DNA from: a virus
Strand: one strand, 5' to 3'
Virus record (IMG/VR): IMGVR_UViG_3300020190_004843
Coordinates: 62,001-126,000 of that record
DNA: 64,000 bases
A program made the translations under genes and the position numbers. Below the pieces are notes generated by a model. The model was not told the origin of the DNA. It worked only from the letters and a program-made list of their open reading frames with translations, and ran no database searches. Positions 1 to 64,000 of this stretch are shown here, piece after piece (the first letter of the stretch is position 1; every line of letters starts with the position of its first letter).

Positions 1-341
1 ACCAATGGATTATAAAGTTCAAGTCTTGACTGAGTGGACTCTGATAACCAACCGGCCAAATTTTTCCATTTAGTATTATTTCTGATAGTTTGTATGTTGT
101 TGTAGAATTCGTTCTGTTTAAACCAACTAACGTCTCTCACAATGAATTGAGTTTTATTAGGGTCCCTTTTTTTCGAAACAATCTCTTGCAGTTTTTCATC
201 ACCATAAATTATCATATTAACATCAAAGTCTAAAAGTAAATCAAATCTTTTAGTGTAATGAGAATATGAACGAGACCATCCTTCAGTAAGATCTTCCCTA
301 CCGATGTCCCAAATGCCAGTCACAATTGTAATGTCACTCAT
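1..341 (-). CDS. HtrL/YibB-like glycosyltransferase, 3' end outside window
   Basis: Partial minus-strand gene. The ATG is at 341-339 and the frame stays open to base 1, so only the N-terminal 113 residues are visible. The protein starts MSDITIVTGIWDIGRED; a hydrophobic strand followed by TG-x-x-DIGR is how the HtrL/YibB (WlaTC-like) family of bacterial surface-sugar enzymes begins. A possible partner is the next gene upstream, which looks like a relative and overlaps it by 8 bp, so the two are probably translated together. It is the last visible member of a minus-strand run of sugar-transfer genes behind the fibre genes. The donor and acceptor sugars cannot be told. Confidence 0.55.
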   Translation of the reverse strand, partial: MSDITIVTGIWDIGREDLTEGWSRSYSHYTKRFDLLLDFDVNMIIYGDEKLQEIVSKKRDPNKTQFIVRDVSWFKQNEFYNNIQTIRNNTKWKNLAGWLSESTQSRLELYNPL

Positions 342-1218
342 CTATTTTGTTTAATTCTGTTAATATTTTATAGAAACTTTTATTTCTTTCAAAAAGATTT
401 GGATCAGTACCTGGCGGGCAATTATCTTTACACCACCATATGTCAAAATGTTTACGTTTAAATCTATCAAAGTGATTGAAATACATCAAAGTCATAATTT
501 GCTCCTCCATCGGTAAATTTTCATCTGCATCTTCCAAAACTTTTTTCAAGTAATCTTCGAAAGTTGTTACTAACCAATTCCAATTTTCTTTTCTTCCACC
601 AAATAGACCACCTATGATATGTATAGATCTGTCATAGCTTGTGTAATATTTTTTATCGACGGTTCCAGACCAATAGTTTCTATCGTTTTCTTTACCTATC
701 ATAAAAATTTTATCATCAGTAAATTCTATTAGATTTTTCAAAAAATCATTCTGAAATAAATTTGACTCGTAATACTTTCTCTGTACTCCTTTATCCGTTA
801 GATATTTCAAGGGTATCAAACCACAATGTGACAATCCAGCATCTATCCAATAGTAATGATCATAAGAGCCATCTTCATTCCACCACCAATGAAACTTCGA
901 GAACTGAACTTCAACACATCTATCAGATTTTCGCACTTGTTCGATATTCTTTTTAGAATTAATTATATTTTTGAATTTAGTCTCGTACAAATCAAAAACT
1001 TTAAACTCGATTTTTTTTGGATCAATCTTATGGACATCGTAGAAAAAGATTTCTAGCTCTGACTTTTCATCTTCTGTCGTATAACATACAAAAACAGAGT
1101 CTGTCATTTTGAGAAGTGACAATAAACTATATCTGTAATGACTTCCTCTAGCGGGTCTACCACCTAAATCTGTTCCATTTAATTTTGAATATATTGCTGT
1201 TATAAATTTAACTGACAT
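334..1218 (-). CDS. HtrL/YibB-like glycosyltransferase (294 aa)
   Basis: Complete protein of 294 residues that appears related to the gene downstream. It begins with a strand (KFITAIYSKLNGTDLGGR), has a conserved-looking centre YYWIDAGLSHCG and a later IIGGLFGG segment. The central acidic WIDAG motif resembles the metal-binding DxD-type site of HtrL/YibB-family glycosyltransferases. The start overlaps the end of the GT25-like gene by 11 bp and the stop overlaps the next start, so it belongs to one translationally coupled cluster. Being a sugar transferase is an inference from these motifs and from the neighbours. The substrate is unknown. Confidence 0.5.
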   Translation of the reverse strand: MSVKFITAIYSKLNGTDLGGRPARGSHYRYSLLSLLKMTDSVFVCYTTEDEKSELEIFFYDVHKIDPKKIEFKVFDLYETKFKNIINSKKNIEQVRKSDRCVEVQFSKFHWWWNEDGSYDHYYWIDAGLSHCGLIPLKYLTDKGVQRKYYESNLFQNDFLKNLIEFTDDKIFMIGKENDRNYWSGTVDKKYYTSYDRSIHIIGGLFGGRKENWNWLVTTFEDYLKKVLEDADENLPMEEQIMTLMYFNHFDRFKRKHFDIWWCKDNCPPGTDPNLFERNKSFYKILTELNKIDE

Positions 1219-1951
1219 TATAATCTATGTGTTTTTGTGTACTTTTTATTTCCTCTGTCCTTTCCTGGTATAGGTAATAATCATCAATTTTTACAGGTGA
1301 ATATTGGTTCCAATTGTAAACCTGTGTATAATAATTATTATACATTCCATGGGATACGTCGGAATAGGATCTTCTCTGTGGTGCAATGGGCACTATAGGG
1401 CAATAACTCTGTTTTATTGGATAAATGAAGTGTGCTAAGTATCCATCAATAGGGTAATAATAATCTCCACTCGTGAATGCAGTTGTTGATATATTGAACA
1501 TTTCGTCGTACACGGACTCGTCATATATCATCATGTTGGTCGCAAAAGTTTCTGCATTGTCATTATTTTTCCTTGGGGGTAATTCTGTTATATCCAATAG
1601 TAGGTTGTATTTTTCACTACGGTTTACGTTCCTATTGAGTGTTGGGGTAACGTTGAAAACTGAAAACTCTATTCCCTCTATTTGTGATTCTAATTTTTCT
1701 AAGAATGATTTGGCATAAGGCATGAATATACAATCATCTTCAATTACCATAACCCTCTTGTATCCTCTGTCCTTTGCAATTTTGATACATTCCAAATGTG
1801 ATAAAGTACAACCCATATAACTGTTTCTGTTTATTGCACTAAACCTTTCATAGGACCAACCAATATAATTCATCTCTTTGTTTATGAGTGATAAATTTTC
1901 AGGTCTATGGTCAAGATTTATAACAAACTTAGCTAATTCTGAAAATTTCAT
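1208..1951 (-). CDS. Glycosyltransferase family 25 (LPS-type) protein
   Basis: The 247-residue protein carries the two signatures of GT25 enzymes: an N-terminal FVINLDHRPENL and, around residues 47-72, GCTLSHLECIKIAK followed by RVMVIEDD, whose acidic pair is the expected metal and nucleotide-sugar site. GT25 members add galactose or glucose to lipopolysaccharide in bacteria and to hydroxylysine in eukaryotic collagen. Length fits the bacterial family. It overlaps the GT60-like gene by one base (stop on start) and the next gene by 11 bp. In a phage the acceptor could be host surface glycan or a virion protein; the adjacent Thr/Pro-rich fibres make the latter attractive, but this is inference. 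Confidence 0.72.
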   Translation of the reverse strand: MKFSELAKFVINLDHRPENLSLINKEMNYIGWSYERFSAINRNSYMGCTLSHLECIKIAKDRGYKRVMVIEDDCIFMPYAKSFLEKLESQIEGIEFSVFNVTPTLNRNVNRSEKYNLLLDITELPPRKNNDNAETFATNMMIYDESVYDEMFNISTTAFTSGDYYYPIDGYLAHFIYPIKQSYCPIVPIAPQRRSYSDVSHGMYNNYYTQVYNWNQYSPVKIDDYYLYQERTEEIKSTQKHIDYNVS

Positions 1952-3216
1952 TAGCTTACATGATTGTGAGTAAGTTGTCCTGTTAATCTCTCACACCATC
2001 CTTTTGATTCTGAGTGAGGCCAAACCACCCAATACGATGGCATAAAATCTGTCTGAAATTCTCTCCAAATTTTACAATATTTGTCAGGATCTCTGAAATA
2101 ACCTTGTATTTCATTTTTGTCTGAGTCTTTCCTAAAAAGTGTTTCATCGTTAGGACCGTGGAATGCAACTACCCAAAAATCATAATCCTTTTCAGGTACT
2201 CTGTCGTATCCAATATCGATACAGTGTTTGTAAAGTTTAGTGAAATCATTTTTCCAATCTTCTTCAGTTGCGTAGTTGTAAGGATTTGGAGGATAATTTT
2301 TATCTAAAGTGTATTTTTGTACTGATCTTTTCTCAAATAAAATACCGGCATATTTCTCATATTCTTTTAATGTTCTTATAGGTCCAAACCCATAAGGTCC
2401 ATCATGACCTTCTTGAGTTTCACCGTCCATACCGAATAATCTTCTATTTGTCAAATGACTTTTTTGGTTTTTTTTAACCCATTCTTTGTCATCGTCCCAT
2501 TGCTTAGTCCTACCTTTACGAGTGTATTCGTGATATACTACTGGAATGTGTGGGTGAAACAAATCATATCCCCACGTATATGCTCTCGCAGCAATAGAGA
2601 TTTCCTCTCCATGGAAATAGTATTCGGGATTGTGTTGAACTTCAACTGAGAACTTACCCAAAGTGAAACAAAAATGAGCGGAATAAAATCTTGAGGTAAC
2701 GGGTTTTTTCATTTCTCTCCAACCTGGTATTGTCTCAGGTAGAAAAAAAACAGCACCCTCTGGAATAAACCTATCAAACGCCATTCTCCAAGCATCTTGA
2801 GCTCTCCCCGCAGGATCGTTGTCAGGGTCGAAGGAAGGTATGTAGCCCGTAAGTAGAGGCTTCTTATACCCATCCTTCTGTAGACCCTTTATCATTTTGA
2901 TTAAGATATCATCCCAATCCTTTATAAATCTCATGTGTGAGTCAATTTGTAATGTATAAGTCTCACCATCATATAGTTGTTGTACCAAATGTCTCGCCCA
3001 ACAAACTCCTTTAGCTTCTTGGTATGGTATATCTAAAATTTTAAATCTCTTGTCGGATCTAAATTCGTCTAAGTTGTCAAATCCATCTGTTTCATTGAAC
3101 TGTCTAGCAATACCCAAAACTAAATTTTTGGGTCTTTTTGCATTTGCTAGCATGTCTTTAATTGTTGGAACTAATTGTGGATCTCTGTATGAGGCTATTT
3201 GTACATAAATTTTCAT
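1951..3216 (-). CDS. GT60-like GlcNAc-transferase (Skp1-GlcNAc-transferase fold)
   Basis: The start is placed at the ATG at 3216 (MKIYVQIASYRDPQL); an 18-residue upstream extension in the same frame runs into the terminator hairpin and looks untranslated. The opening IASYRDPQL...TI, the later TLQIDSHMRF (a DSH metal-site motif) and FHGEEIS followed by a His-rich stretch (HPHIPVVYHEYTRKGR) are typical of the GlcNAc family (Pfam GlcNAc, CAZy GT60). Its founding member transfers GlcNAc to hydroxyproline of Skp1, so the family modifies proteins. At 421 residues it is full length. The gene directly upstream, across a terminator, encodes a long Thr/Pro protein, a plausible acceptor. Acceptor identity is inference. 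Confidence 0.7.
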   Translation of the reverse strand: MKIYVQIASYRDPQLVPTIKDMLANAKRPKNLVLGIARQFNETDGFDNLDEFRSDKRFKILDIPYQEAKGVCWARHLVQQLYDGETYTLQIDSHMRFIKDWDDILIKMIKGLQKDGYKKPLLTGYIPSFDPDNDPAGRAQDAWRMAFDRFIPEGAVFFLPETIPGWREMKKPVTSRFYSAHFCFTLGKFSVEVQHNPEYYFHGEEISIAARAYTWGYDLFHPHIPVVYHEYTRKGRTKQWDDDKEWVKKNQKSHLTNRRLFGMDGETQEGHDGPYGFGPIRTLKEYEKYAGILFEKRSVQKYTLDKNYPPNPYNYATEEDWKNDFTKLYKHCIDIGYDRVPEKDYDFWVVAFHGPNDETLFRKDSDKNEIQGYFRDPDKYCKIWREFQTDFMPSYWVVWPHSESKGWCERLTGQLTHNHVS

Positions 3217-3234
3217 TAAAATATATTTTTTTAA

Positions 3235-3268
3235 AAAATAAAAAACCCTCTTGATAAGTGGAGGGTTC
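3235..3268 (-). terminator. Rho-independent terminator after the LamG/PT fibre gene
   Basis: AACCCTC at 3244-3250 pairs with GAGGGTT at 3261-3267. On the minus strand the hairpin is followed by a run of T with a single A. It lies about 50 nt after the fibre stop and just before the GT60-like start. Confidence 0.8.
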
Positions 3269-3320
3269 AATAAAAAATATTGAAAATGATTACACTTGGG
3301 TTACTGTTACTACGAAGCCA

Positions 3321-6092
3321 TTACAATCCGTATCTAGATTTTGTATTATTATATTCATCCAAAATTTCAGATGTAGTTCTTAATGATTTGTAAATTCTGA
3401 ATTGACCTAAATTGGCATCCATAAAATATGAATTCCCCCCAATTGACCCAATCCACCAAGTTTGGTTGGTTCCTATATTCGCTACTGGTGTTCCTCCACT
3501 TGCAGTTGCTATTTCGGTACCATTCTTGTAAAACTTAATAGTTCTATTTGTTTTATCAAAAACATATGCAATATGTTGCCATTGATTTTCAGTAATTGTA
3601 TTTATTGCCGTTGATTGAGCTCCACCCGAACTACCATTACCCCCTTCAAAAGTCATTGCCAGATTTGTTGTATTCCAATTATTCCAACCCATTTTGAATC
3701 CGTTTGTTTCTTGGTTGGCACCGCAATTGGACATCAAAGTATTTATGCTAAATTCGGTTCTTGGATATACCCAAGCTGTTGTTGTAATTGTATTTCCAAA
3801 ATTATAACTATTAAATGAAATTTTATCAGTACCACCATCGAAATTAAAGACACCTTGAGCCGTTGCACTTTCATATGCAACACCGCTCAATGTACCACTG
3901 GTCCCTGAGACGTTACCATCTGTTCCAATATTTGTTAATACTGTTCCCGTTCCAGGATACGATGATGTATTACCTGGGTCATAATATATTGCAGCAGTAT
4001 TTGTGTATCCTGTATTAGTTGGAGTAGGGGTATTTGTATTAGTTGGAGTAGGGGTATTTGTATTAGTTGGAGTTAGAGTTTGTGTTTGACTTGCAGTAAT
4101 ACTTGGAGTTGGAGTATTTGTTGAAGTACTCGTATTTGTCGGTGTTTGGGTTTGGCTAGCTGTTATAGAAGGTGTCGGTGTTTGTGTATTGGTCGGGGTT
4201 TGTGTAGGTGTTTCAGTATTAGTAGGTGTAGGAGTCGAAGTTAACGTCGTTGTAGTTGTTGGCGTATTAGTTGGAGTCGAAGTTAACGTCGTTGTGGTTG
4301 TTGGAGTTGGTGTTGTTGTTGGTGTACTAGTCACCGTTGGAGTGTTAGTAGATGTTTGAGTTACAGATGGGGTATTAGTTGCTGTGGGTGTTGGAGTTGG
4401 TGTTGGGCAAATGTAGTTTGCAGAACTATTATTGTAATTTTGACCAATTTGGCCAAGTGTTAAGGATGTGGTGTAAATTTCTAAACTCCCCATTCTGAAA
4501 TTACCAAATGTACCATCACCCATATTTGTTCCATCTGAGTGTGCAACTGCATAATATAAACCACTACCAGCATTATATGGGGCCAATCTATTAAACGATA
4601 CTGAACCCGCAGAAACACCATTAACATATGCTGTTAAAGTTGTTCCATTGTAAGTCATACCAACATAATACCAATTGTTTAGTGGTGTTGAAATACTTGA
4701 TGTTACACTTCCTATAGCAAGTCCATTCCACATTCCAAATTTTAATACCCCTCCAACCATCTCAATTTGAGAGTCGTGCCATCCAGCAAATGAATTTGGA
4801 GTTCCAATCTCTGAAAGTATTACCCCGTTGCCCGTAGGATAAACCCACATAAATATTGATGTAATCTCAGACTTATTAGGAGATACCCCCGAGAAGAATG
4901 ATTGTAGGTCACTGTTGGTGTAAATGTATTGATTAACTCCGTCAAAATTCAAATAGGTTCCACAACCAGTACTACCACTTGATGGAGAATTTACCAATGT
5001 CCCATTACTATTTCCCTCCAAATCAAAAACAGTGGAAGTCCCCGAATATGAAATAGGGTTAGAAAAATCCCAATACAATATTCTACTTGGTGATGTGTTT
5101 GTACTTGTTGGTGTTTGAGTAGGTGTTGTTGTTGGCGTTGAGGTTTCTGTATTTGTTGGAGTTACGGTACTTGTTGGTGTTTCAGTATTAGTAGGTGTAA
5201 CAGTGTTTGTTGGAGTCTCTGTATTTGTTGGTGTTACGGTACTTGTTGGTGTTTCAGTATTAGTAGGTGTATTTGTTGGAGTTGGTGTTTCAGTGTTTGT
5301 TGGAGTTGGTGTTTCAGTATTAGTAGGTGTATTTGTTGGAGTTTCTGTTGGAGTTTCAGTTGGAGTTTCAGTTGGAGTTTCAGTGTTAGTTGGTGTTTGA
5401 GTTGATGTCTCCGTAGGAGTATTTGTAGGAGTTTCAGTATTAGTAGGTGTCTGAGTTGGAGTTTCTGTTGGAGTTTCAGTTGGAGTTTCAGTGTTAGTTG
5501 GTGTTTGAGTTGATGTCTCCGTAGGAGTATTTGTAGGAGTTTCAGTGTTAGTTGGTGTTTGAGTTGGAGTTTCTGTTGGTGTATTTGTGGGCGTTAATGT
5601 TGGAGTCTCAGTCGGAGTGTTTGACGGAGTTTCAGTTGCTGTTAAAGTTGTAGTTGTTGTTGGAGTGGGTGTTTCAGTTGGAGTTTGTGTAGGAGTTTGA
5701 GTATTTGTTGGTGTTTGAGTTGGTGTTGAGGTTTCAGTAGATGAAGGTGTGTTGGTTGCCGTTTGAGTTGGTGTTTCAGTCGGCGTTCCAGTAGGGGTTT
5801 CCGTCGGTGTTGCGGATATAGTTGTTGTCGGTGTTGGGGTCTGTGTTGTCGTTGGAGTTGTAGTTGGCGTTGGAGTTGGACATATTTCGGGACTAATATC
5901 AACCACAAATGTATTATCAACAGAGGGTACATAAACGAAACAAGTACCATAATCACTTTCAGTTGTGAATTGAAAAGAAATAATCTGTTGTCCCAAATCA
6001 GTTGTGACGTTATTGTTATCCAAAAATTTTGCAAAACAAACACGCCCATCGTATATCTCACTCGAAATCGTTATGTATCTGATTTGTCCCAT
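3321..6092 (-). CDS. Fibre/adhesin with Thr/Pro repeats and two LamG-like domains
   Basis: A 923-residue protein with a clear modular order: unique N-terminus (1-70), Thr/Pro/Asn/Glu repeats such as TPTNTETPT (about 71-336), a first LamG/concanavalin-like jelly roll (about 338-562), a second Thr/Pro repeat block (about 563-693) and a second jelly roll (about 694-923). The jelly rolls show the expected W-x-H-I-A/Y-V-G-M and NG strands (for example [21 protein letters not shown]). There is no signal peptide, as expected for a virion protein. The repeats give an extended mucin-like linker rich in O-glycosylation-type residues; the lectin folds suggest carbohydrate binding at the host surface. 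It is followed by a terminator. Repeat DNA contains a 108-bp tandem duplication, so length may vary between relatives. Confidence 0.75.
5383..5598 (-). repeat. 108-bp tandem duplication inside the Thr/Pro repeat
   Basis: The sequence beginning GTGTTAGTTGGTGTTTGAG on the plus strand at 5383 recurs at 5491, exactly 108 bp (36 codons) later. About the first 56 bases of each copy are identical; the rest differs at a few positions. The unit is in frame, so gain or loss would change fibre length without a frameshift. Confidence 0.75.
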
Positions 6093-6094
6093 TC

Positions 6095-7309
6095 TTAACA
6101 GATTCTAACTCCATTGATTATACCAACTTGCCATAGTGTTTGATCACTACAAGTTATCGTTTTATCGTTACTCAAACCAACCACCGTAACCAACTTTTTA
6201 CTCGTTAGATCTACAAACTCGGGTGTTGTTCCATTCCATGCAGATATTCCAAGTTGTGTTGCAACCTCATCAATCCTACATGCAATTCCTATAGTGTTAC
6301 CTCCGGCAAAACATAATCCGATAATCTTATCCACACCACCTATTTTTGCAATCAACGCAGATCCTGAATCACCAGGATATATCGGATATAGACAATCGGG
6401 GTTTGGTCTTGTAAATGAAATACAATTATTGAAATATGCCACAGTTGACACACCTTGTTGTTTATAACCACTTACCCCAGTAACATAATTAATACCCTGT
6501 ATTGTAAGACCACATAATGCACCTTGTTTCACACCAGTTGATCTTCCACTGCTTGACCCTGATGTGTTTCCTACAAGTGCGTCGATTTCAGACGTTGTTG
6601 CAAATGGCATAACTGATGTTCCTGACAAACCGAATTGTTTAAATGATTCAGAATCTGACATTACAGATTGGGATATTGAAATCATTGCACCATCTACTTG
6701 ATTATAAAAAGGTGGTTCCGATATCGGCACGTACCTCAAAACTTCTCCAATCTTAAGTGATGATGTTGAGGGTTGGAAATCACCTGATTGATAGGCATTA
6801 TCCGAACTCTCATTTTGTATAATACCTGTTGGTGATCTGAAATTGGCGTAGTATGCATCGGCAATCACGACGTGATTATTTGTTATACCAACCAAAGCAC
6901 CAGTAACAGTATCCACGGCCAAAAAACCTAAAGTTCCCACATAACCCTGTAGGTTTTGTGATGTTAGAGATACACCACCTTTCAAAGGTCTTATTGTTTG
7001 TCTGTTTTGTGGTGGAGTTGACTGCCAAGAATAACAAGCACTTGTGATACTTGACGGACAAGCAAATGCCCTAATCTCACCAGTCTCAAAAACATCAGTC
7101 TTGAAAACTCTACCGTCGATCTCAACTTCAGAGGGCAAAATTTCGTCCGGTGATAACTCAGATAAAGGTTTCTTTTTTTCTACCGTGAATACAATACTTT
7201 CCTCGCCAGTGTATTCACCGTTAGTTATCTTATTACCAAGCATCACTCCAACACCCTCAGGTGTGGTTTGGAATAATTCCTCAATCTTACTTTTTATTTG
7301 TTCTTCCAT
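6095..7309 (-). CDS. Trypsin-like serine protease
   Basis: Start set at the ATG at 7309 ([14 protein letters not shown]); an in-frame extension upstream would overlap the preceding gene. The 404-residue protein has a chymotrypsin-fold layout with a full catalytic triad in order: His146 in GITNNHVV, Asp206 in QVDGAMIS and Ser315 in [10 protein letters not shown]. No signal peptide is visible, so it probably acts in the host cytoplasm or in the virion. It sits in the same direction between two fibre-like genes, with spacings of 2 bp downstream and 1 bp upstream, suggesting co-expression. Possible roles are fibre maturation or degradation of host surface protein; the sequence does not decide. 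Confidence 0.78.
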
Positions 7310-7310
7310 A

Positions 7311-9506
7311 TTATAAAATATCAAATCCCATGAATAGAGTATTAGGTCCAACCACAGGTGTATTTGTCGGGCTTGGGGTTATAGATGGTGTGAGACTTTT
7401 AGTAGGAGTATTTGTTGGGGTAGTAGTTGGGTTAGGTGTGGGTGTCGGTGTCAATCCTGTTGTTACTGTTGGTGTTGGTGTGGTTGTTGGTGTGGTTGTA
7501 ATGGTTGGAGTGTTTGAAGGCGAAACAGTAATTGTTGGTGTGGGTGTAGGGTTATCGCAGTATTCTTCATAATAAAAATCATCTAATAAAATTGCACAAC
7601 TCGGACAAGCTGGATCATACATTGAGAACGCGTCCTTCAATAATATGAAGTTATGCCTAATCTCAGGTTGAGATAACGGTTCAATGTAGAATCTGAATTG
7701 TGATATTCCACCTTCAAAAGTTCCTGCGAAATATCTCTCGAGTAATATATCAGTGGTAAGTCCTGAAAGACTCGTTCCACTCAGAATATTATTTGGGAAA
7801 CACTCAGGATCTTGTTGGTATGTCAATCCCGTGAGTGTTTGTGGGCACGCTGTGAACGTTAAGTTTTCATGTAACCCTTGAGTGCCTCCACCCCATGACA
7901 TGTTGAATGGAACACCAACTTGTCTTTGTTTAGGGGTGTTTAAAGCTCTCGGTATAATTTCCTCGACATCCTCCACAACAAAGAATCTTCGACCATTTAC
8001 CGATATGATAAGTTGTCCCTTTCTAAACTTAGCCGTATCAAGCCATTTTTCATTCAGAACAACTTTTTCTTCTGAAGGTATCGTGATTCCACTATGGGTT
8101 ATTGGTGGTTCAATAATAGGAATCGTATACTTTTCCAAATCTGGTGGATATACTAATGTTGTTATCTGACCAAGTCCTCCAAGATATTCCAAATCACAAG
8201 TATCCAACCATTCATATCTTTTCCATGTAACATCTACTTGAACCCAGTGTTCTTGTGTATCATAAGTTGTACCTGAGCAATTATCCCAAATGCCTTTTGG
8301 TGAACAATATTCATTTATTGTATATCCTGTGACATAAGTGATTCCTGAGGTCTCACAAGCACCTGTAATTTCACAACCTCCAGTAATCACTAAGGTTCTA
8401 ACACAAATTTTTGGATTACTTGGATCACCAGAAAATTTTACGGCTAAAGCATTCGACATTGAATCAAATAAAGGATCAGCATCTTCATCAGGAATTATTT
8501 TGTCTTCACAACCACATTCTGTAGTATTTTCTTTGTAACATTCCAATGGGCCTAATGTAAAGCCTGAAAGTGGGTAGATTGTTGTACAATTGAAATCAAT
8601 AGGAATATCGGACCCATTACATAATTCAATTTCTGTTGTATCGACTAAACCACATAGACATGATTCACATAAAGTAAGTGCGGAGGTAACACGAGTATAT
8701 CCACTATCTGATTTTGGATGACCACTTGCGAAGTGATAGAACTTATTCTCAGCTCGTGTTCCAATATAAAAAAATATATTCTTGTTGTCAGGGTAATATC
8801 CGTTTAAAGTAGTAAATCCTGATTCAGGGATATATTCGTTTTCTAATCTCGGCTTCAACAAAAACTCTGCGGTCCAACCTAAATGCATTCTTTCGGGTAA
8901 AATATCGTAATCGTATCCGAACAATTTATAAAATCCTTGGTAAAAGCCACCATAAAGCTCTTCATATCTACCTGTTGTAGTGCCAGTCACTGATAAGATT
9001 TCGTACAGGGTTTGAGCAGATATTCCTGAGAATTCTAAGTTAGATCTTGTATTACCCGTAACTTGAATAAATTTCATTCTCCTATCAACATATAATCTAT
9101 CGAATTTGCGGTCGTCAGTAAAAAAACCATTTGTATAATTCAAAGTTTCACCTGTCATCTGATCTACTAATCCGTTATCTATCCCCGTCAGACCTACATC
9201 GCACACAGTCCCTGCAGTTACGCAATCCAAATCGAATGATCCTGTATAATAATTTAAAGAAACTAATGTATTATCAGGGTTGTAATCACCGTACTCCAAG
9301 TTGAACTTTTGTGTGCAGTTTGAATCGTTGAGATCCAAATAAACTGGCAATTTGTCTCCAAATGTTTCTGCAATCAAATACGGAGAAAATACAACTTCTT
9401 CGTTATAGTTTTTTTCATCCGATGCCAAACAGAGATCTGTTATTTCATTAACAGGTTTTAGATACCATTTCCTGAAGTTATATTGATTTATGTTTTGGTA
9501 TGCCAT
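7311..9506 (-). CDS. Tail/fibre-like structural protein with C-terminal Thr/Pro tract
   Basis: A 731-residue protein starting MAYQNINQYNFRKWYLKPV. Residues 1-645 are rich in Gly, Thr, Asn and Cys-containing loops typical of beta-rich virion proteins; a WxGGG and HxNLxF region near residues 540-640 resembles a lectin jelly roll. Residues about 650-715 are a Thr/Pro tract like that of the fibre two genes away, ending in a short hydrophobic cap (LFMGFDIL). There is no signal peptide. It is the first gene of a minus-strand fibre-protease-fibre operon read from a promoter region shared with the divergent plus-strand genes. The exact virion position is unknown. Confidence 0.55.
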   Translation of the reverse strand: MAYQNINQYNFRKWYLKPVNEITDLCLASDEKNYNEEVVFSPYLIAETFGDKLPVYLDLNDSNCTQKFNLEYGDYNPDNTLVSLNYYTGSFDLDCVTAGTVCDVGLTGIDNGLVDQMTGETLNYTNGFFTDDRKFDRLYVDRRMKFIQVTGNTRSNLEFSGISAQTLYEILSVTGTTTGRYEELYGGFYQGFYKLFGYDYDILPERMHLGWTAEFLLKPRLENEYIPESGFTTLNGYYPDNKNIFFYIGTRAENKFYHFASGHPKSDSGYTRVTSALTLCESCLCGLVDTTEIELCNGSDIPIDFNCTTIYPLSGFTLGPLECYKENTTECGCEDKIIPDEDADPLFDSMSNALAVKFSGDPSNPKICVRTLVITGGCEITGACETSGITYVTGYTINEYCSPKGIWDNCSGTTYDTQEHWVQVDVTWKRYEWLDTCDLEYLGGLGQITTLVYPPDLEKYTIPIIEPPITHSGITIPSEEKVVLNEKWLDTAKFRKGQLIISVNGRRFFVVEDVEEIIPRALNTPKQRQVGVPFNMSWGGGTQGLHENLTFTACPQTLTGLTYQQDPECFPNNILSGTSLSGLTTDILLERYFAGTFEGGISQFRFYIEPLSQPEIRHNFILLKDAFSMYDPACPSCAILLDDFYYEEYCDNPTPTPTITVSPSNTPTITTTPTTTPTPTVTTGLTPTPTPNPTTTPTNTPTKSLTPSITPSPTNTPVVGPNTLFMGFDIL

Positions 9507-9555
9507 GATTAATGATAAATACCTGATTGAAAGTATTTATAGTTAAAAAAACAGG
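9507..9555. promoter_or_regulatory. Divergent promoter region with facing TATTTAT motifs
   Basis: This 49-bp gap separates two diverging operons. On the plus strand TGAAAGTATTTATA ends 14 nt before the ATG at 9556. On the minus strand CAGGTATTTATC lies a few bases before the ATG at 9506. The two copies form an imperfect inverted repeat, each reading towards its own gene. Confidence 0.6.
9534..9541 (+). promoter_or_regulatory. Late-promoter-like TATTTATA
   Basis: Exact octamer 14 nt upstream of the ATG at 9556, within TGAAAGTATTTATA, a 14-base string repeated before the gene at 26747. Confidence 0.55.
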
Positions 9556-10374
9556 ATGATTCCCATAGACAAAGAACTGTATTCGAACCCATATTACTTC
9601 TTATTAAGAGATAAGGGTAACAAATATTCCCTCTATTTTTCGGTAGAGAACACAATCTCTGAAGCCAGAAAAAAAGATGAGAAAATAGACTTTGACAAAA
9701 AACAAGGAGATAAAGTGAGAAAACATTTATTAAAAGTAGCAAAAGAAAAAAAAGTCAAAACTACTAAAGATCTCAAGGGAGAATTAGAAGAACTTGTAAC
9801 TGCAGACGGATCTATGGCAAATTCGAAGGTACCAATTTTAGATCCAAGAATGCACCCGAAAAAAACTATGGATCAGACAGTTCCGGCAGCTAGAATAACA
9901 AACGATCCCATATCAAGAGGGTATAGAGTGTATTATGGTGAATCTGTCGAAGAAATCGAAGAGGAGGATTTATCTAAAGCTTTTGGTTATGAAGAAACCT
10001 CGGGAAAAACACCCAATCAAACGATAAAAATTTTGAGGAAGATGGGTGTTGATAATCCGATTGAAAGAGCTGATGAGATGGGAAAGACGGTAAAGTTGGA
10101 TAAGAAAAAGAAAAAAGGTTCTTTTATTAGACAACGAATCACGGAAAAGAGTAAGATTGAAGAGATTCAAAGACAGAAGATGTTAAAGGTTGTCGAGGAT
10201 ATTTTGATGAAGAACAAAGAGTCAAATAGGTCTGATATTGTAAAAAGACAAAATGATTCTGAGGATGAATCTATTTCTGTTATTAAGAAAAACATAAAAT
10301 CTTTGGTCAATCAAGCAAGGAGAAACGGGATGTCAAAAAAAGACATTATAAAATTATTAGAAAGTGAACAGTGA
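9556..10374 (+). CDS. Hypothetical charged phage protein (272 aa)
   Basis: I do not recognise a family. The protein is strongly charged (Lys/Glu rich), with an N-terminal MIPIDKELYSNPYYFLLRDK, a central segment with ordered loops (RGYRVYYGESVEEIEEED) and a C-terminal half predicted to be helical (RQRITEKSKIEEIQRQKML). There is no membrane segment or signal peptide. It opens the plus-strand operon after the divergent late-type promoter; the next gene starts with GTG inside its last codons (11-bp overlap). The position next to fibre genes suggests a virion or assembly protein, but that is inference. Confidence 0.7.
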   Translation: MIPIDKELYSNPYYFLLRDKGNKYSLYFSVENTISEARKKDEKIDFDKKQGDKVRKHLLKVAKEKKVKTTKDLKGELEELVTADGSMANSKVPILDPRMHPKKTMDQTVPAARITNDPISRGYRVYYGESVEEIEEEDLSKAFGYEETSGKTPNQTIKILRKMGVDNPIERADEMGKTVKLDKKKKKGSFIRQRITEKSKIEEIQRQKMLKVVEDILMKNKESNRSDIVKRQNDSEDESISVIKKNIKSLVNQARRNGMSKKDIIKLLESEQ

Positions 10375-10825
10375 TCTTTATAACAAAAGGGTAAAATTCC
10401 CTGAAGAAATGAAAGAACACATGAAGTCTTCTTTCAAATCAGTTCAAGATGCGAATCAGTATTCTGAAGGGTATAATCGTAATCAAGAGCTGCAAGAACA
10501 ATCTTCAGTTACCTATCAACAATTGAAGAGGATTAAAAACTTCTTCGATACTTTCAAAGGTAAGCCGAGTGAAGAATCTTATGTTCTAAACGGAGGAGAA
10601 AAAATGAAAGGATGGGTTAACGGAGCACTGAGATTTTTGAGAGATTCAAACTACAACACCAAACATAACAAATCAGAAACAGGAATGCAAAATCAACATA
10701 TTGATAATCATGAAAAAGATTATACAAATGTTAGACCTTCAAAAAAACACAAATCCACACTACAGAAGTATGATTCCGCAGTTACTGAAAGCCTTAAAAG
10801 AATAAACCACTTAATGAATAGATAA
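10364..10825 (+). CDS. Hypothetical phage protein (153 aa), GTG start
   Basis: It starts with GTG at 10364, overlapping the preceding gene by 11 bp; no ATG is available before the conserved-looking N-terminus (SDLYNKRVKFPEEM). Visible features are an amphipathic HMKSSFKSVQDANQYSEGYN, the segment LKRIKNFFDTFKG and LNGGEKMKGWVNGALRF. I have the impression of a family found in large Bacteroidota phages but cannot name it. It is polar, has no membrane segment, and is probably co-translated with its neighbours. Confidence 0.65.
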   Translation: MNSDLYNKRVKFPEEMKEHMKSSFKSVQDANQYSEGYNRNQELQEQSSVTYQQLKRIKNFFDTFKGKPSEESYVLNGGEKMKGWVNGALRFLRDSNYNTKHNKSETGMQNQHIDNHEKDYTNVRPSKKHKSTLQKYDSAVTESLKRINHLMNR

Positions 10826-10828
10826 CTT

Positions 10829-11125
10829 ATGGCAGATTTACCATTAGATTTTAGTCAAGACGTTAATAATCAACTGACAGCTATCGCAGATCTTGAAAGA
10901 AAAAAACTTATAACAAAAAATGACTACGACGGGGAAAAAGTAATTTACTCAGTCAACAGTCCCAATGCAATAGCAGATGGGGATGATTTGGGTAGGGGTA
11001 CAGGTATTTTTCTTGATGTATACAATGAAAATGCTGGAACGGGAATAGATGTCAACGAAAGAAAGAATGAAATCAAGATTAACAAATACAATTCATCTAA
11101 ACCTTATCCTAACTTTGCAATTTGA
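10829..11125 (+). CDS. Hypothetical small phage protein (98 aa)
   Basis: A soluble protein, MADLPLDFSQDVNNQL, with no recognised motif. A Gly-rich centre (DDLGRGTGIFLDVYNENAGTG) suggests a beta-rich domain. It starts 3 bp after the previous stop, and its own TGA overlaps the next ATG (TGATG), so translation is coupled. Likely a minor virion component by position only. Confidence 0.6.
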   Translation: MADLPLDFSQDVNNQLTAIADLERKKLITKNDYDGEKVIYSVNSPNAIADGDDLGRGTGIFLDVYNENAGTGIDVNERKNEIKINKYNSSKPYPNFAI

Positions 11126-11511
11126 TGAAACTTCAGGAATCTCTCAAACAACTAATTGTAGAGATTGCTTCTGTTGACAGTGTCATTGACTCTATAAAAA
11201 AAAGACAGAAATGTATAATCTACTATGATGGTGATGAACCTGGTGGTAGAGGTTTGCGTCAAATTGAACCTGTTTGTTTAGGTCGAATGAAAGGAACTAA
11301 TAACCTAGCATTGAGAGCTTGGGATGAGGAGGGGGCTTCGTTCACAGGGTATAAGGGAGAGCAACCTTTACCTGGTTGGAGAATTTTTAGATTGGATAAG
11401 ATACTTTCTCTGAAACCGACAGGAGAAATATTCAATACACCAAAACCAAACTTCAATCCAAATGGTGACAAATCTATGAGTAGTATTATTATTATTGTAA
11501 AATTTAATTAA
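11125..11511 (+). CDS. Single-domain WYL-like protein
   Basis: Start taken at the ATG at 11125, overlapping the preceding TGA. Residues about 25-105 follow the pattern of a WYL domain: KKRQKCIIYYDGD, RGLRQIEPVCLG, NNLALRAWDEEG and WRIFRLDKILSLKPTGE (basic start, R-x-I-x-P strand, alternating hydrophobic strand, F-R-L-D-R/K-I end). WYL domains are Sm-like ligand-sensing modules, usually in transcriptional regulators and phage-defence effectors; here there is no helix-turn-helix, only a short N-terminal helix (LQESLKQLIVEIAS). With 128 residues it may be a stand-alone ligand-binding or RNA-binding domain. Family assignment is moderately sure; function is unknown. Confidence 0.5.
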   Translation: MKLQESLKQLIVEIASVDSVIDSIKKRQKCIIYYDGDEPGGRGLRQIEPVCLGRMKGTNNLALRAWDEEGASFTGYKGEQPLPGWRIFRLDKILSLKPTGEIFNTPKPNFNPNGDKSMSSIIIIVKFN

Positions 11512-11512
11512 T

Positions 11513-12046
11513 ATGAGTGACCTAATGCAAAAATTAATGATTTCAAAAGCCATAATAGATAAACATAATCAAATACCACGTGGACAGAAATCAACAGAAA
11601 CACCCAATATAAACTTACAAGAGTTCAATAGACCACAAGCAAAATATAATATTCCTCAGAGTTTAATGTCTGAGTCTGTGATTGAAAATACTAAGCCGGT
11701 TGGTGATACTACAGTGGAGGCAATTAAAAAATCTAAACTACCTGATTCAATAAAAAAATTGATGATGGAAAACCCGATTGTACAACCACAACAATCATCC
11801 CCTGTTTTATCTAATGAACTTATCGAAAAGGCCTCAAGATTGATGCCGACAGTATCCGAAACTATATCTACACAAAACATAGACCTAACTCCCCTCAACA
11901 AACTCGTAAAAGAAGCCGTTAATGAAGCTTTAAGAGAAAATGGTTTGTTAGTCGAAGGAACTGAAAAAACAAATGAAATTTTTTCTTTCAGGGTAGGGAG
12001 CCATATTTTCGAGGGAAAAGTTACAAAAGTTAAAAAAATCAAATAA
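11513..12046 (+). CDS. Hypothetical phage protein (177 aa)
   Basis: Not recognised. It begins MSDLMQKLMISKAIIDKHNQI, has a polar low-complexity middle with proline and glutamine (PIVQPQQSSP) and ends in a compact strand-rich segment (FSFRVGSHIFEGKVTKVKKIK) that could be a small barrel. It starts 1 bp after the previous stop and is the last gene before a 53-bp gap that precedes the sugar operon. No signal peptide or membrane segment. Confidence 0.6.
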   Translation: MSDLMQKLMISKAIIDKHNQIPRGQKSTETPNINLQEFNRPQAKYNIPQSLMSESVIENTKPVGDTTVEAIKKSKLPDSIKKLMMENPIVQPQQSSPVLSNELIEKASRLMPTVSETISTQNIDLTPLNKLVKEAVNEALRENGLLVEGTEKTNEIFSFRVGSHIFEGKVTKVKKIK

Positions 12047-12099
12047 CAACTTTCTTTAATCAGGACAAAAGATTATACTTTACGGAGTAAAATTATAAT

Positions 12100-13308
12100 A
12101 TGTCCAAATTCAAAGTATTAGCATTACCATCAGATAGAACCGGTGTTGGTAAATTTAGATCTGTAGATCCGCACATTTTCCTACAAAATGCATTTGGTGA
12201 TGATTTTCACGTTGATATCGTTTATGATCCACCCTACAATATAGACTACTATAAAGACTATCATCTTGTTAGTTATCATAGAAACATCGGATCAGATTTT
12301 GACAAGGGTATTAAATTAGTAGAAGAACTAAATAAACTTGGAATTATAACTGTCTGTGACATCGATGATTATTGGATGCCAACTAAAGACCATCCAATCC
12401 ATGATGTAATTAGAGTTAACAAACTCAATGAGAAAATTGTTAATTGTATTCGTGCTGCGAAATATGTGACCACAACTACAAAAATATTTGCTCATGAAAT
12501 CAAGGTAATTAATAAAAACGTATTTATTTTACCAAACGCTATTAATCCGAAAGAGGGTCAATTTAATGAACCAACACCTGAATCTGATAGAATTAGAATA
12601 GGCTGGCTTGGTGGATCATCACATTTATCGGACATACTCTTACTTGATCAATCATTTAGTAAACTTTCGAAATATAAAAATGAAACTCAATTTGTTATTT
12701 GTGGATTTGATACAAGGGGTTCAATGACAGAAATCAACGCTCAAACTGGCGAGCAGAAGAAAAGAAATATATTACCTGCAGAAACAGTTTGGGCAACCTA
12801 TGAAAAAGTATTTACTCAAAACTACACCACAGTAAGTCCTGAATACAAAGAACATCTTCTGAAGTATTCACAAGATCCCTTCGAGGGTGAAATGAATCAA
12901 CCATATGTTAGAGTTTGGACAAAACCTGTCACAGCATACGCAAGAAATTATTCCAAATTTGACATATCTTTATCACCTTTAAAAAATCACATATTCAATA
13001 GAGTTAAGTCCCAATTGAAAGTAATAGAATCAGGTTTTTATAAAAAAGCTTTGATCGCATCCAACATTGGTCCATACACAATTGATTTGAAACATTCGTT
13101 GAGTAATGGTAATTTCACAGACGGAAATGCTCTTTTAGTTGATGAAAATAGGAATCACTCAGATTGGGCAAAATACATCGAGAAACTAATTAAAAATCCG
13201 AATTGGATCAAAGATTTGGGCGAAAGATTATATGAAACTGTGAAAGATACTTACGATTTAAACAAAGTAACCAAAGACAGAGCACAACTTTATAAAAGTT
13301 TTTTATGA
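12100..13308 (+). CDS. Glycosyltransferase, GT4-like (GT-B fold)
   Basis: A 402-residue soluble enzyme. The N-terminal domain (VLALPSDRTGVGKFRSVDPH) matches a first Rossmann lobe and includes CDIDDYW and the transition LPNAINP. The second lobe begins IRIGWLGGSSHLSDI, the typical nucleotide-sugar-binding turn of GT4 enzymes, and a later acidic region (about ALLVDENRNHSDWAKYI) lies where the donor-binding E-x7-E occurs. It opens the long plus-strand operon of sugar genes after a 53-bp gap with no TATTTATA octamer, so timing may differ from the virion genes. It overlaps the next gene by 4 bp. Donor and acceptor are not predictable. Confidence 0.72.
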   Translation: MSKFKVLALPSDRTGVGKFRSVDPHIFLQNAFGDDFHVDIVYDPPYNIDYYKDYHLVSYHRNIGSDFDKGIKLVEELNKLGIITVCDIDDYWMPTKDHPIHDVIRVNKLNEKIVNCIRAAKYVTTTTKIFAHEIKVINKNVFILPNAINPKEGQFNEPTPESDRIRIGWLGGSSHLSDILLLDQSFSKLSKYKNETQFVICGFDTRGSMTEINAQTGEQKKRNILPAETVWATYEKVFTQNYTTVSPEYKEHLLKYSQDPFEGEMNQPYVRVWTKPVTAYARNYSKFDISLSPLKNHIFNRVKSQLKVIESGFYKKALIASNIGPYTIDLKHSLSNGNFTDGNALLVDENRNHSDWAKYIEKLIKNPNWIKDLGERLYETVKDTYDLNKVTKDRAQLYKSFL

Positions 13309-14006
13309 TAAATGTCCCATTAGAAAAAATATTGTTTATCGATATTGAAACTGTTGGATGTCAGAAAGATTTCGATAATTTGAAAAAATTAAACGAACGT
13401 TTGGCCTCCCTTTTCAGTTACTATGAGTCATGGTTTAAAAAAAGATTTCCTGAAGATACTGACGCAGATTTAAACAAACTATTCAAAACACGAGCAGCTT
13501 TGGTTCCTGAGTTTGCAAAAATAGTTACTGTATGTTTGGGTATAGTAGATCAAAATGGTAAATTCAAAACTACTGTGTTTTCTGACGACAATGAAAGAAC
13601 TTTGTTAGTTGAACTGAGAAAAACTTTATTCAAATGTGGTGAGATGGGTTATTTTCTTTGCGGCCATAATGTCAAAAATTTTGACATACCGACATTAGCA
13701 AAACGTATGATAATTAATGGCTTAAACCCACCCAAACTCCTCCCAACTTATGACACTAAACCATGGGAAATCAAAGCTATCGACACAAGAGACGTGTGGC
13801 AGTACGGTCAATATGCATCTATTTCTACGTTGGACTTGATGTGCGGTGTTATGGATATAGAATCCTCTAAATCTGAAGATATGGATGGCTCTAAAGTACA
13901 CTCTGTTTATTGGGATGAAAAAAATATTGATAAAATAAACACATATTGTGAAAAAGATGTTGTTGTTTTATACGAGGTGGTAAAAAAATTTATAAATTTA
14001 TTATAA
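13305..14006 (+). CDS. 3'-5' exonuclease, DnaQ/PolB-exo2 type
   Basis: All three exonuclease motifs are visible in this 233-residue protein: Exo I as FIDIETVG near the N-terminus, Exo II as CGHNVKNFDIPTLAKR, and Exo III as TYCEKDVVVLYEV near the C-terminus, giving the D-E-D-D set of a two-metal nuclease. The Y-C-E-K-D spacing is that of the predicted PolB-like 3'-5' exonuclease family (DNA_pol_B_exo2). It has no polymerase domain. It could serve in replication proofreading, recombination or nucleotide salvage. The ATG overlaps the preceding stop (ATGA), and the dUTPase follows after 1 bp, so two DNA-metabolism genes sit inside the sugar operon. Confidence 0.8.
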   Translation: MINVPLEKILFIDIETVGCQKDFDNLKKLNERLASLFSYYESWFKKRFPEDTDADLNKLFKTRAALVPEFAKIVTVCLGIVDQNGKFKTTVFSDDNERTLLVELRKTLFKCGEMGYFLCGHNVKNFDIPTLAKRMIINGLNPPKLLPTYDTKPWEIKAIDTRDVWQYGQYASISTLDLMCGVMDIESSKSEDMDGSKVHSVYWDEKNIDKINTYCEKDVVVLYEVVKKFINLL

Positions 14007-14007
14007 T

Positions 14008-14601
14008 ATGGATGATCTTTTTAAAAAAGAATTAAAAGAAGCTCTAAAAAAGATAGAGGGTTTTGAAAATATTTTGGATGATAGCAATAACATCAATCAA
14101 TTAAACGAACTGCTCGGCTTCTCCTCTGAAGATCTGATGGATGAATCGTCTTATTCTACAAAAAGACCTTTGGGTTATCAAAAAATATCACCCTTAGCTA
14201 TTACGCCAAAATACAACTATCCAACTGACTCAGGATTTGATTTACATTCAATTATCGATTGCACGATACAACCTCTAAGTCGGGCACTAATACCAACAGG
14301 GTTGAAATTTGATATTGATGATGGATATGAAATTCAAATTAGAACTAAGTCAGGTCTGGCTATTAATCAAGGATTGATGGTGCTCAACTCACCTGGCACC
14401 ATGGACAATGGCTATACAGGTGAATGTAAAATCCCTGTTTTTAACACAAATCAGACACCATTTATTATTACAATAGGTATGAAAGTTGCACAAGCGGTCC
14501 TCTGTCCTGTTGTAAATGGAAGATGGGTCGACTTACAAGAAAGAAAAGAAATATCAGAGAAGGATAGAGGAAACAACGGGTTCGGAAGTACGGGCATTTA
14601 A
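14008..14601 (+). CDS. dut: dUTPase (trimeric type) with N-terminal extension
   Basis: Hydrolyses dUTP to dUMP and pyrophosphate, keeping uracil out of DNA and feeding dTMP synthesis. The five trimeric dUTPase motifs appear in order: SGFDLHS, RTKSGLAINQGL, NSPGTMDNGYTGE, VAQAVLCP and the glycine-rich tail RGNNGFGSTG that closes over the active site. The catalytic-type Asp is in the GTMDNGYTGE motif. The core is normal length (about 140 residues), preceded by about 55 acidic residues (residues 1-55, LKKIEGFENILDD) not usual in the family. It follows the exonuclease by 1 bp. Confidence 0.9.
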   Translation: MDDLFKKELKEALKKIEGFENILDDSNNINQLNELLGFSSEDLMDESSYSTKRPLGYQKISPLAITPKYNYPTDSGFDLHSIIDCTIQPLSRALIPTGLKFDIDDGYEIQIRTKSGLAINQGLMVLNSPGTMDNGYTGECKIPVFNTNQTPFIITIGMKVAQAVLCPVVNGRWVDLQERKEISEKDRGNNGFGSTGI

Positions 14602-14611
14602 AACTTTATTC

Positions 14612-14782
14612 ATGGGAAAATATTATGAAAGTTTGGAAACTCTTATTGAGTTGATAAAAAAATTGGATAAAAAAAATGTTCTTGCAGAGTTTATTATAGA
14701 TTGTATATCTATTTCCAAATCAGACCCAAACTTAACCGTTAACGAAATAATTAAACAAGCCAAGAAAAAAAGATTAACATAA
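14612..14782 (+). CDS. Small hypothetical protein (56 aa)
   Basis: The start is placed at the ATG at 14612 (MGKYYESLETLIELIKK), just after the dUTPase stop; a longer frame reading back into dut would be an antisense-free overlap with no ribosome site. The product is a helical, basic protein ending NEIIKQAKKKRLT. Its TAA overlaps the next ATG (TAATG). No function can be assigned. Confidence 0.55.
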   Translation: MGKYYESLETLIELIKKLDKKNVLAEFIIDCISISKSDPNLTVNEIIKQAKKKRLT

Positions 14783-16407
14783 TGTTGACTGTTGGATATA
14801 GTACAAGAAAAACTAATCCTGAGTTTATTGAGTATCTCAAAAAAACATCAGGATTCAAAAAAATCAATGTTATCGAAAAGGTGAACAATGGTGAAAAAAG
14901 TCTCAGTCAAGTTTACAATGAAATCATTTCAGAGTCCGAAACTGACATAATTGTCCTTTGTCATGACGATATTTTGTTTGACACTAACGGATGGTACTCC
15001 AAAATTATCAGACATTTCGAAAAATCTGAGTACGGTATCTTAGGGGTTGCAGGAACAACACACATACCAATAAGTGGTATGTGGTGGGAGCAAAAAGGGA
15101 GAATGGTAGGTATCGTAAACCATGAACACGACGGAAAAAAATGGGAGTCAAAATACTCAGATTCTTTGGGTAATGGAATCAAGCAGACCGTGATAGTTGA
15201 CGGATTGTTCATAGCATTAGATAAAACAAAGATCAAAAAAAACTTTGATGAATCCGTAACAGGATTTCACATGTACGATGTTAATTTTTGTTTTAGAAAC
15301 TTTATCGAGAACGTTAAAATTGGTGTCATTACAAATATCAGAATCACTCACAAGTCTATTGGTATGGTTAACCAACAATGGGATGAAAACCGAAAAGTTT
15401 TTGCTGAAAAGTACAAAGATAAATTACCAGCAAAAGTCAAATACAAGTTCGAAGACAAATTAAAAGTTCTAATTACCTCACTTTTTTTTAAAACTTTCAC
15501 CGGATCTGAATTGTATGTTTTTGAATTAGCCAAAGGTCTCCAAAAATTGAACTGCGATGTCACAGTAATGTCACAAATTGATGGGCCATTAACAAAGTTA
15601 GCTAAAGAAAAAGGTATCAGATCAATATCACATATGGAACCGCCAGGTTTTAAACTTGGTGATGGTAAGTGGGGGTTCAATGGACCCAACGGTGTCGAAC
15701 TTTCATCACCTAATATGTACTATAAAATTTCTGACGTTACTTATGATGTAATTCATACTCAACACAAACCAGTTACTGAAAGAATTTGTCAGCTATACCC
15801 TGATATTCCAAAACTAACGACCATACATTCTGAAGTAATTCCATTAGAGGACCCCCATATAGATTCTTCAATTAAAAAATATGTTGCTATTAGACCTGAA
15901 ATAAGCAAATATCTTTATGAAAAATATGATATCGAAGATGTCGATGTAATTTATAATCCTATAGATAATACAAAATTCAAACCAAAAGGACTAAAAGAAG
16001 AGGACGCTCTTTTGTTTGTCGGGACTATAGACTACTTGAGAGAGAATACTATAAGAGATTTAATACAATTTACTAAAGAATCCAAAATGGAACTTTGGTT
16101 AGTGGGTGATGATAAATCAAATTATCTTTCAGAGATACTTGAAAACAAACATGTAAAACATTTCAAATCTACTTGGTCTGTCGAAATTTTTATTCAAAAA
16201 TGTAAAATGACTGCTGGTATACAATTAGGTAGAACAACAATTGAAGGTTGGATGTGTGGTAAGCCAGGGTATATTTACAAGGTTGATTCTTCGGGTGGTA
16301 TTTTGGAAAAGCAATTATTCGAACCACCAACAGATTTAGAAAAATACTACGCAGATAACGTAGCGAAACAGATAAAAGAAAAATACATCGAAATTTTGAA
16401 CTCATGA
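14782..16407 (+). CDS. Bifunctional glycosyltransferase (GT2-like plus GT4-like)
   Basis: A 541-residue protein with two catalytic-looking halves. Residues 1-220 resemble the Glyco_tranf_2_5 (StrF-like) GT-A family: NEIISESETDIIVLCHDDILF carries the acidic site and GFHMYDVNFCFR the later acceptor-side motif. From about residue 228 a GT-B enzyme starts with VLITSLFFKTFTGSELYVFEL and contains HTQHKP, the second lobe start LLFVGTIDYL and a GRTTIEGWMCGKP motif in the donor-binding position. The fusion suggests sequential addition of two sugars. It overlaps the dehydrogenase gene by 4 bp. Substrates are unknown. Confidence 0.72.
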   Translation: MLTVGYSTRKTNPEFIEYLKKTSGFKKINVIEKVNNGEKSLSQVYNEIISESETDIIVLCHDDILFDTNGWYSKIIRHFEKSEYGILGVAGTTHIPISGMWWEQKGRMVGIVNHEHDGKKWESKYSDSLGNGIKQTVIVDGLFIALDKTKIKKNFDESVTGFHMYDVNFCFRNFIENVKIGVITNIRITHKSIGMVNQQWDENRKVFAEKYKDKLPAKVKYKFEDKLKVLITSLFFKTFTGSELYVFELAKGLQKLNCDVTVMSQIDGPLTKLAKEKGIRSISHMEPPGFKLGDGKWGFNGPNGVELSSPNMYYKISDVTYDVIHTQHKPVTERICQLYPDIPKLTTIHSEVIPLEDPHIDSSIKKYVAIRPEISKYLYEKYDIEDVDVIYNPIDNTKFKPKGLKEEDALLFVGTIDYLRENTIRDLIQFTKESKMELWLVGDDKSNYLSEILENKHVKHFKSTWSVEIFIQKCKMTAGIQLGRTTIEGWMCGKPGYIYKVDSSGGILEKQLFEPPTDLEKYYADNVAKQIKEKYIEILNS

Positions 16408-17564
16408 AAATTGGAGTGATTGGTGCCGGTAGATTAGGATTGTCTTTCGCATTGGTTTGTGATAAACACGGTGTACCCATGATTATTTCTGATACAAATG
16501 AAACCTACAAGAAAAATCTTAAAAACGGAATTTGTATTACGAATGAACCATTTATTACAGAAATGTACTCCAAAAGACGATTTCTTGAGGTTGCTGAAAA
16601 TAACATAGAGGTAATAGAAAATTGTGATTACATATGGACATTTGTTGAGACTCCCTCTACATCAGATGGGATATATGACCTGACAAAACTTTGGTCAGTC
16701 GTTGATGACTTTGTAAAAACTTTCAAGGATGGAAAATCGGTTATGGGGAAAACCTTTGTAATTGGTTGTACTACTAATCCTGGCGACGTACAACTAATAG
16801 CAGAGCTTTTAAATCAATATTCAATAAACGTTGTCTATAATCCCGAATTTGTTGCACAAGGTGAAATAATAAAGGGTATCGAAGAAGCAAAAATGGTTTT
16901 GATTGGTAGTCCAGATGGATATGACTTAAAGATAATTCTTAATCTTTATAAAATTATTTGCGGAGGTTCAGCAAACTTTAATGTAATGTCCTATACCTCA
17001 GCGGAGCTCACTAAAATTGCTATAAATTGTTTTTTAACCACAAAGATAGCGTATGCAAATATGATCGGTGAGATTGCAATAAAAACGGGAGTCGGTAACG
17101 AAATTAAAAGTATTTTGAAAGCTGTTGGATCTGATCCTCGAATCGGAAATAAATTCCTGAAATACGGATTTGGTTTTGGTGGTCCTTGTCTTCCGAGAGA
17201 TAATCGGGCACTTTCTGTTCACGCAAAAAAACACGGTGGTGAAGCCAAGCTATCTGACTTAGTTGACGAAATGAATAATAGACACACTGAATTTTTAGCC
17301 GATTATTATAGTGAGTTGAATCCCGATAGAACTGTACCTTTTGTGATGAGACATATTTCATACAAACGAGGGACTGATATATTGACCGACTCCCAACAAT
17401 ATCACTTTTGTTTGAAACTTTTAGATAAAGGATATACCGTACATGTTCAAGAAATAGAAGCCGTAATTGATCAATTCAAGAAAAAAGATATGAGTGAATA
17501 CGGATCACGACTTAAGTTCTTCAGATATAATACTAAACCAGAAGGATTCTTGATTGAAATATGA
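16404..17564 (+). CDS. Nucleotide-sugar dehydrogenase (UDP-glucose/GDP-mannose DH family)
   Basis: This enzyme class oxidises a nucleotide hexose to the uronic acid in two NAD-dependent steps. Visible features are the N-terminal Rossmann motif GVIGAGRLGLSF, the VETPS segment, NPEFVAQGE of the central domain, a helix with AELTKIAINCFLTTKIAYANM (Lys and Asn of the active site), and the catalytic Cys in FGFGGPCLPRD. At 386 residues it is slightly short, because the C-terminal nucleotide-binding domain is reduced. The genes on both sides are glycosyltransferases overlapping by 4 bp, so the uronate is probably made for local use. UDP-glucose is the likeliest substrate, but GDP-mannose cannot be excluded. 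Confidence 0.85.
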   Translation: MKIGVIGAGRLGLSFALVCDKHGVPMIISDTNETYKKNLKNGICITNEPFITEMYSKRRFLEVAENNIEVIENCDYIWTFVETPSTSDGIYDLTKLWSVVDDFVKTFKDGKSVMGKTFVIGCTTNPGDVQLIAELLNQYSINVVYNPEFVAQGEIIKGIEEAKMVLIGSPDGYDLKIILNLYKIICGGSANFNVMSYTSAELTKIAINCFLTTKIAYANMIGEIAIKTGVGNEIKSILKAVGSDPRIGNKFLKYGFGFGGPCLPRDNRALSVHAKKHGGEAKLSDLVDEMNNRHTEFLADYYSELNPDRTVPFVMRHISYKRGTDILTDSQQYHFCLKLLDKGYTVHVQEIEAVIDQFKKKDMSEYGSRLKFFRYNTKPEGFLIEI

Positions 17565-18271
17565 TTATACTAACTACAACATACAACTGCGAAAAATATA
17601 TTGAGAGATGTCTTTTGAGTATTATGTCACAGAGATTTCCTGACTTCAAATGTTACATTACGGACGACATGTCAACTGACTCGACAATTAAAAAAATTGA
17701 ATCTGTAATCAAAGATGACAACAGGTTTATTCTTATCAAAAACCATTCTAAACTCTATCAGGGAGGAAATTACGATCAAGTAATTCGATGTATGGGTTTG
17801 GACGGAGATGAAATATGTGTTGAAATTGATGGTGACGATTGGTTACCAAATCCTAATGTTCTCGGCAAGATAGATGAAATTTATAAAGACTCGAATGTTT
17901 GGATGACCAGTGGGTCTTTCAAATACCACGATGGTAGACCGGGTTTCAATAGACCAATTACGTCTTTGGAAAATATAAGAAAATCCAATTTCACCCTTTC
18001 TCATATGAGAACGTGGAAGGCTTGGTTATGGAAAAAAATCGATGAAAAAGATTTGAAGGATGGGGATGGTAAGTACTACAGTGTGGCAGGTGACCTATCA
18101 TTTATGTGGCCTATGATAGAAATGTCAGGGTTGGAACATTTCAAATTTATTGATGAAATACTATATGTCTATAATGAATCGAATCCAATTAATGATCATA
18201 AGGTTGATTTAAGTAAAGTTCGTAATATTCACAACTTAATAGCAAATAAAATACCGTATAATAAAATTTAA
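17561..18271 (+). CDS. Glycosyltransferase family 2 protein
   Basis: A GT-A enzyme of 236 residues with the GT2 opening ILTTTYNCEKYIERCLLSI, the first acidic motif in YITDDMSTDSTIKKI and the metal-binding DGDD in VEIDGDDWLPNPN. The acceptor-side region includes SGSFKYHDGRPGFNRP and HMRTWKAWLW. It has no membrane segment. It overlaps the dehydrogenase stop (ATGA) and precedes the FkbM methyltransferase by 1 bp. Donor unknown. Confidence 0.8.
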   Translation: MIILTTTYNCEKYIERCLLSIMSQRFPDFKCYITDDMSTDSTIKKIESVIKDDNRFILIKNHSKLYQGGNYDQVIRCMGLDGDEICVEIDGDDWLPNPNVLGKIDEIYKDSNVWMTSGSFKYHDGRPGFNRPITSLENIRKSNFTLSHMRTWKAWLWKKIDEKDLKDGDGKYYSVAGDLSFMWPMIEMSGLEHFKFIDEILYVYNESNPINDHKVDLSKVRNIHNLIANKIPYNKI

Positions 18272-18272
18272 A

Positions 18273-18887
18273 ATGCACACAGAACATAACGATAGATGGA
18301 ATAAAGATAATGGTAATAAACTCTTAGTTGCCACTTACCCCCTAAATGAGGATTCTTGGGTAATTGAATTAGGTGGATACAAAGGAGAATGGACTAATAA
18401 GATTGTTGGTAAGTATAAATCCAACATTTTGGTGGTTGAACCCATTTCAGAATTTTGTGAAAAGATTTCTGAAATCCACGGAAATAATCCAAAAGTAAGA
18501 ATTGAAAACAACGGTATATCAACAGAAGAAAGATCCACTAAATTGTCTTTCAACGGAGACGCTTCATCAGAGTATTTGGAACAAACTGAGGAAAAGAGAG
18601 AGATCAAATGTTACACCTTGGAACAATATCTAACCAAATACAACATTCAAAAGGTTGACCTCATGCAAGTGAATATTGAGGGTGAAGAATACCCTCTATT
18701 CGAGAAATGGATTACATCAGATGTACTTAAAAATTTTCAATACATTCAGATACAATTTCACAGAGTAGGTGAAGACTATGAAGAAAGAAGAATGAAAATT
18801 CATCAAGGTATGGAAAATTTGGGATTTGAACTCAGATGGGATTATGACTATGTTTTTGAGTCATGGAAAAATAAAAATTGGGTATAG
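18273..18887 (+). CDS. FkbM-family methyltransferase
   Basis: A SAM-dependent O-methyltransferase-like protein of 204 residues. The SAM-binding motif is VIELGGYKGEWT, followed by VVEPISEFCEKI (the acidic ribose contact) and the FkbM signature VDLMQVNIEGEEYPLFEKW; the C-terminal part contains IQIQFHRVGEDYEER. FkbM proteins often methylate sugars in bacterial surface glycans, so it could cap or tailor the sugar made by this operon. The TAG is followed by a 39-bp gap before the fucosyltransferase gene. Confidence 0.78.
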   Translation: MHTEHNDRWNKDNGNKLLVATYPLNEDSWVIELGGYKGEWTNKIVGKYKSNILVVEPISEFCEKISEIHGNNPKVRIENNGISTEERSTKLSFNGDASSEYLEQTEEKREIKCYTLEQYLTKYNIQKVDLMQVNIEGEEYPLFEKWITSDVLKNFQYIQIQFHRVGEDYEERRMKIHQGMENLGFELRWDYDYVFESWKNKNWV

Positions 18888-18926
18888 ACATTAATACTGA
18901 GTAGATTAAGTTTATCATAAAAAAAT

Positions 18927-19769
18927 ATGGGAAACTTGATATCATGTAATTTGATGGGTGGATTAGGTAATCAATTATTTGAAGCCGCTCACGCATTAGC
19001 ACAGGGATGGAAACACAACCGAGAAGTTGTTTTTGTTCCAAAATCATGGACACCAGGACAAGGAAGAGGTGCCGAAAATTATATTGAGAACGTATTCAGA
19101 AATCTAAAATTCGTAGATAATTTAGACAATTTTACAAGGGTCACTGAAGGTCCCTTTGAGTACAGTGAAGTAAATCCTGTAGAAGAAAATACTGTTTTTG
19201 ACGGATATTTTCAAAGCACCAAAAACTGGTTTGGATTAGATGATCGTATAAGAGACATATTCCAACCTTCACAAGAAATTATTGATGAGTTGAAATTCAA
19301 ATACCCCCAACTCAATCAACCCAAAACACTCTCCATACACGTTAGAAGAGGAGAATACTTACAGTTTCCTGAAATACACCCAACAATATCAGTAGAATAT
19401 ATTCAAGAGGCATTAAAAATTATTGGAGAATATTCTACAGTTTTTCTCTTCACTGAAGATGAATCAAGATGGCCAGGAAGTAGAGATTTCGTTATGAATA
19501 ATTTCTCATTTCCAAATGTAGTTTTCCCAAAAGAAGATCAAGACTGGAAAGAATTATATCTCATGGGTCTGTGTGAAAATCACATCATTTCTAACTCCAC
19601 TTTTTCATGGTGGGCAACTTTCTTAAATCAAAATAAAAATAAAAAAATAGTTTGTCCTTCTCGTTGGTTTGGTCCCCGTGGCCCTAAGGCCGATGACATC
19701 TACGAATCCTATTGGAATTTAGTTGATGTAGAATGGAAAGATGGATTATTAATACCAACAAAAAAATAA
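18927..19769 (+). CDS. GT11-like alpha-1,2-fucosyltransferase
   Basis: A 280-residue GT11 family protein. The N-terminal NLMGGLGNQLFEAAHALA, the central SIHVRRGEYL (the basic H-x-R-R-G-D/E motif that binds the GDP-sugar) and the C-terminal ISNSTFSWWATFLN are the three hallmarks of the family. Enzymes of this type transfer L-fucose from GDP-L-fucose to the 2-position of galactose. Next to it is a GT10-type enzyme, and 1.6 kb on, a GDP-mannose 3,5-epimerase-like gene, so GDP-L-galactose is an alternative donor. No GDP-fucose synthase pair (gmd and fcl) is seen in the window. Confidence 0.88.
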   Translation: MGNLISCNLMGGLGNQLFEAAHALAQGWKHNREVVFVPKSWTPGQGRGAENYIENVFRNLKFVDNLDNFTRVTEGPFEYSEVNPVEENTVFDGYFQSTKNWFGLDDRIRDIFQPSQEIIDELKFKYPQLNQPKTLSIHVRRGEYLQFPEIHPTISVEYIQEALKIIGEYSTVFLFTEDESRWPGSRDFVMNNFSFPNVVFPKEDQDWKELYLMGLCENHIISNSTFSWWATFLNQNKNKKIVCPSRWFGPRGPKADDIYESYWNLVDVEWKDGLLIPTKK

Positions 19770-19772
19770 CAC

Positions 19773-20609
19773 ATGTCGGAAAAAGTAAAAATTAGAAAAG
19801 TATCAGATTGGTGGGGTGAATATGATTGTTCATCAAACCGTAACATGCCAAAACATATTAATTGGCTATCGAGAGAAACTGCGGATCCGTATACACTTAG
19901 TGTATATGTTGACAATTACATTAAGGATTGGGGATTCAGAGACGGAGGATCGGATAAAATTGGATGGTTATTAGAGTCACCACAAATGAATGAGGCGACA
20001 ATCAGAGTATTGACAGAAGATTTGGAAAAGACCAGATCTCACTACAAAATCATTTTTACTTGTATGGATGAATTGTTGGCTCTTGGTGAACCTTTCAAAT
20101 ATTGTATTACAAATGCCGCTCCTTGGATTTGGCCTGATAATAGAAAAATACATGAAAAAACAAAACTTGTGTCAATGATCGCATCAAGTAAAGGTTGGTT
20201 AAGAGGACACCAAAACAGATTACAATGGGTAGAAAAACTACAGAACAAAGTTGATCTTTTTGGTACAGGTAGACCAAATCAGTTACGTGATAAAGAGGAC
20301 GGACTAAAAGACTATATGTTCTCAGTGGCAATCGAAAATGATAACTCTGATGTGTATTTTACAGAAAAACTCACTGATTGTTTTGCAATGGGTACAGTAC
20401 CAATTTATTACGGTTCAAGAAAAGCTGTCGAAAAATACTTCGACCCAACAGGAGTAATTTTCTTAGAAGACGACCCAAATTTAGAAACTGTGACGGTTGA
20501 AAAATATAAATCAATGATGCCAGCAATAGAAAGAAATTTCTTAAAGGCAAAAGATTTCCCTGTAGCGGAAGACTACATGTGGGACAACTACCTTAAAAAC
20601 TTAGTATAA
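19773..20609 (+). CDS. GT10-like alpha-1,3-fucosyltransferase
   Basis: A 278-residue protein whose C-terminal half has the GT10 signature FSVAIENDNSDVYFTEKL followed by DCFAMGTVPIYYG, where the Glu and the Lys-containing loop bind GDP-fucose. The N-terminal lobe includes IGWLLESPQMNE and YCITNAAPWIWP. The family acts on GlcNAc or glucose in glycans such as Lewis structures in bacterial surface polysaccharides. It starts 3 bp after the GT11-like gene and 1 bp before an SDR gene. Having both GT10 and GT11 enzymes side by side implies a branched or doubly fucosylated (or L-galactosylated) glycan. Confidence 0.82.
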   Translation: MSEKVKIRKVSDWWGEYDCSSNRNMPKHINWLSRETADPYTLSVYVDNYIKDWGFRDGGSDKIGWLLESPQMNEATIRVLTEDLEKTRSHYKIIFTCMDELLALGEPFKYCITNAAPWIWPDNRKIHEKTKLVSMIASSKGWLRGHQNRLQWVEKLQNKVDLFGTGRPNQLRDKEDGLKDYMFSVAIENDNSDVYFTEKLTDCFAMGTVPIYYGSRKAVEKYFDPTGVIFLEDDPNLETVTVEKYKSMMPAIERNFLKAKDFPVAEDYMWDNYLKNLV

Positions 20610-20610
20610 T

Positions 20611-21423
20611 ATGAAATACCTTGTACTTGGATCTGCAGGTCAGATTGGTTATGAGTTGTGTAAATTTTTACAGAAAGAAGGACATGATGTTTTATCTTTT
20701 GATATTGCAACAGACCCAACTCAGGATTTGAGAATACCTGGTGTGTTGGAAGATTTGATTATCGAATGTAATTTTGTGATGTTTTTGGCGTTTGATGTAG
20801 GTGGGTCAAGATATTTGAAAAAATATCAACACACATATGAATTCATTGAAAATAATACAAAGCTCACATTGTATACTTTCGAGACAATCAAAAAACACAA
20901 CAAACCTTTCATATTTGCGTCATCTCAAATGGCCAATATGTCTTACTCCCCCTACGGTGTTTGTAAGAGTTTGGGAGAAATTTTTTCAACCGCTTTAGGT
21001 GGACTTACAGTGAAGTTTTGGAACGTATATGGACCAGAACATGATTTAGAAAAATCACATGTAATCACCGATTTTATCCTGAAAGCAAAACTTGGAAAAA
21101 TTGAAATGATTACTGATGGCACAGAAGAAAGACAGTTTCTTCACGCAGAGGATTGTTCAAGATGTCTTCATATTCTTTCTCAGAAGTATGACGAGATTGA
21201 TAGATCACAAAACTTACACATTACAAACTTTGAATGGAATACCATACTTGAAGTTGCGGACATTATCAAAGAAACAATTCCTTGTGAGATTATACCCTCA
21301 GAAGAAAAAGACACGGTTCAGCTTAATAAAAGAAATGAACCCGATCCTTACATTTTGAATTTTTGGAAACCTGTAATATCTTTAAAAGAAGGTATCAATA
21401 AAATAATTGAAGAAATGAATTAA
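20611..21423 (+). CDS. NAD-dependent epimerase/dehydratase (extended SDR)
   Basis: A 270-residue extended short-chain dehydrogenase with the NAD motif VLGSAGQIGYELCK (GxxGxxG), the catalytic ASSQM Ser and the YGVCK Tyr-x-x-x-Lys pair, and the late FLHAEDCSR motif. Its length is a little short for the family (300-340), the N-terminal beta-alpha repeats being compact. Members epimerise, dehydrate or reduce nucleotide sugars. It sits between a fucosyltransferase and the GDP-mannose epimerase-like gene, with 1-bp gaps, so it probably acts on the same GDP-sugar. Exact reaction unknown. Confidence 0.78.
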   Translation: MKYLVLGSAGQIGYELCKFLQKEGHDVLSFDIATDPTQDLRIPGVLEDLIIECNFVMFLAFDVGGSRYLKKYQHTYEFIENNTKLTLYTFETIKKHNKPFIFASSQMANMSYSPYGVCKSLGEIFSTALGGLTVKFWNVYGPEHDLEKSHVITDFILKAKLGKIEMITDGTEERQFLHAEDCSRCLHILSQKYDEIDRSQNLHITNFEWNTILEVADIIKETIPCEIIPSEEKDTVQLNKRNEPDPYILNFWKPVISLKEGINKIIEEMN

Positions 21424-21424
21424 T

Positions 21425-22516
21425 ATGAAAAAAGTATTGGTATTAGGTGGTGGCGGATTTATAGGTGGTCACTTAGCTAAGAGACTTAAAGAGGAAGGAA
21501 ACCACGTAAGAATATGTGACATAAAAAAACATGAATATTTTTTCCAAGATGAAATTTGTCATGAGTTTATCTTGGGTGACCTTACAGACCCTGATGTTGT
21601 TTCACTTGTCATCGAAGAAGGTGTTGATGAAGTTTATCAACTTGCCGCAGATATGGGCGGTGCACTTTATATCTTTACAGGAGAACACGATGCAGATGTT
21701 ATGCACAACTCAGCAACAATCAATTTGAATGTTGCAAAAGAATGTGTTAAAAAGAAAGTCAAAAAGGTTTTCTATTCATCCTCAGCATGTATGTATCCCG
21801 AACATAATCAACTTGATCCCGATAATCCAAACTGTGAAGAGTCTTCTGCATATCCTGCTAACCCAGACTCTGAATATGGATGGGAAAAGTTATTCTCAGA
21901 AAGAGTATTTTTATCTTTCCATAGAAACTATGGATTGAATGTTAGAATTGCAAGATTCCACAACATCTTTGGTCCTCAAGGTACATGGAAAGGAGGAAGG
22001 GAGAAATCACCGGCCGCTATGTGTAGAAAGGCGGCAGAAAGCAAGGGTGGTGATGAAATAGAAGTTTGGGGAAATGGATTACAAACCAGATCATTCCTTT
22101 ACGTTGAGGAGTGCGTTGAGGCTGTTATTAGATTGATGAATTCGAATTTCACAGGACCTGTAAACATTGGTTCCGAAGAAATGGTAACCATTAATCATTT
22201 AGCCAGTATGGCTATTGCAATATCAGGAAAAGACATAAAAATAAAAAACATCGAAGGAGAAGAGTTTGTGACAAAATACGGATTTAAATGCCCTCTCGGT
22301 GTTAAGGGGAGAAATTCAGACAATAAATTGTATAGAGAAAAGATAGGATGGGAAGTCAGTCAGCCTCTTTCCGTAGGTCTTAAAAAAACATATAATTGGA
22401 TTAAGAGTCAGGTTGACAAACATGAAACTGAAACCCCGTGGATCTACGAAAGTCCTGATGGTGGAAAAACCGTCACAAAAAGAGAACCAGGATCATTAGA
22501 AAAAAAATTAATTTAA
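21425..22516 (+). CDS. GDP-mannose 3,5-epimerase-like SDR
   Basis: A 363-residue SDR with GGGGFIGGHLAKRL at the N-terminus. Several stretches match GDP-mannose 3',5'-epimerase specifically, not just any SDR: YQLAADMGGALYI, SSSACMYPEHNQL (including the catalytic-type Cys), SEYGWEKL (Tyr-x-x-x-Lys), RFHNIFGPQGTWKGGREK and PAAMCRKAA (second Cys of the double epimerisation site). Such enzymes turn GDP-D-mannose into GDP-L-galactose or GDP-L-gulose. With GT10 and GT11 enzymes in the same operon, an L-galactose-type modification is a reasonable inference. The TAA overlaps the phoH start (TAATG). Confidence 0.82.
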   Translation: MKKVLVLGGGGFIGGHLAKRLKEEGNHVRICDIKKHEYFFQDEICHEFILGDLTDPDVVSLVIEEGVDEVYQLAADMGGALYIFTGEHDADVMHNSATINLNVAKECVKKKVKKVFYSSSACMYPEHNQLDPDNPNCEESSAYPANPDSEYGWEKLFSERVFLSFHRNYGLNVRIARFHNIFGPQGTWKGGREKSPAAMCRKAAESKGGDEIEVWGNGLQTRSFLYVEECVEAVIRLMNSNFTGPVNIGSEEMVTINHLASMAIAISGKDIKIKNIEGEEFVTKYGFKCPLGVKGRNSDNKLYREKIGWEVSQPLSVGLKKTYNWIKSQVDKHETETPWIYESPDGGKTVTKREPGSLEKKLI

Positions 22517-23247
22517 TGGGTAAACCAAGAAGAACGCCAGTTGTTACTCCAAGTTCAACTGAAATACAAATAAAAACTAAAAAAGATTTTATCTGTTCAT
22601 TAATCAAGAAAAAAACTAAAGAAAAATTCTTATCAGAAAATCAGAAAGTTTATTATGATATATTAAAAAATAATGAAATCACCCTCTGTTCGGGTCCCGC
22701 AGGTGTGGGTAAGAGTCACGTGGCAATGAAAGCGGCAATTGATTTGCTAGTTGACCCACTTTCACCTTATGAAAAAATTATTATTGTAAGACCAGCGGTG
22801 GAAGCTGAGGAAAAGTTAGGATCTTTACCTGGTAATGTAGAAGAAAAATTAGATCCTTATATCTTTCCTTCGTATTATCTCCTCAACAAAATTATCGGAA
22901 AAGATATAAGAGAAAAGTTAAAGGAATTTGATGCAATCGAAGTTTTTGCTTTGGCTTATATGAGAGGAATGAATATAGATAACTCTATTTTGATTTTCGA
23001 AGAGGCACAGAATTCAACCCCAAATCAAATGAAATTACTACTAACAAGAATTGGATACAATTCAAAGTTTTTTATTTCAGGTGACTTAGAGCAAACTGAC
23101 AGATATAAAGACAAAACTCAAAGTGGGCTTTGGGATGCAATTCAAAAAATGAGAAATATGAATAAAGTTGGTGTATTCATTTTTGAAGACAGTGATATTG
23201 TGAGAAATCCATTAATAACCCACATTCTAAAAAGATATGAAGAATGA
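22516..23247 (+). CDS. phoH: PhoH-like ATPase
   Basis: A 243-residue P-loop ATPase of the PhoH family, common in marine and large phages. Walker A is SGPAGVGKSHVA and Walker B is ILIFEEAQNS, followed by the family motif MKLLLTRIG, the sensor FFISGDLEQTD and the C-terminal arginine-bearing end. An N-terminal helical part holds the FLSENQKVYYDIL segment that precedes the P-loop in this family. PhoH proteins are thought to be RNA helicase or nuclease partners or to act in phosphate stress; the role in phages is unsettled. ATGA overlap with the next gene. Confidence 0.88.
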   Translation: MGKPRRTPVVTPSSTEIQIKTKKDFICSLIKKKTKEKFLSENQKVYYDILKNNEITLCSGPAGVGKSHVAMKAAIDLLVDPLSPYEKIIIVRPAVEAEEKLGSLPGNVEEKLDPYIFPSYYLLNKIIGKDIREKLKEFDAIEVFALAYMRGMNIDNSILIFEEAQNSTPNQMKLLLTRIGYNSKFFISGDLEQTDRYKDKTQSGLWDAIQKMRNMNKVGVFIFEDSDIVRNPLITHILKRYEE

Positions 23248-23840
23248 GAATAGGAATAGAAATTAATGGAGTTTTACGAGACACTATTTTGAAATTCAAA
23301 CAACTTTATGTCAAGTTTCATATTGACCCTTTTTTGGAAACGACAGAGAAGCCGAATTTTGAATATAAAATAAAAGAACCAATTACTTCATTGAACTTGA
23401 TGGACCACTTTGCCTTTCAAAGTAAAGACGAATTTTACAGTTTTATGTACGAAGACCACCCGATGGAAATATTCGGACATTCCCCGTCTGTTGAGTTATC
23501 TACTATGCATGATTTAAATGAATTTTATTACGATATGAGAGATAGTCATGATATAATAATAGTCTCAGATGAAATTGGTAAATCTAAACCAGCCTCACTT
23601 TTTTTCTTATCCAAGTTTGGTTGTCTTTTAGAGAAAATAAATTTCTACTCAGAAATCACTATAAATTCGATGTGGGACGGGTTAGACATTTTACTTACTG
23701 CAAATCCTGAACTACTATTGAAGAAACCTGATAATAAATTTGTTATTAAGTTTGAGACTTACTACAATAAGGAAGTTTATAGTGAATACACAATTAAAAG
23801 TTTGAAAGAACTCAAAACGAAATTGGAGGAAATTTTATGA
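23244..23840 (+). CDS. HAD-like phosphatase-fold protein, degenerate motif I
   Basis: The N-terminus RIGIEINGVLRDTI lies where HAD enzymes carry DxDGVL, but both nucleophile and acid positions are changed (Glu and Asn). Later segments fit HAD motif II (DIIIVSDE, with Ser after a hydrophobic strand), motif III (KSKPASLFFLSKFG) and a final strand with SMWDGLDILLTANP. With 198 residues it is near normal length. If the alignment is right, the enzyme has lost the usual Asp nucleophile and may be a binding protein. It could also be an unrelated Rossmannoid fold. Confidence 0.45.
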   Translation: MRIGIEINGVLRDTILKFKQLYVKFHIDPFLETTEKPNFEYKIKEPITSLNLMDHFAFQSKDEFYSFMYEDHPMEIFGHSPSVELSTMHDLNEFYYDMRDSHDIIIVSDEIGKSKPASLFFLSKFGCLLEKINFYSEITINSMWDGLDILLTANPELLLKKPDNKFVIKFETYYNKEVYSEYTIKSLKELKTKLEEIL

Positions 23841-24106
23841 TAAATATACTCGGGGAAAACTACTTCATCGATTTGGATCAAATTGAGAGGTATGTTGATA
23901 TGGGGAATGAAGAAATCACTGGAAGTTCAGAGAATAGAATCAATATTGTGAAATTCGAGTTAGTAAAAATGATGGTGGAAGTTGTTTTAGCAGATGAGTT
24001 ACCTGTTGAAGATAACTTAGGTTTGAAAAACAGAAAACAAACCTCCGTCCCATTCAGTATTGCATTCAATAGTCTCTTGAATAAAAAAATTATCAAACAT
24101 TATTAA
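23837..24106 (+). CDS. Small hypothetical protein (89 aa)
   Basis: The protein MINILGENYFIDLDQIERYVD has a short strand-rich start and a helical middle (NIVKFELVKMMVEVVLADE). The hydrophobic stretch is too short and interrupted to be a membrane segment. The start overlaps the preceding stop (ATGA). I do not recognise it; the position between a HAD-like protein and a glycosyltransferase gives no clear hint. Confidence 0.6.
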   Translation: MINILGENYFIDLDQIERYVDMGNEEITGSSENRINIVKFELVKMMVEVVLADELPVEDNLGLKNRKQTSVPFSIAFNSLLNKKIIKHY

Positions 24107-24107
24107 T

Positions 24108-25172
24108 ATGGAACAAAAAGTATTGAACTTGGATAAAGTACAAATTTCTATAAATCGACTGAAAGAAAAAAAAGCCAAAATTTATTTTTTTGTACAAGAT
24201 ACAAAGGGTAATGCAAAAGCATCAGTCAGATACGTCTATCAAATGGCAATGTCATTGAAAAACAATGGTTTCAATATAATTATTCTTCATGAAAAAAATG
24301 AATACGTTGGAGTTGGTAAATGGCTTGGTGAAAAATACATGTCTGAAATTAAACATCAATCGATTGAAAATCAAAATTTAGAAATTGCGCCCGAGGATTT
24401 AATTGTGATACCTGAAATTTTTGGATATGTTCTTTCACAAGTTAAAAACCTACCTGCTGGTAAAATTGTTCTATCTCAATCTTATTCGTCAATACTTGAG
24501 ACACTTCAACCAGGTGAAAGTTGGTCACAATTTGGGATCACCAAATGTATAACAACATCTACAAAACAAAAAGAGTATGTAAACAAGATAATGAAGAATG
24601 TAACCTTCGATGTAATTACACCGGTAATTTCTGAATGTTTCGAAAAATCCAAATTTCCGGCAAAGACAATTGTTGGTATCCACACAAGAGATCAAAGAGA
24701 TACCATCAATCTTATTAAAACATTTTACTTAAAATATCCACAATACCGTTGGATAACTTTTAGAGATATGAGGGGTTTGTCGGAAACAGAATTTGCAAAT
24801 ACCATGAAAGATTGTTGCTTGTCAGTTTGGATAGATAATGACAGTAGTTTTGGAACTTTTCCTTTGGAATCAATGAAATGTGGTGTTCCTGTATTGGGTA
24901 AGGTTCCTGATATAATGCCAGAATGGATGTCTGAAGATAATGGGATCTGGATAGCAGACAAGAACATGATTGTAGATTTTGTTTCTGATTTTATTCAAAA
25001 TTGGTTGGAAGACAATCTGAATCCCGAGATGTTCATAAAAATGGAAGAAACAGTGAACAAGTATAGTGATTTTACTGAGTTCGAAAAACAAGTTTGCAAA
25101 ATCTTCGAAGAGTATCAAATCAAGAGAGCAGAATCTTTCGAAAATCAACTACAAAAATTACAAAATAATTAA
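24108..25172 (+). CDS. Glycosyltransferase, GT4-like
   Basis: A 354-residue GT-B type protein. The first lobe starts IYFFVQDTKGNAKASVRYVYQMAMSL, which resembles family 4 openings; the second lobe has IVGIHTRDQRDTINLI followed by FRDMRGLSE, and the donor-binding region reads SSFGTFPLESMKCGVPVLG, matching the G-x-F-P-L-E-A-M-A-x-G-x-P-V signature. There is no membrane helix. It is the penultimate sugar enzyme of the operon and starts 1 bp after the previous stop. Substrate unknown. Confidence 0.75.
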   Translation: MEQKVLNLDKVQISINRLKEKKAKIYFFVQDTKGNAKASVRYVYQMAMSLKNNGFNIIILHEKNEYVGVGKWLGEKYMSEIKHQSIENQNLEIAPEDLIVIPEIFGYVLSQVKNLPAGKIVLSQSYSSILETLQPGESWSQFGITKCITTSTKQKEYVNKIMKNVTFDVITPVISECFEKSKFPAKTIVGIHTRDQRDTINLIKTFYLKYPQYRWITFRDMRGLSETEFANTMKDCCLSVWIDNDSSFGTFPLESMKCGVPVLGKVPDIMPEWMSEDNGIWIADKNMIVDFVSDFIQNWLEDNLNPEMFIKMEETVNKYSDFTEFEKQVCKIFEEYQIKRAESFENQLQKLQNN

Positions 25173-25174
25173 TT

Positions 25175-25981
25175 ATGTCAGAAAAATTAAATGTTTCGAT
25201 TATACTACCTATAAAGTCCGCAGTTGTTAGAGATTTCTCAGAATTTTTTGGTAAAGCAATTCAATCTCTAAAGAATCAACAATTACCTATAGATGAGTTA
25301 ATTATTGTTCACACTCAAGAGGAATCTCTTATAAAAGTATTAGATTCCTACGACTTTGGTGATCTCAACGTGAACAAATACGTATGGGAGAAAGAACCCA
25401 ATTTTTGCTCTCAAGTAAATTATGGTGTAGAAAAAGCCAAGAACCCTTGGGTGTCTTTTTTTGAGTTCGATGATGAGTATTCCTCTATATGGTTCAAGAA
25501 TGTTGCAAAATACATGAAGGCGTACCCTAATGTTGATGCATTTCTCCCAATCGTTGTAGATACGAATGATAAAGGAGTGTTCCAAGGATTTACAAATGAA
25601 GCTTCTTTTGCGGCAAACTTCTCTCAAGAAATGGGGTATCTAACAAATGAAACACTCAATGATTACACAAACTTCCAAACATCAGGTATGGTTTTGAGAA
25701 AAAACTCAATTCAAGACTTTGGTGGATTCAAATCTTCAATAAAACTTACGTTTATCTATGAGTTCTTACTCAGAATGACATATAATTCGGTTACAATTAT
25801 GTCTATTCCAAGATTAGGATACAAGCACACAAACTTAAGAGAGGGTTCAATATTTTGGAATTATAAGAATGGAGAATCAATTCTTACAGATGACGAAGTT
25901 AGATTTTGGCTACAAACCGCCAAAAAAGAATATTTCTTCGTTGACGATAGGTCAATAAAATACCAAACAACGAATGAATAA
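25175..25981 (+). CDS. Glycosyltransferase family 2-like protein
   Basis: A 268-residue GT-A-like protein with a GT2 opening (VSIILPIKSAVVRDFSEF), an intermediate ELIIVHTQEES and an acidic site in WVSFFEFDDEYSS that would play the DxD role. The acceptor-side region includes NFQTSGMVLRKNSIQDFGGF, typical of GT2 enzymes. The stop TAA overlaps the start of the sigma-like gene. It closes the sugar operon. Donor and acceptor unknown. Confidence 0.65.
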   Translation: MSEKLNVSIILPIKSAVVRDFSEFFGKAIQSLKNQQLPIDELIIVHTQEESLIKVLDSYDFGDLNVNKYVWEKEPNFCSQVNYGVEKAKNPWVSFFEFDDEYSSIWFKNVAKYMKAYPNVDAFLPIVVDTNDKGVFQGFTNEASFAANFSQEMGYLTNETLNDYTNFQTSGMVLRKNSIQDFGGFKSSIKLTFIYEFLLRMTYNSVTIMSIPRLGYKHTNLREGSIFWNYKNGESILTDDEVRFWLQTAKKEYFFVDDRSIKYQTTNE

Positions 25982-26727
25982 TGATCAAGATTCTTTCTGG
26001 TCAAACAGAAGAAACACTATCAAAAAAAAGAGGTAGAAAAACAGTCAAAGAAAATTATTTCGATGTAAGAGAAGAAACAGCGGTTCGAAATTTCCTCGTC
26101 GCTGAAACGTGGCAGGAAAAAAACAAAATTTACAACGAATACTTACGGGCTCCTCTCGATAAGATGATTTCGTCAATAATCAGACGATATAGATTGTATC
26201 GTAAAGACATGGATTTTGTTGAAATCCATGTCGACACACATTCGTTTTTAATGACGAAAGTGGACAAATTCAAGCCCGCAAAAAACAAAAAGGCTTATTC
26301 TTATTTCGGTACGATATGTAAGAATTATCTAATGGGCCAAATAATCAAGGACCAAAAAGAAACTAATAGAAAGGTGAGTTATGAGGACATTTCCTCATCT
26401 CTTGAACAAAGACCAGATTTGATTTATAGAATCGATGACGACGTTTCAGACGTAGAGGGATTGATAAAAAAATATATCAATGATCTTAAATTGTTTATGG
26501 ATTCAGAGTCTCTGAGTGATAACGAACAGAAACTCGGATATGCTTTGATAGATATATTTGAGAACTACGAATTGATTTTCTCAGGCGCTGACAACAACAA
26601 ATTTAATAAAAATGTGATATTACTATCACTCAGGGAAATGACAAATTTGAGTACAAAAGAGATTAGAAGTGCAATAAAACGATTTAAGAGACTCTACCTT
26701 TTCACCCAATCTAAATTGAAAATTTAA
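25981..26727 (+). CDS. Late-transcription sigma factor, T4 gp55-like
   Basis: A 248-residue protein whose residues about 58-125 resemble the conserved region of T4 gp55 and sigma-70 region 2: helices around LDKMISSIIRRYRLYRKD, then DTHSFLMTKVDKFKPAKNKKAYSYFGTICKNYLMG followed by a basic IIKDQKETNRKVSYE. T4 gp55 has the same run of an acidic helix, K-F-x-P/E-x-K-x-x-x-A-x-Y and a basic tail. The C-terminal part (SLREMTNLSTKEIRSAIKRFKR) could be a small region-4-like helix-turn-helix, which T4 gp55 lacks. It would direct host RNA polymerase to late promoters, probably the TATTTATA octamer seen upstream of virion genes. The similarity is by eye. Confidence 0.7.
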   Translation: MIKILSGQTEETLSKKRGRKTVKENYFDVREETAVRNFLVAETWQEKNKIYNEYLRAPLDKMISSIIRRYRLYRKDMDFVEIHVDTHSFLMTKVDKFKPAKNKKAYSYFGTICKNYLMGQIIKDQKETNRKVSYEDISSSLEQRPDLIYRIDDDVSDVEGLIKKYINDLKLFMDSESLSDNEQKLGYALIDIFENYELIFSGADNNKFNKNVILLSLREMTNLSTKEIRSAIKRFKRLYLFTQSKLKI

Positions 26728-26734
26728 CTGAAAG

Positions 26735-26742
26735 TATTTATA
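26735..26742 (+). promoter_or_regulatory. Late-promoter-like TATTTATA
   Basis: Exact octamer 4 nt before the ATG at 26747, in the longer string TGAAAGTATTTATA shared with 9528-9541. It lies just after the sigma factor gene and opens the baseplate and virion operon. Confidence 0.6.
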
Positions 26743-26746
26743 CAAT

Positions 26747-27109
26747 ATGCCTCGTCCACAACGAAAAGAAATAAATTTTACAAAAGAATCACTTCTGTCT
26801 CTAATGCAGGAAATTTACAATGAACTTGTGGAACAAAGAAATACTGCAATAAGAGTTCAAAACAAAATGTTGTCTTTCATGAAAGATCCTGAGGATATGC
26901 AAACAATAGGACCTGTGATAGAAAAACAACAAAAGATTATTAATGATTGTGTTGAAAAAAAGTTAAGCCTTTCGAAACTTCAAGCTTCGATATGGGAGAA
27001 GTCTAACAATCAGCAAGAGAGTTTTTCATTGTCTGACTTGGACGACGATTTAATTCAAAATTTAATTCAAAAAGAAGTGGATAGTGACGAGGGATCGTAC
27101 AAACTGTAA
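26747..27109 (+). CDS. Hypothetical coiled-coil protein (120 aa)
   Basis: A mostly helical soluble protein, MPRPQRKEINFTKESLL, with heptad-like stretches around SLMQEIYNELVEQRNTAIR and VIEKQQKIINDCVEKKL and an acidic C-terminus. No family recognised. It follows a late-type octamer by 4 nt and precedes a large virion-like protein by 5 bp, so a chaperone or minor structural role is possible. Confidence 0.62.
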   Translation: MPRPQRKEINFTKESLLSLMQEIYNELVEQRNTAIRVQNKMLSFMKDPEDMQTIGPVIEKQQKIINDCVEKKLSLSKLQASIWEKSNNQQESFSLSDLDDDLIQNLIQKEVDSDEGSYKL

Positions 27110-27114
27110 CCTAA

Positions 27115-29043
27115 ATGCCCTCTTTAGATTTAAATAATTCCTACCAAAAAGCTCAAGAAAAAATCAAATCTCTGAAAACATTCAGAGAGGTTTCTGACGC
27201 AGCAAAAAATCTTGAAGCTTCAAATCAAAAAATACCGTTTGATCAATTTGATAATAACCTACTATCTCCACTAGAAAAACTCAAAGAACAAAAAAAAAGA
27301 TATCAAAGACAAGGTCAGTCACAACTACAAAATCTTATGAGTCTTGCAAAAGAAAATGCTGGATCAGGGACAGGTTTTTTGGGTGATATAAAAAAGAAAT
27401 TTTTAGAGGCATATACAAGATGTGAACCAAAAATTAAACAAATCATGGATAATGAGATGTTGAAAGCTGTGGGTTGTGCTCAAGAACAAAAATACAATAC
27501 ATCTTCATCCATTTTCATTCCTGTTCAGGTAATTGATATATTTGGAAAATTAAAAACAGATCCTAACTCTAGTATAGGTAAACTTCTTTATGAAAAAAAT
27601 ACTCCCATTTTCGGAGAGTTCCCTTTTTCCATGAATAAAGAACTTTATAACAGAACTCAATCACCGGGTCAGACCTTTTCCTCATTTTTTGGAAATCCTT
27701 ACTTAGGTTCATCACAACAGAAACTTTTTGACATAAGTTATGTTACTCAAAACGCTAGAGGGGTTACTGGTGATTTTTTCAAAGTCAAACTTGAACAAAG
27801 ACAATCCCAAGGTAATGTCGGTGAGTTTCTTTCTGATTACATGTCCACAATTAGGATTATGGACTCTACTAATATCATGTCCGAAATTGTGAACCTTTTG
27901 ACAAACGCTGTGGATATTAAAGCAACAATCGGCTCCGGAGATATAGAATCAAAAACTAAATTTGGATTAATTGTCCAAAGAGTATTAGGTTTATGTTTCG
28001 ATAACAGAAAAGAAATTGATGTAAGTGGTATATCTAAAGTTGCTGAATTGGACGGAGTCGATGATTCATTTTTTGAGATGACTGATGTAGATAGGGCATT
28101 TATTGAAAACAAAATTTCAAATATTCAATTACGGTCTTTAGAATTTGTTGAATGTAATAACTTAAAGGTAGAGGTAGATTACAATAACATTGTTAATCAA
28201 ATGTTGGATGCTATCAACACGGAGAATATTGATGACCCGAAAGTTTTACAAGCCAACATCGAAAAAATTATCAATTCTACGTCCGATGATCCTTCTTGGA
28301 AATTAAAAATTCCGAACGATTTTAATGTAAAGTTGAAAATAGATGAAGACCTTTTATCAAAAATTCCTTTGGCAATCGTTGCAACGGTGTTGTCTCCAAA
28401 GGTACTACTACCAATTTTTATCATGGCAATATCGATTGGTAATGAATATGTGGCAGAATTAAAATCTTTGGAAGAATTTTTAATTAAATTCAAAAAATTC
28501 TTCATTTCTTTCGTATCGAAAGTTGGTTCCCTTTTTGTTGAGGAACTCTTCGAGATTATAAAAAGAGATTTATTAGTCCTCGTTCAATCTGTCTTAAGAG
28601 ATATATCGAAATCTAAAGTTATGAAACAATATCAGATGATTGCTTCTCTTTTGGAAGTTGTTACTGCAATAGCTATTCTCATCGATGATTACAGAAAATG
28701 TAAATCTCTGATTGATAATATTTTAAGTATACTTGGTATTATTCAAAGAGGATTGGGATTAAAAATACCATACCCACTGATGCTTTTATCTCCTCTTCTT
28801 GGTGGAACCACTCCTGAGGGTACAACCATAAATGTAATCGAACAATTACAGAAATTTGGTTTACCAACGGGTCCAAATGCTGATGGGACTCCTAATTTTG
28901 GGTTGATTGCTGAGTTGGCGAGACAGACAGGCCAAGAAATATCCGAAGCGTCCTCAGGATACGTACAAGTTGCAATACCCCCTGATATTATTCTACCATC
29001 AGGAAGACCAGGACAATTAACTATGAGCGGAAAAAAATTTTAA
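27115..29043 (+). CDS. Large virion-associated protein (642 aa), function unknown
   Basis: The protein starts MPSLDLNNSYQKAQEK with a helical N-terminus, has a Ser/Gly/Gln-rich part (FSSFFGNPYLGSSQQKLF), then two hydrophobic stretches around residues 425-445 (LAIVATVLSPKVLLPIFIM) and 515-550 (ASLLEVVTAIAILIDD), and a Gly/Pro-rich tail (SSGYVQVAIPPDIILPSGRP). The hydrophobic parts suggest contact with a membrane or a packed hub core. Position between late-type promoter and the gp5-like protein fits a tail or baseplate component, possibly a tape-measure-like or hub part. No family is recognised. Confidence 0.6.
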   Translation: MPSLDLNNSYQKAQEKIKSLKTFREVSDAAKNLEASNQKIPFDQFDNNLLSPLEKLKEQKKRYQRQGQSQLQNLMSLAKENAGSGTGFLGDIKKKFLEAYTRCEPKIKQIMDNEMLKAVGCAQEQKYNTSSSIFIPVQVIDIFGKLKTDPNSSIGKLLYEKNTPIFGEFPFSMNKELYNRTQSPGQTFSSFFGNPYLGSSQQKLFDISYVTQNARGVTGDFFKVKLEQRQSQGNVGEFLSDYMSTIRIMDSTNIMSEIVNLLTNAVDIKATIGSGDIESKTKFGLIVQRVLGLCFDNRKEIDVSGISKVAELDGVDDSFFEMTDVDRAFIENKISNIQLRSLEFVECNNLKVEVDYNNIVNQMLDAINTENIDDPKVLQANIEKIINSTSDDPSWKLKIPNDFNVKLKIDEDLLSKIPLAIVATVLSPKVLLPIFIMAISIGNEYVAELKSLEEFLIKFKKFFISFVSKVGSLFVEELFEIIKRDLLVLVQSVLRDISKSKVMKQYQMIASLLEVVTAIAILIDDYRKCKSLIDNILSILGIIQRGLGLKIPYPLMLLSPLLGGTTPEGTTINVIEQLQKFGLPTGPNADGTPNFGLIAELARQTGQEISEASSGYVQVAIPPDIILPSGRPGQLTMSGKKF

Positions 29044-29044
29044 T

Positions 29045-29239
29045 ATGAACTTTGAAGAAATTAGAGAAAGCATTAAGGATCTGAAAAATACGCCAAACAA
29101 AAAAATGGTTGATATGATGCAGCATCTTAGTTTAGAACATGAAAATATAAAAAAAGAAATTATAAATTTGACACACTATTTCGATAAGGTTGAGGAAACA
29201 TATAATTTAATTTTGGAGGAATATGAAAAAAGAACGTGA
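29045..29239 (+). CDS. Small coiled-coil protein (64 aa)
   Basis: MNFEEIRESIKDLKNTPN followed by a continuous helix (MMQHLSLEHENIKKEIINL). Highly charged. It starts 1 bp after the large virion protein and its TGA overlaps the next start (GTGATG). It could be a chaperone or a joining protein for the flanking tail proteins; function is not established. Confidence 0.6.
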   Translation: MNFEEIRESIKDLKNTPNKKMVDMMQHLSLEHENIKKEIINLTHYFDKVEETYNLILEEYEKRT

Positions 29240-30711
29240 TGATTGACCCTAATTTGATATATTCAAAAATACTATTTCAAGCAAACGTCTTTGATGATCA
29301 AGACCCACTCATGCTTGGAAGGATCAGAGCATCAGCTCAAACAGATAATGTTCAAGCGATTTACAATGCAATTCCTGACTGGAATGAAATTAATGATCCT
29401 TGGACCACAAAAGACCCATTTGTATTTTTACCTCTTTTACCATTCTTTATAAGCCAAACTCCGAAACCAACCGAGATGGTTCAGATTATTTATCAGAATC
29501 CTCGTATTCAATACTCAAATCAATTTTACATTCAAGGTCCATACTCCTCACCCTTGCTTACATCAAGGCAGGATAACCAAGGGTCAAACAGTATGCTTGG
29601 TACAGGTCTTCAATATGAACAATATCCATCTATAAAGGACAAATTCACAGGGACTTACAAAGATGACAAAAGTAAGGGTGTTTTTCCAGAACCTGGCGAC
29701 AACGCTATTCTCGGTAGAGGAACTGCTGACATGGTGTTGAAAAGTAATGAAGTACTCCTAAGAGCGGGAAAGACATTTAGCACAAACCCAAGGGAATTTC
29801 CTGTGGCATACAATAGACGAGCCTTTATACAATTATCACAATTCAACCAAACAAAAAGACAAAACGGATTCAAAAAATATAAAACACTTCTTGAAGTCAT
29901 TCTACCTGTTAAATACTTGATAGAATATACGTTATACAATCCTGAAAACAAACAAAACGTTTTTAATGGGGAAATCAATATCTTCAAATTTCAAGGCGAT
30001 GTTCTAACAAATGATGAATTCAGTTTATCGAAAGATTATAATAATACTGTTTTGTCGGAAGTCATCAGAATCGAGAGCTTATCCATGTCGGATGTAATAC
30101 TTAAAATTAACACAACACTTCAGGCATATAATAATAACAAGGATACACCTTTTTTCTTCAGACCTAGTATTACAATATCAAAATATCTATCATCCACTGC
30201 TCCAACAACAGATGACACCTTGACCAACGTATCATTCTTGTATACACAAGTTTTACCGAACCCTACCGCTAGTGTTACTGGTTCAGGTTTAGTATTTTTT
30301 AAAAACGCTTATGGTCAACAATTCTCCCCCAAAAGGGTAGTAGAACCATTAATTGAATATACGTCAGATCCTCAGTCGATTTCCACTTTGGGCGGTGATA
30401 TTTTGTATTTTTTGTCACACAAATCACAAATACCAGGAAAACCAATTATCAATCTTGATGGAACTTTATATGGTATTGATCAAAACAAATTTGTGGACGA
30501 GATAATAAATAGCACATCAAGTAGTGTTAGAGGTGAAGAGTTACTCAAGCTCCTAAGTTTGATTGTAAAATTTTTGGTTGGTCATTCACACCCTTATCAT
30601 CAACTCCCCCCAACCACTATTGCCACAAATGGGACTTCAGTTCAAGATATCCTTCAAGAAATACAACAAGGGTCTCAAAAAATTCTCAACAGTAATATTA
30701 GAATCAATTGA
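29239..30711 (+). CDS. Baseplate hub/spike-like protein (gp5/VgrG-type OB fold)
   Basis: Start at the ATG at 29239, overlapping the preceding TGA. Residues 1-60 have an OB-fold-like opening (QDPLMLGRIRASAQT), as in gp5 and VgrG. Residues about 145-185 read EPGDNAILGRGTADMVLKSNEVLLRAGK, resembling the strand repeats at the start of the spike (D-I-x-L-K-x-x-x-V-x-I-R-A-G-K). The C-terminus holds VGHSHPYHQLPPTT, a His-rich element typical of spike or hub proteins that bind metal at the tip. The middle is unassigned. Taken together this suggests a baseplate central component, with moderate certainty. Confidence 0.5.
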   Translation: MIDPNLIYSKILFQANVFDDQDPLMLGRIRASAQTDNVQAIYNAIPDWNEINDPWTTKDPFVFLPLLPFFISQTPKPTEMVQIIYQNPRIQYSNQFYIQGPYSSPLLTSRQDNQGSNSMLGTGLQYEQYPSIKDKFTGTYKDDKSKGVFPEPGDNAILGRGTADMVLKSNEVLLRAGKTFSTNPREFPVAYNRRAFIQLSQFNQTKRQNGFKKYKTLLEVILPVKYLIEYTLYNPENKQNVFNGEINIFKFQGDVLTNDEFSLSKDYNNTVLSEVIRIESLSMSDVILKINTTLQAYNNNKDTPFFFRPSITISKYLSSTAPTTDDTLTNVSFLYTQVLPNPTASVTGSGLVFFKNAYGQQFSPKRVVEPLIEYTSDPQSISTLGGDILYFLSHKSQIPGKPIINLDGTLYGIDQNKFVDEIINSTSSSVRGEELLKLLSLIVKFLVGHSHPYHQLPPTTIATNGTSVQDILQEIQQGSQKILNSNIRIN

Positions 30712-30730
30712 TATTTATTGATAAAGGTTG

Positions 30731-32257
30731 ATGTCAATTTTCAGATCATATTTTAGCAAGAACAATACAATTGTCCAAAATAATCTTGTGAATACAGGAA
30801 GGAATCCTGTCATGCAATTAAATTTTGGAACAAGTCAACAAATTTTACCTCCTGCTGGTTTTTCAAGATTTATATTTGATTTAGATATAACTTCTTTGAC
30901 TGAGAAAGTTCAGTCGGGGGAGATATCTACAGGATGTACTAGCGGATACACAGGAATCACTCATACCTTGACAATGACAAACACATCTTCATTTGATGAG
31001 GAATTACTCAATGGTTTCATGTCAGATGGTGCACGAAGAGCTACATCATTCGATTTGATTCTTTTCAAAATTCCCAAATATTCAGGAAGCACAGGATCCC
31101 CACAAAATTGGGACGAGGGTGTAGGCTATGATTTTTATCCTTTCGCAATGACACGAAACTCTGCAACAGGACAACTTTCACCGAACGTAGTTTTTACAGA
31201 CAAAGCATTTTCAGAAAGACCTTCAAATTGGAGTGCGAGAACCACAATTGAAAATTGGTCATATCCTGGAATATATGACAATAGTAACTCACAAATAGGA
31301 TCACTATCGGGTCTAAATTATTCAGCTCTTACAATTATTGATATACAGCATTTCGAGTTCGGAGATGAAGATATCAATTTTGACATGACCAATGAGATTA
31401 ATTCTATTTTGAGTGGAGGAACAACTGGATCTACAGGTTGGGGTATTGCTTACGTGCCTCAAATTGAAAATATTACTGGCCTGACTGAAAACTATAGTGT
31501 TGGGTTTTTTTCTAGACATACACAAACTTTCTACCAACCATATCTGTTGACAAACTATGATGATTTGATTGACGATGATAGAAATACATTTACTAAAGGT
31601 AGGATCAACAAACTCTATCTTTACGTATATCAAAATGGTGACTTTGTTAATTTAGATGAACCTCCAACGGTTGATATTTTGGACGCAAATGGTGTGGTGG
31701 TACCTGATCTAAACGATCTTACCACTTGTTTGGTAACAAAAGGAGTATATGAAGTATCAGTACCAAACTCTTTGGGATCATACTCAACACCTTGTATATT
31801 CTACGACAATTGGTCAGAGATAATTCTCGACGGTGAAAACTTACCCGCAGTCAAAAATCAATTCGTTTTACAACCAATCCAAGCAAATATAATAATTGGA
31901 TCTCAATCACAGGATCCATCTCAGTTTGGTTTCAGTTTTTACGGTATCAATCAAAATGAAAAGATCCTAAACACAGACATTAGAAAAGTTGGTGTGGTGG
32001 TAAAAAAAGCATATACTTCCAACACTGTACTACAAAACGTTGAAGCTTACTATCGTATCTATGTCATGGAAGGTCAAACGGAAGTGCAAGTACAAAACTG
32101 GACTAAGATTAACAGAACCCCTAATGAATTTTATTTCATATTTGATATGAGAGATAAAATACCAAATGAATATTTTGTTGACATAAGAGTGAATACTAAC
32201 GGAGAGAAAGATACTTATAAGAAACAATTACAATTTCAAATCGTAAATAAAAAATAA
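30731..32257 (+). CDS. Probable baseplate/tail structural protein (508 aa)
   Basis: Start at ATG 30731, 5 nt after AAAGG and preceded by a TATTTATT variant of the late octamer. The protein is strand-rich with many Thr/Ser/Asn/Gly and aromatic residues and repeated domains of the type TIIDIQHFEFGDEDINFDM and VVKKAYTSNTVLQNVEAYY; the C-terminus ends IRVNTNGEKDTYKKQLQF, which looks like an Ig- or FN3-like strand. No signal peptide or membrane segment. It lies between the hub-like protein and the C-rich protein. Assignment rests on composition and position. Confidence 0.5.
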   Translation: MSIFRSYFSKNNTIVQNNLVNTGRNPVMQLNFGTSQQILPPAGFSRFIFDLDITSLTEKVQSGEISTGCTSGYTGITHTLTMTNTSSFDEELLNGFMSDGARRATSFDLILFKIPKYSGSTGSPQNWDEGVGYDFYPFAMTRNSATGQLSPNVVFTDKAFSERPSNWSARTTIENWSYPGIYDNSNSQIGSLSGLNYSALTIIDIQHFEFGDEDINFDMTNEINSILSGGTTGSTGWGIAYVPQIENITGLTENYSVGFFSRHTQTFYQPYLLTNYDDLIDDDRNTFTKGRINKLYLYVYQNGDFVNLDEPPTVDILDANGVVVPDLNDLTTCLVTKGVYEVSVPNSLGSYSTPCIFYDNWSEIILDGENLPAVKNQFVLQPIQANIIIGSQSQDPSQFGFSFYGINQNEKILNTDIRKVGVVVKKAYTSNTVLQNVEAYYRIYVMEGQTEVQVQNWTKINRTPNEFYFIFDMRDKIPNEYFVDIRVNTNGEKDTYKKQLQFQIVNKK

Positions 32258-32724
32258 TGGCACAGAAAATAGTAAAAATATCAGAGTCACAACTAAGTGA
32301 TATAGTAAAAAAAGTCCTCCAAGAGAATAGAATGGAAAATTACATGACTTTTTCTAATTTGGAGCAAATTAAAAGACAAGCAGATATAATATTGAGTATG
32401 GATCCTGACATGATTGATTCCATAATTCAAAAAGGTCATGATTGGGCTGATGACCATATTAGTGAAGCTAAAACAAATATGGATCAAGTTTTTGATTTTT
32501 TTATGAATCATATGAGAGTCGAGGATACGTACATCGAATACGAGGATCTTCAGGAGGGAAGGAAAAAAACAGGTACAAAACTTTGTGCCAGAGGTAAAGC
32601 GGCGGCAAAAGCAAAATTCAAAGTTTACCCTTCTGCTTACGCTAATGGGTATGCAGTGTCTGTTTGTAAAGGAAGAATAGCAGGTTTGGATGGTAATAAG
32701 CGTTGCTCAGGAGTCTATTGTTAA
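32257..32724 (+). CDS. Lys/Cys-rich phage protein with N-terminal amphipathic helix
   Basis: A 155-residue protein in two parts. The N-terminus (MAQKIVKISESQLSDIVKK) is an amphipathic helix ending VLQE, similar to termini of several head proteins in this window. The C-terminal 55 residues (TKLCARGKAAAKAKFKVYP...SVCKGRIAGLDG) form a basic, Cys-bearing domain that recurs in large T4-like phages and may bind DNA. The start overlaps the previous stop by one base. A minor virion or DNA-binding protein is possible. Confidence 0.6.
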   Translation: MAQKIVKISESQLSDIVKKVLQENRMENYMTFSNLEQIKRQADIILSMDPDMIDSIIQKGHDWADDHISEAKTNMDQVFDFFMNHMRVEDTYIEYEDLQEGRKKTGTKLCARGKAAAKAKFKVYPSAYANGYAVSVCKGRIAGLDGNKRCSGVYC

Positions 32725-32739
32725 TGATTGAATCTTTCT

Positions 32740-32747
32740 TATATTTG
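32740..32747 (+). promoter_or_regulatory. Bacteroidota -7 box TATATTTG
   Basis: Exact match to TAnnTTTG, the -7 element of the Bacteroidota primary sigma factor, 4 nt before the ATG at 32752. The distance implies a leaderless or nearly leaderless mRNA. No good -33 TTTG at the usual spacing was seen. Confidence 0.5.
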
Positions 32748-32751
32748 AATA

Positions 32752-33165
32752 ATGGAGAAAAATAAAGTTGTAGGTTTTTTACCGAGACTTTTGTATCGGA
32801 TATTTTTAACTCTGAAGGATAAATTTGATCCCAAGCCACTGATTACTAGTGAGGAAGAATTCGCGTGCGAAATAAGTTTCAAGCTGATTACACATCCAAG
32901 TTCAAAATTAAGTTTTTCTCCAATCTCTTCCAAAAGGATCATCAAAAACGAATCTTTGAGGATGTACATATTGATAGAGAACCATACGATACATATTATC
33001 AATCACACGTATAGTTATACTGTTTATGTACAAAGCACAGAAAACTTTCAAAAACTGAAATATTTGTTCGATGAAAATTTAGAAAAAACAAGAAACGAAC
33101 TTGAAAATGAAATTAGGCAGAACATCCAATATTCTCTAAAAACTATACTATCGAGGTTGGATTGA
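32752..33165 (+). CDS. Hypothetical protein (137 aa)
   Basis: MEKNKVVGFLPRLLYRIFL is a mildly hydrophobic start, followed by a strand-rich part (EEFACEISFKLITHP, RMYILIENHTIHIIN) and a C-terminal helix (DENLEKTRNELENEIRQ). It has a host-type promoter box directly upstream and is convergent with the minus-strand gene at 33148, overlapping it by 18 bp. Possibly an early protein; family not recognised. Confidence 0.55.
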   Translation: MEKNKVVGFLPRLLYRIFLTLKDKFDPKPLITSEEEFACEISFKLITHPSSKLSFSPISSKRIIKNESLRMYILIENHTIHIINHTYSYTVYVQSTENFQKLKYLFDENLEKTRNELENEIRQNIQYSLKTILSRLD

Positions 33166-33855
33166 TTCTCTCAAAACTTTTTTGATTATTTGTTCTAAAC
33201 TCTCTTTCCTCGGTTTATACGAGGTCATTACAGGCTTCTGACCCCTACCTGTTTGAGTATCCTTCTTCTCCGCTCTTCTTTTTTGAGAACATGCAGATTT
33301 TTTCTGTGAGTCAGACATTCTTCTTGCAACCCCCATGGCTCTACATTTTGGATAAGATTTGTCGTCAGCTTGAGGTCTACCACAGGGTGGATGTTTACCA
33401 TTTTTATCTCTACGGCAAATATTAACCCAAGGACCTTGTGGTTGTTTACTACCCTTTGATTTTTTTTTAGTTCCAAACCAAACGGCTAAATCTTCTTTGA
33501 GGATTTTTTCAATATCTTTTTCTTCTTTCATGTCAAACTTTTTTTTGTACTTTTTAACGGTTTCAGGATTATAACCATGAATATTATCACCTTTATCACT
33601 TTTACTATTAGAAACTTTTTTCAACATATTTTTAACCTTCTTATAAAACTTTTCGTCTGTATCTATTTGTTTTTGATTTTGACTCATATCCCCATCGTAC
33701 GAATCGTGAGAATTTTTGGGGCTAACGTATTTGGAAACCGCGTTAGTAAATGGTTGAAGACTACTTTTCTTCCAATCTTCAGGACCCATAATTATTGGTA
33801 TCTCATATCTACCAGATCCCTTCGTCCTTGTTGTCTCATTTAGTTTTATAATCAT
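33148..33855 (-). CDS. Basic Cys-containing phage protein (235 aa)
   Basis: The N-terminal half is charged and flexible (MIIKLNETTRTKGSGRYEIP). Residues about 118-205 form a Cys- and Lys-rich module with GPWVNICRRDKNGKHPPCGRP and SYPKCRAMGVARRMSD; this W-V-x-I/C-C...PCGR...YP-x-C-R pattern recalls a domain widespread in large phages (DUF5872-like, from memory). The C-terminus ESLEQIIKKVLRE followed by S has the amphipathic helix and L-x-E/S site seen in other virion proteins here. A TATTTATA octamer precedes it by 10 nt, so it is probably late. A DNA-binding internal head protein is a guess. Confidence 0.6.
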   Translation of the reverse strand: MIIKLNETTRTKGSGRYEIPIIMGPEDWKKSSLQPFTNAVSKYVSPKNSHDSYDGDMSQNQKQIDTDEKFYKKVKNMLKKVSNSKSDKGDNIHGYNPETVKKYKKKFDMKEEKDIEKILKEDLAVWFGTKKKSKGSKQPQGPWVNICRRDKNGKHPPCGRPQADDKSYPKCRAMGVARRMSDSQKKSACSQKRRAEKKDTQTGRGQKPVMTSYKPRKESLEQIIKKVLRESIQPR

Positions 33856-33865
33856 ACTCTTATAT

Positions 33866-33873
33866 TATAAATA
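33866..33873 (-). promoter_or_regulatory. Late-promoter-like TATTTATA
   Basis: Read on the minus strand, the octamer ends 10 nt before the ATG at 33855. Confidence 0.6.
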
Positions 33874-33889
33874 TTGAAATAAGAAGATT

Positions 33890-34099
33890 ATGACAGGAAC
33901 AACAGAATCATATTTTTTATTTGAGACCATTCAATACAAGGATAATAAGTCTTTGGGTATTTTTCTTGACAATCTAAAAAAAGAACAAGCACTTATGATT
34001 GTGTCAGAAGCCCTGAGACACGGGTTTAGAAACGGTCTATTCGATTTGAATGAAAGTGAATCGATATCAAGATCATTGAGGATACTCGAACAAAATTAG
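33890..34099 (+). CDS. Small hypothetical protein (69 aa)
   Basis: A soluble helical protein, MTGTTESYFLFETIQYKDN, ending in SISRSLRILEQN. It diverges from the minus-strand gene, sharing a 34-bp gap. No motif is recognised; codon use and the clean start after AAGAAG support it being real. Confidence 0.5.
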   Translation: MTGTTESYFLFETIQYKDNKSLGIFLDNLKKEQALMIVSEALRHGFRNGLFDLNESESISRSLRILEQN

Positions 34100-34398
34100 A
34101 AAGGGCTATTTTCATAAATTCTGATACTTGTAGACAAACTGGTCTTGGAAACCAAAGTTGTGGGGTGTATCCGTTCGACTCCGACCACAGTTAATTGCAA
34201 TTACATCCCTTTAGGACTATTATCTTTATCCTCTCAAGGTATATCACAAATTTATTATTAGTGTCTTAAAAAGGTTTAAAACCATATCTAACTGTTTCTT
34301 ATGACAATACCTGTATGATGAAACTGAAATACTCTTATATTTTTAGAGATTTTTTTTATTTTTGAGCAAATTTATTTAATATTGCACAAAATAATCTT
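34100..34398. other. Noncoding stretch with hairpins, no gene identified
   Basis: This 299-bp stretch holds no convincing ORF. At 34156-34195 there is a hairpin-forming segment (TGTGG pairs with CCACA) around a GTTCGACTCC loop that looks like a tRNA T-arm, and an anticodon-like arm TGGTCTTGGAAACCA lies just before it, but no acceptor stem can be built. TAATTGCAATTA at 34192-34203 is a palindrome. An untested small RNA or a decayed tRNA are possible. Confidence 0.35.
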
Positions 34399-34815
34399 AT
34401 GAAAAAAATTATATTACTTTTATTTGTATGCCCTTTATTTTTCATAAATGTTGCTGCACAAATAAAAAAAGAAAATGCTCCAGTTCTAAAATACGTTGAT
34501 TCAATTATCGGAAAGCACGTGACCTTTGTTTCTTGGTACAACAAAAAGGACACGATTAAGGTAACACAATTAAGAATTTTTGATTTTGAAAAAAAGATAT
34601 ATTTAGATTACTATGAAGATGATATCAAAAAATTGTATCCAATCTTATTCAGGGGTTTTACAATTAAGGTAGATACTCCACTTAGTAGTGCCGACTGGAG
34701 CTACATTATAAATCTTGATTTCATCCACGCCATCTATTTTTTGAATAGGACCTATCTTATGAACTCCTTTCCCCATTTCGGAAGTAAGGATACCCCATGG
34801 GAAATATTCACCTAA
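34399..34815 (+). CDS. Secreted small protein, 3' part antisense to a virion gene
   Basis: The 138-residue product opens with a clear signal peptide (MKKIILLLFVCPLFFINVAAQ, cleavage after AAQ or nearby). The mature part reads KYVDSIIGKHVTFVSWYNKKD. The last 171 bp (34645-34815) run antisense through the end of the minus-strand OmpA-like gene, so the C-terminal 56 residues may be read-through from a gene truncated there. It may be an exported remnant of a host-derived gene. A weak TAATATTG box lies at 34377-34384. Function unknown; it may not be complete. Confidence 0.4.
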   Translation: MKKIILLLFVCPLFFINVAAQIKKENAPVLKYVDSIIGKHVTFVSWYNKKDTIKVTQLRIFDFEKKIYLDYYEDDIKKLYPILFRGFTIKVDTPLSSADWSYIINLDFIHAIYFLNRTYLMNSFPHFGSKDTPWEIFT

Positions 34816-35871
34816 GTCTGACAATAATCTTTTCTTTTTACCCGACCTGTCAAATCTATTGAAAGCATCCATATATTGACTATTAGACAAAGAAGAGTTG
34901 GGTCCAAAAGTATTTCGGAAACTTTCAGATAGTCCCCATTTCTTCATTTCATCTAATGAATCAATTATTCTCGAATCATTTGAATTCAAACCTGTAATTT
35001 TATTATCACCCATTTGAGCAGGTAAATCAGCGTTACCAAATTTCGATCTCAAAGAGGTGCCCAAGAAAATCCTATAAGGATCAGTATTGAGACCTCTAAA
35101 TAATGTATCACCATAAATCTTACCATTGTATTCAAAATAAATGATATCAGGCATATTAATAGTTTCAATTGTAATATAAACAAGACCCTCTCCTCTATTC
35201 AACTTCCAAGGAACTATTTGAGTAAAATCTAAATCAGCCATCAAATACCCACCTTCATTTTTTAGCGGTTCCGTATTACACAAAAATTTTGTTTTCACTA
35301 CTTCTGTAGTTTTAGAACCTGAACCCGTGATATCAAAATTTACAAACTGCTCTTCTCTGTATTTTCTCTTTTTATCGGGGTTGTTTTGGTCACCTCTTTT
35401 ATATGGTGTTTCCCCTATTTTTACATGATCAACATCGGGAGGTATAGAAATAACAAGTGTGCCTTTTTTTACAAAATAAGGGAATATTTCTTCAAAATAT
35501 TTTTTTATGCTTCTGGCTCTTTCTAATGCCAAACTCCCTTTTTTTTCGAATCCTTTCGGATTTGTAACTTGGGACTCTCCCGCAGATACATTCACAATGA
35601 ATTTATTAGCATCAGTTTTATCAATAAAATCTTCGATTTGAGGTTTTAATCTTTGAATCTCTGATTTTACAGAGGGTGAGTCATAAACCCCATACTCGAA
35701 TTTGTCTCCGAGCTTCTGTGTTGGAAAATATTTTTCTTCCGTTTTTTTGTCGATACCAATTACAACCTCTGTCTGTTCTCTCAGAATATAATGATTTTTT
35801 GTTGCGATTTTATGTAAATTTAAAATCCTTAGAACTTCATTCGAATCAATATTCAAATTTTGTTTTATCAT
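34645..35871 (-). CDS. Virion-associated protein with OmpA-like segment (408 aa)
   Basis: The N-terminus (MIKQNLNIDSNEVLRILNLHK) is an amphipathic helix, as in several head proteins. Residues about 85-185 resemble an OmpA-type fold: IVNVSAGESQVTNPKG, then LALERARSIKKYFEE and VISIPPDV, the order strand-helix-strand that binds peptidoglycan in OmpA proteins. The C-terminal half is unassigned. No signal peptide. A late-type octamer precedes the ATG by 3 nt. It is the last gene of the head operon downstream of the capsid gene, beyond a terminator. It could be a minor capsid or cell-wall-contacting protein. Confidence 0.5.
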   Translation of the reverse strand: MIKQNLNIDSNEVLRILNLHKIATKNHYILREQTEVVIGIDKKTEEKYFPTQKLGDKFEYGVYDSPSVKSEIQRLKPQIEDFIDKTDANKFIVNVSAGESQVTNPKGFEKKGSLALERARSIKKYFEEIFPYFVKKGTLVISIPPDVDHVKIGETPYKRGDQNNPDKKRKYREEQFVNFDITGSGSKTTEVVKTKFLCNTEPLKNEGGYLMADLDFTQIVPWKLNRGEGLVYITIETINMPDIIYFEYNGKIYGDTLFRGLNTDPYRIFLGTSLRSKFGNADLPAQMGDNKITGLNSNDSRIIDSLDEMKKWGLSESFRNTFGPNSSLSNSQYMDAFNRFDRSGKKKRLLSDLGEYFPWGILTSEMGKGVHKIGPIQKIDGVDEIKIYNVAPVGTTKWSIYLNCKTPE

Positions 35872-35874
35872 GTT

Positions 35875-35882
35875 TATAAATA
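35875..35882 (-). promoter_or_regulatory. Late-promoter-like TATTTATA
   Basis: Minus-strand octamer ending 3 nt before the ATG at 35871, between the capsid terminator and this gene. It is the shortest spacing seen. Confidence 0.6.
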
Positions 35883-35890
35883 TAAAAATA

Positions 35891-35918
35891 AAAAAAAAAG
35901 GGTCCCGAAGGACCCTTT
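35891..35918 (-). terminator. Rho-independent terminator after the major capsid gene
   Basis: GGGTCC at 35900-35905 pairs with GGACCC at 35910-35915 around a CGAA loop. On the minus strand it is followed by a run of ten T. It lies about 20 nt after the capsid stop. Confidence 0.92.
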
Positions 35919-35938
35919 AATATTTTGGTTAGACCATA

Positions 35939-37741
35939 TTATCTTAACTCTCTCAAATCAAATGTTCTAACTCCATCAACTGTGATTCTACCATAGAAAC
36001 GGTTGTTAACCATTTTCTTAGCGTATCTAGTCATGATACCCTTGATAGGTGTGAAGTTGAATGGGTTATACATTGTTGGAGTAAGTTGTAAAGGTACATA
36101 TGGTGCGTAGATATAACCTGTGTCAAGTAATGATGTTCCTTTATGACCCAATAACACTTGGTTTGCTGGGAAGTAAGGATCTCTATAAACTTGATATCTA
36201 CCAGAAAGAGAACCAACTCTTTCAATACCCATGTTGTATTGATCTTGCTCAGGAGCCGCGTTTGATACGTGGAAATATTCCAAATCATCAAAAATTGCAC
36301 TGATTTCAGAAGATACAACGATCCAGTTAGCACCACCTCTTAGAGTTGATTTGTGGATCTGAGCTGAAATTTGGTTGATTGCTGTGATAAGCGTCTGGTT
36401 CCAGTCCTTTTGTGTATAAGGTACTGCATTGCTACCCAATTGCTTCCATCCGTTATAGTTCCATCTTAAGTTCCAAGCTGCACCTTTTCTAAGGTCTCTT
36501 AGGATCTCTCTATCGATTTCAGCTGCAACTTGCTCTGATAATAGAGCAGTTAATTCAGCTTCAGCATCGATGTTGTGGAATGCCGCAACGTCTTGAGCCA
36601 ATTCAGGTGACCATTGAGCTCTTAGTTTTCTTTCAGTTACAGATACTGTTACAGCCTGTAGATCGAAAGAAACCTCACCCAATCTGTCTTCGAATTCCAT
36701 TTCTTTGTAAACTCTATACTTACACTTGAATGCTTGGTTGTAGTCTGTGTTCACTGTTGTAGTGAATCCAGAATAACCATCAAGTGAAGAAGAAGTTACT
36801 TCACAAGGAACTTGAAGATCAGCTTCAAGATAAATTACGCCATTAGCATCGCATATGTTGTTGTAAGATCCACCATTACCTGTTGAAGGGAATGAAGTAG
36901 TTGCTTGTCCACCGTATTGTACAATACCTTGTCCGTAAACCTGAGTTACAACTCTGAATAATACTGGTGAGTTAACACCTGAGAATCCATTAGCGGTTGC
37001 ATTAGTGATTGGAAGAACTTGTAAAGAAGATAAGAAAGCTTCAGTATCTTGTTCGTTACCGTCTGGTCCGATCAATTGACCTTGACCTGCACTGTTGAAA
37101 CCTGAGAGTGCCATGATTACTTTTCTGTAAGTACCTGCAACGTATCCTGATTGGATTAGAGCACTTCCTGCAGAATTCCATACTTGCGTAGAAGCTGTAA
37201 TGGTCTCTGCCGAAAATGTACCTTTGGAATAATCGAATAGACCTGGGGGATCCAAATCTGGTTCGTTACCCTCATAGAAAAGATCATAAAGATCTTTATC
37301 GTATTGGTTGTAACCAGCATTTTGTGATGACGGTCCGTTAGGTGCCCCAAACGGTGCATAGTGATCACCACCATTTGTAGGTAATAATTCATCCGGAGAC
37401 TGATATCTCTGAATGTGAGGTACGAAGTAGAACAACTTACCAATTGGTAGGTTCATAGCTTGTACTGAAACGATATCGTTAGCTAAAAGTTTAGAGAAAA
37501 CTCTTCTAACGATTGGGAAAACTACAGTTTCGAAAGAACCTGATGAGTCAGTTGTAGCTGCTTCATTGATCAAATATGATGCTTGGTTTTCGAAAAGCTG
37601 AGCGATGTTTTCCTTTTGGTGACCTTTAAGACCCTCTAAGAATCCTAATTTGTCCCATTTGTTGATAGTGTCTTCCTTGATAACTTTAAGGTGCTTAAGA
37701 CCGATGTTACCAACGAGACCTGATTCTAATAATGCTCCCAT
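35939..37741 (-). CDS. Major capsid protein, T4 gp23-like
   Basis: The 600-residue protein starts with a scaffold-contact region MGALLESGLVGNIGLKHLK. At residues 57-61 the sequence LINE/A matches the T4 prohead protease consensus (L/I-x-E before A/G/S), so mature capsid protein probably begins at Ala61. What follows (SGSFETVVFPIVRRVFSKLLANDIVS, then VQAMNLPIGKLFYFVPHI) corresponds to the gp23 core start. The rest is the HK97-type shell with the C-terminal DGVRTFDLREL. It is larger than T4 gp23 (521 residues). A strong terminator follows. No TATTTATA precedes it; it is probably read from the promoter before the upstream core protein. Confidence 0.92.
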   Translation of the reverse strand: MGALLESGLVGNIGLKHLKVIKEDTINKWDKLGFLEGLKGHQKENIAQLFENQASYLINEAATTDSSGSFETVVFPIVRRVFSKLLANDIVSVQAMNLPIGKLFYFVPHIQRYQSPDELLPTNGGDHYAPFGAPNGPSSQNAGYNQYDKDLYDLFYEGNEPDLDPPGLFDYSKGTFSAETITASTQVWNSAGSALIQSGYVAGTYRKVIMALSGFNSAGQGQLIGPDGNEQDTEAFLSSLQVLPITNATANGFSGVNSPVLFRVVTQVYGQGIVQYGGQATTSFPSTGNGGSYNNICDANGVIYLEADLQVPCEVTSSSLDGYSGFTTTVNTDYNQAFKCKYRVYKEMEFEDRLGEVSFDLQAVTVSVTERKLRAQWSPELAQDVAAFHNIDAEAELTALLSEQVAAEIDREILRDLRKGAAWNLRWNYNGWKQLGSNAVPYTQKDWNQTLITAINQISAQIHKSTLRGGANWIVVSSEISAIFDDLEYFHVSNAAPEQDQYNMGIERVGSLSGRYQVYRDPYFPANQVLLGHKGTSLLDTGYIYAPYVPLQLTPTMYNPFNFTPIKGIMTRYAKKMVNNRFYGRITVDGVRTFDLRELR

Positions 37742-37770
37742 TTTTTATTTTTTTTTGTTTTTATATTTTA

Positions 37771-39411
37771 TTATCCAATCTTATTCATAAGATCCTTAAT
37801 TCTTAAGAATTGAGGTGCTTCGTAAGTCTTGGTTTCTATTAGATTTGTTGCTGACCCAGTAGATACAACCTTTTCGATTTTACCAACTGATTCGTTGATA
37901 GATTTAGAAGGTGTTGTTTCAGTTTGTGACAACTCATCTTTTAGAGTTTTGTATAGGTTTTTAGATTCTTTCAATGATTCAACACTATCAAATCTTCTAA
38001 GGATGTTAATTTTTTCCTTTTTAGTTGTAGTATGTTCTGTGAATAATCTAGTAGCGTAAGCTAAATTTGAATTGAAGATTGCAACTTCATTTAGTTTCGA
38101 TCTGAAAATGTTAAGTGCTTTTCTGTACTCTTCATTTTTTTCTCTAAGTTGTTTCACTTCTACTTCAAGGGATTCGTATGTGAGGTTTCTGTTATTAGTA
38201 ATACCTTTTCTTAGACCTCTCGAATTATCCGCTGATCCAAACCCGTAAGTTCTAGCAGCTTCTTTGGTTTCTCTTTTTTCGAAACCAGCATCATCTCTAC
38301 GAGCCTTAGTGGTTTTAAGGTTTTTCGAAGCAATTTTACCATGCTTCATTGATAACCTTTCATCCTCTTTGTCTTTGTATCCTTGACCTTCTTTTGTCTC
38401 TGCTTTAACAACTTTGGATTTTCCCTCCATATTTTCACCTTTCTTGTATTCAAATTTAGGTTTACCCATACCAACGCCTTTTGTTCCTTGCTTCATTTTC
38501 TTTGGTGATTTGTATTCAGTCTCACCGTCATATTTGAAGTCAGGTTTTCCGATGCCCTTACCTACTGGTTTTACGGCCATCTTAGCCTCTTTTACTCCGA
38601 CCTTTTCATGGTCGTAAGATTCTTCAGTTGTGTCAATGTCGAATTGCATTTCTTCGTCTTCTTCTTCAATGTTATGATGCATTCCTTCATAGGTATCCTC
38701 TTCGATTTCTTCAATCTCTTCCTCTTCCTCAATATCATCATCTTCCTCAATATCATCATCTTCGTCAAGACTAATCTCATAAACAATTTCATCAACTTCT
38801 TCGTCTTCGTTATCATCCTCTTCTAAAGAATGATCGGAATCGAAAAGTTTGTCAACGATCATGTCAATGTTTTCATCACTTACAGTATTCATGTCGGGTC
38901 CATCAGAATCCACATCCATGTCCTCCTCCATGTCATCTTGTTCGACTGTTTCTTCTTTCATAGATTCTCCTAATTTAACAAGGTATTCAGCGTCCTGATT
39001 GTTATCAGTAATATGAATATCATTACCATCTTTTTTAACGATGATTCCATCTTCTTCGCCCATTGCTTTAAAAATTTTAAGAATTTCTTCGTCAGATGCT
39101 CCTGTTAAGTCTATAGGACTTTCAGAATCCATATCCATGTCCATCTCAATGTCCATGTCCATTTCATCTTCATTATCAACCTCAGTATCCATTTCATCTT
39201 CATCAGAATCCATTTCATCATCAGTATCTACTTCTGAGTCTAAGTCAACCTCATCTTCATCGTCTTGCTCCGATAGAGATTCTTTTACTAATTGCCCGAT
39301 TTCTTCTTTCATTGTAGAACGAAGTATTCCTTTTGCATTCTCGGCGATTGCTTGTTCAACATTTTTCATTTGAATCAACGCCTCTTCAACAATTGATTTA
39401 TTTTCTTGCAT
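37771..39411 (-). CDS. Prohead core/scaffold-like protein, highly acidic (546 aa)
   Basis: Residues 1-50 are an amphipathic coiled coil (KSIVEEALIQMKNVEQAIAE, then IGQLVKESLSE). Residues about 50-260 are extremely rich in Asp, Glu and Met, with repeated units such as DEMDMDIEMDMDMDS. The C-terminal third is basic and helical (YESLEVEVKQLREKNEEYR). Placement directly before the capsid gene and downstream of the protease is that of T4 gp22, the core scaffold degraded by the protease. It is about twice the T4 length (269 residues), the surplus being the acidic block. Confidence is limited because the similarity is one of composition and position. Confidence 0.65.
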   Translation of the reverse strand: MQENKSIVEEALIQMKNVEQAIAENAKGILRSTMKEEIGQLVKESLSEQDDEDEVDLDSEVDTDDEMDSDEDEMDTEVDNEDEMDMDIEMDMDMDSESPIDLTGASDEEILKIFKAMGEEDGIIVKKDGNDIHITDNNQDAEYLVKLGESMKEETVEQDDMEEDMDVDSDGPDMNTVSDENIDMIVDKLFDSDHSLEEDDNEDEEVDEIVYEISLDEDDDIEEDDDIEEEEEIEEIEEDTYEGMHHNIEEEDEEMQFDIDTTEESYDHEKVGVKEAKMAVKPVGKGIGKPDFKYDGETEYKSPKKMKQGTKGVGMGKPKFEYKKGENMEGKSKVVKAETKEGQGYKDKEDERLSMKHGKIASKNLKTTKARRDDAGFEKRETKEAARTYGFGSADNSRGLRKGITNNRNLTYESLEVEVKQLREKNEEYRKALNIFRSKLNEVAIFNSNLAYATRLFTEHTTTKKEKINILRRFDSVESLKESKNLYKTLKDELSQTETTPSKSINESVGKIEKVVSTGSATNLIETKTYEAPQFLRIKDLMNKIG

Positions 39412-39434
39412 AATAAATTGTTATTATTTTAACT

Positions 39435-39442
39435 TATAAATA
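39435..39442 (-). promoter_or_regulatory. Late-promoter-like TATTTATA
   Basis: Minus-strand octamer 23 nt before the ATG at 39411. It probably drives both the core protein and the capsid gene. Confidence 0.6.
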
Positions 39443-39467
39443 GTGTGTTAATTGAAAAAATTTCGTT

Positions 39468-39779
39468 TTACGCTAACACAATTTGAGTTTTTTGAAATCT
39501 CTGTATTGTTGCGTCAGGATAGTTTGAACTGACCCAACTCAAAACGTTAGATTCTGTTGTATCAAACACGATAAGACTTCTAAAAGAACCTGAATCATTT
39601 AGTTCCACAGTAAAACCTGAACCGGTTGGATCATTTTTCACTATTTCTACCTCGTACTTGATTAGATTATATTGTGCCAATCCAAGAGATTGTGCCAAAT
39701 TTATACCATTTTGAATAGTACCGTTTTCAATCACTTTTTTTGGAGAATCTGATATAGGAGAAGTTAATAGGATATTCAT
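39468..39779 (-). CDS. Hypothetical small protein (103 aa)
   Basis: MNILLTSPISDSPKKVIENG opens a soluble alpha/beta protein with strands EVEIVKNDPTG and SLIVFDTTESNVLSWV. No family recognised. It has its own late-type octamer 10 nt upstream and sits in the head operon, so it may be a head decoration or completion protein. Confidence 0.55.
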   Translation of the reverse strand: MNILLTSPISDSPKKVIENGTIQNGINLAQSLGLAQYNLIKYEVEIVKNDPTGSGFTVELNDSGSFRSLIVFDTTESNVLSWVSSNYPDATIQRFQKTQIVLA

Positions 39780-39789
39780 AATTTTTTTT

Positions 39790-39797
39790 TATAAATA
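39790..39797 (-). promoter_or_regulatory. Late-promoter-like TATTTATA
   Basis: Minus-strand octamer 10 nt before the ATG at 39779, immediately beyond a terminator for the upstream gene, so the small gene is an independent unit. Confidence 0.6.
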
Positions 39798-39807
39798 TCA
39801 CCAAATA

Positions 39808-39834
39808 AAAAAAGTGGTCTCAAACCACTTTTAA
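39808..39834 (-). terminator. Rho-independent terminator after the DUF4494-like gene
   Basis: AAGTGGT pairs with ACCACTT around CTCAA; on the minus strand seven T residues follow. The hairpin touches the stop codon at 39831. Confidence 0.85.
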
Positions 39835-40040
39835 TTAATTACTTCATCAATTTTACTTTCAGATACCGAGGTGATCCTCCATTCATTTGAGAAACCTTCG
39901 AATCTATTTGTAACTTTAGCTTCAACATCGGTTACCGAAAAACCTTTAACAAGTTTTTCTTCTTTGATTTTTTTAATTTTTCCTGTGTTTTCATCAGGTA
40001 AATCATAAGTAATTTTTGCAACAAAAAATTTTTCGTTCAT
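39831..40040 (-). CDS. DUF4494-like small protein (69 aa)
   Basis: MNEKFFVAKITYDLPDENTG, then KIKKIKEEKLVKGFSVTDVEAKV and FEGFSNEWRITSVSESKIDEV. The pattern of an initial strand (W/F-x-V/A-K-I-x-Y), a middle K-x-x-E-x-x-L-V-x-x-x-S-x-T-E/D-A/V-E and a final strand is that of DUF4494, a small family frequent in Bacteroidota and their phages. Function of the family is unknown. It lies directly downstream of the prohead protease with a 9-bp gap and ends at a terminator. Confidence 0.55.
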   Translation of the reverse strand: MNEKFFVAKITYDLPDENTGKIKKIKEEKLVKGFSVTDVEAKVTNRFEGFSNEWRITSVSESKIDEVIN

Positions 40041-40049
40041 GGTTTAGAA

Positions 40050-40763
40050 TTATCTATCTAAATAATCGGTGAGTTTTTTCATTAAATCAATAGACTTATT
40101 TCCTTCAATTTTTACCTCAGTAATTTTCTCCTCCTCTAAATTTTCTTCATATTTCATTCTATCTTCAACATTCGGGAATAAATATGCTCCTGGTGTTGAC
40201 GGTGATGAAACAAGATCAAAACATATTAGTTCGAAGTCATCTTGTACTTCATTCCTCTCCCCTATTTTTTTCAAGGATCCAACGCCACGAGATGATACTC
40301 CCATAGTGACTCCTTGTCTTAAAAGATTTGCTGCGATATCTCCTTTGGTGGACACAATGCCACTCTCATGAAAACCTGGAGATGTTAATAATTTTAATTT
40401 ACCCATTAAAATATTACCTTCCCACCATATGTCAGTAATTATGTGTGATACTCTGTCAAGATCAATTAACGAAGACTCAGGGTGATTTAATTCAGAAGTT
40501 GATAGTCCTTTTTTGATTGTGTTTTTATATTTTTCTGCCTCTCTCTTTAGTATGGTCTCGGGATAAAATCTTCCATTTCTGTTAGCTGTATTATATTTTT
40601 GGAGTACAGCATAAAATTCGAATGGTTTTTTGTAGTCTCTATCTTGAGCTTCTTTCAAAATAGATTCATTCAACTTATCTAATGGAGATAGATATCCAGC
40701 ATCATCCTCAATCAAAATTCCTTTTCCTGTTTCATGTGGTCCAAGTATTTTATATTGTTTCAT
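40050..40763 (-). CDS. Prohead core protease, T4 gp21-like (peptidase U9)
   Basis: Start at the ATG at 40763 (MKQYKILGPHETGKG). The 237-residue protein shows the prohead-protease fold: an initial strand set, YNTANRNGRFYP (the N-R-N-G-R-x-Y-P family motif), ELNHPESS with the catalytic His94 and MGVSSRGVGS with the nucleophile Ser (157 or 158), plus SPSTPGAYLF. It cleaves capsid, core and internal proteins at (L/I)-x-E before A/G/S. A late-type octamer precedes it by 12 nt. Gene order protease, core, capsid on one strand is as in T4. Confidence 0.88.
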   Translation of the reverse strand: MKQYKILGPHETGKGILIEDDAGYLSPLDKLNESILKEAQDRDYKKPFEFYAVLQKYNTANRNGRFYPETILKREAEKYKNTIKKGLSTSELNHPESSLIDLDRVSHIITDIWWEGNILMGKLKLLTSPGFHESGIVSTKGDIAANLLRQGVTMGVSSRGVGSLKKIGERNEVQDDFELICFDLVSSPSTPGAYLFPNVEDRMKYEENLEEEKITEVKIEGNKSIDLMKKLTDYLDR

Positions 40764-40774
40764 CAAAACTTTTT

Positions 40775-41239
40775 CTATAAATATACTTCTGACTTTGATT
40801 TTATAATATCTCCGTTTTTGGTTAGTGTAAAATCAAAATAATTATTACTTTTAAAGTTTTCTGAATTTATCAAGGATACTAATTTTTTTACTGAGTCTCT
40901 GATAATATTTGATTTGAAATCTATTTGTTGTAAAGTGAAAAGATTAATTTCCAAATTGAGGAATGATTTTTTTCCAAATACGATTCCCGAGGTCCTGAGA
41001 TCCAAATCTACAATTAATTTGTCCTCGAAAATTTTTCTATCAAGTTGGTAATAAATTGTGTGTTTGATTTCTCGACTAAAATTACATACAATTCTATTCC
41101 AATTATCAGATACGATTTTGGGATTGACCCATGATTGTATGTTTATGTAAATTGATTTTAATTTTTTTGAATCTACTGTCCCATAATTTACTTTGAGGGA
41201 TTCGAAGTTATTAATTTTTGAGGTTTTTCCTTTCTTCAT
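40775..41239 (-). CDS. Hypothetical head-region protein (154 aa)
   Basis: A basic, strand-rich soluble protein (MKKGKTSKINNFESLKVNYG...). SIYINIQSWVNPKIV and IVDLDLRTSGIVFGKKSFLNLEINLF suggest beta strands. It is not recognised. It occupies the place of a small head-assembly gene (between portal and protease in T4, where gp67 and gp68 lie), but that is position only. It diverges from the bS21 gene with a 91-bp gap. Confidence 0.55.
   Translation of the reverse strand: MKKGKTSKINNFESLKVNYGTVDSKKLKSIYINIQSWVNPKIVSDNWNRIVCNFSREIKHTIYYQLDRKIFEDKLIVDLDLRTSGIVFGKKSFLNLEINLFTLQQIDFKSNIIRDSVKKLVSLINSENFKSNNYFDFTLTKNGDIIKSKSEVYL
40776..40783 (-). promoter_or_regulatory. Late-promoter-like TATTTATA
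   Basis: Minus-strand octamer 12 nt before the protease ATG at 40763. It overlaps the end of the upstream gene at 40775. Confidence 0.6.
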
Positions 41240-41330
41240 TTTTTTTCATATACAAAGTTTATTTGTTTTTTAAAATATTATGAAAAAAGGTTATAATTGT
41301 CAAAATTGACTTTTTGAAATATATGTTAGT

Positions 41331-41516
41331 ATGTTAATTATTGAAATCGGAAGAAACGATAATATTGAAAAAGCTCTCAAAAACTTGAAATCCAAGGTAA
41401 TAAAAACAAAACAACAAAAAAAACTTTTTGAAAAAAAAGAATATGTTAAACCTTCAATCAAAAAAAGAGCACAAAAACTTAAGGCGATTTACAAAGAAAA
41501 AATGATCAATAATTAG
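41331..41516 (+). CDS. rpsU: Ribosomal protein bS21
   Basis: A 61-residue basic protein with the complete bS21 layout: MLIIEIGRNDNIEKALKNLK (strand, then the E-x-I-E/D-x-A-L-K-x-L-K helix), a basic middle, the E-Y-V-K-P-S-I-K-K-R segment and QKLKAIYKEKM. bS21 sits on the small subunit platform by the anti-Shine-Dalgarno region; in Bacteroidota, bS21 with bS6 and bS18 hides the anti-SD, and phage bS21 genes are known from large phages. It is the only plus-strand gene within about 18 kb of minus-strand head genes, and its stop overlaps the convergent stop at 41513. It may bias host ribosomes to phage mRNA. Confidence 0.88.
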   Translation: MLIIEIGRNDNIEKALKNLKSKVIKTKQQKKLFEKKEYVKPSIKKRAQKLKAIYKEKMINN

Positions 41517-42211
41517 ATTGATTTTTCAAGTGATTTAATCCTAACAAAATTCATCTGATTGAACTCTTCATTCTTTAATCTATCTATTGTTTCTGAAATT
41601 TTTGTCTTAAGTTCAAACTCATTTTCGCCCTCCAACAGAGTTTGAAGTTTGTTTATAGCACTTTCTTTGATGGTTGTGAACTCTTTCTCCAAATCATTTT
41701 GATTTGATTTGATTATTTTAAAGAAATCTTTTTTGGTAGATTCATCCATCGTTTCGATGTAACTTTTCAAAGTCTGATTGGCTACTGAAACCATAGATGT
41801 TAATGGAAGATTGATTGATTCTTTAGAAACATTTGGAGATTTGGTCAAATTTGAAATTATATTATTTTTTGCTGAGACTCTTTCAGAGATATCAAAATTT
41901 TTTGTGTAAACCAAAGTATCCAAATCTTTGTATTTATTTTGAATTTGTTTAGAGCTAGATTTTGGTAATTTTGCTCCTTTTAATATAGATCTTATCAGAG
42001 ATATACCTTCCTCGATATATTCTCTCGCATCTTTTTCGGACAAAGACTTTTGAGAAGTCAGATCATCATACAAAGAGTACAGTTTTGATAGAGACTTATT
42101 AGTTAAGATATTAGTGTGGAATTCTTTCATCACACCTTTGAAATTTTCAGAATCTTTATAGGATTCAATCAAACTTTCTTCAATTATGGATTTAACCTCT
42201 CCAAAAGTCAT
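41513..42211 (-). CDS. Hypothetical helical head-region protein (233 aa)
   Basis: Start chosen at ATG 42211 (MTFGEVKSIIEESLIE); a TTG two codons upstream is possible. The protein is almost entirely helical and acidic/basic mixed, with the amphipathic N-terminal helix seen in other virion proteins and an L-I-E/S site. It sits directly after the portal gene, with a late-type octamer 13 nt upstream that overlaps the portal stop. It may be an internal head or core protein cleaved by the prohead protease. Family unknown. Confidence 0.6.
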   Translation of the reverse strand: MTFGEVKSIIEESLIESYKDSENFKGVMKEFHTNILTNKSLSKLYSLYDDLTSQKSLSEKDAREYIEEGISLIRSILKGAKLPKSSSKQIQNKYKDLDTLVYTKNFDISERVSAKNNIISNLTKSPNVSKESINLPLTSMVSVANQTLKSYIETMDESTKKDFFKIIKSNQNDLEKEFTTIKESAINKLQTLLEGENEFELKTKISETIDRLKNEEFNQMNFVRIKSLEKSI

Positions 42212-42224
42212 GGTCAATTTTTTT

Positions 42225-42232
42225 TATAAATA
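42225..42232 (-). promoter_or_regulatory. Late-promoter-like TATTTATA
   Basis: Minus-strand octamer 13 nt before the ATG at 42211, adjoining the portal stop at 42233. Confidence 0.6.
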
Positions 42233-44065
42233 TTAGGAATTTAGTAAGTCGTCTAACTCTTTTTCAATTTCTCCTAAATATTGTTGGCCATGACTCAAGT
42301 CCAAAATTGTTTTACCCTTAATCATGTCCGAATCGACCAAAATATTCATATTGTCGAATCGTGATTCTGGTACTGTTGGTTCTACTTCAGGTCCTGTTAC
42401 CTCAGGTGCTGCGACATCTTCAGTTGGAGGTGGTGTCGTTTCAGAAGGTAATGCCCCCAACGCAGGTTCTGATACCTCACCACTTGGGGTTGATCCAGCA
42501 GTGTCGGTAGATCCAGTTGTTGATCCATATAATTTATCTATATTGTCAAATATTCCTGTTTTCTGTATTACTGTTGGTGTATTTTTTAATTCTTCACCAA
42601 CTGCTTTTTCAATTCTTTGTTGTTGTAAGTCAAGTTTGATTTCATCGTCGGACATCCCCAAAATATGTTTTTTAGCCCATGTTGAAGATACGGGTTGAAT
42701 ACCGTTACCAGGATCGGACACCGCATCTTTATACAAAAGAATTTTTTCTTTCCAAACATCAATTTTCAGAAGATCAGCTTGAGTAGATGGATTTGTTAAA
42801 CCTAAAGTGAAATTGGCAATCTCTTCCTCAAATCCGTTTAGAAAAAGATGTATGATTGCTATCTTATTCAGCTCTTGTAACATACTCTTTTGAATTCTAT
42901 TAATTGTGCGTGCGAAACGGATATCTTGTAATGAAAGGTTTTTACCGTCACCAACAACTTCTTCAAATCCTAAAAAGGCTTTCGGAACTCTAAGTGCCGT
43001 CAATAATTTCTTTTGAATATATTCAATGTCGGCTATCTCTGCGAGGTTCGCAGCACCGGGTAGAGTATCGATAGGTGAAGGAGCAGCCGGATCTCTTACA
43101 GGTACAAAGTAGTCTTGGTCTACAGCCATCTGATTAAATCTGAGATCCACATTACCTGTCTTCTGATCTAAAACTTGGTCTCTTTTGAATTTATTAGCAA
43201 CACGTTGTACATATGCTTCAACGTCTTCGTCGTTCATATTTCCAACAAAAACTTTGAAAATTCTTCTTTCAGGCGCTCTTGATGTACGATAGATTAACAT
43301 CGCGTCTTCGGAAAGTAAAAGTTGTTTCCAAATTCTTCTTGCTTTTTCCAGCATGGAGGTACCATATGGAAGTTTCCGATCATCACCCAATAATCTGAAG
43401 TGAGCGATTTCCCATGATTGGAATTCCATGTTCTTATTTTTCCACTTGAAATGTAATGCCCTTTGAGCTGTAGGATCCTCAAGTGATTGAGCTCTTTTTT
43501 CGTGCATTCCTGCCTCAACCCTTTCGATCTCAATATTAGGTAATTGTTGGACTCCGACAACCCCCTTTTCAGGATCTAATTTCAAATAGACAAAGTTATC
43601 ACCATACTTACATGTATTTCTTGTCCACATAGGTAAGTTGGTGTTTATATCAAGTGTGTTATTGAATAAATCTGCTAAGACACTTTTGATTCTCTTTGAC
43701 TCAGAATAAATTTGTAGAATAAATCCGTCTTCATTGGTGGTTGTAGATTCTTCAGCATATATGTCTAAAGCGGCTGATATCTCAGGAGTGTACTCCATAG
43801 ACTCGTAATCGTATACTGAGGCTAATCTAGTCGGTTCATAATACACAGCTTGAGAATACAAATTATTCTCAATTTTTGCCCATTGATTCGATAAATAGAA
43901 AGTTTGTTGTGCTTGTAACTTTTCCTTCTCATATTGAGCCTTGTCTTGTGTTTTTAACAAAACTTCTTTGTCGAAATGAAAGGTCGGGTAATCCTGATTA
44001 AGGAGTGCGTTAGGTCCAAATGCGGCGGAAAGTCGTTGCCATACCGTTAGGTTCTTATTATCCAT
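42233..44065 (-). CDS. Portal protein, T4 gp20-like
   Basis: The 610-residue protein opens MDNKNLTVWQRLSAAFGPNA and contains the portal landmarks EYTPEISAALDIYAEESTT (wing), a clip-and-stem region with YGDNFVYLKLDPEKGVVG, RLLGDDRKLPYGTSMLEKARRIW and YIQKKLLTALRVPKAFLGFEE, an order close to gp20. It forms the dodecameric vertex through which the terminase pumps DNA. The C-terminal 100 residues are a Pro/Thr/Glu-rich tail (PSGEVSEPALGALPSETTPPP) not in T4. It is about 85 residues longer than gp20. The 37-bp gap to the terminase holds a late-type octamer. Confidence 0.9.
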   Translation of the reverse strand: MDNKNLTVWQRLSAAFGPNALLNQDYPTFHFDKEVLLKTQDKAQYEKEKLQAQQTFYLSNQWAKIENNLYSQAVYYEPTRLASVYDYESMEYTPEISAALDIYAEESTTTNEDGFILQIYSESKRIKSVLADLFNNTLDINTNLPMWTRNTCKYGDNFVYLKLDPEKGVVGVQQLPNIEIERVEAGMHEKRAQSLEDPTAQRALHFKWKNKNMEFQSWEIAHFRLLGDDRKLPYGTSMLEKARRIWKQLLLSEDAMLIYRTSRAPERRIFKVFVGNMNDEDVEAYVQRVANKFKRDQVLDQKTGNVDLRFNQMAVDQDYFVPVRDPAAPSPIDTLPGAANLAEIADIEYIQKKLLTALRVPKAFLGFEEVVGDGKNLSLQDIRFARTINRIQKSMLQELNKIAIIHLFLNGFEEEIANFTLGLTNPSTQADLLKIDVWKEKILLYKDAVSDPGNGIQPVSSTWAKKHILGMSDDEIKLDLQQQRIEKAVGEELKNTPTVIQKTGIFDNIDKLYGSTTGSTDTAGSTPSGEVSEPALGALPSETTPPPTEDVAAPEVTGPEVEPTVPESRFDNMNILVDSDMIKGKTILDLSHGQQYLGEIEKELDDLLNS

Positions 44066-44093
44066 TTTACAATTTTACTTATTACATAGATAA

Positions 44094-44101
44094 TATAAAT
44101 A
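44094..44101 (-). promoter_or_regulatory. Late-promoter-like TATTTATA
   Basis: Minus-strand octamer 28 nt before the portal ATG at 44065, next to the terminase stop. It is the widest spacing among the gene-linked sites. Confidence 0.55.
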
Positions 44102-44102
44102 G

Positions 44103-45860
44103 TTATTTGGCTCCAAATAACCACCCGTATTTTCTGTAGTCTTCCCTCGACGCTTCGTTAATATATCTTGGATTTTGGTTGTTTGAAACAGGAATATGTG
44201 GATTAAAAAAATCAGATCTTATTTTGTTTTCACTACGCTCTGTATGCCATGAGTCTATCATAATTTTAGTTTGTTGTACAACTTTTTGTAAATTTTGAAA
44301 TGCTGTATCCCCAACATAGATTGCCATTGCTATGGACATTAATGCATCGTCATGATGACCCCTTTGATGGTCAGGTCTACCATTTACATAAATAAATTTA
44401 CCCATTTCATTTAGGAGTCTCTCTGACCTTATTTTAAATTCATGCCTCAACGCTTCCTCCAATGATGCTATTATCTGTACCCTCTTTGCATTGAAGTTGA
44501 TACCTGGTATCTTTTCGTCTCTTTTCGGATCCCACTTGTATTTGTTTCTCTCTGTCAATCCTTCAACATAGAGATTTTTATATCCTAGTTCTTGTAGTTT
44601 TCTTGCTGTAGCAACACCCATCCCACCCGTCAAATCTGTGACTATCATGGCGTTATACATTTTTCCCCACTTATAAGCTATTTCTGCTAAAACGTCAGGA
44701 GGAGTTTTACCTACATATTCAAATACTTGCTCTCTCGCATCAAAATCAATGATTTGTATACAAGAAAAATCCTCTGAGTCACCTCTTGAAACGTCTACAC
44801 CCATGATGTACCGGTGACTCATTTCAGGGTCTTTCCATATCCAAAGATTACCTGCCATCATTTTACCGTCGGGTTCTTTCACATCATTATCTTTTATTTT
44901 TGTTAAAAGATTGGAATCAAATACATTGTCGCCTGATCCAAGGAAGTTACACTCAAGTTCCTGAGCTACTTTTCTCTTGTCATATTTAAGTTTTTTTACC
45001 ATTCCCTCAAACCATGATGAACAAGGTTTATAACCCTTTTTAATATAATCTTTTACTATATCATAATTCCTTTCATACGGATTATCTACTTCCAAATTAA
45101 CAACTTCTGTGTTTTTGTAATTTTCACGGTTTAATAGATAGTCGGTAAGATCCTCACACTTCACCATTTGTAAATCCCTATTGTACCTTGGATCTTTATA
45201 CCAAAACAACTCAGTAATCTTGAAAGTATTCATGTTTCTCATTGATTGTTCATAAATTTCGTAATATATCGGGTCATACCCATTCGGAGTGGAAATTACA
45301 ATCACTTTTCCTCCTGTTGAAAGTGAGGCCATACAAGCAGCCCAAAAATCATCATCGGCCTCAATATAAGCGGCTTCGTCAAATATTAATATTGTTGGTG
45401 TATATCCGCGAAGAGCGTCTTTTGAAGTTGCAACAGCTTTTACTTCACAATTGTTTGTAAATTTGAAATGTCTTTGTGAGTTTTTTTCTATTGAAAATCC
45501 AACACCTACCCAAGCTGGCCATTGTTCTGAAAAGGATCTGACTTTGTTAGCAAACTCAACAGCAGTATCAAGTTTGTTTGCTATAATCAAGATTTTCTCA
45601 GGGTTGTTTTTTTTCGCAAAAACTAACTTTTTTGAGGCCCAAGCTGCGGTCACGGTGGATACACCCGCTTGCCTATACTTCAATGCAATATTTTCGTTAA
45701 AGTTATCGTAGTCTTCAACCAAAGTTATTTGGTCAGGAAAAAGATCCAACGGAACAAACTTTTTAACCGTATTGTCAAAAGTTTGAAGATAGGTTCTCAT
45801 CGCATACGGAGTGTTTTTCATACACTTCGTTACTTCAATAATTAATTGTTCTTTTGTCAC
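44103..45860 (-). CDS. Terminase large subunit, T4 gp17-like
   Basis: A 585-residue packaging motor starting with GTG at 45860 (MTKEQLIIEVTKC). The ATPase has a Walker A at KYRQAGVSTVTA (residues 62-72), a deviant P-loop as in T4-type terminases, and Walker B ILIFDEAAYIE (157-167), with the coupling motif VISTPNG. The nuclease has GVDVSRGDSEDFSCIQIID and the second acidic motif MIVTDLTGGMG; RGHHDDALMSIAMAI carries the third Asp. All elements needed for DNA translocation and headful cutting are present. It lies between an acidic protein and the portal. Confidence 0.93.
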   Translation of the reverse strand: MTKEQLIIEVTKCMKNTPYAMRTYLQTFDNTVKKFVPLDLFPDQITLVEDYDNFNENIALKYRQAGVSTVTAAWASKKLVFAKKNNPEKILIIANKLDTAVEFANKVRSFSEQWPAWVGVGFSIEKNSQRHFKFTNNCEVKAVATSKDALRGYTPTILIFDEAAYIEADDDFWAACMASLSTGGKVIVISTPNGYDPIYYEIYEQSMRNMNTFKITELFWYKDPRYNRDLQMVKCEDLTDYLLNRENYKNTEVVNLEVDNPYERNYDIVKDYIKKGYKPCSSWFEGMVKKLKYDKRKVAQELECNFLGSGDNVFDSNLLTKIKDNDVKEPDGKMMAGNLWIWKDPEMSHRYIMGVDVSRGDSEDFSCIQIIDFDAREQVFEYVGKTPPDVLAEIAYKWGKMYNAMIVTDLTGGMGVATARKLQELGYKNLYVEGLTERNKYKWDPKRDEKIPGINFNAKRVQIIASLEEALRHEFKIRSERLLNEMGKFIYVNGRPDHQRGHHDDALMSIAMAIYVGDTAFQNLQKVVQQTKIMIDSWHTERSENKIRSDFFNPHIPVSNNQNPRYINEASREDYRKYGWLFGAK

Positions 45861-45866
45861 TGAAAA

Positions 45867-47174
45867 TTATTTGGGTCTCGATATACCCAAACTTCCTAAG
45901 AAATCGTCTAATCCGTCTTCATCATCCCCGTCCTCAGATTCAATATCATTGTCTTCTTTGTAATTTTCAAACTCTGATTTCATGTCCTGAGCCTCTTTCA
46001 TGATTTTTTCGAACTTAGCGGTAGCTTTTTGGTTTTTGGATTTGTCCTGTGATATTGCGTCACCGATTATTTCCAAAAATTCTCTTGCTTCGATTTGGTA
46101 TAACAAGATGTGGAACCAATTTATTAATCCTTTATTAGATTCATCAAACATTTCATCGGGAAGTGAAAAACGAATTTTTTCTACAATTTCTGGCCCAATT
46201 CGAAGTTGCATTGGTTCATTTGCTAAGGTATCAACTTGTTGTTGTACCTTTGTACGCATTTCAGGTTCCTTTGGTAAACCATGTCTTCCTTTGGATTCTT
46301 CGATACCTTTTATGATTTCATGGCATAAAATTGGGAATATCAATCCTTGTGCTTTAATTACGGTATCAATTTGAGATTCTCCATCATCTTCTTCACCTTC
46401 CTCACCGCCATCCTCATCATCGGGATCTAATTCAACTTTTCCAGCAACACCAGTTCCTGTTTGGCTCATCATTTCAATCATACTCTCTGAGGTAAAATAC
46501 ATGAAATCGTTTACCGCCATGATTGCCAAGTAGAGTGAAAACAATTGTGGGTTGATGCGATCTAGGGCTCTTTTAACTGAGGGTTTTTGGAAAATATAAT
46601 GTCCCTTTTTTGCAGATCCTTGAATTATAGCATTGATGATGTTTCTCTTGTGTTTTTCCAACTCTAATTGTTCGGTATCCGTTAGATCTTCAATATCAAA
46701 AGATTGAAACTTTGGTTTTTCTTTTTCTTCTTCTTCATCTTCTTCATCTTCTTCATCTTCAGGTTCGTATCTAAAGTTTGATGTGTCTATGGGCGTACCT
46801 AATTGAGCATCTATCTTAACCCAATCTTCAGGAATTTCCGTTTCCTCCATAGAAGCTTTCTTGGCTAACTCAATCAGGGCATCACGGTTAGCCGCTTCAA
46901 TTTGCATGATTCTTGGAACACTGTTCATCATTTGCATGTAGAAAGCCTGAACTACTCTTGGACTAAGATTCCTAAGACCTGGTACAGATTTTAATTTATC
47001 TGCCACTTTGATGAATCTTGAACTTACAAGTCTTTGAACGTCTTTGGTCCCTTTTCTCATAGCAGGATTTTGAGCGAATAACCCTTGTGGGTCCGCTAAC
47101 TTTCTTTCCAATGCAGGGTCCATTCTTTCAGGTCTATCACCGTAATTTAACTGTTCTATCAGTTTCTTTGCCAT
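45867..47174 (-). CDS. Hypothetical acidic head-region protein (435 aa)
   Basis: A soluble protein, MAKKLIEQLNYGDRPERMDPA, with helical segments and two acidic low-complexity stretches (EPEDEEDEEDEEEEKEK; DPDDEDGGEEGEEDDGE) and an acidic C-terminus. No signature is recognised. It lies directly upstream of the terminase (6-bp gap), where a small terminase subunit or a neck protein would be, but it is far larger than T4 gp16. Its role is unknown. Confidence 0.55.
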   Translation of the reverse strand: MAKKLIEQLNYGDRPERMDPALERKLADPQGLFAQNPAMRKGTKDVQRLVSSRFIKVADKLKSVPGLRNLSPRVVQAFYMQMMNSVPRIMQIEAANRDALIELAKKASMEETEIPEDWVKIDAQLGTPIDTSNFRYEPEDEEDEEDEEEEKEKPKFQSFDIEDLTDTEQLELEKHKRNIINAIIQGSAKKGHYIFQKPSVKRALDRINPQLFSLYLAIMAVNDFMYFTSESMIEMMSQTGTGVAGKVELDPDDEDGGEEGEEDDGESQIDTVIKAQGLIFPILCHEIIKGIEESKGRHGLPKEPEMRTKVQQQVDTLANEPMQLRIGPEIVEKIRFSLPDEMFDESNKGLINWFHILLYQIEAREFLEIIGDAISQDKSKNQKATAKFEKIMKEAQDMKSEFENYKEDNDIESEDGDDEDGLDDFLGSLGISRPK

Positions 47175-47176
47175 GA

Positions 47177-47983
47177 TTATTTATCTAGTATGTTCTTTAT
47201 TAAGTTTAATACTTCTGATTTAGCTTTTTCGTACTCGGCCTTGGGAGCGGGTTTTTCTCCAGGATTAGGGTTTTTGAGTGGGTGACTCGGCTTTTTTGGT
47301 TTTGTACCAGGTTTTGGTTTTGTTGTAGGTCTTGTCTCAGGTTTTGAAGGCGCCACCGCAGGTCCATCTTCAACCAAGTGTTTCATCAATTCACCCTTTG
47401 TCATTCTTGGAGGTATGTGTTTTGATACTAATTCCATGATCTTTGCTTCAATGAATAAAGATAAAGGATTATTCCCCTCTTGTATGGATTTTTTTACCTG
47501 TTTAACACATCTTTCAAATTTTTTTGTCTTTTTTGGTCCAAGTTGTGCATGACATATTGCATATGGATTAGACTTATTTTCTTTTTTCTCAGAGATTTCT
47601 TTTTCCTTATCAATTTGCTTATCACCTAAATCACCCATACCATCCGGTCCTTGTACTTGTACAGGATCTTGTGTTGTTCCACCTGCCGTTTTATCCATTG
47701 TGGATATATCAGTGTCAGGTTGTTCTGTCATTTCTATTTCAGTGGTGACCATTACTTCTTTTTTGTTAGGGTCTAACGAGAGAGTCATATTTCCAATCTT
47801 TCCACCTTGTGGTCCAACTTTGTAAGTTGTTTTACCAGGAACCTCTGTGACTTGTTCGGATGTGACTTGTTCGGATATCATTTTCGAATGAAGAATGTTT
47901 ATTTGAGATTCTGACATTTTTGCCACTGTGTCAGGTTTCAATCCTACTTCAACAAGATCCAAGGCTTTTTTATTAATTTTCAT
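47177..47983 (-). CDS. Hypothetical Lys/Pro-rich protein (268 aa)
   Basis: Start at ATG 47983 (MKINKKALDLVEVGLKPD), preceded by AAAGGAA, one of the few Shine-Dalgarno-like sites in the window. The middle holds a short Cys-containing module (SNPYAICHAQLGPKKTKKF, then ERCVKQVKK) that looks like a small zinc-binding or disulfide motif seen in other phage proteins. The C-terminal part is Pro/Lys-rich (TKPKPGTKPKKPSHPLK). It overlaps the preceding gene by 11 bp. Virion role presumed from position. Confidence 0.55.
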   Translation of the reverse strand: MKINKKALDLVEVGLKPDTVAKMSESQINILHSKMISEQVTSEQVTEVPGKTTYKVGPQGGKIGNMTLSLDPNKKEVMVTTEIEMTEQPDTDISTMDKTAGGTTQDPVQVQGPDGMGDLGDKQIDKEKEISEKKENKSNPYAICHAQLGPKKTKKFERCVKQVKKSIQEGNNPLSLFIEAKIMELVSKHIPPRMTKGELMKHLVEDGPAVAPSKPETRPTTKPKPGTKPKKPSHPLKNPNPGEKPAPKAEYEKAKSEVLNLIKNILDK

Positions 47984-48362
47984 AAGATTCCTTTTTTTCA
48001 ATCTTGAGAATCAAATCTTTTGAATATAAAATGTCAGTAATCTCATCCTCACTTTGTCCAAATCTGAATACCATCCTATTTTCAATTTCATCGTTTTCCC
48101 AGGCTAATGCAATAACTCCGTCTACCGCATCTATCATACTGAAATAATCAGAGTTCTGAATTAAATCCAACTTTATATCGGTATTTTTCAGAACTCCAAT
48201 TTTTTTCACATATTTCAAATCGGGTGGTTGAGGGTAACCATTTGATGGTTTACTATCCCAATTTTCACCCCAAACATCTTTCTCGTCCGAGAATATGAAC
48301 TCATACAAATTATCACCTCTAAAGTTAGGACCAAGTCCATTAACGTAGATTAGATAGCTCAT
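47973..48362 (-). CDS. Hypothetical protein (129 aa)
   Basis: MSYLIYVNGLGPNFRGDNLYE starts a compact, strand-rich soluble protein; DIKLDLIQNSDYFSMIDAVDGVIALAWEN is well conserved-looking. The ATG overlaps the preceding TGA (ATGA) and its end overlaps the next gene. It resembles small head-to-tail or neck proteins in size only. No family recognised. Confidence 0.6.
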   Translation of the reverse strand: MSYLIYVNGLGPNFRGDNLYEFIFSDEKDVWGENWDSKPSNGYPQPPDLKYVKKIGVLKNTDIKLDLIQNSDYFSMIDAVDGVIALAWENDEIENRMVFRFGQSEDEITDILYSKDLILKIEKKESYEN

Positions 48363-49744
48363 AAAACCAAGCCTTCAGGTGAAATTTTAGTTTGTTTATT
48401 GTTCTTTTCAAAAACTAAATTTTTCTTATTAGTTTTACCAACTAAAGAGAATCCAAAGTTTTCTTCTAAAAATTTTTCAGAAGCAAGCTCTTGTTCAATT
48501 GACTCAGCTAGTTTTCTTACTGAACTCATATTCTTTTCAACAACGTGTTTTTTTTGAATTTTTTTTGTTGCTAATTTTTCCTGTACCATTCTTTTTTCAG
48601 AATCTTTGACTTCAAAATATTTTGAAAGAACTTTGTCAACCTTAGATTCTGAAAATAAATGATCCATTAAACTCATTTCCATCTTTCCTCCTTCCTCCTC
48701 CTCAATTTCTTCCTCACTTGTGAACATATCAGAAATTTTGTCTGCCGCTTTATCCGCCACAAACGACATAGCTAATCTTTCAATTGCCGGTCCAATTGCA
48801 GCTTGAATTTGTTCTCCCGCCTCAATCTTACCGAATCCCTCGGGTTGTGCTCCTGCGTCAACCATATCAGCGTCGTTCTCAATATCCATATAGTTTTGAA
48901 TGTCTTCAACCTCAGTATCATCAGTGATATCTGTACCGTCTTTATCATCTCCACCGTCAATAACAGCGTCAGCCTCATCAGATTCAAACTTATTAACAAT
49001 TTCATCTTTATCCTCGGTAGATAAACTAGCTAGATCCACAGAAGAAAGAACCATGTTGATTACATATTTGATATTTTCGGAAGACATTTCATTTTCTGAT
49101 GAGAATTGTCTTATTTTTTGAGTAAGTTTTCCTGTTAGTTTTTGAATTACTTTAAATGAAACAGGCTCAGAGTCCATTGTTTCGGAACCTGCCTCCACTT
49201 CCATATTTTCACCTGTTGGTACGTCTTCAACAGGAGTTTCCTCAGGTGCAGGAGTTTCCTCAGGTGCAGGAGTTTCCTCAGCCGCTGGGAGTTCTGGTTC
49301 AGGTAGAGTTGGAGCCATAGGTTCTTCAGGTGCTACCGGAGCTTCTGGAGCTTCTGGAGCTGGTTGAGGACTTTTCAGAACGAATTTTTTTTGTTCTCCA
49401 AATAAAGAAACTTGTTCATCATTACCAATAACTGAATTATTTTCTTTGATCATCAAGTTCAATTTCTTTAATGCTTGTGAGTAACTCGAAAAATATTTTC
49501 TGTTCTGCATCGGTTCGATGTAGTCACCTTGGCCCTCGGAAACCATTTTCTTGATAATGTAACCTTGTTTTTCTTTTACAATACCGTACTGATTTCCGTC
49601 AGCAAATGTTATGTTGTAATGAGTGGAAGAATTTTCATTGATAGATTCGGTTGCAGTATCTTTGTACTTAGCAATCTCCATGATCCTTTTGATCTTGTCC
49701 AAACCGTCTAATCTTTCACTACCTAATGGTTTGATGTCCGCCAT
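48359..49744 (-). CDS. Hypothetical head-region protein with Pro/Glu repeats (461 aa)
   Basis: Residues 1-115 form a globular part (MADIKPLGSERLDGLDKIKR). Residues about 125-190 are Ala/Pro/Glu repeats (PEETPAPEETPAPEETP), then acidic and helical regions (QKLTGKLTQKIRQFSSENE; KMEMSLMDHLFSESKVDKVLS). The C-terminus has NFGFSLVGKTNKKNLVFEKN. Composition suits an internal scaffold or core protein. The stop TGA overlaps the next ATG. It is not related to a named family I can recognise. Confidence 0.55.
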   Translation of the reverse strand: MADIKPLGSERLDGLDKIKRIMEIAKYKDTATESINENSSTHYNITFADGNQYGIVKEKQGYIIKKMVSEGQGDYIEPMQNRKYFSSYSQALKKLNLMIKENNSVIGNDEQVSLFGEQKKFVLKSPQPAPEAPEAPVAPEEPMAPTLPEPELPAAEETPAPEETPAPEETPVEDVPTGENMEVEAGSETMDSEPVSFKVIQKLTGKLTQKIRQFSSENEMSSENIKYVINMVLSSVDLASLSTEDKDEIVNKFESDEADAVIDGGDDKDGTDITDDTEVEDIQNYMDIENDADMVDAGAQPEGFGKIEAGEQIQAAIGPAIERLAMSFVADKAADKISDMFTSEEEIEEEEGGKMEMSLMDHLFSESKVDKVLSKYFEVKDSEKRMVQEKLATKKIQKKHVVEKNMSSVRKLAESIEQELASEKFLEENFGFSLVGKTNKKNLVFEKNNKQTKISPEGLVL

Positions 49745-49768
49745 GATTTTTATTTTTAACTGTTTTTT

Positions 49769-49954
49769 TTAATTATTTAGTCCGTCAAATCCACCTAATG
49801 TCACAGCACTTAAATCTACAATTGAATTGTCTCCCTCTGCCGTTGTTGCGACAGGATGTGGTACAACTGAACCCGCAGGTGCTGTCCCTCCACTAAAGGA
49901 ACCTAACATTCCAATTGTGTATTCATAAAAAGTATTTGCTGAAATAGTTGGCAT
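49769..49954 (-). CDS. Small hypothetical protein (61 aa)
   Basis: MPTISANTFYEYTIGMLGSF is followed by a Gly/Ala/Thr-rich segment (GGTAPAGSVVPHPVATTAE). Hydrophobic and small, but without a clear membrane helix. It has a late-type octamer 10 nt upstream, which supports it being expressed. It could be a head decoration or lysis-type protein; this is a guess. Confidence 0.5.
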   Translation of the reverse strand: MPTISANTFYEYTIGMLGSFSGGTAPAGSVVPHPVATTAEGDNSIVDLSAVTLGGFDGLNN

Positions 49955-49964
49955 TTTTTTTCTT

Positions 49965-49972
49965 TATAAATA
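49965..49972 (-). promoter_or_regulatory. Late-promoter-like TATTTATA
   Basis: Minus-strand octamer 10 nt before the ATG at 49954, within the 42-bp gap after the lysin fusion gene. Confidence 0.6.
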
Positions 49973-49996
49973 TACGTCGGGCGTAAATAATTTAAA

Positions 49997-52003
49997 TTAT
50001 GCTAGATCCTTAATTTTCGGAGAAGCCCCTCTCTCATAGGAGTTTACCACTTTAGCAACTAAGTCCCCCGTCCCCCAAGTTTCTAAAGACGGACATTTGG
50101 ATATCTCTGAAGCACCACTATCATTTTTTAACCCTTGAACAATACAAGAGTATCTTCCATTTCTTAAAGTTTTTAGCGTTGCAACCATACCGTCCTCTTT
50201 CGAAAGATAATTTTGTACCCCTACTTTGTTCATGTTTGTAGAACCTGGTAATTTCCAAGTTGTATTGAATGGGTTATTTCTTCCTCCTTTACCTTCCGCT
50301 TGTCTCCACGCGTATAAAAATTTTAGATTTTCACTTGTAACAGGTGCATCTAATTCTTGTAACAATCTCTCATAGAAATTTTTATCTGTAATATTTCCTG
50401 TATCTATTTCTTTTTTTGTTTGGATTTTTGAGAGATCATTTTCTGAAAAATTTCTTATCACCAACATGGCTGCGAGATATCTTAAATCAAATCCATCGAT
50501 TTTTCCATCTGATGAAATGGAAACTGATTTTTGAAATTCTTTGGTTGCATTTTCTGTTTCAGGACCGAACTTTCCATCAACTCCCCATTTTGGTAAGGAA
50601 AATCCTAAAAATTGTAATGCGGTTTGAATTGCTTCAACTTCTTTCTCGTATTTTATATTTTTCGGATAGTACTGAAAAGACTTATTTGTTTCAGCAAGCT
50701 TAATCAATTCCTGTATAAAGTTTGATTTTCCAACAATGTTAGATATTTCTTCATCCTCACTGAATTTTTTACCATACTTACCCAACTTCTGTCCTTGAGC
50801 ACATTTTAAACTTCCATCATCATTCAAAAATTCTCTTATATTGTGCCCCCATTCTATTCCAATGTGAACATGATCATATGAACTATTTGGGAAATCCATC
50901 ACGTATCCTAACAATTGACCACATTCTACTTTACTACCCTTTCTAATTTGTACTCCTTTTAAATGAGTGTAGTATATGTCAGGAAGACCATTATCGCTAT
51001 CAATTGTGAAGCTTTGACCATATAATTTTTTTCCCTTTGTTTTAATTACATCATCACCATAATCGGTAAATGTTTTTAACGTACCCCCCGCCAGAGCAAA
51101 AACAGGATCTCCGACAGATGCTTTAACATCCCATGCGTTTGCTGAAGCCCATCCACTTTGACCGGCATGTGCCCCATCCTTTGGTATACTCATATTCTCA
51201 CCTCCAAGTAAATGTCCACTTGAAGGTGCTTCTTGTAAAAATTTAATTATACTTTCTTTCAAAGATTGTTCTATTGATAATTCTTGATCTACGTAATTGT
51301 TGTATGTATTAAATAATTTTTCAATCATTCCGTTTCTTCTTAGAAATTTGAAAGTAAGATTTTCATAAGAAAGTTCACCCTCTTTTTCCAGTCCTGATTT
51401 TCTATATTCTTTGAGTTTGTCTTTTAAATCCCCAATCATCTTTTTCCCTTTTTCCAAATCATCTTTATCAAGTGACTCTAAAGCATTTTCGATTTTTTCA
51501 TTCCAGTTCTTCACTTTATCTTCTATGACAGACTTATCAATTTTATTTTTCATCTTTTCAGGTCTATTAATCCACTCATCATCCATAACTGAATAAACTC
51601 CTGAACTATCATGTTTCTCATCGTCACCCTGAGCATATAACTCTACATCATATCCGAAGATTTTGATGTCGTGTTTTTCGTTAAAAAGTTGTTTTTTTAA
51701 ATTAAATAACTCTTTGTAAGTTTCCTCATGTTTACCAAATTTTTTCAAATCTACAATAACATGAAGATCAAAGTCTGAATATTCTGACCAGTTGAAGTTT
51801 GATAAAGATCCTGTTAGAGTAATATCTTCAACAAAAGCATCTTCACCCAAATAATCAATGAATTGGTTAGCGATCTTCATCAAACCCTTTCTGACTTTGG
51901 GTTTCATTTTAGATTTTTTTGGATCATCAGAATTCTCCCAAATTTTTGGGTTAAGGGTGTCCCTCAGTGTAAAACTGTCAAGTATTTTTTGGAAATTACT
52001 CAT
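49997..52003 (-). CDS. Nucleotidyltransferase-peptidoglycan hydrolase fusion, 668 aa
   Basis: At least four modules in one protein. Residues about 55-125: Pol-beta-type nucleotidyltransferase, with TGSLSNFNWSEYSDFDLHVIVD (GS at 65-66, Asp77 and Asp79) and a third acid at about 119-121. Residues 240-258: helix ending FLQE before APSSG, a match to the prohead protease site. Residues 275-390: M23-like peptidase with Asp292, catalytic His347 in YYTHLK and HVH at 378-380, but Ala288 where the first zinc-binding His should be. Residues 452-515: peptidoglycan-binding domain (WGVDGKFGPETENATKEFQ). Residues 540-668: lysozyme-like domain with AWRQAEG. It is probably a virion protein acting on the cell wall at entry. 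A late octamer lies 4 nt upstream. Confidence 0.72.
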   Translation of the reverse strand: MSNFQKILDSFTLRDTLNPKIWENSDDPKKSKMKPKVRKGLMKIANQFIDYLGEDAFVEDITLTGSLSNFNWSEYSDFDLHVIVDLKKFGKHEETYKELFNLKKQLFNEKHDIKIFGYDVELYAQGDDEKHDSSGVYSVMDDEWINRPEKMKNKIDKSVIEDKVKNWNEKIENALESLDKDDLEKGKKMIGDLKDKLKEYRKSGLEKEGELSYENLTFKFLRRNGMIEKLFNTYNNYVDQELSIEQSLKESIIKFLQEAPSSGHLLGGENMSIPKDGAHAGQSGWASANAWDVKASVGDPVFALAGGTLKTFTDYGDDVIKTKGKKLYGQSFTIDSDNGLPDIYYTHLKGVQIRKGSKVECGQLLGYVMDFPNSSYDHVHIGIEWGHNIREFLNDDGSLKCAQGQKLGKYGKKFSEDEEISNIVGKSNFIQELIKLAETNKSFQYYPKNIKYEKEVEAIQTALQFLGFSLPKWGVDGKFGPETENATKEFQKSVSISSDGKIDGFDLRYLAAMLVIRNFSENDLSKIQTKKEIDTGNITDKNFYERLLQELDAPVTSENLKFLYAWRQAEGKGGRNNPFNTTWKLPGSTNMNKVGVQNYLSKEDGMVATLKTLRNGRYSCIVQGLKNDSGASEISKCPSLETWGTGDLVAKVVNSYERGASPKIKDLA

Positions 52004-52007
52004 CTGA

Positions 52008-52015
52008 TATAAATA
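52008..52015 (-). promoter_or_regulatory. Late-promoter-like TATTTATA
   Basis: Minus-strand octamer 4 nt before the ATG at 52003 of the lysin fusion. Spacing is like that at 26735 and 62053. Confidence 0.6.
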
Positions 52016-52024
52016 CTCAGTGAG

Positions 52025-52267
52025 CTAGAGTTTTTTGTAAGAAAACTTTTTAGCTATTTCACTCATAAAAAACTTACCCTGAGATTCAGCCATTCTGAAT
52101 TTGGTGTAAGTTGAGTGAGGTACATCGCTATATTCGTAAATCAATCCGTTATTGAATTCACAAACTAGTGATTTTAGTTCTGTGTCGTATGTTGTTTTAC
52201 TAATATTTGATGACACAATCTCGTTAATAATTTTAAATCCGTCAATCGTCTCTTTTTTTACTGCCAT
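52025..52267 (-). CDS. KTSC-domain protein (80 aa)
   Basis: A small protein with the KTSC domain pattern: SSNISKTTYDTELKSLVCEF, then NGLIYEYSDVPHSTYTKFRMAESQGKFF. The order is strand, N-G-x-x-Y-x-Y, V-P, then a helix with S-x-G-K-F-F-x-x-x-I. The domain is found alone or fused to nucleases and lysyl-tRNA synthetases; its biochemical role is unknown. The start overlaps the end of the gene upstream by 26 bp, so translation is coupled. Length is typical of stand-alone members. Confidence 0.75.
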   Translation of the reverse strand: MAVKKETIDGFKIINEIVSSNISKTTYDTELKSLVCEFNNGLIYEYSDVPHSTYTKFRMAESQGKFFMSEIAKKFSYKKL

Positions 52268-52556
52268 TTTCTAAAGGGGTTATAAGATTAATTTTATTCA
52301 TTATTGACTGTAAATAAAGCCGAAAATCCTCATCCCGTACTTCGAAACCAAAGGCTCGAAGTTGTTTTTTTAATTCACTGATAAGCATCCCTATTTCATT
52401 TCCGATTTCAAAAATTCTTTCGGGACCAGAACTTATATTTTTTAATTGTTCCTCAGTGTATCCCAACTCTTGGAACATAATTCTTAACTCAAGATATTTT
52501 TGTAATATCTCTTGAGCCGATAAAGTATCTTCAACAAATTTTTTCCAATTATCCAT
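52242..52556 (-). CDS. Hypothetical helical protein (104 aa)
   Basis: Start placed at ATG 52556 (MDNWKKFVEDTLSAQEIL) because a longer frame reaching 52613 runs through the terminator hairpin of the hsp20 gene. A GTATTTACATTG variant of the late motif precedes the chosen ATG by a few bases. The protein is a helical bundle-like sequence with no recognised domain, ending SKKRDD. It is co-directional with the KTSC gene, which it overlaps. Confidence 0.55.
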   Translation of the reverse strand: MDNWKKFVEDTLSAQEILQKYLELRIMFQELGYTEEQLKNISSGPERIFEIGNEIGMLISELKKQLRAFGFEVRDEDFRLYLQSIMNKINLITPLENGSKKRDD

Positions 52557-52569
52557 CAATGTAAATACA

Positions 52570-52596
52570 AATCCCCCACTTTTTAGGTAGGGGATT
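52570..52596 (-). terminator. Rho-independent terminator after hsp20
   Basis: AATCCCC at 52570-52576 pairs with GGGGATT at 52590-52596. It lies about 20 nt after the Hsp20 stop. The T-tract is weak (TGTATTT). Confidence 0.65.
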
Positions 52597-52616
52597 CGAT
52601 CTTGAATGAGCATTTA

Positions 52617-53012
52617 TTATAAAATCGAAATTTTCTTTTTCTCTTGTTTTTTAAATCCTGGAATAAATACAGTCAATAAACCGTCTTCGATTGTTGCTTC
52701 GATTAATTCTAGATTATGGTCTGTACCGAGTTTGAATTGTTTGTTTATGGATTTGTAAATTTCTTCCCCGTTCATCTTATATTTTCTTTTCCCTTGAATT
52801 GCCATAACACCGTCCTCGATTTCAACTTTTAAGTTTTCTTTGTTAAATCCTGGCGCTTCGAATAATAGGTAAGCTCCATCTTTAGTTTGATTAACCTCGT
52901 AATTGTTTTCGCTATCTGTTTTAGAGATTACAGAGGTTTTTGAGTACGTGTTAGGATTTTGGTTGAATAATCTTTCGAAGATTTCATTCAAATCGTTTGG
53001 TCCGTAAATCAT
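52617..53012 (-). CDS. Small heat shock protein (Hsp20/alpha-crystallin)
   Basis: An ATP-independent holdase that binds unfolding proteins. The 131-residue protein has the alpha-crystallin domain: AYLLFEAPGFNKENLKVEIEDGVMAIQGKR (strand with the L/F-x-x-P-G-x-x-x-E-x-L/I motif), then a loop and ATIEDGLLTVFIPG (the A-x-L-x-x-G-L/V-L-x-V-x-I/V-P motif). The N-terminal arm is short, containing FERLFNQNP. It is a common cargo of T4-like phages. It diverges from the ClpC-like gene across a 194-bp control region with three operator-like repeats, suggesting shared regulation. Confidence 0.9.
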   Translation of the reverse strand: MIYGPNDLNEIFERLFNQNPNTYSKTSVISKTDSENNYEVNQTKDGAYLLFEAPGFNKENLKVEIEDGVMAIQGKRKYKMNGEEIYKSINKQFKLGTDHNLELIEATIEDGLLTVFIPGFKKQEKKKISIL

Positions 53013-53206
53013 AGTAGTTTTTTTTTAAATTTATTATTTATTTAATAAATTATCAATATTGATGCCGTCTTATTTGTGATGACAATTTGATTGTTTAAAA
53101 TTAATCAATAAGACAAATTGACAGAAAAAAAAATAATTAAAGACAATTTGTCAAAATAATTGTTTATGTCCAGATTTTGATACATCTTTGAAAAAAAATA
53201 TCAAAT
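53013..53206. promoter_or_regulatory. Divergent hsp20/clpC control region with three repeats
   Basis: GACAATTTGAT at 53081-53091, GACAAATTGAC at 53112-53122 and GACAATTTGTC at 53142-53152 are variants of one near-palindrome (GACAA..TTGTC), spaced 31 and 30 bp, about three helical turns each. An 8-bp inverted repeat, GTCTTATT and AATAAGAC, spans the first two. They lie nearer hsp20 but between both starts, as expected for operator sites of a shared regulator. No late-type octamer was seen. Confidence 0.45.
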
Positions 53207-55216
53207 ATGAATGATCTTATTGATGACGAAGAAAAAATGATGAGTAAGAAAAAACAGACCTCTGATAGTCTAACACCTGTATTAGATAATTTTAGTAGAG
53301 ACCTAATCAAATTGGCAGAACAGGGAAAACTGGATCCTGTTATCGGAAGGGATAAAGAAATTATGAGAATTGCTCAAATTCTATCCCGTAGAAAAAAAAA
53401 TAACCCAATAATTGTTGGTGAGCCTGGTTGTGGTAAAACTGCAATTGTAGAAGGTCTCGCTATGAAAATTTATAATGGTGAATGTCCGAAGAATTTGATT
53501 GACAAAAGAATTGTGAACCTCGATATCAACTCAATTGTTGCTGGCACAAAGTATCGTGGGCAATTCGAAGAAAGATTGAAGGTAATCATTGAAGAGCTTC
53601 AAGCTAATCCAAATGTGGTTGTTTTTATAGACGAAATCCACACTATTGTAGGTGCTGGTAACGCATCGGGTTCATTGGATGCATCTAACATCTTCAAACC
53701 TGCTCTTTCTCGTGGTGAGATTCAGTGTATTGGTGCGACAACTTTGGATGAGTACAGAACCAATTTTGAAAAAGACGGAGCACTTGAAAGAAGATTTCAA
53801 AAAATTACGGTGGAGGGTGCTACAAAAGAAGAAACATTACTTATTTTAAAAAACTCGAAAGACAAATACGAGTCTTTTCACAAAGTAATATATCCCGATG
53901 GAGTGTTAGAAGCTTGTGTTAAATTAGCTGACCGTTATATTACTGATCGTGAGTTTCCCGACAAAGCTTTCGACATTCTTGATGAAGTAGGTGCTCGAAC
54001 TCAACTTGAAATGAAAATTCCAGTGGCTATTGAGGAGTTGAAACAAAAGGCTTCTGAGATCAAACAACTCAAAATGGACGTTGTTAAAAAACAGAATTAC
54101 GAACAAGCTGCAGAACTACGTGACAAAGAAAGAAAGATTATTGTCAAACTTGAAGACGCTAAGAGAAAGTTTGAAGAAGAATTGTCTCAATCGAAAAAAG
54201 AAATTTCTTTGGAGTTGGTTTATGAAGTTGTTTCCTCAATGACTAAAATCCCTGTCTCAAAAATGTCAATTGACGATACTAAAGCTCTTGTCAATTTAGA
54301 TTCTGTTCTAAAAGACAGAGTCATCGGCCAAGACGCCGCAGTTCTAAAAATTGTAAAATCAATTCGCAGAAACAGACTTGGTATCAAAGATCCAAATCGG
54401 CCTATCGGTTCTTTCATTTTCTTGGGGTCTACAGGTGTAGGTAAAACACATTTGGCTAAACAACTCGCAAAAGAAATCTTCGGTACGGAGGACTCTCTAA
54501 TCCGTGTTGACATGAGCGAATATCAAGAAAAACATACAATCTCAAAATTAGTTGGTGCCCCCCCTGGTTACGTAGGTTACGATGAAGGTGGTCAACTCAC
54601 TGAACAAGTCAAGAACAAACCCTACTCCGTAATTCTTTTCGATGAGATTGAAAAAGCTCACAAGGACATCTTCTCAGTTCTTTTACAAATACTAGACGAT
54701 GGTCATGTCACTGATAGTTTAGGAAGAAAGATAAATTTTAGAAATACCTTAATCATCATGACCTCAAATTTAGGTGTGAAAAAACTACAAGATTTTGGAA
54801 CTGGTATTGGATTCAATTCTTCAAAATACGGTTCTGATGAGCAGAAAAAGGAAATTCTTATAAAAGAAATGAAAAATTTTTTCTCTCCTGAGTTTTTGAA
54901 CCGTGTTGATGATATTATCACATTCAACGCATTGAAAGAAGATGATATTAGAAAAATAACTGAGATTGAAATCAAGAAATTAATTGTTCGGCTCCATGAA
55001 ATGAACTACAAAATATCATACGATCAATCTTTAGTGGATTACATCTCCAAAGTTGGGTATGATGAACTCTATGGGGCGAGACCTCTAAAAAGAGCAATCC
55101 AAGACAAAGTAGAGGATTTGGTTTCCGAGGAGGTACTCAAAGGTAATGTAAAGGAAGGGACACAATACAAAGTTATCGTGGACTGTGAAGAAATAAAACT
55201 AAAGAAAGGAAAATAA
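53207..55216 (+). CDS. ClpC-like AAA+ unfoldase lacking the N-domain
   Basis: A double-AAA+ Clp/Hsp100 ATPase of 669 residues that unfolds proteins, often feeding ClpP. D1 has Walker A at 71-78 (GEPGCGKT), Walker B VVVFIDE at 137-143 and the pore [10 protein letters not shown]. The linker (about 280-330) holds a UVR-type motif ([16 protein letters not shown]), as in ClpC, not the long ClpB coiled coil. D2 has Walker A GSTGVGKT (407-414), the pore loop [13 protein letters not shown], Walker B VILFDE and a GIGF loop (533-536) like the ClpP-binding IGF/VGF tripeptide. The usual double N-domain is missing; the protein starts about 25 residues before D1. It would therefore not use normal N-domain adaptors. 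Neighbours: hsp20, peptidase, tmRNA. Confidence 0.88.
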
Positions 55217-55244
55217 AAAAGGGGGTCTAAACCCCCTTTTTTTT
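55215..55244. terminator. Bidirectional terminator between clpC-like and peptidase genes
   Basis: AAAAAAGGGGGT pairs with ACCCCCTTTTTTTT around CTAA. It serves the plus-strand unfoldase and the convergent minus-strand peptidase gene, with T-tracts on both strands. Confidence 0.92.
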
Positions 55245-56082
55245 AATCCCATAATCTACCAATTTTTTGTGTGGGTACACTTTTCTTATAGTGTAACTTG
55301 TATCCTAAATTCTCAATCATTTTTCTACCCATATTGATTCCATTGAAAACATCTTCAACAACGACATATTCATTTTGTGAATGATAGTCGTAATAACCAA
55401 TAGAGAAATTGATACAAGAAAAATTGAATTTAGATCTAAGAGCCCATACGTCTGTATATGGGTGGGTCATATAATCCATGTCAGCATTTACCATACCTTC
55501 AGTCAATACTTGATCACACACTTTGAAAAATTCTGAATCTCTGTCAAACAGTTGTTGTCCAAAACATCTTTCTGTAATCATCCAATTTTCGGGTGCGTCA
55601 AATTGAATGACATACCCCACATCTTCGAAAAAACTATCATTAGCTTTTTGTGACCCGTGACAACCAGTTTCTTCAGAAGCGAAAAATCCTGCTTTGAGAA
55701 ATGGCATCTCTTTAAGTAAAGTTAAACAGGCAAAAACACCAGCTTTATTATCACCACCTATTCCAATCGGTAGACCCTGATTACTGTATGCTTTATAGGC
55801 TAATTTTATTTCTCCTTGTGCATTTGGAAGTTTTTCTTCACGAACATTGATTGTGTCTATGTTATGTACTGTGTCAGTGTGAGCAACAACACAAGGGTAA
55901 TAAAATCCTTTAGGAACCTCACCTGTTTTTTTTGTAACGTAAACGTTGTGACTTTTATCTACTTGGTAATCTAAACCCTCCTTTTTACACCAATTGATGA
56001 GATATTTGACCATCTCACCTTCTTGATAGGTTTTGGTTGGGACACTCAAGACAGATTTTAATAACTGTAAATCTTGATTCAT
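55243..56082 (-). CDS. M20-type metallopeptidase, short form (279 aa)
   Basis: A di-zinc exopeptidase. All metal and catalytic residues are visible: VAHTDTVH with His68 and Asp70, GGDNKAGVFACL with the bridging Asp111, ASEETGCHGS with Glu137/Glu138, FDAPENW with Asp162 and DYHSQNEYV with His234. The order and spacing are those of the M20 family (PepT, PepD, carboxypeptidase G2 relatives). Length is about 120 residues short of PepT, apparently because the dimerisation lid is reduced. It could be a di- or tripeptidase or a Gly-X-type exopeptidase finishing peptide breakdown. It is convergent with the unfoldase gene. Active-site intactness argues for a working enzyme. Confidence 0.8.
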   Translation of the reverse strand: MNQDLQLLKSVLSVPTKTYQEGEMVKYLINWCKKEGLDYQVDKSHNVYVTKKTGEVPKGFYYPCVVAHTDTVHNIDTINVREEKLPNAQGEIKLAYKAYSNQGLPIGIGGDNKAGVFACLTLLKEMPFLKAGFFASEETGCHGSQKANDSFFEDVGYVIQFDAPENWMITERCFGQQLFDRDSEFFKVCDQVLTEGMVNADMDYMTHPYTDVWALRSKFNFSCINFSIGYYDYHSQNEYVVVEDVFNGINMGRKMIENLGYKLHYKKSVPTQKIGRLWD

Positions 56083-56115
56083 TAGTAAAAATTTACTACA
56101 AAGGTAGGTAAAGTT

Positions 56116-57159
56116 TTACACATCACCAAAAGGTGAACCAAATAATTCTGGTTGATAGAGTAATTTGTAAAAATTCTCCTCAGAAACTTTTCTTGATATT
56201 GATTTCAAACCCTTTCTTAGAATCACTTCAATTTTCATATCATCTTTATCAAAGTCCTTAATTCTAAATGTTGCCCCTTTTAAATTGGGTAATTCATATA
56301 CAACACCAACCTTGAACTTCTTGGTAATTCTATCGTAAAGTTGTACAAACTCAATTATCCTGTCATCTTCCTCAACTCTATCTTTCATTTTATCAATCTG
56401 CCATGAAGCTTCTCTGTTAAAACTCTCTTTGTCAAAATTTGAATTGTAAGCCCATTCGTAACTCTCTTCAGACCAATTCCATCCGTGGTCCTCATCGTCA
56501 AAAATCGATTCGAATAAATCTTTGAAATTCAACCATATCTTACCATTTTTCACGTATAACATTATCAATTGGCCAACTGTGGTAGAAATTGTATCCCAAC
56601 TACGAACAACCTTGAATTCGTTTTTTTCCAAGACTTCAGATAACTCTTCATCAATTACACTTTTTGCTTTTTCTGCTGCCGATCTTTCGATTTCCGAGCT
56701 GTAATCACCAACTATATTGGTCGTTTCTCTTGTGAATACCTTCATCATTATTTCTGCAGCTCTTTTATTTGTCGGTTCCTCAGAGCCGAGCTCTTCGTAG
56801 TTAAATGCGGGATCAACATTTTTCAAAATGTATATTAGTGTATCGAGATTTTCATCGGATAGAACATTAAAAATATTATACCCTTCTAAGAAATCATTAA
56901 TAACTTGAGACTCATCCAAAAAACCCCAATTTTGATTTGGTGAGAAAATATTGTTCACGAAGTAGATATCGTCATGTGAAACTCCCAATCTTTTCAAAAG
57001 ATCATCGTCCCTTTGAAACTCGAATTGTATTTCAGTCAGTCCCTTAACTGAATTTTCAACAACTCTGTACACCATAGGATCGGCTCTTTCAATATCGTAC
57101 TTATCTGCCTGTCCTCTGACGTATTTCCTTAATGTTTGAAATAATTCACTTGATGCCAA
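56116..57159 (-). CDS. Hypothetical acidic protein (347 aa)
   Basis: Start taken at the TTG at 57159 (MASSELFQTLRKYVRGQAD), which lies 14 nt after a late-type octamer; the only alternatives in frame upstream are ATT or ATC codons. The protein is acidic and largely helical, with a Trp/Glu-rich centre (DEDHGWNWSEESYEWAYNSN) and a C-terminal strand-rich region (VGVVYELPNLKGATFRIKDF). Not recognised. It divides tmRNA (divergent) from the peptidase gene and could be a virion protein expressed late. Confidence 0.55.
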   Translation of the reverse strand: MASSELFQTLRKYVRGQADKYDIERADPMVYRVVENSVKGLTEIQFEFQRDDDLLKRLGVSHDDIYFVNNIFSPNQNWGFLDESQVINDFLEGYNIFNVLSDENLDTLIYILKNVDPAFNYEELGSEEPTNKRAAEIMMKVFTRETTNIVGDYSSEIERSAAEKAKSVIDEELSEVLEKNEFKVVRSWDTISTTVGQLIMLYVKNGKIWLNFKDLFESIFDDEDHGWNWSEESYEWAYNSNFDKESFNREASWQIDKMKDRVEEDDRIIEFVQLYDRITKKFKVGVVYELPNLKGATFRIKDFDKDDMKIEVILRKGLKSISRKVSEENFYKLLYQPELFGSPFGDV

Positions 57160-57173
57160 AACAATGATTTTAT

Positions 57174-57181
57174 TATAAATA
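57174..57181 (-). promoter_or_regulatory. Late-promoter-like TATTTATA
   Basis: Minus-strand octamer 14 nt before the TTG start at 57159, in the gap shared with the divergent tmRNA. Confidence 0.55.
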
Positions 57182-57190
57182 TAAATTTCG

Positions 57191-57222
57191 TTTGGATTAG
57201 AAACTATTTATTCTTACCTTTA
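57191..57222 (+). promoter_or_regulatory. Bacteroidota -33/-7 promoter for tmRNA
   Basis: TTTG at 57191-57194 and TACCTTTA at 57215-57222 (one mismatch to TAnnTTTG) are 20 bp apart, the spacing of the Bacteroidota primary-sigma promoter. Transcription would begin near 57228, about 15 nt before the mature tmRNA end at 57243. Confidence 0.6.
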
Positions 57223-57242
57223 AAAAAGTTATTTGAAATTAT

Positions 57243-57662
57243 GGGGATGAATGGAATTGATTGGTGTGTGTAGTTATAAGTGGCACGTAGGAGCTGAATT
57301 AACTCCTTAAAAACTAATTTGAAACGTAAATGGCGAAACTTTCGCTAAACTTTCTGCTATCGGTCTTATCCGTGAGGAAAGTGTTGTTGCAGCTTAATAG
57401 TTGAGAACAACGTCGGGTCGGCAAGGACATATAACCTAGGAACAGAAGTCCATGAGGTCTGACAAATACCACGTGATTAAGTTCAGAAAATTTGTCAGGA
57501 GGTGTTTTCGGTTCAATCCGACTTAATAGGAACCGACCACATTTGTAAGTTTTGATGGAAAAATAAGAACTTTCTATTTGTTGATTGAGAACCAATCAAA
57601 TAAACGTGTAGTCACTTATAGGTATCGCAAACAAGACGCGGGTTCGAATCCCGCCATCTCCA
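57243..57662 (+). ncRNA. ssrA: Transfer-messenger RNA (tmRNA) with a 21-codon tag
   Basis: Rescues stalled ribosomes by acting as alanyl-tRNA and then as mRNA for a degradation tag. The 5' end GGGGATG (57243-57249) pairs with CATCTCC (57655-57661), including the G3:U70 pair that AlaRS reads; discriminator A57662; CCA is not encoded. The T-arm is GCGGG-TTCGAAT-CCCGC. TATAAGTG near 57275 pairs with CACTTATA near 57612 (P2), and AGGAG with CTCCT forms PK1. The resume codon is GGC at 57332; the frame reads GETFAKLSAI...EESVVAA for 21 codons, then TAA TAG (57395-57400). Bacteroidota tags are usually about 9 residues (GENNYALAA type), so the tag is over twice the normal length. The VAA end still suits ClpXP-type recognition. 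Confidence 0.92.
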
Positions 57663-57827
57663 CAAAAAAATTTTCAATGTTTATCAGAGTGTTATATTCT
57701 GTTAAACATTTCTTAACATAGATGTTTGACAACTTGGAGGATTAAGGTTATACTTATTGGAGTATTGAATAGGAGAGATAGTTTGTGAAACATTATTTTT
57801 ACCAATCCCATATAGAAATTAAACAAG

Positions 57828-57856
57828 TCCCGTTGACCTCGTGTCGCGGGATTTCT
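57828..57856 (+). terminator. Probable terminator downstream of tmRNA
   Basis: TCCCG at 57828-57832 pairs with CGGGA at 57847-57851, followed by TTTCTT. It is in the 223-bp gap between tmRNA and the TonB receptor, which otherwise shows no ORF of note, and would end the tmRNA transcript about 190 nt after its mature end. Confidence 0.5.
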
Positions 57857-57864
57857 TATTTATA
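57857..57864 (+). promoter_or_regulatory. Late-promoter-like TATTTATA
   Basis: Exact octamer directly after the probable terminator and 21 nt before the TonB receptor ATG at 57886. It suggests phage control of a host-like gene. Confidence 0.5.
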
Positions 57865-57885
57865 AACCAATAAACAAAAAAAAAC

Positions 57886-60800
57886 ATGAAAAAAACAATC
57901 ATGATGTCACTTTTATCCTTGTTCGTGACTCTCACATCTTTCGGGCAAATCACAACTTCTGCCCTGTCTGGTGTGGTGAAAAATGAAAAAGGAGATGCTT
58001 TAGTGGGAGCGTCAGTACACGTAGTTCACCAACCAACTGGTTCTGAATATCGTGCTACTACAAACAAAGTGGGTATCTTCACCCTTCCTGCTGTGCGTCC
58101 TGGTGGTCCTTATGTGGTTCACGTCTCGAACGTGGGTTATAAAAAGGAAGAACTTATCGATATCAACACAAACCTTGGTATTACAACTACCTTGAATATT
58201 GTGTTGATTGAAGATGCTAAGGTCTTGTCCGAAGTAGTTGTTAGTACAAACAGAAACAACGTTTTCAGTAAGGACAGAACAGGTTCGTCTCAGCAGTTTG
58301 GTAGAAGGGAACTTACTTCTGTTCCCATCACTGGTGCGAGAACAATTGACGGAATCACAAAGTACAACCCGATGGGTGACGGTCGTTCATTCGGAGCTGC
58401 TGATAGCAGACTGAACAATTTCACTATTGACGGTTCTCAGTTCAACAATGGCTTCGGTCTTGGTTCTTCAGCTCAGGCTGGTGGTAGAACCGGTTCGACT
58501 GCAATCTCTTTGGATGCGATTGACCAACTTCAAATCAACGTAGCTCCATTTGACATTCGTCAGAGTGGTTTTGTTGGTGCGGGTATCAACGCTGTAACAA
58601 GAAGTGGTACTAACAAAGTTGAAGGTTCTTATTATCAGTTCAACAGAGACAACCAACGTTATGTTGGTAACAACGCAAAAGGAACGACTGTAACAGCTTC
58701 CAAGTTCGAAGAAACAACAAGAGGTTTTAGATTGGGTGCTCCAATTATCAAAAACAAATTATTCATTTTTGGTAACTACGAAACACTAGAAAAAACTGAA
58801 CCTGGTACAACTTGGATTTCACAAGGTTCACCTTTGGCTGGTTCTCAAATCTCAAGAGTTTTGTATTCTGATATGAAAACTCTTTCAGATTTTATGAGAA
58901 CAAATTTTAATTATGAGACGGGTCCTTGGGAAGGGTACAACAACTCAAATAAGTCTGAGAAATTTCTCGTGAGAGCAGATTGGAACATCAACGACAAACA
59001 CAAATTGACAGCTCGTTATGTGTGGCACAACTCTGATGCGGAAATCAACATTTCCAATTCTCAGTCAGCAGGTGCTGGTAACAGAACCACACAATTTAAC
59101 GCGATGTCTTTCAAGAATAGTGGTTATATCATAATGGATAACACACGTTCAAGTGTCTTGGAGTTGAATTCAAAGTTCTCCAACACTGTTCACAACAATT
59201 TGATTGTTGGTTATGACAAACAAATTGAAAATAGAGCATATTTGGCAAAGATGTTTCCAACTATTGACATAATGAACGGTACCGCGACCTACACTTCGGT
59301 AGGTTTCGACCCATTCACACCAAGTAACAAGTTGGATTACAACACTTTCCACATTACAAATAACTTGACCAAGTTTATGGACAAGCATACATTTGTGGCT
59401 GGTGTAAATTTTGAAAAATATCGTTCTAATAACTTATTCTATCCCGCTTCAAACGGTGTGTATATCTTCAATTCTCTTGCAGATTTTTACACAGCTGCTA
59501 ATCAATCATTAGCAAACGGTGGTAGACCTTCAACTCTTGCTCCTGCAAGATTCCAACTTCGCTATTCAGCACTTCCTGGTGGAATCGAACCATTGCAAGT
59601 TTTGAAAACATCTCGACTTGACCTTTATGTTCAGGATGAGTATCAGTACAACGCTAACTTGAAACTTACTGGTGGTTTGAGAGTAGCTGTTATTGGGTTC
59701 GAAAACACAGCACTCGAAAACAAAGCTGTTACAGCAATGACTTTCGCTGGTGGTGAGAAATTCAATACAAGTGTATTACCAAAAACTCAGGTTCTTTTCG
59801 AACCAAGATTTGGTTTTAACTACAATCACAAAGGTCAGAATGATTTACAAGTAAGAGGTGGTTCAGGTGTATTCACAGGAAGACCTCCTTATGTATTTGT
59901 ATCTAATCAAGTGGGTAATAATGGTGTTTTGACAGGATTTATTGATGTATCAGGTCCGGCAGCTGCAAACTACGGTTTCACAGCTAACCCTAACCAATAC
60001 TTTATCCCCTCTACACCAACGCTTCCTTCTACTTTTGACTTAGCTTTTACTGATCCTAACTACAAGTTCCCTCAAGTATGGAAATCCAACCTTGCTGCAG
60101 ACAAGAAGTTACCATACGGATTTATTGGAACCGTAGAACTTATGTACAACAGATTTGTAAACGCTGTTCATTACTACAATGCTAACTTGGATGTTCCTGT
60201 GGGAGTATTCAATGGTCCTGACAAAAGACCCGTATTCGCAAGAAACGATGCTGGCGTAAGAGTAAATGACAACGTATCAATGGGTGCAGTTTTAACAAAC
60301 AGAAACGGAGCGTTTAACACATCCGCAACTGTGGAGTTAAAATACCCTGTACAGAAAGGTCTTTGGGGTTCACTCGCTTGGACTACATCACTTTCAAAAG
60401 ATTACATGAGTGCTGGTTCAATTGCTTCTGGTTCTTGGCAGTCAGCAAGAGCTATCAACGGAAACAATGACCTTCCTTTAGCTTTCTCTGATAACTGGAT
60501 TCCTAACAGAGTTGTTGGTCTTCTTGGTTATAAATTGGAGAATGGTGCAAAGAAAGGCGCTGGCGCTACAACAATCACATTAGGTTATGTAGGACAACAA
60601 GGTAACCCATTCAGCTACTTCGTAGCGGGTGACCTAAACGGTGATAGAGTAAATAACAATGAACTTATCTTTGTTCCAAACAAAGCTACGGACATCAAAT
60701 TTGCTCCATTCACATCAGGTGGTGTATCGTTCACTGAAGCTCAACAACAAGCTGCATTTGACGCATACATCGACCAAGACAAGTATCTCTCTACAAGAAG

Positions 60801-61173
60801 AGGTCAATACGCTGAGAGAAACGCTCTCACAATCCCAATTTTACAAAGATTTGATATCTCTGTACAACAAGATTTCTTTATTGACATCAAAGGTAGCAGA
60901 AATACATTCCAACTCAGATTGGATATCTTAAACTTCGGAAATATGTTAAACAAAGATTGGGGCGTATCTCAAAGAGCTACAAACCCTGCAATCCTTAGCT
61001 ATTCATCAACTAACACAGCTGGTGAACCTGTCTATAGATTGTCAACTCAACCAATCCTCAACGCAAACGGTACAACTTCTGTAGGTCTCATAAGAGACAC
61101 ATATCAGTGGAATACTTCAGTGTTTGATGTATGGCAAGGTCAACTCGGTTTAAGATATATCTTCGGAAGATAA
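57886..61173 (+). CDS. Oar-like TonB-dependent outer-membrane receptor
   Basis: A complete 1095-residue Bacteroidota-type TonB-dependent receptor. Residues 1-21 are a signal peptide (MKKTIMMSLLSLFVTLTSFGQ); residues about 25-105 a carboxypeptidase-regulatory-like domain (LSGVVKNEKGDALVGASVHV); a TonB-box-like LSEVVVSTNR follows at about 116-125; then the plug with SRLNNFTIDGSQFNN and a 22-strand barrel ending in LGLRYIFGR with a terminal aromatic pattern. It matches the Oar-like (OmpA-related, Cna-B/carboxypeptidase-containing) class in length and plan. Codon use is visibly richer in C-ending codons than its neighbours, suggesting recent gain from a host. It is not a virion protein by signal; it could alter the infected cell surface, block superinfection or import nutrients. 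Confidence 0.88.
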   Translation: MKKTIMMSLLSLFVTLTSFGQITTSALSGVVKNEKGDALVGASVHVVHQPTGSEYRATTNKVGIFTLPAVRPGGPYVVHVSNVGYKKEELIDINTNLGITTTLNIVLIEDAKVLSEVVVSTNRNNVFSKDRTGSSQQFGRRELTSVPITGARTIDGITKYNPMGDGRSFGAADSRLNNFTIDGSQFNNGFGLGSSAQAGGRTGSTAISLDAIDQLQINVAPFDIRQSGFVGAGINAVTRSGTNKVEGSYYQFNRDNQRYVGNNAKGTTVTASKFEETTRGFRLGAPIIKNKLFIFGNYETLEKTEPGTTWISQGSPLAGSQISRVLYSDMKTLSDFMRTNFNYETGPWEGYNNSNKSEKFLVRADWNINDKHKLTARYVWHNSDAEINISNSQSAGAGNRTTQFNAMSFKNSGYIIMDNTRSSVLELNSKFSNTVHNNLIVGYDKQIENRAYLAKMFPTIDIMNGTATYTSVGFDPFTPSNKLDYNTFHITNNLTKFMDKHTFVAGVNFEKYRSNNLFYPASNGVYIFNSLADFYTAANQSLANGGRPSTLAPARFQLRYSALPGGIEPLQVLKTSRLDLYVQDEYQYNANLKLTGGLRVAVIGFENTALENKAVTAMTFAGGEKFNTSVLPKTQVLFEPRFGFNYNHKGQNDLQVRGGSGVFTGRPPYVFVSNQVGNNGVLTGFIDVSGPAAANYGFTANPNQYFIPSTPTLPSTFDLAFTDPNYKFPQVWKSNLAADKKLPYGFIGTVELMYNRFVNAVHYYNANLDVPVGVFNGPDKRPVFARNDAGVRVNDNVSMGAVLTNRNGAFNTSATVELKYPVQKGLWGSLAWTTSLSKDYMSAGSIASGSWQSARAINGNNDLPLAFSDNWIPNRVVGLLGYKLENGAKKGAGATTITLGYVGQQGNPFSYFVAGDLNGDRVNNNELIFVPNKATDIKFAPFTSGGVSFTEAQQQAAFDAYIDQDKYLSTRRGQYAERNALTIPILQRFDISVQQDFFIDIKGSRNTFQLRLDILNFGNMLNKDWGVSQRATNPAILSYSSTNTAGEPVYRLSTQPILNANGTTSVGLIRDTYQWNTSVFDVWQGQLGLRYIFGR

Positions 61174-61186
61174 TATCTTTTTGAAT

Positions 61187-61194
61187 TATTTATA
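61187..61194 (+). promoter_or_regulatory. Orphan TATTTATA before a terminator
   Basis: Exact octamer between the receptor stop and its terminator hairpin, with no gene directly downstream. It may be coincidental or make a very short RNA. Confidence 0.3.
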
Positions 61195-61196
61195 GA

Positions 61197-61224
61197 ACCC
61201 TCACCCTAAAGGTGGGGGTTTTTT
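61197..61224 (+). terminator. Rho-independent terminator after the TonB receptor
   Basis: ACCCTCACC pairs with GGTGGGGGT around TAAA, followed by six T. A strong hairpin with one G:U pair. Confidence 0.9.
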
Positions 61225-61282
61225 AGTAACAAATAATAATGAAAATATGTTACGAACAATCACAGAATTTATTATCTCAAAT

Positions 61283-61304
61283 AAACCCCATAAGGGGTTT
61301 TTTT
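61283..61304 (+). terminator. Second terminator upstream of the acidic protein gene
   Basis: AAACCCC ATAA GGGGTTT, then more T. It lies about 60 bp after the first terminator and before the next promoter, so the two bound a short interval with no gene. Confidence 0.8.
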
Positions 61305-61319
61305 GTAACAATAATTTCC

Positions 61320-61327
61320 TATATTTG
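61320..61327 (+). promoter_or_regulatory. Bacteroidota -7 box TATATTTG
   Basis: Exact TAnnTTTG match 16 nt before the ATG at 61344. A TTTG lies 14 bp upstream, closer than the usual 19-21, so only the -7 box is convincing. Confidence 0.5.
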
Positions 61328-61343
61328 TGACAAAACTACTACC

Positions 61344-61559
61344 ATGTTTATCGACTACGAATCACCAAAGACAACCTCTAAAACTGTATGGTTCAACGGT
61401 GAAACCGAAAAAGGAAAAAAATTTACAATTGTTGCTAATTGGGACGAATGGGATGATTGGACAGCAGATTCATCCGATCTTATGTGGGATGGAGAAGAGG
61501 GAACTGAAGAAGAGTGTCAAGAAATAATTCATGAGTTCCTCAACGAAATAAATGGTTAA
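61344..61559 (+). CDS. Small acidic protein (71 aa)
   Basis: Start at ATG 61344 (MFIDYESPKTTSKTVWFNGE); a longer frame would cross the terminator and the promoter box. Very acidic and Trp-rich (NWDEWDDWTADSSDLMWDGEEG), with a helical end (ECQEIIHEFLNEI). Such small acidic phage proteins often bind host enzymes or mimic DNA; no family is recognised. It is framed by its own promoter and terminator, so it is a stand-alone, probably early gene. Confidence 0.65.
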   Translation: MFIDYESPKTTSKTVWFNGETEKGKKFTIVANWDEWDDWTADSSDLMWDGEEGTEEECQEIIHEFLNEING

Positions 61560-61562
61560 CCC

Positions 61563-61586
61563 AAACCCTCATACGAGGGTTTTTTT
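61563..61586 (+). terminator. Rho-independent terminator after the acidic protein gene
   Basis: AAACCCTC ATAC GAGGGTTT with seven T in all. It begins 3 nt after the stop. Confidence 0.9.
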
Positions 61587-61592
61587 CAAAAT

Positions 61593-61943
61593 ATGAATAA
61601 GGTATATTCTATAATATTTATTCTTTCTGTTTATCTGATTTCTCAAGCATTTACATTTTATCAACTTCAAGGTCACCTATGGAGTAATTGGATTAAACGT
61701 AATCCTTTTTTAATGGCTCTTATTGGTTTACCAATTGGTTATTTCGTGATTCTCGCTAGTAGAGAGATGGTAAATTTGTATAATGGTGAAACTTGGCCGA
61801 ACAGAATTATCGGGTTCTCGATTGGTGTTATTGTATTCAGTGTTATGGCTTGGTTCATTCTAAAAGAACCGTTGACAACTAAAACTATGGTTTGTCTATT
61901 TTTAAGTTTTGTTATACTTTTGATTCAACTTTTTTGGAAATAA
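61593..61943 (+). CDS. Four-helix integral membrane protein (116 aa)
   Basis: Four hydrophobic segments are visible: about 5-24 (YSIIFILSVYLISQAFTFY), 39-56 (FLMALIGLPIGYFVILA), 72-90 (IIGFSIGVIVFSVMAWFIL) and 98-115 (TMVCLFLSFVILLIQLFW). The E-P-L-T-T-K-T turn between helices 3 and 4 resembles small multidrug-resistance-type transporters, but no strong family match can be claimed. It ends 1 bp before the tRNA gene. It may act in the host inner membrane, for example in transport or superinfection exclusion. Confidence 0.65.
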   Translation: MNKVYSIIFILSVYLISQAFTFYQLQGHLWSNWIKRNPFLMALIGLPIGYFVILASREMVNLYNGETWPNRIIGFSIGVIVFSVMAWFILKEPLTTKTMVCLFLSFVILLIQLFWK

Positions 61944-61944
61944 T

Positions 61945-62019
61945 GGTCCCGTAGTTAAATGGATATAACTACTGCCTTCTAAGCAGTAATCCGTGGTTCG
62001 ATTCCACGCGGGACTACCA
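61945..62019 (+). tRNA. tRNA-Arg (anticodon UCU), CCA encoded
   Basis: A full cloverleaf: acceptor GGTCCCG with CGGGACT (one G:U), a D-arm, anticodon arm ACTGC-CTTCTAA-GCAGT with anticodon TCT, T-arm CGTGG-TTCGATT-CCACG, discriminator A62016 and an encoded CCA at 62017-62019. It decodes AGA, a frequent Arg codon in this AT-rich genome. Confidence 0.93.
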
Positions 62020-62024
62020 TAATA

Positions 62025-62050
62025 AAGGGAGATATCAATCTCCCTTCCTT
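62025..62050 (+). terminator. Hairpin after tRNA-Arg
   Basis: AAGGGAGAT pairs with ATCTCCCTT around ATCA, followed by CCTTT. It probably ends the tRNA transcript just before the next promoter. Confidence 0.7.
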
Positions 62051-62052
62051 TA

Positions 62053-62060
62053 TATTTATA
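62053..62060 (+). promoter_or_regulatory. Late-promoter-like TATTTATA
   Basis: Exact octamer 4 nt before the ATG at 62065, after the tRNA terminator. Confidence 0.6.
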
Positions 62061-62064
62061 CCAT

Positions 62065-63558
62065 ATGAAGTTCATATCAATTTTATTGGGTGAAGGTAGA
62101 AAAGAAGATTTGAGAGCAAAGTATGTCAAATCTATGGACCCTGAAATTTTAGATTGGATTCTTGGCATAAGTGACCTTCAAGATTTTAATCACAAATACA
62201 CTGATTTCGTTTTAAAAACTTTAAACAAGGACAGCGAAGATTTAGATGATGATATTGATGCTGTGATTACAATGTTGAAGTATTTTGACAAACATAATTC
62301 ACAACTCGAAAAAAAAGATATAAATCAATATCAAAGCACATCCGAACTTTTTAAGGTTATCAGACCACTTCAAGAAAAAGAACATCAAAAAGTTATGGAG
62401 TCAAAAGTTGATAGAGTCTACGAGGATGACCAATTTGTTGTTGTAATTCCAAAATCTGAAGAAGCTTCATGTAAGTACGGTGCAGGTACAAGATGGTGTA
62501 CAACATCGAAAAAATCGGGTCACTTTGGTAGATACACATCAGGATCACAACTTTTATTCTACATTATCAATAAAAAAAATTCAAAAAATGGTAACTACGA
62601 CAAAGTTGCCGTACATTACGATGATTCAGGTAAAGAGAGTTGGTGGGACACTCAGGATAAATCAATGAATGAAAGAGAAATTGATGTATTCAAATTTGCA
62701 TTCTCAGAAATGGTTGATGCAATTCAGGACTACAAAAAGACCCATACAGAAAACACCAAGAACCAATTAATTTATCAAGTTTTTAGCAATTACAGAAGAT
62801 ATGACAAACTTGATAGATTCCTTAAAGCTGATACAAAACTAGGTATTTCAATTGATGGGTTTGAAAATATCGAAGGGATGAAAGGACACGCGATGGGTGA
62901 ACTTACGATCTATCTGAAAAAGAATGATGATACGAAGGTTATTGATTCATACTCAATTATGATAGTATATGGGGATTTAATTAACGATCAAAGATTCCAA
63001 AGAAATGTATTCAAAATTGACGTTGGTTTTTCGGGAAACGATCCATCAGAGGAAAATGACTACTTAGACTTGGGAGTGGAGAATTTAGACCTTAATACTA
63101 CCATTACTTTAGGCACTGTTGAAAATACCGCAGACAGTATAAGAAAATGGTTGAGTTACAGTGTTAAAAATAAAGTTGAACAGAACCCTGAACTACAAAA
63201 AAAAGTATCAGGAGGACTTACAGTTTTCACTTCGAGTTATGGATATACTTTTGGAAAAAACAAAGGTTTGATATCAAAACTAGTAAAGTATCTTGATGCG
63301 GGTAAAATTGGGACAAAATTAGATTTCCTCACAGATATTGGTTACCTAAAGAAGGTTGATAGTGATGGTAAAACAAAATACACAAGGGGCGATTCCCGAT
63401 TTGAATCATCTAGAGAACTCAGAGGTCAGCACTCATCGTTTTTTGCTGCTGCGAAGCGAGCAGGTATTTTGAATTATAGAAAAGTTGGAAAAGAGTTCTT
63501 TCTAATCAAAGGACCAAATTTTGAAGATTTCAAATCTGGTAAACTTACAGCACTTTAG
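62065..63558 (+). CDS. Phage protein with KYGAxTRWCT-type domain (497 aa)
   Basis: The N-terminal 120 residues are helical and acidic (DLRAKYVKSMDPEILDWILGI). Residues about 125-225 contain EEASCKYGAGTRWCTTSKKSGHFG and LLFYIINKKN...KVAVHYDD; this domain, with the K-Y-G-A-x-T-R/K-W-C-T core, occurs in many large phages but has no known function. The C-terminal half has strand-rich parts and ends FLIKGPNFEDFKSGKL. It has a late-type promoter and is convergent with a small membrane-protein gene, overlapping 14 bp. Virion or internal protein is possible. Confidence 0.6.
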   Translation: MKFISILLGEGRKEDLRAKYVKSMDPEILDWILGISDLQDFNHKYTDFVLKTLNKDSEDLDDDIDAVITMLKYFDKHNSQLEKKDINQYQSTSELFKVIRPLQEKEHQKVMESKVDRVYEDDQFVVVIPKSEEASCKYGAGTRWCTTSKKSGHFGRYTSGSQLLFYIINKKNSKNGNYDKVAVHYDDSGKESWWDTQDKSMNEREIDVFKFAFSEMVDAIQDYKKTHTENTKNQLIYQVFSNYRRYDKLDRFLKADTKLGISIDGFENIEGMKGHAMGELTIYLKKNDDTKVIDSYSIMIVYGDLINDQRFQRNVFKIDVGFSGNDPSEENDYLDLGVENLDLNTTITLGTVENTADSIRKWLSYSVKNKVEQNPELQKKVSGGLTVFTSSYGYTFGKNKGLISKLVKYLDAGKIGTKLDFLTDIGYLKKVDSDGKTKYTRGDSRFESSRELRGQHSSFFAAAKRAGILNYRKVGKEFFLIKGPNFEDFKSGKLTAL

Positions 63559-63769
63559 ATAATTTTCGAAAGTAGATATACAGCCCAAAAAATAATCCCG
63601 CAATACAATACAAAATGAAGTTCGCTTTCCATAAACTTCCTGTCAGTAATATTAGGGAATACTGAACGGCATCGAATCCAAATGGATTGAAAAACAGTGC
63701 CAACATTAAAAATATTTGAGACAGATTCTCTTGAAGAGTTTTCTGCCAAGTGCCCCTGTTTATTTGCAT
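63545..63769 (-). CDS. Small membrane protein, two helices (74 aa)
   Basis: Two hydrophobic segments (IFLMLALFFNPFGFDAV and ANFILYCIAGLFFGLYIYF) separated by a short loop, with a basic C-terminus (RKLSKVL). Length and topology suit a small phage inner-membrane protein such as a holin-like or exclusion factor; neither is shown. The alternative overlapping frame from 63776 is polar and less plausible. Convergent with the 497-residue protein. Confidence 0.5.
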   Translation of the reverse strand: MQINRGTWQKTLQENLSQIFLMLALFFNPFGFDAVQYSLILLTGSLWKANFILYCIAGLFFGLYIYFRKLSKVL

Positions 63770-63858
63770 CGTCCATAAATTTTTTGTTTAAAAGTTATGT
63801 CCTCGAACTATATTCTAATATAAATATGGTAAAGGAAAATTATAACAATTAAATTTTC

Positions 63859-63866
63859 TAAATTTG
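63859..63866 (+). promoter_or_regulatory. Bacteroidota -7 box TAAATTTG
   Basis: Exact TAnnTTTG match 4 nt before the ATG at 63871, so the transcript would be nearly leaderless, as at 32740. No TTTG at the right -33 spacing was found. Confidence 0.5.
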
Positions 63867-63870
63867 CACC

Positions 63871-64000
63871 ATGATAGATATAAAAAAAATTCTTGATGAA
63901 CGCGGCTCAGTTCTCAAGTTCGAAGGTGTTGCACCTGAAGGATTTGTTTTAGTTCATGAAAATACTCTTGAACAATTAAAAAATATGGATATTTGGCTTG
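63871..64000 (+). CDS. Hypothetical protein, 3' end outside window
   Basis: The first 43 residues (MIDIKKILDERGSVLKFEGV, then APEGFVLVHENTLEQL) are visible. The frame is open to the window edge. The start follows a host-type -7 box, suggesting an early gene. Too little is present to name a family. Confidence 0.6.
   Translation, partial: MIDIKKILDERGSVLKFEGVAPEGFVLVHENTLEQLKNMDIWL

Follow-up and report, generated by a model that had tools for sequence, protein, structure and literature searches.

In a clade of Bacteroidota jumbo phages, a tmRNA gene with a private tag constantly adjoins the genes for a ClpC-type unfoldase and a peptidase, which suggests that these viruses run a rescue-and-shredding route of their own. 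We read the cluster as a phage-run pathway of ribosome rescue and degradation that would use the SmpB of the host, and put the probability of this reading at roughly 0.45. The window analysed, a stretch of 64,000 nucleotides, is part of a 149-kb record from a T4-superfamily jumbo phage of Bacteroidota, whose relatives have genomes of up to 297-326 kb.

Linkage of the unfoldase, peptidase and tmRNA genes

A preliminary description had grouped Hsp20, a ClpC-like unfoldase, an M20 peptidase and a tmRNA into a four-part island, and each of the four was recovered where it had been placed. Linkage was counted in 43 dereplicated relatives and also in 72 distinct loci, the latter comprising every relative with enough flanking sequence. 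The unfoldase, peptidase and tmRNA occurred together in 43/43 relatives, a co-occurrence that exceeds chance, and kept their order in 72/72 loci. Hsp20 was present in 12 of the 43 loci (0.28) and is an optional member, so that conservation in relatives, the check which the preliminary description had itself proposed, held for three of the proposed partners but not for the fourth. The island is not an operon either, since its five genes (Hsp20, unfoldase, peptidase, a 347-aa protein and tmRNA) are spread over both strands; the single-operon idea was rejected on this ground and on that of a terminator-like GGGGG-TCTAAA-CCCCC hairpin with flanking A and T runs, read from the sequence where the unfoldase and peptidase genes converge (55217-55242). 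The region between Hsp20 and the unfoldase (53013-53206) contains related GACAATTTG/CAAATTGAC repeats, which are candidate operator-like elements. Both the two-strand layout and the gene between the peptidase and the tmRNA (56116-57159) had been overlooked in the preliminary description.

The virion-side neighbours, a KTSC-domain protein (52025-52267, minus strand, profile match) and an M23 peptidase/peptidoglycan-binding lysozyme-type protein (49997-52003, minus strand, profile matches), are also found in 43/43 loci, as conserved as the three linked genes, and the latter adjoins a head module of capsid, portal, terminase and head protease. Part of the linkage may therefore be plain inheritance of gene order, and it is quite possible, if less probable than the phage-run route, that the genes act separately and are neighbours only through block inheritance. 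The unfoldase would then act as a chaperone in morphogenesis or remodelling, the tmRNA would provide added rescue capacity with degradation left to host ClpXP, and the peptidase would serve general nutrient recycling. Homologues in RaK2 and PA5oct lie beside virion or chaperone genes without a linked tmRNA, and the related ClpA-like protein among the virion genes of RaK2 suggests that the phage unfoldase may serve assembly. What argues against separate action is that the peptidase and tmRNA were never lost while intervening and flanking genes turned over (p347, the 347-aa protein, at a frequency of 0.58 in the 43 loci, p123 at 0.51, p497 at 0.47 and a TonB receptor at 0.14). Nor were they separated by changes of strand: peptidase and unfoldase share a strand in 14/43 loci and lie on opposite strands in 29/43, and in one locus the block of tmRNA, p347 and peptidase was inverted as a whole with its members still together. 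The invariant ClpP-docking loop described below would also be unneeded by an assembly chaperone. In more distant huge phages, whose unfoldase is 53-59% identical, tmRNA and peptidase were not found nearby.

A phage tmRNA family with its own tag

The one-piece tmRNA gene (ssrA; 57243-57665, plus strand) was identified by RF00023 and ARAGORN, and its tag reads GETFAKLSAIGLIREESVVAA. The match to RF00023 by cmscan (85 bits, E 1.6e-31) aligns end to end with the model. Relatives contributed 129 full copies, 100 of them distinct; 33 of 45 consensus pairs covaried over 25 relatives, with the T-arm among the covarying parts, and the 3-70 G-U pair of the acceptor, the alanine identity pair, was present in 60/60 parsed tmRNAs (10 with a one-base offset allowed). 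The covariation analysis used RNAalifold, which does not represent pseudoknots, on an alignment that is poor in its middle part. A family profile located the tmRNA in 135 loci of relatives, of which ARAGORN called 40 copies; a survey reporting that huge phages carry the translation-rescue parts tmRNA and SmpB relied on ARAGORN for its tmRNA calls (PMC7162821). The phage tmRNAs are one structural family, fixed in the whole clade.

Upstream of the gene (57191-57222, plus strand), TTTG-N20-TACCTTTA resembles a promoter for the primary sigma factor of Bacteroidota. Among 101 relatives, the -7 element TAnnTTTG was found upstream of the tmRNA in 96 and the full -33/-7 arrangement in 64, and TATAAATA, considered as a candidate T4-late promoter, in 38; the latter occurs 16 times in the window, counting both strands, against about 7 expected, which is a mild enrichment.

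Integration at ssrA is a classic pattern, and the gene that follows (57886-61173) encodes a host-like receptor of the TonB type with 68% identity to proteins of Chitinophagaceae, so we considered whether the tmRNA had been captured from a host or was left over from an integration site at the edge of a prophage. This reading was rejected as highly improbable: phage-collinear genes lie on both sides of the tmRNA, running 25 kb past it, and the phage tmRNAs have their own tag type, a covarying structure and the same position in all relatives.

A resume codon, an in-frame tag and a stop codon were all found. In the window, the tag frame called by ARAGORN (57332-57397, plus strand; coding part 90,158 within the gene) opens with the resume codon GGC and closes at TAA, the first stop, after which comes TAG; it spans 21 codons, and tag length is conserved at 21-22 residues in relatives. 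The 21-codon tag exists in 72 distinct nucleotide versions, in which G1, G11 and L12 are invariant and synonymous codons are used (GGT/GGA/GGC for G11; TTA/CTT/TTG/CTA/CTC for L12). Median dN was 0.46 against a dS of 0.90, and dN was below dS in 95% of pairs, which indicates that purifying selection acts on the tag peptide. The unusual tag noticed earlier is thus real and conserved, and its synonymous changes and dN below dS make it look translated.

The phage tag ends in V-x-V/A-A, whereas most host tags read as 9 residues, or a truncated 8, with the end ..[YF]A[LM]AA; the ARAGORN readings of a few chromosomal tmRNAs were implausible. With the host YA[LM]AA degron missing, twice the host length, a minority of versions ending in I, V or S, and a nearly invariant internal [LIV]GL that has no counterpart in host tags, the tag could instead shield rescued chains from host degradation or destine them for something else. 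Competition between the phage tmRNA and that of the host would then blunt host quality control or a host defence that cuts mRNA or tRNA. We regard this reading as unlikely: alanine, preceded by small or hydrophobic residues as in known degrons, is the last residue in 67/72 distinct versions of the 21-codon tag, and the genes of a degradation machine invariably lie alongside.

The unfoldase, its probable ClpP partner and the peptidase

The unfoldase (669 aa; 53207-55216, plus strand) matched Pfam AAA_2 (E 2e-69) and ClpB_D2-small, and both AAA+ domains with their Walker A and B motifs were found. Its closest solved structure is S. aureus ClpC (6em8, E 2e-223), with which it has in common the two AAA+ domains, the M-domain region and the loop that docks on ClpP. 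The alignment begins only at ClpC residue 146, which shows the ClpC N-domain to be absent; host Bacteroidota ClpC, 56-57% identical to the phage protein, is 845-883 aa long. As the preliminary description had proposed, the unfoldase has a ClpP-type docking loop: it reads G-I-G-F in the window protein and x-[IVLM]-G-F in 130/130 unfoldases of relatives.

The proposed link to ClpP was strengthened in relatives, which encode their own, but the window phage has none at the syntenic site. Two sets of large relative records were searched, and ClpP was encoded in 17/19 of the first and 13/18 of the second, which includes three records from a more distant clade; the Ser/His/Asp triad was intact in 9/9 phage ClpP aligned with E. 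coli ClpP. These genes sit 20-50 kb from the cluster. No ClpP match was obtained in the 149-kb record of the window phage, where the syntenic slot is 108 bp, or in a 322-kb relative (G062). SmpB was encoded in 1/19 large relative records; in nearly all cases the host would have to supply it.

The M20-type di-metal dipeptidase/aminopeptidase (55243-56082, minus strand) was assigned by the PHROG 'peptidase' (E 2e-33), by its closest solved structure, the M20 enzyme PepD (2qyv, E 0.001), and by its residues; the Pfam M42 score of 19.6 bits fell below the cut-off of 23.2. Over 112 sequences, conservation is 97% or higher at H68, D70, D111, E137, E138, D162 and H234, the residues for metal binding and catalysis, which bears out the earlier claim of an exopeptidase with all metal ligands. 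The protein of 347 aa (56116-57159, minus strand), found by alignment in 58% of relatives, matched no sequence family, and fold comparison of its AlphaFold2 model (pLDDT 91.5) with PDB and viral structures found nothing at E<=0.001. A scan with the window protein alone returned no relatives, and tblastn within the fetched loci found it to be widespread; weak matches to AcrIIC4 (E 0.02-0.03) were unconvincing. A direct role of this neighbour was considered and rejected, the protein being left unassigned. Hsp20 (52617-53012, minus strand), present in 28% of relatives, contains an alpha-crystallin domain (Pfam HSP20, PF00011, 49.7 bits, E 4e-13) and matched the Hsp20 PHROG.

A proposed phage-run route of rescue and degradation

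In the phage-run route, alanyl-tRNA synthetase, EF-Tu and SmpB of the host would charge the phage tmRNA with alanine and load it, the phage itself lacking SmpB. When ribosomes stall on broken mRNAs in the course of infection, the tmRNA would free them and add the phage-specific 21-residue tag. Because the tag swaps the host-type YA[LM]AA for V-x-V/A-A, tagged chains would be expected preferentially at the phage unfoldase, which has lost the adaptor-binding N-domain and could dock through its observed loop on a ClpP ring, presumably the phage's own in most relatives and that of the host in the window phage. The peptidase, whose active site is intact, would break the resulting peptides down to amino acids, which the phage would use to make its own proteins, and Hsp20 would be an optional holdase. 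Fixed linkage despite turnover, the tmRNA family, the conserved tag, the docking loop with ClpP and the host-type tmRNA promoter favour this route; it is weakened by the equal conservation of M23 and KTSC, the context of the RaK2 unfoldase, the distant position of ClpP and its absence from the window record and G062, the tags ending in I, V or S, and the distant huge phages without nearby tmRNA and peptidase.

Complete tmRNA genes were reported in mycobacteriophages Bxz1 and Wildcat, Bacillus phage G and Pelagibacter and OM43 phages, with no linked Clp unfoldase and peptidase described (PMC4131195, PMC9004378); in contrast, the cluster here has both, and its tmRNAs are one family with a conserved tag. 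Jumbo phages Atu_ph07, RaK2-like, PA5oct and AP-J-162 carry Clp proteins (PMC6102473, PMC7824862, PMC11242549) and, like most large relatives here, combine a ClpA/ClpC-type unfoldase with ClpP in one genome; linkage to tmRNA or peptidase was not reported for them, and the RaK2 unfoldase adjoins virion genes. Clp proteins, Hsp20 and tmRNA were reported together, though unlinked, in AP-J-162 (PMC11242549). The phage system shares with bacterial tmRNA-SmpB-ClpXP a tRNA-like domain with the G-U pair, a resume codon, an in-frame tag and a stop, and differs in its longer, distinct tag, the ClpC-type unfoldase encoded beside it and the host-supplied SmpB. Each component was known before in jumbo phages; what appears to be new is that the cluster is locked together and that its tag is private.

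The phage tmRNA literature cited here holds no tested answer on why phages carry tmRNA, and this clade, with its tmRNA fixed beside an unfoldase and a peptidase, its conserved tag unlike that of the host and often a phage ClpP, makes the matter directly approachable by asking whether the phage tag is read by the phage unfoldase. Such reading would also provide a new degron-unfoldase pair and a case in which the whole unit of translation quality control is taken over by a virus. A tag-and-destroy pathway orthogonal to that of the host, with a 21-residue degron read only by the phage unfoldase and with rescue and the resulting amino-acid supply taken over by the virus, is a tentative and rather doubtful extension; in it, the conserved internal [LIV]-G-L of the tag, which resembles the ClpP-docking tripeptide, may take part in recognition.

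Unfoldase, peptidase and tmRNA are linked

The preliminary description had proposed a proteostasis island in which an Hsp20, a ClpC-like unfoldase, an M20 peptidase and a tmRNA lie within 5 kb, and all four were found where it placed them: Hsp20 at 52617–53012 (−), the 669-aa unfoldase at 53207–55216 (+), the peptidase at 55243–56082 (−) and the tmRNA at 57243–57665 (+). To follow them in relatives we collected 160 loci using peptidase and unfoldase as queries; a third search, starting from a divergent unfoldase, added further loci. With a profile built from phage tmRNAs, 135 of the initial 160 loci proved to hold a tmRNA, and none lacked one where the sequence ran for 8 kb or more past the unfoldase. 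In all 72 distinct loci with that much downstream sequence, both peptidase and tmRNA lie no more than 8 kb from the unfoldase, the tmRNA on the unfoldase strand at a distance of 2.0–6.3 kb. In a dereplicated set of 43 loci with flanks on both sides, the proposed co-occurrence held for unfoldase, peptidase and tmRNA (43/43) but not for Hsp20 (12/43), indicating that the first three form the core and Hsp20 is optional.

In 42/43 dereplicated loci the peptidase sits between the two other core genes; over all 43, it is antiparallel to the unfoldase in 29 and codirectional with it in 14. In locus L391 (16920–19275), the block of tmRNA, p347 and peptidase is flipped whole relative to the unfoldase, its members still together. 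Other neighbors come and go (p123, 22/43; p347, 25/43; p497, 20/43; TonB receptor, 6/43). The chief rival explanation, that the gene order is simply inherited and the genes serve separate functions, remains plausible because the virion-side genes M23 and KTSC, located past the other end of the unfoldase, are conserved as fully as the cluster (each 43/43). Distant huge phages with an unfoldase 53–59% identical have no tmRNA or peptidase near it; when seven such records were searched whole, two had a tmRNA that passed the family cut-off, in both cases not close to the unfoldase.

The protein p347 (347 aa, 56116–57159 (−)), between peptidase and tmRNA, is conserved and gave a confident model (pLDDT 91.5) with no match to known folds. 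Between Hsp20 and unfoldase (53013–53206) are short related repeats, GACAATTTG/CAAATTGAC, which are possible operators.

Phage tmRNAs (PMC4131195, PMC9004378, PMC7162821) and the Clp, ClpP and Hsp20 of jumbo phages (PMC7824862, PMC6102473) were already known, and AP-J-162 combines tmRNA, Clp proteins and Hsp20 within one genome (PMC11242549). In the literature covered, with subscription journals mostly outside its scope, neither a fixed unfoldase-peptidase-tmRNA cluster nor this family of 21–22-residue tags was described.

The tmRNA structure and its tag are conserved

The window tmRNA scored 85 bits. Two-sided changes occur in 33 of 45 consensus pairs across 25 relatives, and the G-U pair that marks alanine tRNA is present in 60/60 parsable copies, 10 of them with a one-base offset. 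ARAGORN called only 40 copies in the first 160 loci, against the 135 by family profile, so that phage tmRNA surveys based on it will undercount; it also sometimes misreads the tag (loci L009–L168).

The Bacteroidota promoter consensus is −33 TTTG and −7 TAnnTTTG. Upstream of the tmRNA, the −7 element occurs in 96/101 relatives and the full −33/−7 promoter in 64/101, the promoter-like sequence of the window being TTTG-N20-TACCTTTA. This predicts that host polymerase would transcribe the tmRNA, probably early.

The phage tag is 21–22 residues long and approximates G-[NEKD]-[TV]-[FLI]-x-K-[ML]-x-x-[LIV]-G-L-x-x-x-x-x-V-x-x-A. Among 21-codon tags, 72 different nucleotide sequences all encode G1, G11 and L12, with three codons used for G11 and five for L12, indicating that the peptide, not the RNA alone, is held. 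The dN is about half of dS, with dN < dS in 95% of pairs, and the other reading frames are mostly closed by stops. Tags of 29 Bacteroidota chromosomal tmRNAs, four of which gave implausible readings, are mostly the 9-residue GxxxYA[LM]AA, some cut to 8 by ARAGORN. Residues 10–12 of the phage tag, nearly invariant [LIV]-G-L, are of the same type as the ClpP-docking tripeptide [LIV]-G-[FL] of Clp unfoldases, a likeness that may reflect either chance or function.

Unfoldase, ClpP and peptidase

The closest protein to the unfoldase is ClpC, and the alignment begins only at ClpC residue 146, indicating that the phage protein is without the N-domain, which in ClpC binds adaptors. Host ClpC, 56–57% identical, is longer (845–883 aa). 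The ClpP-docking loop is kept in 130/130 unfoldase proteins. A ClpP gene was found in 17/19 and 13/18 large records, the latter set including three of a more distant clade, typically 20–50 kb downstream, and the catalytic triad is intact in 9/9 aligned phage proteins. The closest relative (the record of L009) encodes ClpP, and the window's own record has none at the syntenic site, a 108-base gap (G000 137949–138057); this clean absence is a lineage-specific loss from that slot, and the phage thus uses host ClpP or has ClpP in the unsequenced part. A 322-kb relative (G062) also has no ClpP. SmpB was found in 1/19 records; a 309-kb relative (L175, record G006) encodes it.

The peptidase carries the full set of M20-type active-site residues. 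Its nearest solved relative is the PepD dipeptidase, at low score, and it falls slightly under the cut-off of the Pfam M42 model, making M20-like the safe label.

The phage, its host and the proposed pathway

The source record is a linear virus sequence of 149,092 bases, of which the window is 62001–126000; it covers part of a genome, relatives that share the cluster measuring 297–326 kb. The phage belongs to the T4 superfamily, judging by its capsid, portal and head-protease families. Downstream of the tmRNA is a full-length, phage-borne Oar-type TonB-dependent outer-membrane receptor (57886–61173 (+), 1095 aa) with a signal peptide, a CarboxypepD_reg domain and a beta-barrel domain. Its identity is about 68% with Chitinophagaceae proteins and 72–93% with the copies in four relatives (L036, L056, L058 and L111); the gene suggests that the hosts are Bacteroidota of the Chitinophagaceae type. 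The receptor may change the host surface, by superinfection exclusion or receptor replacement.

In the proposed pathway, the phage tmRNA would be served by host SmpB and host synthetase, its tag would direct chains to the phage unfoldase, and the peptidase would complete the breakdown of the peptides.
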